NCBI RefSeq assembly: GCF_008831285.2
Contig: NC_045139.1
Span: forward strand, 6,728,204-6,792,203
DNA from: Nymphaea colorata
Taxonomy: Eukaryota; Streptophyta; Magnoliopsida; Nymphaeales; Nymphaeaceae
DNA: 64,000 bases
Reading direction: 5' to 3'
Part shown: in pieces, positions 1 to 64,000 of the stretch
How positions within the stretch are numbered: position 1 is the stretch's first letter
Layout: every line of letters starts with the position of its first letter
The notes under the pieces: model-generated
The model's database searches: none
Told to the model about the DNA's origin: nothing
What the model saw: only the letters and a program-made list of their open reading frames with translations
Position numbers and translations under genes: made by a program

Positions 1-140
1 AAACCCCCACTATCTGAATGAGCAGCATTATTGTGTAACCCCGCCCCATCGGATTCACCCGTAGTTTCGAGCCTGTAATTGGAAACAAAATTTTCCGAGT
101 ATCTCCTCGACAGCTTCTGTGATTTCCCCATCGCAACCAT
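1..140 (-). CDS. Unidentified protein, N-terminal coding exon (runs off left edge)
   Basis: Read on the minus strand, an ATG at 140-138 opens a frame that stays open to the window edge (46 codons plus two bases). It begins M-V-A-M-G-K-S-Q-K-L-S-R-R-Y-S-E-N-F and continues hydrophilic, rich in Ser, Asn and Gly. A second in-frame ATG at 131-129 could equally be the start. A splice acceptor (tgcag, 172-168) lies just upstream, and a matching donor (ctg|gtaaat, 485/484) lies beyond it. A leader intron of about 317 bases therefore probably separates this exon from a GA-rich 5' leader and TATA-like boxes at 620-680. Start context, open frame and upstream promoter support a real gene. The family is not recognised from 46 residues, and chance openness cannot be excluded at this length. 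Confidence 0.5.
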   Translation of the reverse strand, partial: MVAMGKSQKLSRRYSENFVSNYRLETTGESDGAGLHNNAAHSDSGG

Positions 141-484
141 GAACCTACCGGCAATTCCAATGATTCCCTGCACTTTCCACCATCCCCTATGGAAACCGAA
201 GACACCATGAAAAAATCGCGAAGCGAACCATCTCGACAATGCCGAAATCTTCAATACCCAAGACTGCAAGAAACCAAATCCAATCCGTCCAAACAGCACG
301 GACCCACCTCCGAATTTCTCCTCCCGAATCAACAGATGCACTAACCACAAAGAATCCAAAACACAGCACAAGAAACCCAAACCCTAACTGCGCGAATGCA
401 CGATCACCACCACTCTTGATAAAGGAGAATCACGCAGAACAAGAAAAACCCAAATCGCTAAATTGAAAAGAAATAATAATTTAC

Positions 485-700
485 CAGGAAGTGATCCTAA
501 AAATCGAATGCAAAACCTGGATCTGGGCACCGCGATGGCGCGATCCCTCCTCTTCCTTCTTCGAAGTTAGAGAGAGAGAGAGAGAGAGAGAGAGAACAGA
601 GAACGAGAGAGAGGGCAGATTTGGAACTATATAGTAATCAAGAGAACCCGCGCTCGCCCGCCTCATCGACCCTATACTTATAGAGACGCGGGCGAGGCAC
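485..700 (-). promoter_or_regulatory. Promoter and 5' leader of the left-edge minus-strand gene
   Basis: On the minus strand there are two TATA-like boxes: ctataagta (about 680-671) and ctatatag (about 633-626). They precede a leader containing a (GA/CT)n run and ending in a consensus splice donor at 485/484. Long CT runs in 5' leaders recur in this window (GRL and TPLATE). The genes lying to the left support this orientation. Transcription start is inferred, not shown. Confidence 0.45.
569..595. repeat. (GA)n microsatellite in 5' leader
   Basis: Uninterrupted AG dinucleotides, 13 units, inside the presumed 5' leader of the left-edge gene, where it would read as CT on the transcript. Confidence 0.9.
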
Positions 701-719
701 CCTGGCTCATCCCGGCCGT

Positions 720-3700
720 CCATCTTGGGCCCTATCCGACGGCTGTGAGGGTTTCACGTTCCCGCCCTCCGTTTTTCACCTCGTGCCCCTGGAGGTTGGT
801 TTCATGCACTTCACGCCCACGGCCCACTCCTCCCAACCTCCAAATAAAAATAAAATTTTTTTTAATAAATTGCTGCTTTTGAATTATTCATTAAATCTTA
901 ATTATAAATTATTTTCCGAATTTTCAATATAACCAACAGCAACAATTAAACCGGTTCGACCAATTTGATATAACTCAACCCTAATCTACCTTTTTGTAAA
1001 ATGGTTTACCTCGATAGCGGCGGTGATGGCATGGAAATTGCTTCCGTTGAAAACAATTATAACCCTAGATGATTCATTCTTTACATTTTCTAATCCTACT
1101 TTTAAATCATTTGAGATAAAGTGAATAAGTTTTTAAAAATGTAAGTCTCAAGATCTCAAAACTTTCATAAACATTTAAGATTTTAAGAACGTTAAACAAT
1201 ACAACCCCTCTCTTGAATTTCTTTATTATTAAAGCTGCTTCAAGTCCAACGCCAGGCGAATCGTTTTAGAAAGTTTCACTTGAAAGGAGTGAAGAAAGAT
1301 TCAGAAATTTCTCGTTACTGTTGCGTTTTCTTTTTTTATGTACTTTAAAATAAGAAAAAAAACCCACTCTCTCTCTAGTGCAACCATTGAGTTGGCGGCA
1401 TGTTGTAGCTTCTGGAGTGTTGATCTTAGGATTAAAGGTGCCGTTATTGAAGCCAAGTTGACTGGTTCTTGTACCCTTCATTCTCTCCCCCGTCCAAAGA
1501 GGAGAAGGGGCTCGAAGACATTACAATTGGAGTCAAGTCATCAACTGTTAGGCAGTCGCGGTTCCACTACCATAATCCTCAACTTTTTATACTAACCAAA
1601 ATGACAAAATTATAAAATATAAAACCCTGTGGCTGGTACCACGTCCTTCGGGTTCATAGCTACTATGCAAATTGTTTTCTAACAGCTGTCGAAAGAGGGC
1701 CAGATTTTAAACATGTCGATCTTGCAACACATGAATTTTTGTACCGTTTCATGTGCTGATTGAGATGGGGATGACGTTTATCAACTCCAATTGCAATACA
1801 GTACTTTGAGTGTGCTCTAAAATGTCTTAAGGTGCTATAGAAAACTGACTCTTGTCAGCCACACAGGATTTATTTGTTTTTAATAAAGAGAACGGAAGCT
1901 TCATCTTTTTGAAGAATCCAATGAAGTGCCAATATAACCTTCCTCTGCATAGTTGAAAGAAATGTTACCAATATTGGAATCGGCATCATATCAGTTTGCT
2001 GATCGATATTGGTAGCTGCCCATCAGCCTGCATTGCACTACATTCCTCTTTCTATATTAAAAAAATAAATAAATCGATCTGAAAAATGAAACATATAGGC
2101 TTGTAAGGGACAACATAGTGTGGATCGGCGATATATTCTGATTGTAATAAGAAACGCAAGGAGTTCTAGTTGAAGAAGATCAAAAAGTTCAACATAAAAT
2201 GTGTCCTTTTGAGACTACTAACGGTATGGAGCCTCAAGCTGGAACGAGAGAAAATGATTCACATATTAGTAGTTTTAAAACGTAGACAATGAAAAATATA
2301 TCCCAATTCCCCCGACTAGATGTGGCTCGATGCAGCTCAGTGCTCTGCCAGTTTGTAAAACGTTTTACTTCTCATACTGAAACCAACGACGCACCGACAC
2401 TGATACAGACCAACATAAGTTGTGCTATCACATGCAAATTTCATACAACTTCTCAACCGTGAAGGGAGAAACCATCGGCTAACAGAAAATTTAATGGAAA
2501 AAGAGTCAGACAGGACAAGGGCAAAAGAGAATCTCTCTCCACTGTGACCTGTTTTCTCATTGACCTTAAAATAGATCTCATCTTTAACTGTATTTGTGCT
2601 GCATGAAACTTTTCCTTTTTCTTTTTTTTAAGACAAAGTTAATCAGGTTCCACTTTCCAAGCAAGCACCACAACGACGCAGTTGCTCAAGCTAATAGGAG
2701 GTCTATAGTCATAATGTCATTACCAAGATTGACGCAGTGAAGCCATACGGTCGAATAGAGTAGAAAGGCACCAGATTATTTCAGGTATTTGCCAGCATCA
2801 TCCTCTTCAACAAACAGAGATGTAAGAAGTTAGAGAAGCATACGCCTACAGCAATCATGTCTAAGGGCACAAATGCTGGGTAAGGAGAGTCCGTTAATGG
2901 CCTTCCTTCATCTGTCTTTTGGAGTTAGTTAGCAGCAACAACAAAGCTAGTACCTGCAAACAGGTAGATCTCAAATTGATACTGAGGATGACGAAACTGC
3001 AATGGCTAGCAAAACAAATAGAGCTCATATAAACAACAAACTGCCTCTAAATTCTTGGCCCCTTTCTGACTATGCCAAACTCATTTGTATTCTTTTAGCT
3101 AAGCAGTGCTTGATTCAGTAAAAAGTGTTGAACCATGTTAGCAAGCATGGTTTCATATTATGGAAGTTCTTACTCATTTCAATCATGGCAGCAAGTATTA
3201 TTGGAGAAGTAATTTAACCGGCATGCAAATAGGCATCCCCAAGAAAAACAAGTCCCCGCTTCATATATGAAAGGACTTGTCGCCTTGTAATTTGACAGCT
3301 TGGATAGATTTAGCTAACAGAAGAATAGTTTTTGGAAGGAGTTGTATATCAACTTAGAAAATGTCTACTTTAGCTCATAAATAAAGGGCTACTAGAGTTG
3401 AAATAGCTGCCAGTAAGTCAATAATTGAAGAAAACATAATTTACGCTAGTCAGGCAGTAGCATTAGGAGCTTTACCAATTCTAGAAAGCCTGCATCTAGC
3501 ATCTAAGAGAAGGTGGATCACAAGACAAGCTATAATTTTGTAAAGAAAAATCCAGATGAAGAGGCAAATATAATCAAAGGGAGTTTGGCAGAAAAATCAA
3601 GTGTCGAATGTGGCCTATGATTTCTCAGTTCTTTCCAGAATGTCATTTGAAACGACCATCAAAGTCCTAGCTCTTCAGGTTGATCCTTCAAGAACAACTA

Positions 3701-4632
3701 AATTCAAGCAATATTAATTGAAGAATCCTACATGGAAATTGCATTTTGGGCTGCCCTGAACCCATTTAAACGCAAACACCTACAGTTTCCCCTCATCTAA
3801 GCCTACGGCTATGATATATGCAGAGTTCAATGACTTGCTTTAAGAAAAAAATGAAGTGATTGGTCCAAATGCTGATAATATATGTACCCCAATTTTAGCA
3901 CAATCTAGCATTGAGAGACACATATATACAATGCTATTGCTAGCAATTACACATCACTAACTGACATGGACCTCACTAGACACGGCCTAGGATCCTAGGG
4001 TTAGGTGGGCAAGATTGCAACACTAAGGCACTAGAAACTTCATTTATAATAATGAAATGACGTTTTATCCAACAAGTTGTGGCCCCTCGGTATTGTCATA
4101 CAGCCACTTAGGTCTCTTAACTTCTCAAGGTTGTTTCCTCCCATTACAAGAAGTACAAATAAGCAAATGCATGAACAAAAATACATGGCAAACACAAAAA
4201 ATAAGGGTCAGTAAGAAAATACTCAATAAATCAAGGAATATATTTACCCATCTGGGATCACAATGGTCGCAGTACATCAGTTTTTTGATAATTAGAAAAA
4301 TCAACAAAATGTACAAGCTGTACATAACAGGACAAATTGGCCCAGCTCATTCATTAATTACATGAAACAATATTACAATCTGTTCATACACATGCAACTC
4401 CAATCAAAGATCAAAATGATTCGACATCACTTCCCAGACTGGCTTCCTGAGGATTGTGATTGCCTGAAATTAAATCTGGTATGCTGACTGTATTTCTAGA
4501 CTGCAGGAAGCCTGCAGCTAAGGCTGCACGTGTCAAACAAGGTAGAAAGTATACAGCAGATTTGTACAACCAACAGCCTTTATCTTGATACTCATTTGTC
4601 AAAAATGAATGCCAGATTGGCTCGAGAAAATT
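720..4632. other. Intergenic DNA plus 3' flank of the GRL gene
   Basis: No convincing exon is seen on either strand. Open frames are short, AT-rich and lack splice context or family motifs. The right part (about 4300-4632) is the 3' untranslated or flanking DNA of the minus-strand GRL gene. It is duplicated, with clear similarity, at about 14900-15130, which shows that the flank travelled with the gene. The stretch 2600-4100 is A-rich with no recognisable repeat. Confidence 0.6.
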
Positions 4633-7600
4633 TCACGTTGAAGCAAGGGATAGTGTTTTACCAAGGACAAATGTAACCAGTGTGACCTCAAGACAAAAGA
4701 TTGTATTGATCAACCCACGATCAACACTAAAACCAAATAGAGTGATGCCACCAGGATTTGTTTGCAAATATAGAACTGCATATAAGATAACCAAAGGTTT
4801 AGTTCAATAGAAAAGTTAAGATGCAACATCACTAATCGTCCTGACTCCTATCTGTTCCTCAATAATTCACAAGTTTCTAGTACAGTGAAGCCTTTTGCAG
4901 CAAAAGCAAGCTAGATGACAAGCAATACTAAAGCAGCAGAGATGAGGACCCCAAAACCAAAGGTCTAGCTTAGTTTATACTTTGCCAGGAGAAGCCCAGC
5001 CAACAAATGCCATGGTATACTTTTTCCCGTTTGTCAGTAATTTGTTGCCTTAAGGTCATAAAAGTGTAAGACCAGTAAGGAGACAATGGTACTTGCATAA
5101 TATGTTGCACGGACACATCTAAAATCATCAATTCAATAAGAAAAATTTTATTTCAAAATAAATGCTATCACAAAGAGATTTAAGGAACGTTGGTGTAATT
5201 CTTCATTTCACTACAAAATCATTTACTTCCAATTCGACAACTAGTTCATGAACCCTTTCCCAAAATTTGGTTTTCCAGGAAAAACATCTTAATTACATCG
5301 AATCAGGTAAATCAAACCTAAAATGACACTGGTGCAGTTAGAAAGGAAATCAATAACAACTGCATATAATACATGCCAAAGTACTTTAAGAATCCAATTT
5401 TTTTTCAAAACCGTTGTTTTACTTTTACCACAAATTTTAATCAATTCTTTTAGAAGTTATGTCGAAAATGTAATTTTTCATAGGAAAATGTGGAAAATTA
5501 TTGGAAGTTCGAAAACTTGAAAAATATAAATAACAATAAAAAATAAGATAATATGTTTTTTTTTTAACCCCAACATGGACTGTCGGGTGTCCTAGTTTGA
5601 TCCAGGCTCCAACACATCTTGTAAACTATGCATAATTTCATGTACTTTAGGAACATAGATAGAAAGTCTTTACCACTGTGACTTGTGAGTGTGCTCTCAT
5701 AAGTACTTATGGTCCTATGCATAAGCATTTGACTTTATGACTTTGTAGGCTGCTCGTGACATTATTTTTTTACAGATTGTTGTTGTATTCATGTCAGACA
5801 TTTTGATTCTTCCTCATGCATTGATGCTTATAAACCATCTGATTACAGTTTGTTCTTTCAAAGAAAGATTTCGCTGGAAGTTCATGCTTTACACTAAAAC
5901 ATGACAATACAGTATCACCTTCACTTGCATATATTGTGACAAAAGATGTGCTTCAACAGCATTTAATATTTTTTCCCTTTAACTATGTACTCTGATTTAA
6001 GGTACAAAATCATAGCAACATAACATTACAATCTAGTGGTATAAATGGCTGAATGCTAAATGGAGATTACAATCCTGGACAAAATACATGCTAAAACTAG
6101 CAAAGATGAAAAGGCCTGCTAAGCGACAAGCACCATGCTTTCAGTAAGTACAGGTCAAATAACAATGTTATGCAGTGCCCGATTTCAATGTTTTTTCTCT
6201 TCCTCTATCTATTTAGCAAGCTGGGTTACCCAGACGAGATCATAACAAGAGACATGACCAAGTATCAAACTCTTGCCTCCTCCTACTTGAAACTTTGAAA
6301 GTCTCAAGCCAGCATACCTAGTCAGCTGAATGGAGCCCTTACTGGTATTGCAGAGATATTAAGTTATGAATGATTGCGAATAGTATGCAAAGGAGGAAGT
6401 GTGTACCTAGAGCTTCTCTCTTCTGGTATGAAGAAACATTAGCTGCAAACCGCGTGTTTGGAAATCTTGTACTGCTCATGGATTCCAGATCACTCTCAGA
6501 TTCATTGGATGACAACATAAAGTCCTGATCTGTGAATGTGTTTGCAGCACAATCAAGGGATTTCTGATCCTCTACATCTGCTGCTGAACAACATGTTGCC
6601 ATTGCATGCCACCTACTTGCAACAGATGCTACTCCTTGGGCCCTATGAGTAATTTTAGCAGCTGCATGTAAGCAAAGACTTATTCCAACTACTTGAATAG
6701 TTGATGCCACCTGATAATATAATAACATAAAAAAACTTAAAACATGCCTACAAAAAATTACTGTAAACTTGAATTGCAAATATATTAAGTTATTGTTTAA
6801 ATTATACTACAAGACCAACTTGCAGTTCTACATATAATCAAATTAAGTAGAAAACAGTTATCACATCAAAATTTGTAACTGGCTTTCTGAAGGCAAATTT
6901 TCATGTTATGGAATTACAAGAAACAATAAGGCAGCCGACTTACAACAAAGTCAACAGCATTGACAAAATTGATGGTCCCGCTGTAACTTGTCGTCTGCAG
7001 GAGTGTAATGAATTGACTAGCAGTTACTGAAAAGAGTATCACAAGGAGAAACATTCGAAACCTATGGCTGATTTTGGATAAATGATGACGCAAGCGCATG
7101 TGTTCCTTCAAGAAATTAAGGACATGTGAGTTGCTTTCCAAGAGCCTTCCATACTCTTCAAAGTCGATGACCAGAGAATTGCAAACTAGATTGAATAAAA
7201 GACATGCACACAGATAGATAGTGGCCAAATACACCCATGGTGCAATAAGGCAGAAAAGAATGGCAATGTCCTCCCACCACGGCACTTTATGGTTGTAAAC
7301 TATCCAGGCAATTCCAGATATAATCTTCACAAATAAACATGGCAGCATCCAGCAGACCAAAACGGTAAAGAAACCCTGTACAAGAAGCAAAATACAGAAT
7401 TTGTCTAGTTCAAATACTGGCTGAGGATCAAAACAGAACTAAAGGCAAACTACAATAAATCCAGAATTATACGTCACATGGACAACATAATAGAGAGATT
7501 ATGGCACATATAAAGAGAAGGTTGTCAGGTGGCACATGTTTCCATGAAAGAACTGTCATATGATGGGATCAGTTTTTGAAGAAAGAGTTGTATATGTTTA

Positions 7601-10600
7601 TGTAAAATGTTCCACTTCATGGGCATATCAGAGAAAAAAACATATTTTCATCTATTCAAATGGTTATGAAGGCTCAGATACTCCTGCTCCCATAAGGTAA
7701 AGGATATCTTCTCAAACAGTTGCTTGTTTAGATCACAGAATGAGACTATCTCCTTGTGGCTTCCTCAGCAAGAGAAGTAGCACCTGACTGAATATCATGG
7801 ATTGAAGGTGCACTGTGGACAAGAAGGTAGCAACTCTAAAGGAGAAAAATAAGCCAATAACATTAGTCAAAACATAACCCGCATACCACATTTAGGATAA
7901 TTGTGACCTCCATCTATCTCACACAGATGACAGATAGTTGGTTGTGAATCTCACATTACATGTCTAACTATAGAATTATGTTATGTGAAACTCCTGCCAC
8001 ATCACGTGACATAGCCCTTAAGACACATGTTAATACATGATCCATGAAGACTATTCTTCTTCTTCAAACCCTTAATAATGCAACCTTTACAGCCATTATG
8101 TTAATACATGATCCATGAAGACTATTCTTCTTCTCCTAACCATTATGTTCAAGTGAGTATTGCTTAAGAACGTGATTCGAAGTTTTAGTGTTATAGGTTA
8201 TCCTCAGAAATTTATTGATCAGTTCAATTTGCCAAAAAATAAGTCCAGGAACTAATTTTGTGTTGTGTTAGATAGTGTAGAAGGTTTTATGTTGATGTTG
8301 TACTGGGCAGCATATAAGTAATTTTAGTGGTGCCTTGGCTAACAAAAGAAAAATAAATGCCGGATAACATAAAGTCCCAAACTCATCCACATAGGAGTAA
8401 CCAACAAACTATTTCCTTCAAGGCACTTTCTCCTACTCTTATAGATACTTTTTTCTCTTGTCCCAGTTCACTCTAGTGTAAACATAATTCGTTTACCTTT
8501 GAAAATACCATATTTGTGGTTCCTATCATTACCTTCATGAAATCATGTCATAAAGAGAAAGGCGTGGAGAAAAAGGCCATTTTTTGTATCCATTTCATGA
8601 ACTACACAAGATTAGACCAAAGGAAAGGAGAAGAGCTAAGTGACTCCCATAGCCTCTGTCACACGGATACTTGGGTTTAGCCCACGTACCCGTAATTTTC
8701 AAAATTGCCCTGTCCGTACCCGTATCGCCGTACCCTTACCCGTATCGTACCCGCACCCACGTGACATAGCACATAGCCTATAAAAAGATAAACTATAAAA
8801 GGCTCTATATCTTCCTCCATCTTGACAGATGTTCATAGTTTCTTTGTGGTAAAATCGAATGTGCAGTACAGGATGGTAAAAAGACAAGTACTTTCATGTA
8901 TCCTAGTTGCAGTAGTGAAAATTTAGAGAACAGAAGATATGGTCATTTTCCTTGGTACAGATATTAGACAACAATAAGTCTGCTAGTTTTGACACCAATT
9001 TTATTGGCTTAGAAGCAATGCGTTAAACTTGAGCATAAGCTGTTTTCACCAGCCAAACCCAAAAAAGCAAAACTTTGATTTGTTTTATCAACTAAACCCC
9101 CAAACCAGACATATGCATCATAAATTCATAATTGAGTAATCTTTTCAAGCTTAAGAATTGAAGCTTACTTTGTCCACGATGTAATTCAGTCAGTAGTCCA
9201 CTTATTAGCTAGATCACATAAATAAGGGACACTCTTAAACTGCCATTCCCTGCCAATATCATGTCCAGTTCTCCATCAGTAGCAAAAAATACAATGTCTG
9301 ACTTTGGATCGGGTAATACAATTAGGTCTAACCATATCTTTGGAAAATCCAGACAGATGAAGTTCCACTATCTTCCTTGAAGAAATGACTGAACAAGATA
9401 CTGCTATTATAGGCAAAACGGACCGACTAGTACCCATGCACATTAAGTTGAGTTGGACAGTTCATTGTCTTCAGCTCTATCTCCTGTCGTGCCAAAGGAG
9501 GATCCTGTATCATAATCTTGCCCACATATTCAATCTTTGGTGAGCTACTGAGTCAGTCCTCTTCATATTAAGAAATAGTAATCATAATCTAACTTAGGTC
9601 AACAAGAAATGCCAGATCTGCATAAGGTAAATGATTGAGGCACCAGCAGAGCCTCACAATCTCTTCATCCTTTCAATTCTTTATTTACGAATTACGATTC
9701 ATATAGTTTAGGAACAGAAAGTTAGCATTAACAAAGACATTTTTGTCTCTAAGGATTTTCCCATGACAAACTCAATAGGTCTTGCATCACGCAAGGATGC
9801 TCGAGATAGATCTTGCAATTCTGCTTCTATCTCATGTGCTTGCTGAAAAGTAATAGTGGCCTCTCAGCATTGCAGTTCATACTCAACCCGCTGACATGAT
9901 GCATGGGGAATCATGGACAATCAACTTTCTCTAAGAGATTACAATGCCAAAGGCCGTTATGTCATTGCTATAAAGTTCTCATACAAGAATGAAGTCAATA
10001 GTGCATATTGAGATCAATTAAGAACCAGATTACTCAAGGTTACAGCAACATCATGAGAATGAGCTCATTCAGAACTTCAATCGCAATCAACATTGTAGAT
10101 GCATGTGCACCTTTTTGAGTTCAGGCATTGAACTATATGTACTAAGTTTCGAAGATATAGATCCTTTAGGGTTAAACATAACTTTGAGAACTGGCTAAAG
10201 CTCATGAAGGTATAAGTATTTATACTTCTTCAATTTTCATTTGCAAATTCAACAATGTGGTTCTGTTCTATAGCAGCTAGCAGCATGTACAAATAAACAC
10301 AAAGAAATGGATCTATTCTGGCCCCACTATAAGTAGAGACAAGTAGAAAAATATATATATAGAAAGAAACGAATGAAGGAGCAGCGATAGCTAGACTATT
10401 TTTCTGCATAAGAATTAATGAAAAACTACCAAGTCATAGATTAGTCGTGAAGGAACTGCCTTGTTGACGAATTGGAGATCCCATAAAATGGAAAGCGTTT
10501 CGGATTCTCAGTGATGAAATATTAAAATACCAAGTTTCGGTATGTGCAAAAAAATAGAACGAACGCATTAAAACTTTTAGACCTGTTGAGCACCAGATAA

Positions 10601-11193
10601 CGTTTCAGTTATCAAAACAGACAGTAAATACGTTCCTCTCATTGTTGGCGATGACCAACGGAGAACAGTAACACGCCGAATATCAGTATAAAAGGCCGGT
10701 ACATCGCTCACAAAAGAAGGCGGTAGTAGGGGCTGACCTTGATCCTCATTATGTATTCTTTGCGGAAACGCTCTCCTCGACCTTGATTGTGCTCCACAAA
10801 GAGGAAGCGATGGATGCGATGCTTGCGCAGCTTGGACGAAATGTAGTGGAGGGACACTGCAGCAAGGACGACATAGGAGACGAGGATAAAATATTGGAAT
10901 TTGAAGCCGTTGAACGCGCCATAGCGTGTGATGTAGACGGTCGTCGATGGCAGCGCAACGCCGAAGCTGACGAAGAACAACCACGAGAGGATGCATCTGA
11001 GGGCGGTATCCTGGATGAAGCCGAAGGCGTAGAGAAAAGCTTTGAGCCTTTGGATGCGGCGTTCAAGTTCAAGGGTTTCCCCGTGGAGGGAGGGCTCATT
11101 CGTCTCTTCCTCGTCCACAAAAGAATTTGGCGCCTGTGGCAGACCCTCTTCCTGCTCGTCCTTTATAAGGCCGGTTCTGATTTCAACGGACAT
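4633..11193 (-). CDS. DUF3537 / plant gustatory-receptor-like (GRL) membrane protein, 4 exons
   Basis: Exons on the minus strand: 11193-10738, 7375-6944, 6710-6407, 4775-4633. Together they give 445 codons including the stop (444 aa), with GT-AG junctions and consistent phases. The protein is rich in membrane segments. Two lie in exon 1 (ILSWLFFVSFGVALP and FKFQYFILVSYVVLAAVSL), three in exon 2 (after GFFTVLVCWMLPC, around CLIAPWVYLATIYL, and FRMFLLVILFSVTASQF), one across exons 2-3 (TIQVVGISLCLHAAAKITH), and one at the C-terminus. Family hallmarks are the S-H-R-F/Y-R segment before a TM helix, the KITHRAQ motif, an acidic Ser-rich loop, SSYQKREAL, and the C-terminal NPGGITLFGFSVDRGLINT. DUF3537 proteins are about 450 aa; published structure-based work proposes them as plant homologues of insect gustatory/odorant receptor channels. 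No plant ligand is known to me. The C-terminus and an internal part are duplicated at 14890-17095. Start ATG 11193 is the first in frame. Confidence 0.9.
8027..8146. repeat. Tandem duplication, period 71 bp, in GRL intron 1
   Basis: The segment starting atgttaatacatgatccat at 8027 recurs at 8098 and stays nearly identical through actattcttcttct. There are two copies. It lies inside the long first intron (7376-10737). Confidence 0.85.
8660..8765. repeat. Degenerate short-period GTACCCGTATC repeat in GRL intron 1
   Basis: Several imperfect copies of a 10-11 base unit of the form gtacccgtatc or gtacccttacc run through 8685-8765, within a patch more GC-rich than the surrounding intron. It looks like a remnant of a dispersed repeat. 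No terminal repeats could be placed. Confidence 0.5.
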
Positions 11194-11317
11194 CCTCTAT
11201 CTCTCTCCCTCTCTGTCTCTCTCCCTCTCTGTCTCTCTCCCTCTGTGTGTGTTGTGTGTGTGTGAAATTCGAGTAACTCCCGCGGGTTAACTTCCTGTCC
11301 TCTATGGCTAATCAATG

Positions 11318-11348
<31 letters not shown>

Positions 11349-11400
11349 CTGAATAAATGAGCTCCCACGCGGGAGAACTTCCTTTCCTCCAACCTCTCTC
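11194..11400 (-). promoter_or_regulatory. GRL 5' leader/promoter with CT tract and duplicated GC-rich box
   Basis: Immediately upstream of the GRL start the DNA is CT-rich on the plus strand (GA-rich in the transcript) at 11197-11260. Next comes ctcccgcgggttaacttcct (11277-11296), a (CT)n run at 11321-11346, then a related box, ctcccacgcgggagaacttc (from about 11362). The two boxes look like an 86-bp tandem duplication around the CT run. No clear TATA box was identified, so the transcription start is not placed. Confidence 0.45.
11321..11346. repeat. (CT)n microsatellite
   Basis: Thirteen CT units between two related GC-rich boxes upstream of the GRL gene. Confidence 0.9.
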
Positions 11401-14257
11401 TTTCTCCCTTCTCAAAATATGTCAAACCTTATAAAAGAAACTGCTGAATGGTAGTTGGGTTTTGAAGGCAAAATGAGGAGACATATCATTATTGTGAAGG
11501 AGATCTGCTTCTCGACGCCTTTCCTTCTGGAGAAAGCAGAAACAGGATTCTTCTGAATTAGGACTAAGAACGAAGATATGGAGAGAAAGAGAGACAAACA
11601 ACGGGCTGGCTCTATCATGCTAGCCGTCGCTGTTTAAAAACCGGTGATGGTGGGAGAAGGGCAGTCGGCGGGGCCAAACAGTCGTCCACTGATTGATTCT
11701 CTCTTTCCTCGTCACGGTTGGGGCTGCATTCAAATCGGAGCGGTAGCTGTGATGTGTTAAAAAATGACATCGTTTCGGAGGCGCGCTTTTCCCGTGGAGA
11801 TCGGAACGGAGCTGTTCCACTGTCTCCACCTCAACCTGCAACCTGCACACTTTAGATTATGTCATCAAGTTTTCAGATCTAACTTTTACTCAAGAACCGT
11901 CGCAGAACCTGCCCACTTCAGCTCCCTTCCCTGCTTAGTTCAGACCTGTGATCAATTTTTCGTCTCTTACATCCCAGACTCGAATCTTGGCACTTAAGCG
12001 GTTGAATTCTTTGTTGAATCCAGATTTTACCTGAACCGCATGTGGTTCTTGTAACAAAATCAAGTTTAATTGGATTATACAAACCACAATTCAGTTTTGT
12101 TGATCTGATTGATACGGAATGCTATGTTCTTGCATCCAAACTCATCCAAGTATAGTTTTTGTAATTGGATTAGTCCACCCCATTGACTCATCTTGATACC
12201 GTTGAAAAAACAAGTGAAATCTTAATAGAGCCTTACAACTTGTGGAGCGTCAAAAATAGTTTATGAGGGGAAATCTTTTTCAAATAAATATTGGTAGTTA
12301 AAAATAGCTTAGAAGGGGAAAACTTTTTTAGTAGAATATTGATAGTTAAAAGGATATTATTGGCTCTTTTTCTAGCATTCCCCAAAAAAAAAAAAAAAAG
12401 TAAAATCTTGAAACGGCCTTAAAAAAGTATGGAGTTCTTAGTATGTAAGGGGAGTCCTTTTAAGTAAAATATTGATGGTTAATAAATTTTTATTGACTGT
12501 ATTTATAGTGTTATGAAAATAATTAAAATTTTGAAAGTTTTAAAAGCATGGAGTTCTTATAAATAGTTTATATGGGGAGGTCTTTCCAATTAAAATTAGT
12601 CGTTAAGAACATGCTTTTTTATGTTAAAGTGAATGTCACAATTGGTAAGATAGATGCATGCCTTTTGAGTTTTAACAGAAAACCTTCTTTTTTAAAAACT
12701 AGTTGCTTTTTACAGCCAAACATTTACCATATTTAACTGATTAGATGTTTGTGCATTACGATTCGAATTCAAGTTTTACAATAAATCAAAAAATGTCAAT
12801 ATCATATTTGAATCCACGTTTTAAATATACAATCTGAACCCAATTTGAATCCGACATTTATTTCCACATTCAAATCCAAAATCCAACTTTTAAATACACA
12901 ACCAAATCTATAAAGGTTTCCTGGACGATGGCACAGGAAACCTTTATAGCATTAATAATGCGATGGCATTAAGTTCATCAATAATGTGAAGCTCATTACT
13001 AAAAGAATAAAAATTTCTGGTTAAGGGACATTAATCATAAATCTTAATTTCTCAACATGTAAATGAAATAACTCGCTCTGAAGTGCCAACATATTTGTAG
13101 GTTTATGTAGATAAGTGCCCATATAGGCTGGCATGGGCAGTTGCCCACACCAATAAAATTTTTTTATTTATTTTTACATAGATATTTTACAAGTATTTAC
13201 TTATTTATATATGTTGTGTCTCTTGAAAAATGAGAATTTTTATAACAGTTCCTCATAGCCAAAAATTTATGACTTCGCCACTGCCCATAAGACATATCCA
13301 GGTCCGATATTTGTGTCGATACGCCGGGATTAATTTCATATAACAACATTTTTTCGATAATAAACGACTAAACGCACAAGGATGCGAGCCTGGAGGATCC
13401 AGGGTGGTCAGCTTTTAATTTCGCTGTTTTTAGCTTATATAGCTAGTTGGCTTCATGAACATTAATTTTTTATATTATACTGTCATACTATATTAATGCG
13501 CCTTTGAATGCATGTCACGGGATTATAAGAATCGGACTGTCGGTGGTTCCTGGTCTGCGGCATTATTCGAAATGCCTAGAGATATGAAATTGAAATTTTA
13601 CTTGTAAATGTCTAGTACTGCATGTATGAGCACCATTTCCTCTACAACATGGATTTGAGATCCACATTTGGGGTGGATGTGATATCTGCAAGAAATCAAA
13701 CACGACTTTGTTTTTCTTTTATTATTATTATTATTATTATTTCTTTAGCAAAATCACAAGAAAAAGAGATTATCATACGTGATATATATTTCAAGGCCTG
13801 AACAAATAAAGCAAACGAATCAGATGATTTGCTTGGTCAGCAGGCAACCCCTAGCTCTTTTTGATTTGTAAATGAAAAGTTTGCTTCTTTTCACCGTCCA
13901 TTTGGACGTATTTTTCTGTTGAGGCGTTCTTTCCTTCAAAAGCAGTTATTAGGATGGGCCAAGCCGCTTGTGTCCGTGAAAGAATAATGAAAAAGGAAAA
14001 GGATACGATATGCAACGGCTGTTTAGTACACTTTGATAAAGCGAGTTTTCACGGGAGTGTTCTAAAGTGCATTGCCCCATATATTGGCTTGCATTTATCT
14101 TGGGAGAGGGCATTAATATGTATAAATGAAAGTAAAATAATTTCGTGGGACAATGATGGCTACCGACGGCACATGACCTTGCCCCCTGTCTCCGATGTTC
14201 CGACTTGGGGTGGGACAGCACGTCCGGCCGAGCTGGACAACCTGGCAGGATGCATGA
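11401..14257. other. Spacer between GRL gene and RecQ5 pseudo-exon (left duplicated unit)
   Basis: No supported gene. Contents seen: an A run at 12386-12400, a perfect 16-bp hairpin (12908-12949), a remnant ending in tgggcagttgcccacacc (about 13130-13290) of the type also seen near 17200 and 20776, and a TTA microsatellite at about 13719-13742. The stretch around 13530-13620 aligns base by base with gaps to 17875-17970 in the right-hand spacer (cggac..gt..g..gattcc..ggcat.att.gaaat..c.agagat.tgaaatt). This supports both spacers being copies of one ancestral segment. Confidence 0.6.
12908..12949. repeat. Perfect 16-bp inverted repeat with 10-nt loop
   Basis: CTATAAAGGTTTCCTG (12908-12923), loop gacgatggca, then its exact reverse complement (12934-12949). 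No oligo-T follows and no gene is adjacent, so a terminator role is not supported. It is more likely part of a small transposable element remnant. Confidence 0.85.
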
Positions 14258-14845
14258 AAGGCTCCGGCGGCTTCTACCGGATATGCTGAACATCAAACGT
14301 CACCGGGGAATTCCGGCAGGCGCATGGCCCAAACCCTAGCCCCCCTGAAACTGCCCAGCAAGAGGGCGGCCACGCTGTCGTCGCTCGAAAACTCGGCCTT
14401 CGGGATGCCTCACCGGAGACTCGTTTCGGAAACGGTGCCCACTCATGCAGGTTGTTTCTATCTCTTCTTCTTCTTCTTCCTTCTATTTCAACTCTTCCTG
14501 TTTTTGCAATCCGGGAAGGAGTTTCCGGGCCGTTACTGTCGATCCTGTCCAGCCGGTGCGGACGATTCGATTGCGGTGGAAAGAGAAGCTAATGTTGCTG
14601 GCATAAGTGCGAAGCGAGCTCTTGTGAACCATCTGAATTCTATCGCCAATGTTTGCAGAATTGCAGTCCCGAACGGCTCTGTTTCCGAGCTCCATCATCA
14701 AGAGGGGCGGCGATGGCGCCAATTTCGTCAAGGTGAATCTCGATCGCAGGAAGAGGTTCCTCAGCAGGCGGTCAAGGTTCAGGAAGAGGCGGTTCTGGGA
14801 GGGGAATGATGGGCACGACGATGCAGGTCTAGTAGGCAGTTTACT
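14258..14845 (+). pseudogene. Truncated copy of RecQ5 exon 1
   Basis: The DNA from ctccggcggcttctacc (14261) onward follows the 5' end of the RecQ5 gene at 19270-19880 with many substitutions and small indels. Shared landmarks are ccctgaaa.tgcccagcaag, the SSLENSAF/SSLDNSAF segment, a TCTTC-rich stretch, NSIANVC/NSISNVC, the Gly-Gly-Asp-Gly linker and the basic RRSRFRKRRF patch. The second Met of RecQ5 (19381) is changed here (ctgaaactg) and the frame shifts several times. Similarity stops at about 14845 (gtctagtaggcagt), before the helicase core, so no ATPase can be made. It abuts DNA derived from the 3' flank of the GRL gene, which marks a duplication breakpoint. Confidence 0.85.
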
Positions 14846-14889
14846 TCATCATTTTATGCAGGAAAAAAGAAGGGAAAACCACATTGATA

Positions 14890-17095
14890 AGAAATGAACA
14901 AAACGTGTAGGCTGCAAACAACGGGACAAATTGGCCCAGCTCATGAATTACATGAGACAATATTACAATCTGTTCATGCATGTGCAGCTTTCATCCAAGA
15001 TGAACATGACCCAACATCACTCCCCAACTGGCTTCCTGAGGACTGTGAATGCTTGAAATTTAAACGAGTTGCTGGCTGCATTTCCAGTCTGCGGGAATCC
15101 GGCAGCGAAGGGTGCATGTTTCGAAAAAGGCTTCACGTTGAGCAAGGGATAGTGTTTTACCAGGAAGTGTCACCAGTGAGAACTCAAAAAAAGAAAAAAA
15201 AAATATAGTGTTAATCAACCCACGATCAAAATTAAAACCGAAAAGAGTGATGCTGCCAGGATTTGTTTGCAAATATAGAACTGGGAATAAGATAACCATA
15301 GGTTTAGTTCACTGGAAAAGTTAAGATCCAACATCATTAGTCATCCTGTCTGTTCCTCAATAATTCAGTGCAGTCTATAGCAGCAAAAACAAGCTGGATG
15401 ACAGTGAATAGTAAAGCAGCAGGCACGAGGACATGGAAACCACAGTGTCTACGTTATATGTTTTGCTAGAAGATCCATCAACATACTTTTTAATTTTTAT
15501 TGTTCATTCATCTAATGATTTTAGCTTGTAATTACATCTATATATATTCGTTTAAATGATTTTACAAGTAAGTAATGAAGAAATGGAATTTGAGTTTAAC
15601 TTTGTTGAAAAATTTTGGGAAGTTTGGGAACTTGAGAAACTGTAAAAAACAATGAAAAGTATAAGATAATATGTTTCTTGAGAAATTGTGTGGTTGTGAA
15701 CTATCCACACAATTCCACATATAATCTTCACAATTAAACATGGCAGCATCCACCAGAGCAGAACTGAAAAGAAACCCTGAACAGGAAGCAATTCAAGTGT
15801 AGTGAAGTTGAGAGATTAAAGCAGAAGTTAAAGCAAACCAACAAATCCAATGCTATACAGTACATGGACAACATAACATAGAGATATTATGGAAAATGCA
15901 GAGTAAAATTTGATGACTGCCCCAGTAACAGTGCCCCTAGAAATTTCTGACTCCGCTACTAAGGTAAATCATTGAGGCACCAGTAAAGCCACACGGTCTC
16001 TTCATCCCTCCAATTTCTTTCTTATGTTTGATTACAATTCATATAGTTTATGAACGGAAAGTTTTCAATATTAAGTACTAAGATATTCTTGTTCCTAAGC
16101 ATTTCCCCATGACAAACTCGATAGGTCTTGCATCTTGTAAAGTCGCCGGACCGGAGATGGATCCTGTTATTTCGCTTCCATCTCATGTGCTTGCTGAAAA
16201 ACAATAGTGGTTTCTCCATGTTGCAGTTCATACTCGAACTAATCATGTAATGCACAGGCAACCGTGGATGATCAAGAGGTTACAATGCCAATGGCTGCTA
16301 ATTAGCATGATCACGAATATCGTCCTCGATCGGGTTGTAAGGGTTTTACAATGTGATGTTTTCTTCAGGCATTTTTACGCAAAGTTGTTTTTTTTTTATT
16401 CGAAGAAAGTTTCTGTAATTTAAAAAAATCCTAAAAATTAGGTAAAAATAAAATAAGCGAGATCCCTAATAAGACAACATGAAGAATTATTAGTTAAGAT
16501 GATAAAAATGATGACTTAGTCACCATAGAAATTAAAATGAATAATTTAACTTTAACTTGTAAACTTTAAGGCCAAAATAATGCCCCAAAAACATGATAAA
16601 ACGTGTTAAATTCTTTTTTTTTTTTAAACAGATTTTTTAGTTTTTGTGATTTAATAATTTTTTAGCATAAATATCAGTTTTTTTTTTTTCAAAAGAGACG
16701 TGATATCCGTGACAATGCTGTCTAACTCATCTTTATAAAAGTTCTCATGTAAGGATGAAGTCAATAATGCACGTCAAGTTCAATCGATTGCCACAGCATC
16801 ATGAGAACTAGCACGGACATAACTACGTTTTGGATGAAAATGATAAACATGTGCTTTCTTGAGTTCATTAAATATTTAACTATACTTTTTAGCGATATAA
16901 CTTCTTTAGAGATAAACATGATAACTTTGATAACTGGCTAAAGCTCATGATATTTCAGTTTCTTCAATGTTCACTTCCAGCTAATTCAACAAAGCGAAGT
17001 AAAAGGTTAGACTTTCCTTTCCCTTAACGTTTTTCAAGAATTCAAAACTTTTGATGCAATGATCTCTTGAGCATCAGTTAGTTCTCCTTTAACGA
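14890..17095 (-). pseudogene. Decayed, gapped copy of the GRL (DUF3537) gene and its 3' flank
   Basis: Colinear blocks match the intact GRL locus in the same orientation: 14890-15480 with 4300-4960 (3' flank and last exon), 15590-15680 with 5480-5560 (intron), 15690-15900 with 7290-7500 (start of exon 2), 15955-16310 with 9620-9970 and 16735-17090 with 9970-10600 (both intron 1). The last-exon copy keeps its acceptor (tcccag) and reads YLQTNPGSITLFGFNFDRGL, then is disrupted by a T/A-rich insertion that shifts the frame. The exon 2 copy reads GFFSVLLWWMLPCLIVKI and then breaks at a deletion. Exon 3 and exon 1 are absent. The gene cannot encode a full 7-TM protein. Confidence 0.88.
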
Positions 17096-18086
17096 GTGGC
17101 CGAACCAAGATTTTTCATCTGTGGGTCACTTGCATTGGTGACACAACTTTGGTATGGGCATTGCATAAATTTTAGGGTGATAACTATTGAATTTTTTGAT
17201 GGACTGGTGTGGGCAGTGGCCCACCCTAGCCAACAAGTAGCTCCGCTACTGCCAGTAACCCACCGCCCAATAAAGAAAACCCATGCCACCAAAGTCCTAA
17301 GTTGCATCGAATAACTTGGTGGGGTACTTCATACCCTTCAGTGTCACAATCCGACAGTTTGTATTTTTAAAAAAGTAGCACCCACAAAAATCAAATCAAC
17401 TACTACCTTGGTATGCCAGCATGCATAAAGGGTTCATTGTAAGCGCAACATTTTCTTGGTACTCTAACTCATAATTACTACTTGTCTTAAGAACTTTATG
17501 TTGTTGACATATTACAGAATAAGTTGTTAATAATGGCATTATACCTGCCAATATACATTGCCATAATGAATGATTATGTCATTTTATCATCACACGTGGA
17601 ATGACATATTAACCAAGTCGCCCTCACGATATTACATGCATGTTCTTTTGTGCAAACATCACAGAATTGAAGAAAGTTTTTTCTTTTCATTCAGAATCTC
17701 TTCCCTCTTGTGGAAATTTAAAATAAAGGGAAAACTCATTTCCTTTTTCTTCATCTTTTTCCATTTCGTCCAATTCAAACACCATAAGTCATTTTTCTTC
17801 CCTTTCTTTCATCTATTTTTCTCCATCCAAACACCTTAAACTATATTATTTCCTCACATTTTCATCAATCCTAATAGGCGGACAGTTGATGATTCCAAGT
17901 TTATGGCATCATTTGAAATATCCAGAGATCTGAAATTGGAAAATCCTTCGTTAATGTCTAATATTGAAAATAAATTTGTCCAAATGTACTTAAATTTAGT
18001 GAATCCAGTCTTAAGCCACAAGAGGGGAAGAGTGTAAATTAGATGTGGATATGAAAGTCGGAGACATGCTAGAGGAATTCATGTGT

Positions 18087-18088
<2 letters not shown>

Positions 18089-18141
<53 letters not shown>
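18089..18141. repeat. (TA)n(TG)n microsatellite
   Basis: About 21 TA units followed by five TG units. Confidence 0.9.
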
Positions 18142-18460
18142 AGCTAGTAGTCCCTCATGTATATGTCCTATATATGCAATGGGAATCATCTACGTAGTTT
18201 ATTTTAAGGAAATTAGGTGGTCGATATTAAGTTAAAAAATATACACTTATTTGTATTATCAATATATAAAATGCCTAATGAGATGTTGAAATAGATCTCC
18301 ATTAAGAAAACATGTTCATTTCCTTCTTTGAAGGGTATTTTAGTTTTTTAAAAAAATATTGGGTTTTCTTTTAACTTAATTTCTACTATTTGATCTTTTT
18401 AATATCAATGACCTAAACAATTCCCATCAAGTCTGAAATACAAGGGTTTGGTAGCTACCA

Positions 18461-18487
18461 ATATATATATATATATATATATATATA
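18461..18487. repeat. (AT)n microsatellite
   Basis: Thirteen uninterrupted AT units in the spacer upstream of RecQ5. Confidence 0.9.
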
Positions 18488-19290
18488 GTAATTTTCATAT
18501 GTTTCTTTATTTTTTGACCTTGCAACATGATTGCAATTCTTATTCAACATTAATCCTTTTGACCGGTTTGCTGGTAAGTGATATTCTGAGCAGACTAAGA
18601 GGTTGTTTTTTATATTCTTTCATTCATTGATTTATAGTCATCCCTTGATTTTATGTTAATGAATGAATGGACGCCTATCATCTTTTATGTAAATAATTAA
18701 AAAGTAAAAAATGAATACATTTTGATCCTCATATATGATTTTAATCACCAAACTGGTTTGCACAAATAGTGTTAGACTTTAATGCCTTGTTTGAAGGATA
18801 AAAAGGGCGGGAAAATAATAGATGGAAAGGAAATGGAAAGATTGGAGATGGGAAAAAATGAGATGAAAGGAAATAAATGGTTATAAAATCTTAAGAAACT
18901 AAAATGAAATGAATAGTTAAAATCATGCTTGCTTAAACTAAATAGAGAAAACCAGAAAAACATTACTGAAAACATAGAAGTTTTTCTTATAAAAGCAGTT
19001 GGGATTCACTCGTAATTGGGAGGAAACACAATTTTTAGAAATTTTCATACTTTATAATTTTTTTTTTTCTGTGCATTTTATGAGATCGAGAAAATTAATG
19101 AAATAGAAGAGTCACAATTTGAGATCGGTATAGAGACGCAGGCTAGTAGTCTCAGGTTATTCGATCCGGTTCGTGAGTTACGCCAATTGATTTTTGGCGG
19201 GAAACGCAATGTTCCATCGTGTAAAAAAATTGGAACGATCATCCATCTTCTGCCCAATCGTTCCCTCGGCTCCGGCGGCTTCTACCAGGT

Positions 19291-20835
19291 ATGCCGACCG
19301 TCAAACGCCACCGGAGACTTCGTGCAGGTGGAGGGATCACCTCCCAACCAAACCCTAGCCCTGATCCCGATTCCCTGAAAATGCCCAGCAAGAGGGTGGC
19401 CTCGCCGTCGTCGCTCGACAACTCGGCCTTCAGGATCAGGTTGTCGAGGGATGCCTCACCGCAACCCGTTTCGGAAACGATGCCCGTCCGTGCTGGTTGT
19501 TTCTCATTCGCTTCTTCGTCCTTCTCTTCCAACTCTTCCAGCTTTTGCAAGCCAGGGAGGAGTTTCAGGGCCGTTACTGTTGATCCTGTCGTGCCGGTGG
19601 AGAACGATTCTGCTGCGGCTGAAAGCGCAGCCAATGTTTCCGGTGTAAGTGCCAAGAGAGCTTCTGTGAGCCATCCGAATTCGATTAGCAATGTGTGCAG
19701 CGCGGGAATGGCTCCGTTTCCGAGGTCGATCGTCAAGAGGGGCGGCGATGGGGGCAATTTCGTCAAGCTGAACCTCGATCGCGGGAAGAAGTTTCCCGGC
19801 AGGCGGTCGAAATTCAGGAAGTTTAGGAAGAGGCGGTTTCGGAAGGGTAATAATGGGGAGGACGATGCTGGCCTGGTCGGTTCAGAAGGGGAATGTGATT
19901 TGCAGGCGAACGAAGAGGAGAGATGGAGTTTGGATGGCGACTCCGAGTTGTGGAAGGCGGTGGCTGCAGCGCGAGAGGATCATTCGGATCAGAACCTTAT
20001 AAATTTGTTGAAGCTAACGCATGGTTTTGATTCTTTTCGTGATGGGCAGCTCGAGGCAATCAAGAGGGTGCTGGCTAATGAGTCCATGATGCTGGTCCTG
20101 CCTACTGGCTCTGGGAAGTCATTGTGTTATCAAGTAATTCCGATGCTAACACGGTGAAATCCTCTTTTAGTTGCTCTGTTTGCTTGCGAAGATTCACTTG
20201 GCTTTGGATGTTGTGCAGTTGCCGGCTTTGATTTTGCCTGGAATTGTATTGGTCGTGAGCCCTTTGGTGTCCTTGATGGTCGATCAGCTTCGGCAGTTAC
20301 CGCCCATAATCCCAGGAAGTCTCCTTTGTAGCACCCAAGTAGATTTTCCTCCTTTTCTCTGGCTAATTTCTGATTGTACTTCTTCCCAAGGGTGCCAATC
20401 TCAAAATTTCCTTGCAGACTAGCAAAGAGGCAGCAGAAACAATTGAAAAAATCCGCTCTGGGGCTATAAAGGTAATTTGTGCGTAGGCTTTAACAAGCCA
20501 TGCTATGTCATTTACTCAGCTGTCGCTTATAGTGAATTGAGTCTGCGGAACCGAAGGGAGAAGAGAGGACACCTTCGTTTACAAGTGACTAGAAATTATG
20601 CGTGACGTGTGTGACATTGGCATGGTCTGATTTTAGTTCCTGTCTTCCTGAACTAAAAAGATTTCTCCTGTGTGAGAACATAAATCTGGAATTTCCATGC
20701 TTCACCAACATGTTAATAAGAAAAATTGCCTGAAGTATCAATATGAAGATAAGTACTTTTTGTGGCTCTGTGTGGGCAAGTGCCCACACGCGCTTCTGCC
20801 CCTCATATATCGTTCATTTCATTTCATGCTTCTGA

Positions 20836-20885
<50 letters not shown>

Positions 20886-23800
20886 CTATTGCTTTATAAG
20901 CGCTGTCCCCTTTTTTGTCTCACATTAATATATGGCTTTAACATTTGAATGAGATATCAGGTAGACATTGTGAAACTTCTTTTTCCATCCTGTGGAATTT
21001 TATTTTGTCCTGTGTTGATATCTGATAAATAGTCAAAGGTCGCTGTTTTTGCAGACCATGTGTTTAACGTTTCTTGTTTATCAGGTACTTTTTGTTTCAC
21101 CAGAGCGACTACTGAATGCAGAATTCTTATCAATATTTGCTTGTGAGTCGCTTGTATCTTTTGTTGTAATCGATGAAGCACACTGCCTTTCTGAATGGTT
21201 AGTTGAATTTTCTATTCTTTTGCCCATCTTTCTCCTGCTTTGTTTGTAGGAGATATGGGCCACCTTTGTCCTGCTTTTTTTCTAGGAGAGAGCAATTTCA
21301 ATCTTCCTGTAGTAAATTGACATTCTGAACTAAGCTCTTAACAGGTCCCACAACTTCCGGCCTTCATATATGAGACTTAGGGCTTCTGTCCTTTGTGATA
21401 AGCTTAATGTGAAATGTTTTCTGGCAATGACTGCAACTGCGACGTTGAAAACATTGAACTCTATTATGTCTGTCCTTGAGATTCCACCTGCCAATCTTAT
21501 TCAAGCTTCTTGCATCAGGAAAAACTTGCAGTTGTCTGTGATATCAAGCAAAAACAGGAAAGTGAATTTCTACATGTTTTTATTGCCATTATTTATTTCA
21601 CTTTATTTTCATATTGTAGTGCATATTATATGCATGTCTGCTGTTTTTTCTGAAAGCATGTGGTTCTAATGTATCCATATATTTCTGAATTTAGAATTCA
21701 TGAATGCTGTTATGGTGCACATATGAAGGAACTGTAAATTTATTATTTCTATCATCACATGTGTTCCGATTTTCTACTAGTGTCCTGCTACTTGTTGACT
21801 GCATGCCAGCTTAATGGTTTCAACGTTGTATGTGTGATTCATGGAAGCACAAGCATGATCATGCTGGATTTACATATTTGTTATCTTGTTACACATTTAT
21901 AAGTATATTAGGATTTAAAAATATCTGTTGTTCCAATTAAATTCTATAACGGTATCCTTGTTCCTATAGCATTTGTAAATGCTCAATGATTTGTTGGTGA
22001 CATAAGTGCAGATTAAAAGACCTTCTAGCATTAATTAAATCTTCACAAATGGCAGCAATCAGAAGCATCATAGTTTACTGCAAATTTCAGGTTTATTTAT
22101 GGTTTCCTTTTACCTTTTTTTAATAATGTCTGAAATCATCTATGTGTCCTTAATGCTTCTTTAAGACATCTCATATGGGGTTATTACTGGTCTGTGGTTT
22201 GGCATCATCTCTTTTTTTTTCCTAACTTCTATCATTTATGTCCTTATAAAAATCAAAACACATGGTTTCTTTTCTGAATGCTATTATTACTACTGTTGTT
22301 GAGAGATCATGACATATACTAGCATCCTTGTTCACAGCTTCCACTCACTGGTTTCAAATTTCAATATCCCGCTGCTAGGCAAGGAACATGATACATGACA
22401 GAGACGAAGGCAGTCATGGCCAAGAGTTTTGTTGTGGCTATCCTTAAACTGTCTTCGAAGTTAGAGGATCACCTTTGCTTGCTGACTTAGATATGCAAAT
22501 ATGTGCACAAATAGATGGACATGTAGATGGGACTTGAGAGTGCATATGTTTTTGACAGCATAACCTCGGGGTTTGAACTGTGGACATCTTAATAACATGG
22601 GTGCTTAAGGGGAAACCTTTGAAATATCATGAGAGTACAATACACAACTTTTTAATTGTGTGTTTAGGTATATCATATTTTGTATTTTGAAATATAACTG
22701 TATGGTTGCTTTTTTCTCATCCTAGTGTTAACAAATATGATACTCTGGAAGGTTGATCAAGCATGTGATGTTTTTTTCATGAGGAAATGACCTTGGATGT
22801 TTTATTTAATGTTAGGATTTTAAAGTTTAACGAGGAATGAATTATCTAAATATTACAAATTTGAGACAGAGTTTAGCAAGGGGATATTTATATGGTTTAT
22901 AAACATTATGGATAATGTTGATGTGTTGGGGATAACATAAGACCTATTCTGTTTACTAGAAGCCCAATAAAAGCAGCGGATTTGAGACTCTGGGGTTTTC
23001 CTTGAATTTTTTTTAACAAAGGATTTTCTGCAATAGAGATCAGAAACGGAGAAATTGAATGAGTAATTTTGTGGAATTTAGTGGCCTTAAGGCCTTTGAA
23101 AAATCAATTAATTAAAGGGTTAACCCTTTAAAGAGAAGACCTGAAATGCTTAAAAGGGAAAAAGGGCTTGGGTTCACAAACGGAAGGAAACCAAAGAAAA
23201 AAAGTGCGTGGCTAGCAAGAGGTTGGAATGACAGGGAACATAGGAATCTTCTTAAACCAGCCTTTGTTGTTGGAAATTCTCTTAATGCTCATGCCTTGTT
23301 AAAAGAAGTGTTACAGATATCACAATATTTTCGAAAATATCGCGATATTAACGAGAAAGACAAAAAAAAAAGAAAGAAAAAATAGTGAAAACTTGAAATA
23401 TTTTGAAAAAAATTAGAAAATATATTTTTGCATTATTTTTGCGATTTTTCCCTTTTTATCTTTTTTAATGTTGATATCATCATGGATTCAAATTTCAACT
23501 TAAACTAAATTATTTTTCATCATTAAAATGTTCTTTTTATCACTTTTATCTAGTTGTATTTATGTTTTCGTATTAGGTTTTGATTTGTTTCATTTTTACT
23601 TATTTTTTAAATTTTTATTTTTTAAAAAAGTTTTCCAATTTTTTCCCAAGAAAAACAACTTTTCCAAAAAATACCCTAGAAAAATCTCGCTGTTAAAAGC
23701 CCAAGAATGATATTTGTGACAATGGTTAAAGTGGTGATTAAGCAGTAGAGGTGAGTAGGAGTGAGGAACAATGCCAAATCTGCATTCTAGTCTAAATTCT

Positions 23801-26800
23801 TATAAGGGATTACCAGTGCTGTGTTAATTTCCTTGTATAAGAATGCACATGCTTGATTTACCAGTTCCACAAACTTGGCACCAAACTATGAGAGTCAGTT
23901 ATGGTGCATATGGTCAACCTTGAAGCACATAATTAAGGCACTACCAGTGGCTTCAAGCATATTCCTCATAATTGGATCAAATCCACACTCTATCCATGGC
24001 CTACATATGAGCAGTCAGATCCATTACACCTCCTTTGTAATATTACACCACATATGTTATATTTTCAAAATATTGCCAAGAAATATATATTGCAGTAAGA
24101 TCACAACATCTTGCAATTTCTTTAAAATGTTCTCCTTTTTGTATATTTTAAGCCTCTACACTTTCTACATTTTCCTTTTCATTGAAATGTATCTTTATGA
24201 TTGTTTCATTTTATTTTGCAAAAAAATGTCAGAAAAGTTATTGCATCAGGTGCTTGCTTCAAAATTTTCTCGAAAAAGAAAGAAAATCACATTCACAAGA
24301 AAAATGATTTCACAAGCAGACTTACTGCAGAATTTCTGATAATGATATTGATCACAGATTCACATTGAAAAACAAATGAACGTGCAAAATGTCATAAAAA
24401 TTTTTGATTTACTCTTTTAACTAAATAAAGACATTCCTGGCAGGCTGGCACGGTTATTATCCTCCAGAACTTCTTACCCTATCAAGTTCCACACTCATCA
24501 GAATAGCTTTGAAAGTCTAGGTTTCTCTTGAAAGGTAATATTATGATTTGCGGGATAGTGTCAGCAGCACTATAAAAACTAGGATTGCAAATGGTGGGGA
24601 TCTAGTCTGAGGGCTTTTCATTTTCTGTTGCACAGGATCCTATTCCAACCCAATCTTTAATCTACTTTGCCATCCTGGATCCAATCCACTTGCTTTCCTA
24701 CTACATACAAGAAAAACAGATGTGGACCTTGAATAACCACCAGTTCACCTAACTAGTCTGTGATTCTACTGCCTTGAAAAACATTCAGAATCTTCAGAGG
24801 ATGATTGCTTTAGTAAATCAATGTCCTACTGAGGTTCAGATATCTTGTCTTTTGAATCTCCTCCATTGTACTCTAGGTTACAGCAAATCCATTCCTAACT
24901 TCTCCTATAATGCCCTCAAAGAAGTTTAGATGCAAGTCCACAATCCTTTCATAAAATAAAAAATGAACAACCTAGGGTTAGGAGCCCGTACTTTGTTACT
25001 TAATAAAAAAAATTGCTATTTTCTTGCATTTTTTCATTGGAGAGCGAGTTGGATGGTATTTTTAGGCATTTATATGTTTGTCTTTTGCAGTATGAAACAG
25101 ATTTAGTCTGCAAGCTTCTTTCTGATAATCAGATCAGTGCAAGGGTAAGTATCATATTGCCCAAGTTTATTTTTACAATTGAAGCTATACTTTACGAGTC
25201 CAAGTTGTTTGATTAATTATTACGTTTAGATCTACCACAGTGGCATCCCAGCAAAGGATAGGATTCTCGTGCAGAAATTATTTTGCTCCAACAAAATCCA
25301 AGTGGTAGGATGCTTGTTTGAGAATAATTTTTTTTTTATTGAGTTGATTGGAATATCTTTCCCACTTTCAAAATTTGAGTTGCATTGCTAACAGAACTTG
25401 TTATGACAGATTGTAGCTACTGTGGCATTTGGCATGGGTTTGGACAAGAGTGATGTTGGTGCTGTATGTGCATTTATTTATTTTATTTGTCTTTTGAGTT
25501 TTGACACGTCGAGATTTTTTTCCCATTTTTGTGGAATATTTGTTTTATATATTTAAGTTATCCCTAGTTCTCAAATGTATTTCTTGCTTTCAGGTTATTC
25601 ATTACAGCCTGCCAGGAAGCATAGAGGAATATGTTCAGGTGAGCATATTTACATGAAGTTTATGAAGCCATTTTTCTTTGTACTGTGTTTATGGTTGTAT
25701 GTTTTTATGCTTTATAGGAGATTGGACGTGCTGGACGGGATGGATGTCTTGCTTTTTGTCATATCCTTCTAGATGATTCTACATACTTAAAACTTCGCAG
25801 TCTCGCATACAGGTACTGTGCACTCCATACAAAGTTCTGTTTCATATATGTTATTGTGAACAAACTGCTTACACTTAATGTTGTCACTTGTCAGTGATGG
25901 TGTAGATGAATATGCTGTTAACAAATTCCTTTGTCATATTTTTGATGATGGAAGTCATCATCTCAATAAAGTTCATTCCTTGATTGTTGAAACATTATCA
26001 CGTAAACTGGATATGAAAGAGGAGGTACTGTTCAATTTCAACTCTATCAACTGCTTTTTCAGGGTTAGTTTTTTAGTTTTTTATGTTACTTATGTGTGAC
26101 AAGCTCCTTGTTTATCTGATCTAAAAGTTTCTATTGCCTAAGTTGGTGTTAAAGAAACAAGTATCTTACAATTCAGGAATGCATCACAGCGTGATCAAAA
26201 TCAATGCCGTATTTGTTCTGTAAAGCTAATTTTAAGTGGATGAAATACTGATTGATCATAATATTGAAGAATATATGCCTTACACACTTTTTTCAATGTA
26301 AATGTCAGTCACTTGCTTTTCGTCCTGGAAGAATAATTGAACGTAACACATTTTTAATTGTAATCAGAATTTATGTGATTTTTGGTAGTATTTCAGTCAT
26401 TGAATTTTGTGTTGACAATGCAGCATAATAAGATGGAACATTGTTGTGGGTGGGAGGCTGGAAGTAAATGGTTGAATAAAACAATGTGAGGGTCAAGATA
26501 GAAGTGGGAGACATTAGGTTTGGCTTATACCTAAGGTTATAGCCAATGATAGAGGAAAGATGCTTGTGTTAGTGGCAAACTCTACAACATTAGAACATTC
26601 TTAGATGTCGCTGTTATTAGGAGCTGGATGGTATATCAATTATTTGTCAAGAACTTGTCCTCAAATACAGATCTTGAGGAAGAGGTTTCCATTGAATTTC
26701 CTTAGTGAGTAGTCAACTTTTTAATCTCAAAAGAGTTGTGTTTGGGTGCAAAAATGCATCCCATGTTTGCATTCTAAAATATTTAGTGCAAGCGGCAATG

Positions 26801-29800
26801 AATCGGTCTTACACTCTTACTCAAAGCTTTCATTAGTTCGCGCTATTTACCCTCCTTTGTGTGGAACACATTATAGGGTATTGAGAATGATTTGAAGATC
26901 ATGGACCATGTTAGCGCAAGCTGGATATTTGATTCAGATGAAGACCTTGAGTTTTTCAAATTACTTTGTAGTTTGAAGATATTTAAAGAGGAATACATTC
27001 TGAATAAATGACTTGATGAGCCATGGAAATCAAACTGATTGACACTCCATTCGACATTAGATGAAGCTGAAAGTCATTATCCTAAACTACAGCTAGTTGG
27101 CAACTTGAGTTATATGATCATTGTTCAACCAAATGTACATTTTCTTTTGCATATAGTAAGCCAATTTATGAATGATTTAAGATTAGTATATCTTGCAGAA
27201 ACTTCAGGTCATACAAGATATTTGAATATCTGTAGGTACTCATGTTTTTTCCCATACATCATCTTCATTTAAGATGAGATCCTATGTTAAGTTTGTAGCA
27301 GTCGTTTTAGAGTTCACTGGCGACATGCGCAGAAACACATATCTATGTGTTTCATATAGTAGTGGAATCAGCAAAAATAACTCTATCAGTAACAGTAGTT
27401 GAATATTAAGCAAGACTATATATTGGGTATTGCTTTATTTAGATAGCTTTTAGAAGAATTTGGAGCCAAAATGTTTAGAAGTAGTATGCTTGATACTTCG
27501 TTGTGATAATTAGAGCAGTTTATGACAGACAATTTATGAAGGAAGCAAACACACTGAAATAGGTCGGCACTTTGCTCAACCGACCTACTTGGATGAAGTT
27601 ATTTTCTTAACTGTCTGAAATCTGGTCTGCACACGGTTTTCACATGTTATATTTGATCATTTTAGTTGACTTTTTGTTTTCTGCTTTCATCTTAACCAAG
27701 GGCATCATATGGCTTTTCTGATGTGCTTTAATGTAGCTTCTCTGATGGCAGGTGATGGATACAATACTGACTTACCTAGAAATAGGTGAAGTAAAGCACT
27801 TGCAACTTTTGCCACAGATGCATACTACTTGCAACTTAAGATTTCACAAGGTTGGTGTTCCATAGAAAGGTGGAATGGTTTAATGTAATGGTGAGATAAT
27901 CCTGGTATCATCTAGGCATTCAAAAAATTACTTCATTGTTCACAGACTGCACCTAGTTTGCTTGCTGTCAAGGATGTGGTAGTTGCCAACATTCTGAAGT
28001 AAGTCTACTATCTGCCCCTTCAGATGTTCCAGACACTTGAGGTTTTGGTCTTCTCATAAATTTTTACGTGAGTTCTTTCTGTATTCTCAGGGGAGAAACT
28101 AAACAAGGATATTATGTATTTGACATACCAACTTTAGCGAATACTGTTGGGATGACACCTCATCAACTTGTTCATCACATTCAAAGGCTAAAGGTAAAAT
28201 GAGTTTTCATGTTTACATTATCAGCACTTTTTTCCCCCTCCATAATTTATTGCTTTTGATATGTAACTCCATGACCATGAGTACTTGGTGTTTGAATTTG
28301 TAGGTTTAGATCATAAGCACTTCACTATGTAGTCTCATCTCCCACATCATACTAAGTATGCAAGCAACACAAAGCCTTTGGTGTTTTTTTTTTCTGTTGG
28401 TTAGATCCATGTCTACAATCTCGTCTTTTGCATTTTGACTGCTTGCTTGTGATATGGTCGCTAGGATCTCTCAGTTGAATTGTATGAAAAATGTGGCTAC
28501 AGCTAGTGGACCATCGGGTTTGACAACATCTGCTTGTAGTGTTTGAAGTTCACATTGGATGGTGACCAAGTGGGGTCTAAGGAAGGTTTTAACATCACTT
28601 TGTGTTGCAAAATCCAATGCCACCACAATTACAACTCCTCCACTAAAAATGAAAAAAAAAATGAAAGGCCATTACCCTGAATAAGATCTTTAATAGACTT
28701 TGATCAACAATTTTAACGTGTTAAAAGAATATATTGTCTAACATGCAGCAAAGGAAAATGGTTAAAGAAAGGGATAAACACATACAAGTTGAATAATCAT
28801 AAAGTTTGGCATGAATGAATAAGTAAGAGAAGCAATATAGACTCATGCTCATTTGCATGTCTTATGAGCTAAGATCGGGCTTTTCTGCATGCTTCATTAG
28901 TTCAATCATCTTTAACTATCTTGAATCATTTAACCAAAGTGAAGAATAAATGAAGAAAATAGCACATTTGATGATGAATTAGTTGCATTCAATAGCCTTC
29001 ATGTTTGGATGTCTTTGCCAACCCCCTCCTCCCTTGTTATCATGAATTTAAGCATGAGATTGTGTTCTTCACCTCAAACAGTTTGATCACAGTCAATGTG
29101 CTGTTCATCATTGAAATACAGCTCTGGAAGGTTAACCAGAGCAGGAATTGCAACAGTCGGTCTCCTAGTTAGATAGCCATGTGATATTTGTTGCTAAATT
29201 CCCTAAGGCCGTCACATGGATTTTACAAGTACTTACTATCATGCTAAAATGATTGACTGGATATGAACGTTCTTTTTCTATTGAGAGGAATGTCAAAACT
29301 TCCACTTATCCAAGACATATAGCTCAAGTTAAAACAGCAATGTTGATTGAAAGCTACAGTGATCACAATTCTCAGACTAGGTTAAGCCTAAAAATTGCAT
29401 GCAGGAAACCAACCCATCAAATTTCCATGGCAATGAAATAATAATAAGTGTATAGAGCAGATGATGAGTAAACGTACTAGTCTGCAATAAGATACTAGTA
29501 CGATCACATCACTTTCATTCTTAATTGACCTTGATGATTATTGAGTAAACAAATTACCATTTTTGTTTGGTTGATCCTTTTTATTGATTCTTCTAGATGC
29601 CAAGTTGAAATAGTTTAACCTTTAATTTCTTTCACTTGCTATGCCATTATCTTTCACATTGTTTTTTCTAAATTCTGCTGTAATTGGATTACTCATGATG
29701 TTAGATGTAAATCTAGTCATGTACTTCACTCCTCACCATAGCACAGTATGAATTACGTTTTCAGTTCATTTTTCTCAAATTTATTTCCCATTGACATCTT

Positions 29801-32144
29801 ATCTGCTTAAATTAACTTTGTCCTTCATTAAATATGGTAGTCCATGGAGGAGGTCAGCTATGAATTGAAGGATTTAGCCTTTTTCTTTGAGGTTATAAAA
29901 TTTCCTGAAGATTTGTGCACTCTTGTGGCACATATCACACGAAGACTATCTGAGGTGGAAAACTATAAGGTATTGTAAATGCTTCAAAATCTTTTTTGTT
30001 GAATTATTTTCCAGCATCCTGGAAGTTTTAACAGTTAATATTTTTATAGATTTGGAAACTAGATGCAATGTTCTCTCTTGCATCTTCAGCATTAGAGAGG
30101 TGCAAAAAAGTGGATGAGCATGCTGATTCTCTTCATATGCATTATTTGCAACAAAAGATTGTGCAATACTTTGGGAACCGTGGTGACAATGAAAACTTCT
30201 TGATGAGTGGAATTACTAAAAGCAGGTCTGGAAATTTCATATCCTTTCTACTGGATGCTTTGCTTGGTGTGTAATCTGGAATTCTTGCAAAGATATTTGT
30301 GTTGAGTTTCCAAAACAATTTATTTTGCGTCTTTGCAAATGAAAGTAATGCTTTTAAAAGTTCAACAGAATTAGTAAGAGGTTCATGTGAATTGGCAAAA
30401 GGGCCAAACTTGCAAAAAGCATATCGATGGCTGTACCAAAAGCAACCTGAAGAGGATGGTCAATGTCATCTGTCTGGTCATACTGTAGATACAGTACTGT
30501 TTTTCAGAAAGGAAAAGCAATAATGAGAATTTGTAATGCAGGAGGGAGCATGGTACTTGTCTTACATCACGTCATAAAAAATTAAAATAACCATTGACAT
30601 GCTTTCAATAGAATGATGTTATGAAAAATTTGCAAGATGCATAATACCATCTTGATAGTTCAAAATAGACAAGAGATGTATTTCATAATACTTTCAAATA
30701 TATGAATTGAATCATATAATAGTTTTACATGAGGTAGAGTAGAAGGCATTAGAATAATGAATTATTGTTTGTGACTGTTTTCTTCTTAAATGGAGATCGT
30801 GATTCTTTTGTTTTCATGTTGTGAATTTATGCTTGCGAGTTTTCTGTATATGCTTCCCGTACACCAGCGAGAACTAATACATATGAGAACATGCTTTTCT
30901 ATTTCCCTTTGACTGCCCTTGGATCTGTATGTAACCCTGAATCCAATTCCTACATGAACAATCACGATCGCATTTTCAAAACTTTGACAATCCTATCCAT
31001 ATGGTTCTGCCCCAAAATCTGGTAAAAATCTGATCACAGATCTGAGAAAATGTATGCTTTAGATTTTTGTTGGTTGTAGTTCAAAAGGGAAACCAACTGA
31101 ACAGCGAACCAGACTTGTTGGATTTTATCTAGTTCTCTGGAATTTTCTTTGATAGTTCTAAGGGCTTTCGCCTCTCACCACGATTCTGGAGAACCATAGC
31201 AATATTCAGCTATACATAATAAGCCATAGTTGAAATGGTTTCTCCACTTTACCTTGCCATTTCTCTTTCCTTATTGCTGTCATTAGACATTATTGATTAA
31301 TATAATCTTTTCTCTTTTGTTCAGTAAAACCTTTATCCTTATGATATACCTAGGAAATGAACTTGGTACACTGTTTATGTACTTGTTGGTTGAAATTTCA
31401 ATGACAATATTTGTGATACTGCTTTTTTCTTAAACTAAAAAAAATTGTGTCATCTTGTCACTTGTATTTATAAGCAGAAACTAAAATTTCATTATCTGGA
31501 AACTGATTTGCTGAAACCAAGAAGTCACTACATTGACAGATTGACCCATTGATTTCGAGCTGTCTCTAATTTTCAAAATTTTTCAATTATAGCATAGTTA
31601 ACTTTCAATTGCTTTCATGTTCAGACTTTCATTTAAGACTCTTACATTTAACTTCGATTCATGAATCCTTGAAGTCTTCACTTTTATAAAACTAAATAAC
31701 TTTTATGATGCTTTATTCAAAACATATTCAACTGAGCTCTTTTATGCTTGCAGCCCATATCTACGAGCAGATATTAAGGTGAGGTCAACCAGAAGATGGA
31801 TTCCTAAAGTGTCTCTTTTGCATTTGAGTAATTTAACCTGGTTCAGTATGTAAACCTCTGGGTGGATTCAGGTGTTCTTGCAGGCCAATTCTCATACGAA
31901 GTTCACTCCAAGGGCTGTAGCAAGGATACTGCATGGAATTTCCAGCCCTAGTTATCCTGCTTCTATTTGGTCAAAAACCCATTTCTGGTACTAACTTTGT
32001 TATCTAAATGTATAAATGGTTGCTGCATCTTTTCATGTGAAATTGTTTTGAAGTCCTTAATTTTACAGGGGTCGATATTCAGAAGTTGACTTCTTAGCAG
32101 TCAAGGAAACAGCAGCAGCTGAGCTTATTAGTTCTAAAGGGTAA
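19291..32144 (+). CDS. RECQL5: RecQ5-type ATP-dependent DNA helicase, 20 exons
   Basis: Unwinds DNA 3'-5' in recombination and repair; plant RecQ5 orthologue (Arabidopsis RECQL5, At1g27880) by sequence pattern. Exons: 19291-20133, 20219-20338, 20418-20471, 21085-21197, 21345-21561, 22007-22090, 25091-25144, 25230-25304, 25410-25463, 25594-25638, 25718-25812, 25895-26024, 27752-27850, 27946-27998, 28091-28193, 29841-29969, 30050-30225, 31754-31778, 31872-31987, 32069-32144. This gives 886 aa from ATG 19291 or 856 aa from ATG 19381; the start is undecided. Seen in order: a long Ser- and Arg/Lys-rich N-terminus; motif 0 GFDSFRDGQLEAIKRV; Walker A LPTGSGKSLCYQ; VSPLVSLMVDQL; DEAH box VVIDEAHCLSEW; AMTATAT; IIVYCKFQ; YHSGIPAKDR; ATVAFGMGLDKSDV; EIGRAGRDG. 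After the core come the plant RecQ5 segments SDGVDEYAVNKFL, YYVFDIPTLA, FTPRAVARILHGISSPSYP and SKTHFWGRY. HRDC and a canonical RQC domain are not seen. The exon 5/6 junction is ambiguous. TAA at 32142-32144 overlaps a possible donor. Confidence 0.93.
20839..20881. repeat. (CT)n microsatellite in RecQ5 intron 3
   Basis: About 21 CT units, within the intron between 20472 and 21084. Confidence 0.95.
22091..25090. other. 3-kb RecQ5 intron 6 with no supported gene
   Basis: AT-rich. Holds a 20-bp perfect palindrome (23112-23131), an atattttcgaaaatat palindrome at about 23326-23341 followed by cgcgatatt, and a Phe-rich open stretch at 23875-24339 without family features. 24640-24900 has a composition unlike the rest and may be a decayed transposable element; no ends were found. 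Confidence 0.5.
23112..23131. repeat. Perfect 20-bp palindrome
   Basis: TTAAAGGGTTAACCCTTTAA, self-complementary without a spacer, inside RecQ5 intron 6. Confidence 0.9.
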
Positions 32145-34046
32145 CTACCAGTCGTTGTTGTCATTTGACAGTATATTTACTCCTTTTGCAACTTCTCAGT
32201 GTTCACTTGTCACTTTTTTTAGCAAAAAATTGAATACAAAAATTTCAACAGATAATACGTCCAGGCTGAAACCTTCACTAAGTAAAGTCTATTTATTTGT
32301 CTCCGTTCGGGGCCATATTTGTCTCATTGCCTTTTACTCCAGGCGAAGCAATTCAATACAGTGAAGCAGTTCAATCAATTCCACCTGGATATTGACTTGA
32401 ATCTACTTCCTCCCCTGCCTGCCAGCAAATAACCAATTCCTCCAAGTTCGAGCAAAGACTATTCTGCGCACCATTCTTCCTTGCGCAGTGATTTCTGTAC
32501 GGCTGGGCCCCGGGATCAGATTATAGCAGTAATGAGGACTAGTGTAACTCCACTAATCTGGTGGCAGGCAGATCGGAGATTTTACATGCCTGAGTGGTTC
32601 ACCAATGACACTCCCCTTTGGCCTGTTCCAACTAAAATATTTTGCTGAAGACCCAGGTTTGGCTTCATATGGGATGATTGGATTGTTGAACAAAAATTTA
32701 CAGCACACGGTGCATAGAAGGTTCGCGCCGCAAAGAAATCTGCAGCGACCATTGGTTATTCAAGGGCTTTTCCTCTTTAGAGAAGGGTTGCCCGAGTCCG
32801 CCAAAAACATCGTTGTAATTTGCGTTCAATGAAGTTCATGAATAAACTACTATATGCCTGGGTCTATTTCTTGAGGTTATGGAACATAAGAATTGAAGTC
32901 TTTTAACTCCACTTTCTATGGTAGGATCTCTCTGCAAGATGCTTATTGAGTTGTTATATGTCAAGTTGTAATAAAGGTTTGTGTTGCAAAGAAATCTGCA
33001 GCCACCATTAGCTATTCAAAGGGCTTTTCCTGCCGGTGTCTGCCCAAAGCATCCGTGTAATTTGAGTTCAATGAAGTTCTTGAATGAACTAATAAGTGCC
33101 TAGATGTGTTTGTTGAGGTCATAGAGCATGAAAATTGAAGTCTTTTACTCCATTTTTATGTTACAACAGCACGAGGCTTATTGAGTTACATGTCCCAAAG
33201 TTTTCATTATGTCCCAGCAGTTACCTCTAAAGGTGTCACTATGTGCCAAACGTCTAAACCTTTGATTTTTTTTTTCTTTTTTCAATTCTCGAAGGTGAGT
33301 CTTGTCCTTCGCAAAAAAGTGTGTTAAATTTCAGATGAAATGAGGATTCCAAGCGCTACCATTTATCCATATAATCTTGATGGAGTTATGGTTCAGTGGT
33401 CGATGTGATTAATGAAAGGAGCCCCCTGTATTTATTCATGACAATGGCGAGCATCCGAGGAGAATAAATGCTGATGACGATCTTCCTTGAGAGGGAGAGG
33501 GAGAGAGAGAGAGATAGAGAAGCAATCCGTTTAGACGAGGAAAATTAAGAAAAACAAAGACCAAGAGCAGGCCTAGCCACGGCCGACAAACCAGGTACAC
33601 CTCAAAAGTAACAAAATAGGGACCCATTGAACCATCACTTGGAAAACAAGAATATACTTAAACCTCTCTAGATACGGGATGGGACTTCACATGGAGTGGG
33701 AAAAAAAAAAAAAAGAATAGGGACAACTAGGGACAGTTGTTCGAAGAACTAGCCGACCAGCAGACAATGGTCCGCAAGGGGCAGCATCTGGTTCTTTATA
33801 CATCTGTTATGATCTGGAAGCCCAAGAGTTTTTCTTGATCTGAATGTACACAGCCAATCAGAAGTGCATTAAGCAGCACAAGCTGTTTGAAGATGCACAC
33901 TTAAACTCGGCGAGTGACTAACCGTAGGTTCGCTTGCACCACTTGCAGGATATCCATCTTCAGACAGCAAGAACAAGAAGCACCATAAGCTTACGAATAT
34001 AGAGAAGGAAATGTGAACTACAACAGAAAGTGACCCTTGAAGTTTC
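32145..34046. other. Convergent intergenic region: RecQ5 3' end and TPLATE 3' end
   Basis: RecQ5 (plus) and TPLATE (minus) end facing each other about 1.9 kb apart. Candidate polyadenylation signals on the plus strand include aataaa at about 32842 and 32970. A 256-bp tandem duplication occupies 32718-33165. A purine run (gagagggagagg...) lies at about 33489-33520. Nothing coding is seen. Confidence 0.6.
32718..33165. repeat. Tandem duplication, period about 256 bp, downstream of RecQ5
   Basis: The segment from about 32718 (gcaaagaaatctgcagcgac) recurs from about 32974 (gcaaagaaatctgcagccac). It continues through attcaa.gggcttttcct, gttcaatgaagttc.tgaat and attgaagtctttta, with substitutions and small gaps. 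It lies in the presumed 3' UTR or just beyond it. Confidence 0.85.
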
Positions 34047-37000
34047 TTAATGAACTTTAGTTGCTCTATCTTTGTACAACATGTGCCACTCTTGCAAAAC
34101 CGCTGCCTGAAGGGCACGGTGTTCTTGTTCTTCTGCCGTCAACTCTGATAAAGTTGAAGGTTCCTTAGGCTTCTTCTCAGCGTCTTCCTTTTCTTTCTCA
34201 TTATCATCATCACTATCCTTGGGAGGTTGAGGTGGAGGTTGTGCTGCTCTTAGTATTGCTATTCTTTCCATTGAGATTTTTAATCGCTCAATAGCTGCTT
34301 CTTTTACTTCATCCTCAGGCATGTATTGAACGCACCCATCCGTAATGTCATCTAACCAGCCTTGCAAATCAGAACCTATTTCTTTTATTATGGAAGCATC
34401 AGAGGCTCTTATCACAAACTTGCACAGCATTGCAGTAGTCTCGTCCCCAAAGTCTACGTTTCTACTTACTTCACTGGCACCAAATATCATCATACCCACA
34501 AATCCACCGTACCAGGTCTTGGCAGCATAGCAGAGCTGTAAAATCACATCTCCCTCAATAAAATTCAAAGAGTAGAGATTCTTGAGAAGTACAAAAAAAA
34601 AACTCATATATAAAACAAATATGCACGAGTGGAGTGATCGCGCATCTGCCCTTCTGCTCCTGGTAGTCAAGCTACGGATACAGGGACTTGTTTCCAAAGA
34701 TCCAATGGTTAAAATCTTAAAGTGATTCCCGTGTCCTATTCAACCCCAACCAAAACGAGATTGACGGATGGTATGAGTCACTCAGAACTAAAGATTTTGG
34801 AATTGAAGACCATGGGAATTGTCCTTGTATTATTAAAATGGAAAAAAAGGTTCTCTAGCACTTGCCTGAAAAGGCACAAGGAACGGTTCAATCTTTCAAT
34901 GGCTGCAATGGATCTGAATTGAAATTGTTTTCGAATTGGATTCAAAAATATATTTTAACCAAAACAAAGAGCAAATTTAAAAAAAGTACAATAAAAAGTC
35001 AAGAAGTTCAATTCAATTCTAATCAGCAGATTGATTAACACCGATTTGATAACACAGAAAAATGATTAAAAGGTACAACTTACAGGACAAAAAAAAAACA
35101 TTAAAGCACTAGGTAACAGATGAAGAACTGAAGGGTAAAACCAGATAAGAAAGAGAATGAAGACAAGTGTTTAACTTACTTGAAATCCTGCAACAGTCCT
35201 GAGAACATGGGAACAAACTTGGTGGAAAGGCTTTAAAGAAAGCGACTTCAGCCCCCTCAGGAAAGGAGGAGCCCCAGTCTGTAAAGCAGCAGTAGCTTTA
35301 AAACCACTCCCTTCGTATGTGTATCCACCTGAATATTCTAGTATGGCAGGCAAACTCGGCCATAAGCGGAAATATTCAACTGGAGAACACTTATGGGGCA
35401 GCATGAGTTCTGTCAAAGGAATTTTGTAAGGCATACAACGTAAAATAACTGGTTCTCCAATCTCTGGCTTTAATGTCTTCTTCTGTCTCATGATTTGAGA
35501 AGGGTCCTCATCTGGATAGTCACCATCATAGTCGCCTGCACCTCCACTTCCATGAAATGGATAGTATAAAACCTGGACCCAGAGAGCACAGCGTTCGAAA
35601 TGGGAAACACCAACAGTTACACTGCAGAGGATTGGATCCTGCAGGAGCATGGTGTCAGTAAGCAACACCTTCTTGGTTACTAAACTATCATGATATACAT
35701 GTATACCGGGAGGCATCTGGATTATGTAAAATGGATAATTAAAGTGATGAAAATACAAACCTGAGAGACAAGATGATGCAGTTGCCTCACTGCTTGAGGA
35801 GAACCATCCATAAAATGCAATGCACCTGAAAGCCCCACTCGGATATCAACTCTGTTAAGCTCCAGTTCAGTCAAATTGAGAACCTGAAGATGTTGCAGAA
35901 AATGTCATACTGGTTCATAACAACAGGACAACAAATACGCAGCATTATCATCCAACAGATTTCGGACTAGAATGCTGGAATGAAAGGGACGCAGGCACAT
36001 ACAAGTCATCATATCTTATCAGCTCATACAAGTTAACCTAGAGTTCCTGCTGAGAACCTGGATATAATGATAATTATGGATTTTTTCTATATTAAAGAAT
36101 AGGTCAAGATCATCTTTGAGTTCGACCATCTTCATTTAGTTCTTTGTTCTGTTAATCTATTAAAGTTACAACTTACTTGATTTAAAGCTATAGCCTATGA
36201 TCGTGGCCACAACTGCAACTAAAGGACATTTTAAAACAACTTAAAGTGGCCAATCTGATATTACTATTTTTGAAAGAACTAATGCAAGAAATATTACATC
36301 CATAATGTTTGATGTGACAACTGCAGCAACCATTATCTTCAAGATATTTGAAATTTACAGCAACCAATAAATATCAGTATAGGTCCAAAAATACCCTCAA
36401 AATTATAAATCTAGATACTATTGCAACTATGAAAATATCACAACATTTGGCAAGATTCTTGAAGAAACTTTTTTTACATGCTGCTAAATTATGTACTTTT
36501 GATTTTGTAGTTTCTTTTATATTTTAGAAGAATTTATGTTTTTTGCCAAATATTTTTTGACAGACTTTCCCAAAAATTTTATAAGTAAAACCTTATTAAG
36601 GAATTGCAGAGAATGATATAAGTGGCTGTGGTAACAACTGATGAGCTCAGAATTGCTTGAAGTGTAATTGAAACTTCAGGAGTTGTGCTCATACCAAGTA
36701 GCCTTCTAAGCCAAACATCATAGCCATTAGGCACCAAAGCTCCCCTTTGTCTAATATCTAGCGACAACTTGTGGACCATCTTTGTCATTGACAACACTCA
36801 CGTTAAGAAAGAATCACCCTTTAGAATGCATTTTAAAGAGAAAAGCTGGCAAATGTGAAAATTCATTCCTCAAACTTCATATCATACTCCAAAAAGGACA
36901 AATCTAGGCTCAACTAAGAAATATTAAAATTACAGTGCCAGCAAAAAGTGGCTAACAAAATTTGCCATGCTTGAAGCCCTCCTCACACACTGAGTGATTC

Positions 37001-40000
37001 AACTGGCAAAAAAATATCCTTGTATGATGCATTACTACATAATACTAACATGGATCTGTTAGCATATGGAGTATGAATAACTAAGAAGTTCTTACAGATA
37101 TTCCAAGATATCCCTAGTATCAGTCTCTCATGATTCCTAAGGACCTGTGTGCACCGATGCTACTCCCTGGTACCACACTCACGTATAGACTAATTTCAGA
37201 TCAGATCTTTTAAAACAACCTACTTTACTACTAAAAAAAAATATAAACATATATTGTTACATGATACCAATTAGCTATAAACATGCAAGAATACAGAGCA
37301 TCCATGCAAAAGACCACATAGACATTGCAAACAGAATAATACATAGACTGACACTTGACATGATTATACCAATCAGAACAGTGCCTTCCATATTGAAGCA
37401 AATCATCCTAAGTTGGTCACTATGGGAGAAAAGTCACATCAAAGACTGCAGAGCACATGCAACACAGACCACAACCACAACAACATCACAAACAGAAATA
37501 ATGCATAGACTGACACTTAACATGATTATACCAATCAGAAGAGTGTTTCCATGTTGAAACAAATTCTAAGTTGATCACCATGGGAGAAAAGTCATAGCAA
37601 CTTGATTTTCATTCCTTGTAGCAAGTAACTGTACTGTTCCATTTGGGGCAGATATTCATCCACATTGGATGGAAATGATTGCCTTATTACCTTCAGAATA
37701 GAAAGTACAAAGTAATTTGCAATTACTTGTCATTGACATGGAGTCAGTGACTAATTCTGTCATCCAACCTTCTCAACAGAAGGACATTTTTCCAGCAGTA
37801 GGCCATGAAGGCTACTGGAATTTTAGAGGCATAAGAGCATAAACGGAAAGCTAGACATAACCACAAGTTCTGAGAGCTAAAGTGCCAAAGATAGACTCAG
37901 ACACAGAAATTATCTGTTGTTCATGAGAACTTGAACATGATTTCCAGCCAATTTGGCATTTTTTTGTACAGTGAGTACTAATGGCATTGAATTGCAATTA
38001 GTAAAAATGATGCAATAGTTCCAAGGCCACTATTATATACACTACAATCTGCATGAAAAACGAGACAGCAACGTGAGATGATGCAACTTCGAGAGAGCTT
38101 GATGGAACCTTTAGGTGAAGAGTAATCCTTCCATCAACTGAGTCAGATAGATGATAGGCTTCAACGAAACAGGGATCACTGCTGCCACTTAGGGTACAAG
38201 CACTAGGTGGCACCTTTAGAAAAGCAGAGTCAATGCCCCTCGTTAGCAAAAGCATAAGCTCACTTGGATCTGGACTCCACAACTCCTGGATGGCCTTATG
38301 AACCAAGCTTTCTAGCTTTCGGTCCTGAGCTGCAGAAGCTTCAAAAAATTGTACAGTAAGCTTATGATGGCTAAATGGATAATCTCCCCTCGCTTCACCA
38401 ACTCCTGCCCACCTGTACAAAGCAAAACATAGACCACCAGAGTATGTTAAAGCACATACATAAGCTACCAAAAGTAAAGCTATAGATACTTGATACCATT
38501 AAGAAAAAACTTGAACTCTTATCATGTAAGGCCAGAACAATGAAGACAAAAATTAATTTCTATCAACTCAATGCTTAATTGAATGCAAAAACTGTTATTG
38601 AAAATTTGAAACACAAATGTTGTGGGAAACCACCACTTATATAACAACAGAGCACATGAATAGATAGGGAAGACAAACATAAAGAAATATGGACCTACAT
38701 ATGTTATGTTATAATGAAATGCAGGGAGACCAACAACCCAACAATCAACATAAATAAAATCCAGTTGAAGAACTAGGTCTTCTGTTTTCAAGTAACATTT
38801 AAGAATATCTGACAAGTGCATGCTTGACAGCTCCACTGCAGAAATTATCTTTATAATTATAAGAACAAAAGAATATGTGCATGACTCATGTGCACGCATA
38901 AATTTTCTATTTTCAGAAAGTCTCTGTTTTACTTTCAGCACCCATTTGGTTAAGGGAGGGAAGCAGCCTGAGGTTCAACATACACCTTCTAAGATACTAC
39001 CCCACATGATGAGAGGTAAAGTTTCTCTCCTATCTCAAAGACATTAATTCAATATTAAACCCAAGATAAGATGCCATAATGTACAAAGTTAGCACATCAG
39101 ATATACAGAATATGTCTATACATTCAAAGAACTTGGACGAAAAATGATCAAGGTATTCACTTTACTGAATAAAGACACAAGCAAAAAAAATCATATAAAA
39201 AATTCAAGATCACAAACTCACAAAGATCAAACTTATTTCTGTCTTTATAATAAGAATTCATGGTAATGACAATTAATCGGATTTTTAGAATAGTCAAAGA
39301 TAAACAGTAGTGAAATGGTTAAATGACAACCAAAATCCTACCAACTAGAGCATCATGCAGCATACCTGCTTTCAGGGTGGTTAGTTATGTACTTAATGGT
39401 CTGCAATATTAGACGACACTGATGCTTGCTGACAGCATCTGCTACATTGCTACTCCGAAAATCCTCAAGTTCTTTTGTCAAAAGTTGCCCTGCTCTAGGA
39501 TGACGAGATCCTAAAGATTTTGCACACAGTAGAACTGCTTGCACATCTTGAAGTCTATTTGTAGTAGTCGCTGCCGATGAATCTATGTTGAACAATACCT
39601 TATGAATATTTGATATCAGGATGTTCAATGGATCTTCCGGGTCATCAGCAAGAAGGGGATCTAGACCTTCAAGGTCAAAATGCTCAGCTATAGCCCAAAG
39701 GAGACGTGCACATATTCGTGAAGTATTAACCTAATAAGATAGGAAAAAAATAAACTGTTACCATAATAACCATACATTGGAAATGCAATTTACCTACAAA
39801 TCATAAGTTGTTATTTAGGTAATAGGACCAGAAGAAAAATAAATGCCTTTGCATGAGGAAAAGAGAATCAAATAATCTTAAACATTAGAATTTTGATCGA
39901 GAATAAATCTAAGTCTAAAAAATTTTTAGGCTAACAGTTGTTGACTCATGAAATATCAAAACCTGCCAAATTAAATGTTCAAACTCATAAAGTTTACAAT

Positions 40001-43000
40001 CTCCATCAGTTTAAGGCAAGGAAAAAGAACTAAAGCAGCAAAGCAAAGGATATGACCAAATAGCTCTGCTGTCCTTTTTTTTTTTTTTTTTTTTTCATTA
40101 TGAAAAAAGTTTAGGGCACCTTTCTTTTGTTTGCCTCAAGCAAGATGATTTTGCTGTATCTTGGCAATTTATCAAATATATCATATTGTTTTTATGAGGT
40201 ACTATGAAACAAGGGGACACAATAATTGAAGCATTCACATTTACATGATCAATCTGTGCAAATCTTCATACAAGAAAACTATTACAGTATTACTACATTC
40301 ACTTTGAAATAAGTGAGGAACACTACATTAGGGCTGAATTGAAAAATACCTAATATGCAGACAAGTACAGTGCTTGAACAAACACAAGATATTGAGAAAT
40401 CTATAGAACAAAAAAGAAAGGATGAAAAAGTTATATTGCAAAATGTCATCTGCAAGACATGAAGCCTATGGTACATCAGAAAACCTTATAAGTACATAAA
40501 ATGGCGGTTATGACAGAATAATGAGCAAATACTACCTCACAAATGCTATTTTGTTTACTGGAATTTGTGCTTAACCTCAGTAGGGATATAGTTGCACATG
40601 CTTGCTAGAGAGAGAGTACAATGGAGGTCATGGCAGAATGACTACCAAATGCTTCCACATGAAAAGTAATTTGATTACTGGGATAGAGTCGAATGCACAT
40701 GAGAGAGACAGAGAGAGAAGGAGTCCTCTAGGGAAGAGAGGCCTCCAAATTTCTTCAAAATTTTCAACAAAATCTCCAAATGGTGTCTGAGTTATACATC
40801 TCCTAAACCTTATGACCATTTGTTTATACTTCTAATCTCCATAATCTCACTTTTTTCCTTTTTTAATTTTACTTGGGGAAAACCACCTGGGCTGAGACAC
40901 TTCATCAACCCCCAAGCCCAAGGCCATTCCTCTACCTCCCTGGTCTTAGCATGCATCAGCTTGAGCAAGGGGCAGGCACCTCTGGTCCACAATCTCACTT
41001 GAAATCCCCAAATTATCATATCTTGAACTATCTGTTTACAGACACTAGAACCATGTCTGAATCTGCCCCAATCTCACCTACTTTCCTTACTCAATTTATT
41101 GCTATAACCATACTCATCTCCCACAAAAGATAAGCAAAATCAATTAACTAGATAGCACAGAAAAAAAACTTAAGATGACCCAAATGGATACTATTGATAG
41201 TTTAACCACAACAGGCACATATGCACCGGCGTTCCTCATATGCATATGTGTTGATATCACAAACAGAGCAATTCATAAAAAGTTAAACAAGAAATCATGG
41301 TTATCATATCAAGCAATGTGACCATAATCAACAAAAAATCATATGATTATGATTCTTACAATACTTATCAGTAAACTGACCTCACGCAAATCTTTTACAA
41401 GAATTCTTTGCAGTGTCTGTAACCTGGTTTCATTTAGAATCTGATCCTGTGAAGCTCCATCTTTGACCTTTTTTACTCCTCCCCTGGTATCATAAATATG
41501 GCAGAGTCGTACAAGCAATTTTAAATAGCAGTCGATGGCGTAGGTTCGTCCTTCGCAATCCCACTTCACACATGGTCTACAAACCTCCACAACTTCTAGT
41601 GCAGACTCTGTCCAATTTAGTGCACCATAACCAGTTCCATAGGCCAAGGCCCCAATAACTCTACTCTCCATACCAGAAGTCTTCTGTTCAGGAAGTGGAA
41701 GAGATAGCTGAAAACAACTTTCCACAAGAGAAGCCACCAGTTCCTCCCTAAACAAACTTTTACTAGTAATACTGTTTAGGTCTTCTTTTATCCTAGCATC
41801 CTCAAAAAGTGATGCAATATCAGTTCCAGCCAAAGGTTTCTGACCTCTTCTTACACTTTCCTTAGCAAAAAGGTCAACACAAAGGGCAGTACGGCAAATA
41901 CAAGCTAGGGCATGCATCCTGTCAGATTCTGCCCTTAAATTTCTAACCATTACCAATAACCTTTTAAACAATGAGACCTGAAAATAAATGAAATTAACTT
42001 CAGGACAAATAACATTATGAACTACATACTAATGTGAATAAGTTAATTGAGTTGATATATGCTACAGTACCGAGCACGGATCTTGATCAATCAATAACTT
42101 AGGATAGCAGTTCATGTATTCATAATAATAATAGCAAAAGAGAACACACAATTACAATATATGAATTGACTGAGAAAGAAGCACTAGAACAGAAACAAGT
42201 AGAGAGATCAAGGTTCAGAACTCAGAGGCCTCTTCGAGACTACAGTAGAATACACAAAGAAAGAAAAGAACCACCTCCGTGAAAAGTGGTGCTCTTACGA
42301 GGAGGTGCTGATGAGAAGAAACTTTCGCAGATGAACTTCTTGCTTGTTAGGCTGACGTAGTTCCTAGCTAGCAGAGTTGCTAGTATCTGAAGTAAAATTA
42401 ATCAGCTACCAGAGTTTACATTTCAAAGGACACTAACAAGAAAGATCAAGCAGTGGTAGCACGATTACATTGAGTAATATTAGAAGAGAGAACAAGCATT
42501 CCTAAAAGGACGCGGTTGACGCGTGACACTGAAGAGCTTCTTCAGAACTACCACCAGCCTTTTCTTCAAATCCCCAAAGAGAGGGTAAAAGACTGACAAT
42601 TCAAGTAAACGAGAAAAAAGAAACCTGGTCCGATAAAGGTAAAAGACAAAAAAGAAAAACGAACCGCACCTGCATGTGAAGATCAAGCAGATGAAGGTTG
42701 GTGACCACGGCCCTAACAATGCTCTCTCTCGCAGAAGAGAACTCCTGTCTATCCCAGAGGGTGAGGATGGCGATTATCGACATCGACGCCCATTCAGGCT
42801 TTCCTCCAGGCACGTCAGCTAGGGAGAGCAGATTCATCGCAACCTCGAAGACCAATGCCGGATCCAATGAAGATGTGAGGAAAGGAACCAAGTGGGAAAC
42901 AACATCCGAGACACCGACGACCCTTTCGGCGTTAGAGTCCAGATCTGCAGTCCCCAATTTGGCCTCTCCCCCGCTCTTGGAAAGTTTCTTAAGGGCATCG

Positions 43001-43800
43001 GATGCACCAGAGGCAACAGCACGAACGCCGTAGACAATCGGGTAGACGCTAGCGCGGAAGCTCTCGACCGGAAGGACTAGGGACCTGGCCGTGAGCTGAT
43101 TCCGCTTGGCCCAAACGAACACAACCATGGCAGCGACCCAGCCGGAACGGATCGCGAGGGAATTCTCGCTGGAGACGAGCTTGTCGCCCGCGAGGCGGCT
43201 CATTCGCTTGGAGGAAAACTCCTGGAAAAGGCGCCCGACGGACTCGAAGGCCACCTTGGAGACCGCGTCGGAGGCGTCGAGCATGTTAGCGGCGATCTGG
43301 CGCCACCAGCCCGTGACGCGGTCGAGAAGGTTGACATTTGACTCACAGAGGGTGACAAGATCGTCGCGGGCAAGGATGCAGCCCAAGGTTTCGGTGGTGG
43401 AGCGGCGCAGGGTGGGGCTATCAGAGATTAGGGCGGCGGAGATCTGTTTGGTGCACTCCGGAATTAAGGCAGACAGACGGTAGGAAGGAACGGACGCGAG
43501 GGCAGAGATGGAGGCGGCGGCAACGTCGGGGTCCGGGAAGTCTAGGTCGTTGCGAAGGCCCCTGCAGACGATGTCCCAGAGTTCAGGAGTGAGACGGGTG
43601 GAGCGGACGAGATCGAAGGCCAGCTTCTTGCAGACGGCCGAGGCTGGGGACGCGATGATCTCCTCGCAGGCGCAGCGAGCAAGAGAGGAGATGTCTCTCC
43701 CGGCTGCGCATTGCTGAAGGGCCTGCAACAGAGCCCCCGTCTGCCGCAAGGCGTCGCTCGACCGGAGGTCCGCCTGTATCTGCGCGAACAGTATGTCCAT
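34047..43800 (-). CDS. TPLATE: TPLATE, subunit of the TPLATE/TSET endocytic adaptor complex, 7 exons
   Basis: TPLATE is a subunit of the plant complex (TPLATE complex, TSET in other eukaryotes) that works with AP-2 and clathrin at the plasma membrane and cell plate. Minus-strand exons: 43800-42670, 41977-41381, 39730-39366, 38412-38109, 35883-35761, 35638-35180, 34535-34047. They sum to 1156 codons including TAA (1155 aa; the Arabidopsis protein At3g01780 is about 1180). The start MDILFAQIQADLRSSDALRQ matches the family N-terminus. Other recognisable blocks are GCILARDDLVTLCE, ESVGRLFQEFSSKRMSRLAG, RESIVRAVVTNLHLLDLHMQ, MVRNLRAESDRMHALACICR, GMESRVIGALAYGTGYGAL, ADDPEDPLNI, ELELNRVDIRVGLSGAL (appendage-like region), PHKCSPVEYFRLWPSLPA, FVGMMIFGASEVSRN, and an acidic/Lys-rich C-terminal linker ending before LQAAVLQEWHMLYKDR. 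The alpha-solenoid occupies roughly the first two-thirds. The acidic C-terminal tail looks shorter than I recall for Arabidopsis. Confidence 0.97.
37330..37597. repeat. Tandem duplication, period about 160 bp, in TPLATE intron 4
   Basis: The segment atagactgacacttgacatg with ttataccaatcaga and gggagaaaagtca at 37330-37431 recurs at 37490-37596, with a central deletion of a few bases in the second copy. It lies within the 2.2-kb intron 35884-38108. Confidence 0.85.
40500..40705. repeat. Imperfect tandem duplication, period about 120 bp, in TPLATE intron 2
   Basis: atggcggttatgacagaataa near 40500 and atggaggtcatggcagaatga near 40620 start two related copies. Both continue through a.caaatgct, a ttactgg motif and gcacatg. 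Diverged, so older than the other tandem duplications here. Confidence 0.7.
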
Positions 43801-43900
43801 CCTTTCTCTCTATCTCTGTCTCTCTCTCTCTCTCTCAATGGATAAGAGCAGATCCAGGAAGAGGATGCCGATGCATTTCACTTTTCCGGCAGCTGCTGGG
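43801..43900 (-). promoter_or_regulatory. TPLATE 5' leader with CT/GA tract
   Basis: Directly upstream of the TPLATE ATG the plus strand reads ctttctctctatctctgtc followed by a CT run (43818-43836). It is GA-rich in the transcript, like the leaders of the left-edge and GRL genes. No TATA box was placed with confidence. Confidence 0.45.
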
Positions 43901-44045
43901 GAAGAAATTTTGGCTGGTGACGATCGGAGGGTCAGAAGTGAAGAACTGGTATTGTTTTTGAGCGCCAAGCACTTTGTCAAGAAAGAGCAGCATCAGTCTG
44001 GTTGGGCGTTTTCCAATGCAACCCCGATTTATAGGTAATTGACAC

Positions 44046-44532
44046 ATTCATGCCTGTACTTTTGCGATTAACAACGACGTCCCTTACATTTTATACTTCA
44101 GCGGTAAGTGCATCTTCTGATTCTTCCAGCCGTCACGTCAGCAACAAATTCTCAATTTGGGCTCTTTCTTTTTATTTACCTTTCCTCCTCTTTTTAAGTA
44201 CTTTCTTGAACAATTGAGTTAAACAGATTTGTTGAACAATTGATAAAAAAAAAACTCTTAAAAGAAATTGATTCTTCCAGCTGTTAGCAACAAATTCAAG
44301 AGAAAAATTCATGTCCTTTGAAATATATTGTGACAATAAGCAATCTTAACTTTTGAATATTCATATTTGTGGTATTTGAAATTTATGACTTGTTTGAGTA
44401 CTGAAGTCTATCTCTACATTCCCATTTAATATCTGTGTTTTTAAAAAAATGCCGCTTACAAGACAATGAAAATTTGAGGGATGAGAAACTGCAAACACTT
44501 AATTAAAAAAAGGCGAGAAGGTGTGCCAGCAA
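44046..44532. other. Intergenic DNA between TPLATE and tRNA-Glu
   Basis: AT-rich, with no supported gene or repeat with ends. Confidence 0.5.
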
Positions 44533-44604
44533 TCCGTTGTAGTCTAGTTGGTTAGGATACTCGGCTCTCACCCGAGAGACCCGGGTTCGAGTCCCGGCAA
44601 CGGA
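44533..44604 (+). tRNA. tRNA-Glu (anticodon CTC)
   Basis: 72-nt cloverleaf without intron. Acceptor arms are tccgttg and caacgga. The A box region is tagtctagttggtta, the anticodon stem ctcgg/ccgag encloses loop ctctcac with CTC at positions 34-36, and the B box is ggttcgagtcc in the T arm cccgg/ccggg. An oligo-T tract follows (tctttttcccc then tttttt, 44606-44622), as expected for RNA polymerase III termination. CCA is not encoded, which is normal for nuclear genes. Confidence 0.96.
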
Positions 44605-44946
44605 ATCTTTTTCCCCTTTTTTTAAGTGGTTTAACCAAAATTTTATGTGCATCCTAAGTCCGCCTTTCCTAACGAACCTCTTTGTCCTCCCTTTTAAGGA
44701 AACAAGCTGAACTTGTTCAAAAGTGGCTTGAGTTCGGTCTGCCTGTTACATGAGTCAAGGTTCAATATCGATACAAGCTGGCATTTATGCAAACGTGCTA
44801 TGTTCGTGCTGCGTCAAGCTCAACCAGCCTTTGGTCGATCCGAATTTAGGAAGCATATTATATTGTACAAAGTTGTGTTCATGTTAAAGAGATATAATAG
44901 CTTCATTCATGCATGTTCATTATGATCCGGATTTTATAATTCCTAA

Positions 44947-45163
44947 GGGGTCGTTTGGTTACTCCAAGATTTGAAATCTATAGACTTGATCTACTGTGAC
45001 ATGCTTTTCCTGATGTGCAAAAAGATCTACATGTAAGATTCTTATTTTATCTTTTCATATTAAGAAAAAATCAGATTTAAGTTTGAAGGGGGAAACTTCT
45101 GATCTTAAATCTATGATCTTTAAAACCAGAGGATTTTTAAATCACGGGTAATCAAACGCACCC
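44947..45163. mobile_element. Tourist-like (PIF/Harbinger) MITE, 217 bp
   Basis: Starts ggggtcgtttggttactcc and ends gggtaatcaaacgcaccc. The two ends are imperfect inverted repeats of about 18 bp. Flanked by TAA on both sides (44944-44946 and 45164-45166), the target duplication typical of Tourist/Harbinger elements. The interior is AT-rich and non-coding. Confidence 0.8.
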
Positions 45164-45166
45164 TAA

Positions 45167-47564
45167 GGAAAAATATAGCTTCATGAAAAAAATAACTCTG
45201 GTTCTTATGTCTTAGGTAGAATGCCGTCACTGTCCTGCACCGATACTCAACTAATTTCATTTGAAAATTATGTTCATTGTTTTTACTTTTGAATTAAACA
45301 TGAACATTGCATGATATGAGGGAATTGAATTGACTCCAGGAGTTACAATTTCGATCTTATCAAACGGTTTCTCAGCTAGCCAACTATGCTATCGAACCAT
45401 GTAAAGAAACATATAAACTTCTGGATCTGTGAAAATCAGATCACCGGTACCGTTTGCTCCATGCTTAGAGCCTGTCTAGATAGTTTTTATTCTATTGTCC
45501 CCATAAAAGGAGCCATCAAGCAGGACAAGATAATCAAATGCATTCATGGAAGGCCTGGCGTGTAGGCCGGCCTCATACCTTGTCGGGCCGGCCTGGGCTG
45601 ATTTTCAGGCCCGATTGGGTAGGGTACCGAGTACTCGTCAGGCACTCGGGCTCGATGCTCAGGCTTACATGGAAGCATGTTCATCGAACACCATAGTCGG
45701 GTGGCACCCTGAAAACACGATGTAACAGAAAAAACATAAACTTTTCAAGGAGATCAATAATGACAATTGTATACTCACAATTGCTTGGGAAGTTCATTAG
45801 CATGAAGCATCATAGTGAAGTCCAGCAAAGCCAGAAAGTTTTTTTTTTTTGGTGGGACATTAAATATATAGTTAACATCCAAGTTCATAGAGGTCTCCTT
45901 GGGCTGCTTTATATAACTTGAACATATGTCTAGCTAGATCCAAGTACTAAATTAAGGTTTCAGATCTGTAGGACATGTAGAAACATACGTTCCATTTGTA
46001 AACTTCACCATATCTCTGTAATATTTCGATGCTCTCTTTCTAACTCAATTCTGCTTATGCGTGTGCGGACATGAGACTCTATTAATGCTATGCTCATCCA
46101 AAATTATTATTGTGTTTTTGATGGAAATCTAGGCCCTGCGATCAAACTTGTCATCATGCTTTATTCCATTGTTGCAGAGGTGAAGCCATAAATTTTTCAT
46201 AAAAAAGGTCGAATTAAAGCATCAAAATTTTGATTAGGGCCGAAATATCATTTTTCAAAATTTTTTATATAAAACAAACGAAATTTTCTAAAATTTACAT
46301 GTAATTAAAAAAAAAAATTGAGATGGGACCGGTACCTATGCGAGCCCTACTTTGACTACGCCTCTGCTTTGTTAAGATTATAGAAGGCAGTTTCCTAGTT
46401 ATGAATCCTTGCTTTATCTCGACTTTCAACAATGCAATATTTGCGTTGGCTATATATAACATAGAGTTCAAAAGATAGAGCTTGAGGGAGACAAAGTCCT
46501 AAATATTCAAATCCAGACCTAATTTGGACTTGCAATCCAAATGAGATTAAGAATGGTCCGGGTCGGGTCATTCATTTCACCCAGATCCAACGGAAGGCGG
46601 GCTCGAGCCAATCACCTCACGCCACTCAATCATGAGCTCCGCGCGAAAGCGAAGCAGTTGGCACAACTGTCGCCTCTCCTACCAGTCTTCTCAAAAATCG
46701 ATTCAGCCACCAAAATGGTCGAAGCTTTGGACCTAACGAATCGGCCGATTCACTTACTTGGCTGAATCGGTTATCTTTTTTTTTTTGGAATATAAAATAA
46801 AAATAATTTAAAATAAAGTTCGTAAAATGCTTTAAAAATGGACAATTTGATACAATCAAATGTTCAGCAATTCTGAAATTGAAACCACCTCTTGTGGATT
46901 GCATTGAATCAAAGTAGAACCATTGCATGGATGTATGCTTAGGCACTTAATTTGCATAGAATATCACAACCACTTAGTTTCAATACTATAACATAAACTT
47001 TTAAGTATCAAATGTTCTCTTTTTCACTTCGGCATACAGCCTGTTCAATTGTGCAGGTATTATTTTTTTTTTGAACCGTAAAAGGTATTATATTATAACC
47101 CTCTTCCTTGAGAACCTGATTTTAAATTGGTTTAAAGAAATTTTACTACTTAAATAAAGAGAAAACAATATAATTAAAACTTAAAAGATGTTTGATAAAG
47201 AAAATTGTGTCCTTGTAGATGTAATTTTTAAATTCAATGATTTGAGGCTTGGTTAAGATAGAAGTGACGACGTTATTGAAACATATGTTTTTGGACAATG
47301 CTCTTCATTTAGAACTATAATAGGAAAACCGAGCCGCAACAGATTTTTCAGAGTCGGAGTACGAGTCTGTGTCTGATGATTCCGATTGGGTTGGACTTCA
47401 GGGTTCCTCTGCTCGCACAGGCTTCGAATGTTCCTCCGGCTCCGGGTTATGCTGTGTGTGAGAGACAGAGCGAGAGAGAGACCGAGGGAAACGAGAAATG
47501 GCATTTATTGGGAGGATCAAGTTTGTGACTGTCAGCTGAAGTGTGCTCGTTCTCCTTCATAGCC
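45167..47564. other. Intergenic DNA upstream of the GH27 gene
   Basis: No supported gene. 45560-45660 carries a GC-rich, Gly/Pro-like low-complexity patch (gggccggcctgggctga, caggcccgattgggt), probably a dispersed repeat remnant. 46180-46380 looks like a decayed element end (ggtgaagccataaatttttc ... ccctactttgactacgcctc). 47440-47490 is purine-rich and forms the GH27 5' leader, ending in the strong start context catagccATGGcg. Confidence 0.5.
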
Positions 47565-50500
47565 ATGGCGGTTACTTCGCGCCAATCAGGCAGTCCTAAT
47601 AAGGAAGATGAGCAGCTGGTCATGGAACACGGGGGCGACCAGCCAGGTGGGGATCGCGCCTTCTCGAGCGCTTGGTTCTTCGTCATCACATCGACAACCG
47701 TGTTGTTCATCTTGGCCCTCCTCCTCGTCTCCTGCTTCGCGTATGAACGAGAATTCCTTTCGATCTGCACTCACACTTCACCAGGACAAAAATAACAGAA
47801 AGTCGAAACGCAACTAGTTTTGTAGCTTGTTTGGTATATATTTACGGGGAGACCGCCTCTGTCTCTCTGATTAATGGCTTCAGTTCATTTCATGCTTCTA
47901 ATATGGGTTTCTCTTTTTTAGGTCCCATTAATCGGGTATTGACGACATTGGATCCCACATTTAGAGTTTGATTGATGAGTTCTCTCGTTATATGGGTTCA
48001 TCATGTTCTTTTTCTAATTTGTTGAACAAATTCACTACCAACATCCTAATTCTTATAAGGTGTACTGTTTGTGAAGAAAATTTTTAAAATCAGATATTTT
48101 CCTTTTTATACAGACGGTCGAGACAACGAAACGAAATCACTCTTGCTTAGTTTCGATAGTATCCAATAGGAAATCATGAAGCTTCGGTTTCCTTTTTGGT
48201 ATCGCTTTTCTTGACCTATTTTTTAAAATTAATTCCTGGACTTGCATTCAATTTTTTGACTGGAAAAACGAGGAAAAGGATACCCATCTTTCCTCTTGGA
48301 ACAATTCTATAATGCATTCTTTGGTTCTTTTGTCTGATTTGTTGCAAGTTATTGTATTTGATGTAGCTGTTATTCTGAGGATTTAAGCAGACTTCCTGAT
48401 TTTCTGGTGCTGCGGTTTTAGGAAATATCGTTGATAGATCACCTGAATTGGTATTCCTCCTTTCATATGTGAAGTAGATTCAAGAAGCTAAAGTTTTGTT
48501 CCTACTCTTATGCAGAAGGAACAACTATAAGTCACGGGATGCATCGTCGTTTGACGATGGCGATCACACACCTAATGGTCCTCGTGCTAATGTACCTCCC
48601 AGAGGTTGGAATTCGTACGATTCGTTCTCATGGACAATTAACGAGACACAGTTTCTTTCCAATGCTGAAATTCTTGCCAACAAATTTCTTCAATTCGGTT
48701 ATGAGGTTGCTGCATTCGACTTGAACTATTTGTTTTCCATCTGAATTTTTTGTTCAACAGAGGCAAAGATTGACACGTTTGCCTTTTCACAGTATATGGT
48801 GGTAGATTTTTTGTGGTACAGGAGAATGCAGGGGAATGAATCTACTGTATGGTCTTCTGGTTTTGATACCATTGATCAGTGGGGACGGCCCATACCAGAT
48901 CCTAATCGTTGGCCATCCTCCAGTGGTGAGGTTGGCTTTAGGCAAGTATCATCGCGTGTTCGTGAGTTGGGTTTGAAGTTTGGGGTTCACGTGATGAGAG
49001 GGATCAGTACACAGGCAGTCATAGATAATACTCCTATATTGGGCACAGAGGTTTTCAGTCTGATCTTTATATACTTTTCTGTATCAGTGATGGTTACAAT
49101 GTCATTATAGAATGTTGACGTATCATTTAAACTGGGAAATTAGGAAGATATTTGTTCATGTGCATACATAAATCAGTATTTGTTCTTGTTTTTGTAGACT
49201 GCCATCAGTATGTCTAATTGAAGATGACCAGTTGTGAAACATCTTTGGATTCTTCATTGGATCAGGACCTTGCAGATATGATATTCGTGTCTTGATTAGT
49301 GCGAAATGTGTTCTAGATTGTACTACTGTGACGTAAAGAGATATTTTATGAGCTTGAAAGTCCATCTCATGATTTGCCAATTTCATGCTCGAAAAAATCA
49401 GGTTGAACATTTAAGGGATTCAGCAAGGCATGTTTTTTTACTAAATTGATTATCTTCAGTGTTAGAATATATTGTATTGGGAACCGGGTCCATATATGGA
49501 CCCGGCCCTATGGGGCACGGATACCGAGGCGGACTCGGTACCCTAGGCGGCACTCTTTCTCTCCCTCCTATATATTCTTCACTTACATGTAATTGTTGAG
49601 TTAAGTGAATATTATTTTCTCTCTCCTAGGGTTGCGGTTTGCCCCTAGGTCAGAGCTTCCCCGTGGTTTTTCACCTCTTTCTGAGGTTTTCCACGTATAT
49701 TGTGTGTTCTTTCTCTGCTCTCTCCTTGTGGTTCGTATTCCTACATGGTATCAGAGCCACCGTGTGTGAGATCGTTGGTGTGCAAGTAGTGTTTTTTCCA
49801 CCGTTCACGTGCCGCCTCCGTTGCCGTTTCCAGCACCGCCGCCGACACTGTTCCCAGCGCCGCTGTTGTTGCTGTTTGCCGTCTGACGCCGTCCAGGAAC
49901 GCCGCCGCCGTCCATCGTTCCCAGCTCCGCCGTCGTCTTTCCGCCGACCAGGAACGCCGCCGCCGTGGTTCCCTGCGCTGCCCTGCCTGGCCGCCGTCGC
50001 TGCTCCCAGCACCGCCGTCGCCTGGGTTATCGTCGCTGTTCCCAGTGCTGCCCTGCCGCCGTCGCCTGGGTTAGCTGCGCCGCCGCCGGGTGTCTTGTTT
50101 CCGCCGCCGTGGGTTGTGCCCTCTCTACCGCCGGTTGTGACCTTTGGGGATTGCGATGGCTGATGCAGCGATGCCCAAGCTTGATGATGCCCTCGACACG
50201 GGCAGCAATACCAAGGGTGAGAACTTGCCTGTTCATGTCACCTCCATTCGGCTGAATAAGGATAACTATCTCTCGTGGTCTGCTGCCCTAGAAATCGGAA
50301 TTACTAGTCGTGGTCGCCTGCACTATATCACTGGGGAGAAGCCTGCACCTTCTAAAACTGATTCGCAATGGCCGACCTGGGCGTTGGAGGATAGTCAGGT
50401 AAAAGTTTGGATTATTAGTTCGGTTTCCGCAGATATTCAGCCTTTGATCTTGCGTAAATCGACGGCGTATGATATGTGGACTGTTCTTGCCCGTATGTAT

Positions 50501-53500
50501 GGTCGTAAGAAGCGTGTTTTACGTGCCTATCAAATCAAACGTAGCATATATGCTCTTAAACAGGGAGATTTATCTGTTGCCTCCTTCTATGCCGCCCTGA
50601 AGACCAAATGGGAGGAACTTGACTATCATGTGAATGATGACTGGAAATGTGGTGTAGATCATGCCCTGTATTGGGAAAAGGAATGGATGGACCGCACCTT
50701 TATCTTCCTTGGAGGCCTGCGTGATGAGTTTGAAACCATTCGAAGCCAGCTTCTTAACTGTGATGAGATTCCTGGAATCGAAGAGGTGTATGCCCGTATT
50801 GAGTCTGAGGAGCAACGGCGCCAGATTATGCATATTGACTCCCATCAGGGGAGTTCTCCAGCAGCCTTTGTGAGCCATACTTCTGGGACGGGGCAGCGTC
50901 CTACTCGACGATGCAGCCATTGCAACAAAGTGGGTCATTCTGTTGATTTTTGTTGGGATCTTCATCCTGAGAAGCGTCTCGTCCGCGGTCGTCCTCCTCC
51001 TCATCGCCGAGCCTCTTCTGTGCCAGAGCCTAGCCCGGGGTCGTCCAATGTTGCCAAATCCAAGCTCTCCTCAGATCAACTCAGAGAGTTGCAAGCCTAC
51101 ATTAGTCGGTTGTCTACCCAGGATGATGCTTCTACTTCTGAGGGTGCTAAGTTAGCCCAGGCTCTGGTTGCTACTAGTGATCAAGGTAATTCTTCTCTCG
51201 GTGATTGGATTGTTGACAGTGGGGCTACTCATCATATGACAGGGGACCCTACGATGTTTCAAGAGTACAAGTTGACCTCTGGGCAGCAGCGTGTGTCTAT
51301 GGCTGATGGTTCTTCTATCTCTGTGGCTGGAAAAGGGAGTTTATCACTACTGAACAAATATTGTCTTCATAATGCCCTGCATGTTCCCAATATTCCCGTA
51401 AATTTGTTAACTGTCAGCAGTATTACCAAAGAGCTAAACTGTAATCTAATTTTCTCTGCTGATTGTTGTTTCCTGCAGGACTTGGGGACGGGGCAGAAGA
51501 TTGGGATTGGTTCGGCTATTGATGGGCTCTACAGACTGCCCGTTCGAGTTGCTTCTGCTTTGATTTCAGCCACCAGTGGTCAGTTGCCTGGCGTGGAGGC
51601 CAGATCCGTCATTATGCGTTGGCACGAGAGACTTGGTCATCTTCCCTTCCAGTTGCTTAGAAAGTTGTTTCCTAGGATGTTTCATTCTGTTTCTTTGGAC
51701 ACCTTCGCCTGTGAAGTGTGTCAGTTGTCTAAGCATGTTAGGGCCTCGTACCCTATTTCGTTCAATAAAGCCAACCGTCCTTTTGCTTTGGTTCACTCTG
51801 ATGTTTGGGGTCCTTCGGGAGTACCCACTTGTCGTGGCTTTCACTATTTTATGACTCTTATTGATGACTACTCCCGGTGTACGTTCGTGTATCTGTTGAA
51901 AGAACGTAGTGAAGTTCCCAACATTGTCAAAAACTTTGTGGCATTTGTCGAAACTCAATTCCAGACCACTGTTCAAGCCTTCCGCACTGACAATGCCCGA
52001 GAATATGTCTCCCAATCCCTTGATGACTTCTTGCGAAGCAAGGGTATTATTCATGAAACATCCTGTAGCTACACCCCTCCTCAGAATGGCGTGGCTGAAA
52101 GAAAAAACCGTCATTTGTTGAATGTTACCCGGGCAATTATGTTTCAACGTCATGTCCCTAAGAGGTACTGGGGGGACGCCCTTCTCACTAGTGCCCACCT
52201 TATCAACCGTATGCCTACTCGTGTGTTGGATGGTCATTCCCCTTATTCTGTGTTGTGGCCCACTCAGAATCCCTGGCCTCTAACCCCTCGCGTGTTTGGG
52301 TGTGTTTGTTTTGTCCATGATCATAGTCCCACTCTCAAGAAACTTGATCCTCGGTCCATCAAAGCAGTCTTCTTGGGATATTCCTCCACCCAGAAGGGAT
52401 ACAGGTGTGTTGACCCTAGCACTTCCAGAGTATATGTCTCCAGGGATATGACCTTTCATGAACATGAGGCATACTTTCCTGCGAATCCTCTTCAGGGGGA
52501 GTGTTTAGGTGACAGAAGGGAAGAGTATTCTTCGCATCAGTTGATTCAGTTCATGGATTTCTTGGATTATACGGTGAGTTCTCCAAGTGTGGAAAACGTT
52601 GTCAGTGAGGACAGAGACAGTCAGATGGAGGGGGGCCCTGTGGAAGAACAGTCTCGAGATCACCTATTTGGTCAGGTTTACAGCAGGAAGAAGAAGGATG
52701 TGATGGAAGATGTTGATGTTACCAATCCCAATCTTCCCAATCTTGTGACCTCCCCGGATGATCCAAGTCCAATGAATGAAGAACTTCCCATAGCTCTGCG
52801 CAAGGGCACCAGGTCATGTACTTCTCATCCTATTCAGAGATTTGTTTCATATGCAAAACTCAGTAAAGACTACAAGTGCTTTGTTACCTCTTTATCTATG
52901 GCTGTTATTCCCAGGTCAGTGGAAGATGCAAGGAAGGATCGTAAATGGCTACAGGCCATGACAGAAGAGATGGACGCCCTGGAAAAGAACAATACGTGGG
53001 AGGTTGTTGATATCCCCAAGGGAACTCACTTAGTTGGCTCCAAGTGGGTGTTTAATGTGAAGTACAAACCTGATGGCACTGTAGAACGCTATAAAGCTCG
53101 TCTTGTTGCTAAAGGGTTTAGCCAGAAATATGGGATTGACTATCTTGAGACGTTTGCTCCCGTGGCGAAACTGAAGACCGTAAGGGTCATCTTAGCTCTT
53201 GCAGTGCAAAAGAAGTGGAGAATGGACCAACTTGATGTAAAGAACGCCTTCTTGAATGGTCACCTTGAGGAAGAAGTCTATATGAGCATGCCGCCTGGGT
53301 ATGCTCGGAACGGGAAGTGTTGCTATCTCAAGAAAGCTTTGTATGGTCTCAAGCAATCCCCTAGAGCTTGGTTTGAAAGACTAAGGGTTGTAATGAAGAC
53401 TAATGGGTATAAACAGGGAAATGGTGATCACACCCTCTTCATCAAGCAGAGAAATGGTCTGGTGAGCCTTTTACTTGTATATGTTGATGATATGATTGTC

Positions 53501-56500
53501 ACAGGCGACGACGAGGGGGAGAAAAGGAAGATGAAAGAAACGTTAGCTGCAGAATTCGATCTCAAAGATCTGGGTAAACTAAGGTATTTCTTGGGGATTG
53601 AGATCGCGCGATCTGAGACTGGGCTTGTTATGAGCCAAAGAAAATACACGTTGGATCTTCTAAAAGAGACAGGTAAACTGGGATGCAGGCCCTTTCTTAC
53701 CCCAATGGAGTCTGGCACAAGGATAAGTATCAAAACTGGGACTATCTTGGATGAGGAAGGAAAAGGGAGGTATCAGCGTCTGGTTGGTAAACTTATTTAT
53801 CTCACTCTTACTCGCCCAGATATTACGTATGCTGTGGGTGTGTTAAGTCAGTTTATGCATGCTCCTACTGATTGTCATTGGAAAAGTGCTGAAAGAGTAT
53901 TGGGATACTTAAAGAATGACCCAGGGAAAGGACTACTCTACACTCGGCAAGATCAACTAAGCATTGAAGGATACTCTGACGCCGACTGGGCAGGATGCAC
54001 AGATACTAGGAGGTCTACCACAGGATACTGCATATTTCTTGGAGGTAACCTTGTGGTATGGAGAAGTAAACGTCAAGAAGTTTGTTCCAGGTCCAGTGCT
54101 GAGGCTGAATACAGGGCGGTTGCTATGGGGGTTACAGAGATGTTATGGCTCAAAATTCTTTTAGCAGATATTGGGGTTAAAATGGAAGAGAAGATGAGGA
54201 TGTATTGTGACAACAAGTCTGCGATTAACTTGGCAAACAATCCGGTCATGCACGACAGGACCAAACATGTGGAGATCGATCGTCACTTCATACGGGAACG
54301 CATAGATTCAAAGGAGTTGATTCTGCCCTATATGAAGTCTGAAGATCAAGTTGCAGATGTCTTAACTAAGTCTTTATGTACATCTCAATTTGAGAAAAAT
54401 GTTAGCAAGCTTGGCATGTTTGACATGTATGCCAAGCTTGAGGGGGAGTGTTAGAATATATTGTATTGGGAACCGGGTCCATATATGGACCCGGCCCTAT
54501 GGGGCACGGATACCGAGGCGGACTCGGTACCCTAGGCGGCACTCTTTCTCTCCCTCCTATATATTCTTCACTTACATGTAATTGTTGAGTTAAGTGAATA
54601 ATATTTTCTCTCTCCTAGGGTTGCGGTTTGCCCCTAGGTCAGAGCTTCCCCGTGGTTTTTCACCTCTTTCTGAGGTTTTCCACGTATATTGTGTGTTCTT
54701 TCTCTGCTCTCTCCTTGTGGTTCGTATTCCTACATTCAGCAAGTAAAGCTTGCAGCTTTGATTTCTCATTATGTAGATGAATGTGCATATTCTAGGTACC
54801 ATGTAAATAATCCCAAAAGAGGTAGAAATTTGGCTAATGTTTTTGCAAGTGGATTCACTGGGTGGGTGAATTATCATGATTTATTTGTAGTAGATAATGC
54901 TTTACATTGACAGGTTTGATTTTTGTTTCTTCGAAAACTGTGTGTTGTTCAGATTGGAATCCGATGAACAAAAAGTAATTACTTAGGCTCAGCTTATTCT
55001 TATAATTTTGCTTTGATATCTGAAATTTCTTTACCGAAAGAAAGTTGGCATAAGCAAACGGATCTACCTATCTGGGCAGCCTGATTTACATGGAAACTCT
55101 AGATGACGTACCATTTATGCTAATATCACCAGTATATATTTTGCTAATCATACTTTTCAAATGGTTGTGCAGGGTCATCCTTATGAAGCAGAAGGAAGGG
55201 TTTGGAGGGCAAAGGACATAGCTCTTCCTCAGGAACCCTGCAAATGGATGCCAAATTGTTTCATGAGTATAAATACAAGCTTGAGTGCTGGAAAGGCTTT
55301 TCTTGAATCCCTTTATAAGTTATATGACGAATGGGGTGTTGATTTCGGTAGGTTCATTTGACATATTTGCGATGGATGGGATAATCCCAGAGAAAGAGAT
55401 GCAAATTTATTATGAATGAATTTCTATGGATTGCTTGTTATTGAGTCCTTGACTGACTGCAGTGAAGCATGACTGCGTATATGGTGATGACCTTAATATA
55501 GAAGAGATCAAAATAGTGTCAGAGGTAGTAAAAGCTAATTATTTTTTCCACTTGCTTTTTCTTCTGGTTAAGCAATAGGCTCTCGTGAGTTATTCCATTG
55601 GAAAGTGGCTTTGCTGCTGCAATGTACTTATGGTGGTTTCTTGACAATAGCACACACTTAAAACATCTTTCTTGTTCATTCTCTATTTTTCAGATTTTGA
55701 AGGCTAAAGAAAATCCTATTCTATATTCAATATCACCTGGCACTCATGTGACACTTGAGATGGCTGAAAAGGTAAAAGAAGCCGTAAACATGTATAGAGT
55801 TACTGGTGATGATTGGGACTCATGGAGGGACTTAGCTTTTCACTTTGATATAGCTAGGTAATACATTCTCTGCAACCATTCTTATTTTATAATTTAAACA
55901 AACAGAATTCCAATTTTTTTGGTGTAACCATGTGCCTTCCATAAATATTTAAGCAGATGAGGCTGTGGTAATATGCAGGGATCTTGCACTTGGTGGTTTC
56001 ATAGGAGACAAAGGCCTGTTGGGAAGATCATGGCCAGACCTGGATATGCTCCCGTTTGGTTGGATAACTGATCCGAGTATGTACTCACATATGTTTTGTG
56101 ATACTTGTTAAGATGCTTTTATACATCTGATTTCCTTATTTAACCTGCTTTCATATCTATCCAGCTGATACGGGCCTGGTTATCTTTGTTGCCTTTCAGA
56201 TTCAAATCAAGGTCCCCACCGTAATTGCGGCCTTACGCTTGATGAACAAAAAACACAGGTTAGTAATGTGAACTACCTTTTTCATCTTGCAAAATTATAG
56301 TACTCTCAAAATCTCAATTGTTAAGGTGATTTACATTTTTCCTCAAAAGTTTATTTGATCTTCTTCGTCTTTTGTTTTTTTTTGCTAGTTACTTTTCTAA
56401 TTTCTACAGGTGCAATTTACAAATCAGATGTCCAACACAGCCCTTATTTTTCCCCTTTAGGCATCTGAGCTTCTGACAATTCTCTAATTACTTATTCTTC

Positions 56501-59433
56501 TCATGTATCAATTGCACGTGAACTTCCTCTTTCATTTCTTTTCTCATTGAAGGTTTTACCTGCTGCCTTATGAAAATGTTCTTTTTGTTTAGACATGCAC
56601 TTGCCTGTCACCTAACAAGCCATCAACTTAGTTGATCACTAGTTCTAGCAGTGATATCTTCATCAAGCCTATGACGGCAGTTACCTTTAGTGAACCCTGT
56701 AGCTACGCTTATATTGCAAAAACCAAGGCAATCGGTATCTTAACCACCTATTACATGGATACAGATGCAGGAACTAAACACAATGCAAATATGTTTGATA
56801 CTGCATGACAGTTCACGAAAGATACTGACATGTGTCAAGGCGGTTTTCTGGTGATCCATAATTCAGTGGCTAAAATACACATCAAAGGTTCTGGGTTCAA
56901 AGAACATACCTTTTCCAGTGGAAAACAGAAATAAATTGTCTTTATAACTTCCCAATTATGCTGAGTGCATCTGTGCTATCAGACTGGGCATAATGACTTG
57001 GACTATAAAATCCCAACTGGATTGCATGTACCACTATTTGCAGCATATATTATAGCTGTGTGTGTGTGTGACAGCCTGTCTTAGAGGCTACACATTGCAA
57101 AAAACATCAAATTAAGAATTAAAACGATTTGAATAATAGCTTGATAAGAAGAGAAAAATATGGAGACTATATCACAGAGGGACACATCAAATGGGACAGT
57201 TCTTTAATGCTCAAGAAGAAGAAAAATAATGGGAAGGGGAAGTGTCATTTATTATTGTTTGCCATGGTTTGTATGTTTTATAATTAGCATTGGCTGTCTC
57301 AGGGAGAAACTTTTGTGATTATCCAATAGTTTAGATGTTACCCACAAGTACTTCAGAAATGTAAGGGGGTAGCTGTGAACTGTTCATAAGAATTCATATT
57401 TCTGCTTAATGGACAAATTTTGGCTTCGTGCGTAAAGTATCAATAATGTTACTCCATGAAAACACTACTCATAGTTGTCCTTTAAGTAGTAGAGAACTAA
57501 ACAGAGGTCCCAAGTGGTAAGCATCTTAAGTGGCTTAAAGGCCATAAACACAGGCAAACAATGTTTTTGTAAATAAGTTGGCAATTATGTAAATAAGTAT
57601 GTGCCAAGCTTTAAGCCTGAGGGGTTGGCATGGTGGAGGAAAAATGTAGAGGTGAAAGTGGTTATATTCTCGTAACCATCTTCAGTGGCTTAAAGGAACA
57701 TGAGCACAAACATTAGTATGTTTGTATATTAATAAGTTTGTTCCAAGCTTTAATCCCAACTCCCAAGGGATTTGGCATGATAGAGCAGGCCATGGCCACT
57801 AGACCGGTGGTTGCAGGTTCAAATGCCATGGCTATCATCACACCAGATACATGCTGGACTGAGCAATGAAGTCTTGGAACTCATGTCTGACTCCCTCACA
57901 TAAGCAATTCACACACAGAGAAAAAGGTAAAGTGTGAAACTTGAGTTTACTAGAGCAAGAGCCAAGTGCTGTTCTCTTCAATTACAAGATGCCTATTTCC
58001 CAATTCAAAATGTGCTCCATTTGAGCATTCCTTCAAAGTCTGAAAACAATTAACAATGTCTAACTACAATGCAAACATATAGTTAATGCTATGATTTCAG
58101 AAGATTCCAGTGTTTCAGGGATTTTAACGTTAAAAAGAGGCATGATAATATGAAAGAACAGCTCATTTTTTGGTACATATAAAAATCATATTCAAGTGGA
58201 AAAGAAAAGATTAGATCGCTGGTAAACCATGTCCATCTAAAAAATGTGGCTATCAGTAAAAAATGTTCCTTGCTGAATAATAAGCAGTTGATTCAACAGA
58301 TTGCAAGAGAATTGTTGCATAGTTGGACTGTAGGAGCATAAACCATAAGATTGAATCCCAGAGGAAGCTGCTTCTCGTGTTTGTTAGTACTTTTGTGTGG
58401 TGGTCATTCTGTTCGTCCAAAAAATTTCTTCCAAATTTACTTATGTAAACTTGGTGTAAGTCTATGTTTGTTGATGAGTTTTGGGAATAATAGACAGTTC
58501 TTATGATGTTTTCTTACTTCTGTTATTGTAGCCATCTCTATTTATCTGATTTACTTTATCTTGCACCATTCAAGCTGCTTGAATTATGCAATTGGCTCTT
58601 CCAAAGCTGCTCTTTTGGTAATTTTGAAACTTGTGCATACCTTTTAGTGGAAGTCACTGAGTGCCACGACTGCCAACATATTCCAGATCAGAAGCTCACA
58701 TAAAGAGATTGATCAGGCGTCATGATAATCAGAAGCTCACATAAAGAGATCGATTGTAAAGAGATTGATCAGGCGTCATGATAATTAACATTTATTCTAC
58801 TGCTTGCAGATGACTTTGTGGGCCATGGTGAAATCTCCTCTATTTATTGGAGGTGACATGAGAAATATGGATTCAAGCACCATCTCTATCATCACGAATC
58901 CTGTCCTCCTTGACATACATAACCGAAGCATTAATAACAAAGAGGTAAATAGCATCAGCGCAGTAATGCTGTGGCTGTTTGGCTACTGTACCCACTATTA
59001 TTCACTTAGGCAGAGTTATTGTTTGTATGGCAGAGCAACAGCGTCAGGATTGATAATATTCGTATATGGGTGGCTAATGCTTCAACAGGTAGATCAGTCA
59101 CATATTTTCTAACAATTCTAAAATCACTCGCGGTAGGTCAATCATACTAAGAAAGATCATTCACAAACTGCAGATGAAGCATACATTGCCTTCTTCAACC
59201 TGGGTTCTTCAGCACGCACAATATCTCCGAAGTTGGCTGATATTACAGGAGATCTCATTACCTGTTCGGTAGATACAGGAGATGCTATTGACAGTGCTGG
59301 TGAGAAATTCAGAGCTTTTGATGTTTGGGGTGGTAGAGATCTTGGGGAAATTAACTCTACATTTAGTACTACTGTTCCTGCCCACGGGTGCGTTCTACTT
59401 GTGCTGGATTGCCCACTAGTGGCAGTGCTGTAG
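47565..59433 (+). CDS. GH27 alpha-galactosidase/beta-arabinopyranosidase-like enzyme with N-terminal membrane anchor, 11 exons
   Basis: Glycoside hydrolase family 27, plant clade that includes Arabidopsis APSE (At3g26380), expected to remove alpha-galactosyl or beta-arabinopyranosyl groups. Exons: 47565-47740, 48516-48705, 48793-49050, 55173-55347, 55463-55524, 55694-55857, 55979-56076, 56200-56258, 58810-58944, 59034-59088, 59174-59433. They give 544 codons including TAG (543 aa), phases consistent. Residues about 37-59 (WFFVITSTTVLFILALLLVS) form a signal anchor. Then come PPRGWNSYDSF, MVVDFLWYRRMQ, GLKFGVHVMRGIS, nucleophile in VKHDC (D270), R-x-x-x-D acid/base motif RVTGD (R322, D326), SWPDLDMLPFGWI, QMTLWAMVKSPLFIGGDMRN, and C-terminal beta domain DEAYIAFFNLG. 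Between INNKE and SNSVRIDN, Arabidopsis APSE has, as I recall, a long lectin-like stretch; here there is only an 89-bp intron. A copia element fills most of intron 3. Confidence 0.9.
49460..49745 (+). repeat. 5' LTR of the copia element
   Basis: 286 bp from tgttagaata to ttcctaca, containing ggaaccgggtccatatatgg and a TATA-like ctatatattc near 49568 that may be its promoter. Confidence 0.95.
49746..49758 (+). other. Primer binding site of the copia element
   Basis: tggtatcagagcc directly follows the 5' LTR and is complementary to the 3' end of initiator methionine tRNA, the usual primer of copia elements. Confidence 0.9.
50156..54454 (+). CDS. Copia gag-pol polyprotein, intact (1432 aa)
   Basis: Single frame from ATG 50156 (gcgATGgct) to TAG 54452-54454. 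Domains with approximate residues: gag core with LNKDNYLSWS (about 32-41); CCHC zinc knuckle CSHCNKVGHSVDFC (about 253-266); aspartic protease WIVDSGATHHMTG (about 350); integrase with zinc region HERLGHL...CEVC (about 490-525) and catalytic D (HSDVWG, about 548), D (FRTDNA, about 612) and E (VAERKNR, about 648); reverse transcriptase from about 925, with GSKWVFNVKYKPDG, KARLVAKGFSQ, DVKNAFLNG, LYGLKQSPRAW and catalytic LLVYVDDM (about 1109); RNase H with YSDADWAG (about 1275) and SSAEAEYRA (about 1316). No catalytic residue is missing. The frame continues upstream without ATG; the chosen ATG is the first. Confidence 0.97.
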   Translation: MADAAMPKLDDALDTGSNTKGENLPVHVTSIRLNKDNYLSWSAALEIGITSRGRLHYITGEKPAPSKTDSQWPTWALEDSQVKVWIISSVSADIQPLILRKSTAYDMWTVLARMYGRKKRVLRAYQIKRSIYALKQGDLSVASFYAALKTKWEELDYHVNDDWKCGVDHALYWEKEWMDRTFIFLGGLRDEFETIRSQLLNCDEIPGIEEVYARIESEEQRRQIMHIDSHQGSSPAAFVSHTSGTGQRPTRRCSHCNKVGHSVDFCWDLHPEKRLVRGRPPPHRRASSVPEPSPGSSNVAKSKLSSDQLRELQAYISRLSTQDDASTSEGAKLAQALVATSDQGNSSLGDWIVDSGATHHMTGDPTMFQEYKLTSGQQRVSMADGSSISVAGKGSLSLLNKYCLHNALHVPNIPVNLLTVSSITKELNCNLIFSADCCFLQDLGTGQKIGIGSAIDGLYRLPVRVASALISATSGQLPGVEARSVIMRWHERLGHLPFQLLRKLFPRMFHSVSLDTFACEVCQLSKHVRASYPISFNKANRPFALVHSDVWGPSGVPTCRGFHYFMTLIDDYSRCTFVYLLKERSEVPNIVKNFVAFVETQFQTTVQAFRTDNAREYVSQSLDDFLRSKGIIHETSCSYTPPQNGVAERKNRHLLNVTRAIMFQRHVPKRYWGDALLTSAHLINRMPTRVLDGHSPYSVLWPTQNPWPLTPRVFGCVCFVHDHSPTLKKLDPRSIKAVFLGYSSTQKGYRCVDPSTSRVYVSRDMTFHEHEAYFPANPLQGECLGDRREEYSSHQLIQFMDFLDYTVSSPSVENVVSEDRDSQMEGGPVEEQSRDHLFGQVYSRKKKDVMEDVDVTNPNLPNLVTSPDDPSPMNEELPIALRKGTRSCTSHPIQRFVSYAKLSKDYKCFVTSLSMAVIPRSVEDARKDRKWLQAMTEEMDALEKNNTWEVVDIPKGTHLVGSKWVFNVKYKPDGTVERYKARLVAKGFSQKYGIDYLETFAPVAKLKTVRVILALAVQKKWRMDQLDVKNAFLNGHLEEEVYMSMPPGYARNGKCCYLKKALYGLKQSPRAWFERLRVVMKTNGYKQGNGDHTLFIKQRNGLVSLLLVYVDDMIVTGDDEGEKRKMKETLAAEFDLKDLGKLRYFLGIEIARSETGLVMSQRKYTLDLLKETGKLGCRPFLTPMESGTRISIKTGTILDEEGKGRYQRLVGKLIYLTLTRPDITYAVGVLSQFMHAPTDCHWKSAERVLGYLKNDPGKGLLYTRQDQLSIEGYSDADWAGCTDTRRSTTGYCIFLGGNLVVWRSKRQEVCSRSSAEAEYRAVAMGVTEMLWLKILLADIGVKMEEKMRMYCDNKSAINLANNPVMHDRTKHVEIDRHFIRERIDSKELILPYMKSEDQVADVLTKSLCTSQFEKNVSKLGMFDMYAKLEGEC
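54440..54448 (+). other. Polypurine tract of the copia element
   Basis: gagggggag immediately precedes the 3' LTR; it primes plus-strand synthesis. It overlaps the last codons of gag-pol. Confidence 0.9.
54449..54734 (+). repeat. 3' LTR of the copia element
   Basis: 286 bp, same ends as the 5' LTR. The only difference noticed is at about 54600 (taatatttt), equivalent to tattatttt at about 49611. Confidence 0.95.
57517..57800. repeat. Diverged tandem duplication, period about 160 bp
   Basis: cttaagtggcttaaaggcca at about 57525 and cttcagtggcttaaaggaac at about 57682 begin two related copies. Both run through aataagt.tgt.ccaagcttta and ttggcatg.t.gag. Confidence 0.7.
58686..58786. repeat. Short tandem duplication next to GH27 exon 9
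   Basis: atcagaagctcacataaagag occurs twice (58686 and 58727) and gattgatcaggcgtcatgat occurs twice, the second after a short extra segment. It ends about 24 bases before the exon 9 start (58810) and so sits at the branch-point zone of intron 8. Confidence 0.9.
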
Positions 59434-60428
59434 AAGCCCGTCCAACATTGAAAGTCGAACTACAATTAGTTCAGATCTATTTTTAATTTCAATTCAAAAT
59501 TTCTCCAGCAGAATCTTGACTAAAAACATGCAAAATCGAGAGAGCGAAGCTACTTCAGTTCGGCACCGTTTAACTTGCCAAAAGCTTTTTCTTGACTCTC
59601 AACTAAGCTCAGCAAACTAGATTGTCTATTAGATCGATTCGAGCAAGGACATGGGCTACTGGTCTCACTCTGCATAGGACTATGACAATAATCGATTGAT
59701 GTAAGTGGGCGCAGCTTGTACCTATGTTCTCTAACAGAAAACATATGGTTAAACTAATTACCGAAACAAAGGGTTTCAAGACGGGATGTTCGTCAAGAGC
59801 CATCAATATGAGGCCAAGAAATGTACCAAGCCGACAGGCGAGTGAGCACAACAAGTACAGCTTTGGGATCTTTGCATTTTCTCACTCTGAACTAAAATCC
59901 CATCCCAAACGTCTTTAGGCAGCCCGAGTTCGAGTAATCGACACCACTACAAGCCAAGGACATGCCTTTCCAGGTTATAGTAACCGAGTTGGTACCTGAG
60001 TCTAGAATTGAGTCCCATCTTGATCGTGTCTCATGGGTATGAATGAGGTCTCCAACTTCAACCACATCACATAAGTGGGTAAGAAAGAGTTATTGTGATA
60101 GTGACAACCTCATCTAGCTAGATTTATTTGTAGGCATAGGACTATTGGAAGGTCTCAACCAACGGTGACTTTATATTGCAGGAACACTGAAAGCAATAAA
60201 CTCCGCATGTTTTTGGTTTTGACAAGGGTGCATCCTACTGTAGAGATGATCCAACTAGAAGAAGGCATTGAATCGCCCTACCTTTTTGTCCTAAGCTAGG
60301 GTTGATTCGACTGCAGACATGGTCCATATCCAAGGAGGCATTAAGTGCTTGTGGACCTCAAGAACTTAAAACCAGCAAATAATTTACTATCATGGAGGTA
60401 TTGCAATCGATAAGCAAATAATTGGTGG

Positions 60429-60528
<100 letters not shown>

Positions 60529-61156
60529 CAATGAAAAGATGGAGGAAATTTTGGAAATTTGAAAATTAAAATCACATATGATTTCTGTTTTTGGCCCGAG
60601 TGACTGTATTTAGTCATCTGGTTTTTTATCACTGCCGACGCTCTGCATCCCTTTTGTATCATGCTTGGCTGTCATTCTTTTGTACATAGCGTTTGTTTGC
60701 AATAAATAGCAGGGAGCTAATTTCCCGGCACTTTTGCATTGGAAGTTATTTAAATGAATGCATCTTGACGCTGAAGAACCTATTAATCAACATGAGAGGT
60801 ATAATGTTCTTCTTGTACATCAGATTTTACAAAGATTTAGAAGATCAACAAATCGCACTCTTTTTTTGGCTTATAAAATTTATTTTTATGTCTAAAAATA
60901 ATTTATATTATTAAGCTTTTGGATGGGAGGGGAGCATGTATGTGGATATTTTTTTGTAGAAATGATATCTCCCGAGGTAAAATTTGAAGGAAGGCAAAGC
61001 TTGTGTAGTCAAGCTGGGTGATAAAGCTTTCTCTTTCTCTTCCAAGACCCTTGATGAACCTTTATGCTTGTATTCAAATTCAAACCTTCAAAGAGAAAAA
61101 GTAAAGTCAATTTATAAAGCTTAACAATAAGAATCAGCCAATTGAATCGATTTTTT

Positions 61157-61157
<1 letters not shown>

Positions 61158-61236
<79 letters not shown>
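61158..61236. repeat. Compound (CA)n / (TA)n microsatellite
   Basis: About 17 CA units, a short mixed section, then about 14 TA units. Confidence 0.93.
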
Positions 61237-61237
<1 letters not shown>

Positions 61238-61988
61238 GTTTTTGGTTGATTCACAAATTATTCGTCTGTCATAATTTTTAAATCGTCTTTCTTAATTAAA
61301 CTGATTTTTTTAATGGTGCAGAATACAGATGCTGTTGGGGACTGTTGTGGGAAATATTCGATTCTATTTAGAAGTGCCTATATATCTTTGTCCCGTTTTT
61401 AGCATATATATCATTTCCTAAACTAATCACATTTAGATTCAGTACCCTACAACATGATGCAAACTGGATCTAGATTTGAGAGCCAAACCTTCTATGGTAA
61501 ATCATGTCTAAGTAGTGTTGATAGAGTAAAGATCCAACTTGCCCAGGAGGCATAGTATGGCTGGTCAGCCTGAGGATGACACAAATGATGCACCTTCAGC
61601 TCGATTCCTGTGAGTGCTACCACTAAAACTACCTAAGTTCTCAAGCAGCCCTGGTTCACCTCTCGTGTACCATTGAGCAAATATCAGACCAACCTGAAAC
61701 CCTAAATGTCACTCAATGAAAACTTGATTTCCAACTGTCAAAAACTTTCATACTCCATTATCAATCTGGTTAAAGAATTTGGAATAAAAAACTTCAAATT
61801 ATACAAGTTCAAGAGTCTCAATTGTAAGTTTGATAAACAAGTTTGCCTATTAAGTTTCAAGGGACATAACATAGGTGGTCGGACAGAGGTGCGGTAAAAG
61901 TGTGTATTTTTTATGTGATTGCTGTAGGTTCTATGTTCATGTGCCATGTAAGGTGGTGCACTACCAAGTTGATGGTGTACCTTCCATT

Positions 61989-62451
61989 GGGCTGTCAACA
62001 GATTAGATTCAAATTAGATATACCCTTAATCATATATGTTTTTTTGGATATTCACATGTTCGGATTCGAATTTGGATTCAAATACGAATAAAGAAAAGTC
62101 ATATCCAAGTCTGAAATCTGATTTCACAATCTAAATCCAATCCAAATCTGATTTTCATATTCATATCTGAATCCGAATCCAAATTTTGAACCAAATTTTT
62201 GCCAATTTTCAAAGTTTAAGAGCATTAGATATAAGATATTTGTTTAAAACTAAATCCGATCCAAATCTATATATGAATCCGATCAGATATTTATATATAT
62301 CCAAATCTGAATCTGAATTTGATCGGATGTACTTTCTTAAATCCAAATTCAATCAGATTTCTTAATCAGATATTATTTTTTTCTCATATCCGATTTTTTT
62401 TCGAATCGGTACGATCAAATATCCGATTCAAATTGGATATATTGACATCCC
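61989..62451. mobile_element. hAT-like MITE with ATCCGAAT-rich interior
   Basis: The left end gggctgtcaacagattagat and the reverse complement of the right end (gggatgtcaatatatccaat) are imperfect inverted repeats. They are followed on both sides by tcaaatt.gatat-type sequence. The interior is made of degenerate atccaaatctgaatc units. GGGATGTCAA termini are common in plant hAT-derived MITEs. A clean 8-bp target duplication could not be identified, so the exact ends are uncertain by a few bases. Confidence 0.65.
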
Positions 62452-63202
62452 TAACCTTGCACATCCAAGCCTTGCACAGTCACAGGGAAAAGAGGGGGTG
62501 GGGGGTGGAGGGTGTGACATTGGAGGGTAGGGTTTTCTATTGGCAGCAGCTTTCACTCACCCACATTGCTTTCTGATCAAACAAGAAAGAGAAAAGGACA
62601 AAAAAGATTGTGCACTAATTACTGATGCATGCTATATGTTGATTTGAACACAAAAGCAACTTGTGAACGGCACCTGGATATTGTGAGTCCAAAACCCATG
62701 ATGAGCATCTCTATTTGTCAAAACACAAAAAAATTTCTTGTTGGTAGGATGATAAGTGCATTACCAACCAAAGGCAGGCAATGTGTAGCCAGTGATGGGT
62801 GCAAGAATTTAATAAAAGAGAATGAACGTACAACCAATATCCCCACAAATAGCAACATTTAAAATCTCATTGGCTCATCAAAAGGTGGCTTCTTGGAGCT
62901 GCCCACAACCCATTTGCCCAACTTACATCACACTCAATCAACTGAAAAAAAAAAATATTAAGTGTTTGAACTGGTTCTAGTTCACTGTGGATATGATTAA
63001 TTTCTTTTCTGTTTGCTTGTACTGCTTGTGAAGTTGGCACCATTCAATGAGGTCAAATTAAAGCAGCTTTTCTTTACCTCATGGTGGTAGGAATGCAGCT
63101 TTAGGAAGCAAAGTTTTCAAAAAGTCCACACTCATAAAGCATGTGCAGCCTTTTGAGAACATCACTATGATATTCATATGATTGAGAAAATGAAAAACTG
63201 TT

Positions 63203-63266
63203 ACATTCATTTGCACATGGTTTGTGCGTATGAGAGACATTCATTTGCACATGGTTTGTGTGTAAC
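63203..63266. repeat. Tandem repeat, period 34 bp, two copies
   Basis: acattcatttgcacatggtt occurs at 63203 and again at 63237. The second copy is cut short after tgtgtgtaac. Confidence 0.88.
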
Positions 63267-63929
63267 TTATTCACTTGATGAGGGACATCCTTTCTTTGCA
63301 CATGGGTGGCTAAGAGTGAAGACAGTAGGACAATTAACTCTACCACTGAATGCAAGAGTCAAATCCCACTTGATAAATTATTGGATTGACTTTTTGATTC
63401 TTGTTTTCTAGTTCAGAAATTGGTTCATAAGAGCCAATCCAGTTCCCATGGTGGCCCATCCTAACCCTTTCATTTATTCACCCCAAGAGGTTCATTCATC
63501 ATTGGGTGCTATTCTATTAGACTGTAAATGGCAGGATCACGCTTCCCAAGTTCCGATGCAGCTCAACACCTCCGGGGCAGGGAGAATAGAGAGCCTTTCA
63601 GCCGCTTAAGAAAAAAACCTTTTGTTTATTCAGAAGATTTACATAAGTACAGAGGCAAAAATACACTGAATCAAACTAAGGGATTCCTAAAAAAAGAAAA
63701 CCTGTAGGTCCATTATAAGGTCTCAGTACTTGTCCTTACACAGGGATCAGCTACTTGGTTTGATCTTCATATTTTATAAGATCCAACATGGATACAGAAT
63801 CATCTTTGGAATCAGGAACTTTGTGGTGATTGCTTATTATCCATGCGTCTAGAGTTTGTCTTGCTGATATAAATTATCTTCAGAAGTTAGGAACAATGAT
63901 CTCGACTTTTTCTTCTCCAAGATAATTCC

Positions 63930-64000
63930 TCAAGTTGATGCGTTTGCATCGTAATCATCAGCCATATTCTTGATGCCCTTTATATAAGCTTCTTGCTGCT
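63930..64000 (-). CDS. Unidentified protein, C-terminal codons (enters from right edge)
   Basis: On the minus strand one frame is open from the edge to TGA at 63932-63930 and reads QQEAYIKGIKNMADDYDAN then AST. The composition is protein-like (charged, no low complexity) and the other two frames stop early. The AT-rich DNA that follows looks like a 3' UTR. Twenty-two residues are too few to name a family. Confidence 0.45.
   Translation of the reverse strand, partial: QQEAYIKGIKNMADDYDANAST

Follow-up and report, generated by a model that had tools for sequence, protein, structure and literature searches.

According to a survey of five plant species (PMC7935947), tandem pseudogenes are those that keep flanking homology most often. 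The locus described here, from Nymphaea colorata, lies at C2:6728204-6792203 of an assembly of 407.8 Mb in 783 contigs; we refer to this whole analysed stretch of 64,000 nucleotides as the window. As in the tandem-duplicate pseudogenes of that survey, non-processed fragments with flanking homology are found beside their parents, but here two neighbouring parents have left fragments, apparently from one event. Partial gene duplicates, as treated in a review (PMC3449122), are likewise copies that stop at a breakpoint within a gene; our locus differs in that it displays no sign of recruited coding sequence or new function. A third comparison is offered by HvARM1 (PMC6092874), which derives from HvPUB15 by partial duplication and is conserved in Triticeae. 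It is a partial plant gene duplicate too, yet it has an assigned function, whereas in our case the fragment of one gene (RecQ5) is frame-broken and that of the other (GRL) is devoid of three exons or most of them. The locus is most likely a further example of the well-known process of duplication and decay (PMC7935947, PMC3449122).

Four elements follow one another in the window: an apparently intact GRL (DUF3537) gene on the minus strand, a RecQ5 exon 1 fragment on the plus strand, a GRL fragment on the minus strand and an apparently intact RecQ5 gene on the plus strand. This order, together with its explanation by tandem duplication of a GRL-RecQ5 segment, had been proposed in a sequence-only reading; the order is confirmed by self-BLASTN (the first 22 kb against the window, then unit 1 against unit 2) and by pairwise alignments, and the explanation is supported in part. 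Unit 1 (4285-14836, 10.6 kb) runs from the GRL 3' flank to the truncated RecQ5 exon 1, and unit 2 (14884-19880, 5.0 kb) starts with the decayed GRL and ends midway through RecQ5 exon 1. They are connected by eight forward, colinear block pairs, which correspond to nine BLASTN rows with E values from 1.3e-120 to 5.4e-5 when the first 22 kb are compared against the whole window. From left to right these are 4285-4542/14884-15130 (K2P 0.217), 4631-5061/15131-15531 (0.209), 5491-5561/15606-15679 (0.176), 7290-7524/15691-15912 (0.211), two pairs in GRL intron 1, 9605-9959/15939-16300 (0.257) and 9950-10255/16714-16992 (0.275), one in the spacer, 13526-13620/17872-17966 (0.394), and one in RecQ5 exon 1, 14260-14836/19268-19880 (0.199). 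The blocks thus cover the GRL 3' flank, exon and intron pieces of GRL, one stretch of spacer and RecQ5 exon 1 up to its middle. The two copies are adjacent, equally oriented and colinear, as a tandem segmental duplication is defined. A single order among eight blocks has a rough chance of 1 in 40320, a figure to be read with the partial non-independence of the blocks in mind. One weak reverse match between the units was also recorded (4333-4426/15501-15592, E 0.003).

Divergence is homogeneous across the 8 blocks (Q = 9.06, p = 0.25, no significant difference); clearly different divergence ages, looked for as evidence against a common origin, were not seen. In seven blocks K2P ranges from 0.18 to 0.28. 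The spacer block exceeds all others with a value of 0.39 +/- 0.09, the difference being non-significant. Since the blocks share order, strand and homogeneous divergence, one duplication event is the simplest explanation, and we consider it very probable that a single head-to-tail tandem duplication took place, in which RecQ5 was truncated at birth and the spare GRL decayed later. The extent assumed previously, about 4290 to about 19880, is supported, with the left edge refined to near 4285. With block identities of 70-85%, the second unit can be neither an unmerged allele nor a duplicate made by the assembly. The RecQ5 stub and the GRL fragment might instead have been put between the intact genes by two independent local insertions, for example as filler DNA in break repair, and plant pseudogenes have indeed been suggested to arise through copying of gene fragments in this way (PMC7935947). 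A single colinear event, however, accounts for order and strand, for the copied 3' flank, intron pieces and spacer block, and for the divergence that they share; independent insertions are extremely improbable.

For the plant family DUF3537, kinship with the gustatory-receptor-like proteins of animals has been argued (PMC7746228). The surviving member of unit 1 (4633-11193, minus strand) was recognised by PF12056 in exon ORFs and in the genome scan. Its exons lie at about 10730-11193, 6937-7375, 6398-6716 and 4633-4775, the acceptors of exons 2 and 4 being placed and the other edges approximate. The four exon ORFs match profile positions 3-113, 110-263, 260-365 and 363-391 of 391, i.e. most of the domain; the gene is called intact from these separate ORFs, not from an assembled spliced protein.

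The GRL pseudogene of unit 2 (14884-16992, minus strand) retains the 3' flank and exon 4, a portion of intron 3, 86 bp from the start of exon 2 and portions of intron 1. DUF3537 is detected in two of its pieces, once with E 2.9e-8 and once with E 0.0014 at 18 bits, the latter under the 25-bit cut-off. Neither exons 1 and 3 nor the remainder of exon 2 were found in unit 2 by self-BLASTN, alignments or shuffle tests of the gaps. Shuffle tests on the forward strand were applied to five inter-anchor gaps and to three comparisons involving the flanks or the junction; 0/8 rose above chance, the best score being reached by 26/200 shuffles. The colinearity claimed earlier for this fragment, introns and 3' flank included, is borne out by the block alignments. 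A retrocopy (processed pseudogene) is rejected, as it had been before, for the copy includes pieces of introns, two splice acceptors, the 3' flank and the spacer block.

Both units contain dispersed repeats. Within the decayed GRL intron 1, one occupies 16341-16719 (core about 16421-16580) and is absent from the equivalent place in unit 1, where the blocks flanking it meet at about 9950-9959, repeat-free; these joined flanks point to a likely insertion after duplication. The unit 2 spacer contains one at 17083-17262 (core about 17095-17251) and one at 18087-18493 that carries inverted repeats; another lies in the unit 1 spacer (13119-13293) and a further one in the first intron of the unit 1 GRL (8651-8773). 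Their copy numbers are lower bounds, as the best 40 of 182-605 candidates were scored per genome search. Repeats alone do not explain why the units differ in length, because unit 2 lacks GRL exons 1, 3 and most of exon 2 while both units hold repeats.

On the plus strand, the gene that begins near 19291 encodes a RecQ helicase, with helicase domains downstream of exon 1. Its exon 1 region (19268-20133) has in-frame ATGs at 19291 and 19381 and a GT after 20133; further exons with the helicase domains extend over 20219-25949, and the gene may reach about 30.5 kb. Solved chains were compared with a query pieced together from exon segments and mistyped in part; helicase Q4 obtained the best score (5lst, 268.8 bits), followed by a bacterial-type RecQ (233.9), Bloom (221.1) and helicase Q5 (213.1 bits). 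Judged by its sequence, the surviving gene appears to fit the plant RecQ5 subfamily, its core being closest to human RECQ4. Plant RecQ5 is assigned to the subfamily of human RECQ4, not of human RECQ5, in Table 1 of PMC6947026. The ends of the exon peptides were set from open frames and represent a rough model (GT directly follows 9/15 and AG directly precedes 8/15), so that intact here means open helicase exons and a predicted transcript.

The upstream fragment (14260-14836, plus strand) is a truncated and frame-broken copy of 19268-19880, from which weak similarity may reach 14877. Seven of the nine indels in the alignment are not multiples of three (5/7 when counted from ATG 19381), and the parental reading is split over two frames with stops in both. 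Between fragment and gene, K at the three codon positions is 0.171, 0.165 and 0.286, compared with 0.257 and 0.275 in the GRL intron 1 blocks, a pattern that fits one free and one constrained lineage. Upstream of ATG 19381, K is low as well (0.173 +/- 0.048), and this stretch may be coding from ATG 19291.

A function of one or both fragments, in the form of a transcript or short protein, is conceivable. What is left of GRL exons 2 and 4 still has open reading frames, the exon 4 piece lying within an 82-aa open frame with its splice acceptor kept, and plant partial duplicates with a function are known, barley HvARM1 among them (PMC6092874). The broken reading of the RecQ5 fragment and its divergence, which is that of half-constrained sequence, speak against such a role. 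The differences in the GRL exon pieces, 16/145 at codon positions 1 and 2 and 11/71 at position 3, are too few to decide about constraint and need none on the fragment. Function of either fragment is very improbable. As both of these GRL pieces remain open, they set no date for the inactivation of the GRL copy.

The RecQ5 match ends at 19880, 253 bp before the exon 1 donor, and the right breakpoint falls within this exon, some 210-250 bp short of the donor. If a single event is assumed, the upstream RecQ5 copy was therefore never complete. Of the previous interpretation, one tandem duplication without a retrocopy is supported; the notion that the two copies lost different genes is not supported as worded, for the upstream RecQ5 would have been incomplete from the start and the second GRL would be the sole potentially complete gene later lost. 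The breakpoint in RecQ5 exon 1 argues against both genes having been complete in both units at first.

Taken strictly, that notion corresponds to a longer duplication of both whole genes, followed by a junction deletion which would have removed the 3' part of the upstream RecQ5 and any sequence beyond the 3' flank of the second GRL. The final arrangement would be identical, and the 47 bp of the duplication junction (14837-14883) could be filler from repair of the deletion. Such a history requires one additional event. Moreover, the junction shows nothing above chance in shuffle tests against 4100-4284 and 19881-20160, though a deletion does not require any match there. Altogether we regard the longer duplication as unlikely. 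On the RecQ5 diagonal, 18/47 junction bases match, and 6.6% of window offsets do as well; for the stretch 14853-14877, chosen afterwards by eye, the match is 14/25, with 0.37% of window offsets as good. Weak on-diagonal RecQ5 similarity may thus reach 19921. The junction is not a dispersed repeat, as a genome search with 14800-14890 returned only itself.

In the single duplication, the segment copied head-to-tail would have begun about 350 bp beyond the GRL stop codon and ended midway through RecQ5 exon 1, probably by unequal exchange or break repair. Unit 1 would have kept GRL and received RecQ5 already truncated, and in unit 2 a potentially complete GRL would have been placed beside the sole complete RecQ5. 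The spare GRL then presumably decayed as large parts were deleted and one or more repeats inserted, while the RecQ5 stub would have drifted free of coding constraint. Several observations count against this explanation: up to 47 bp of junction are unexplained, homology of the spacers is limited to one 95-bp block, K is low upstream of ATG 19381, and the remaining GRL exon pieces are open.

That block had been visible already in the sequence-only reading as a match of 13530-13620 with 17875-17970; it is real and now refined to 13526-13620 and 17872-17966, with 67/95 bases identical in an ungapped alignment. Its score was reached by 0/200 shuffles of the unit 2 spacer and 0/1000 shuffles of the block. 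A colinear spacer diagonal, the lack of which was looked for as evidence against the duplication, is present, though as a single block. The prediction of homologous spacers therefore holds for this significant block, but the remainder of both spacers is at chance level on the forward strand. Each spacer contains dispersed repeats. The block itself is rejected as a dispersed repeat, since a genome search found its own site only, the 70%-identical partner being too diverged for that search to detect. A conserved promoter role of the block is unsupported, because its K tops all eight blocks. We likewise give very little credence to the idea that the head-to-head spacer copies are working promoters in both units and that transcripts derived from the RecQ5 5' stub and from GRL regulate the intact neighbours.

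Both genes had been called single-copy. For RecQ5, exon 1 (19268-20140) has 2 DNA matches genome-wide, itself and the fragment, both at this locus; GRL, in contrast, is one of three DUF3537 loci. The genome scan, in which 16/16 candidates were scored, gave 13 DUF3537 matches, 11 of them in three gene loci, 1 in the GRL fragment and 1 in a weak piece at C2:19.10 Mb. Comparison of window positions 1-32000 with 9.5 kb around each of the two other loci and the GRL-like piece (L017-L019) detected no DNA similarity at E 1e-5. At the DNA level no further copy of GRL was seen despite the three gene loci. Copies from whole-genome duplication were not seen elsewhere: RecQ5 exon 1 matches are local and the other GRL loci are without DNA similarity.

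The locus alone makes no open question testable. For annotation it carries a warning, as the region 14260-16992 most likely represents pseudogene fragments rather than genes. It also provides a worked case in which one duplication breakpoint can decide which of two neighbouring genes may persist in two copies.

In the decayed GRL copy of unit 2, the second half of the tandem duplication, matching blocks of intron 1 are separated by an insert (window 16301-16713). Both its ends, judged by eye, resemble short, imperfect inverted repeats of the kind a small DNA transposon carries; an alignment test did not locate these repeats. Comparison of the first 22 kb with the window revealed a direct repeat pair (48 bp each, 94% identical) in intron 1 of the apparently intact GRL gene (8027-8145). 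Between GRL and the RecQ5 exon 1 fragment, the spacer of unit 1 contains a direct repeat in tandem (12325-12596), which is weak at 67%. A tRNA-Glu (CTC) gene is located at window 44533-44605.

Outside the window, on the same contig, the DUF3537 profile scan of the genome detected a weak, partial match (28.8 bits) at C2:19102450-19102668 (locus L017). A separate weak match at L017, from another comparison, resembles exon 4. The locus may be a GRL gene that has decayed or diverged.
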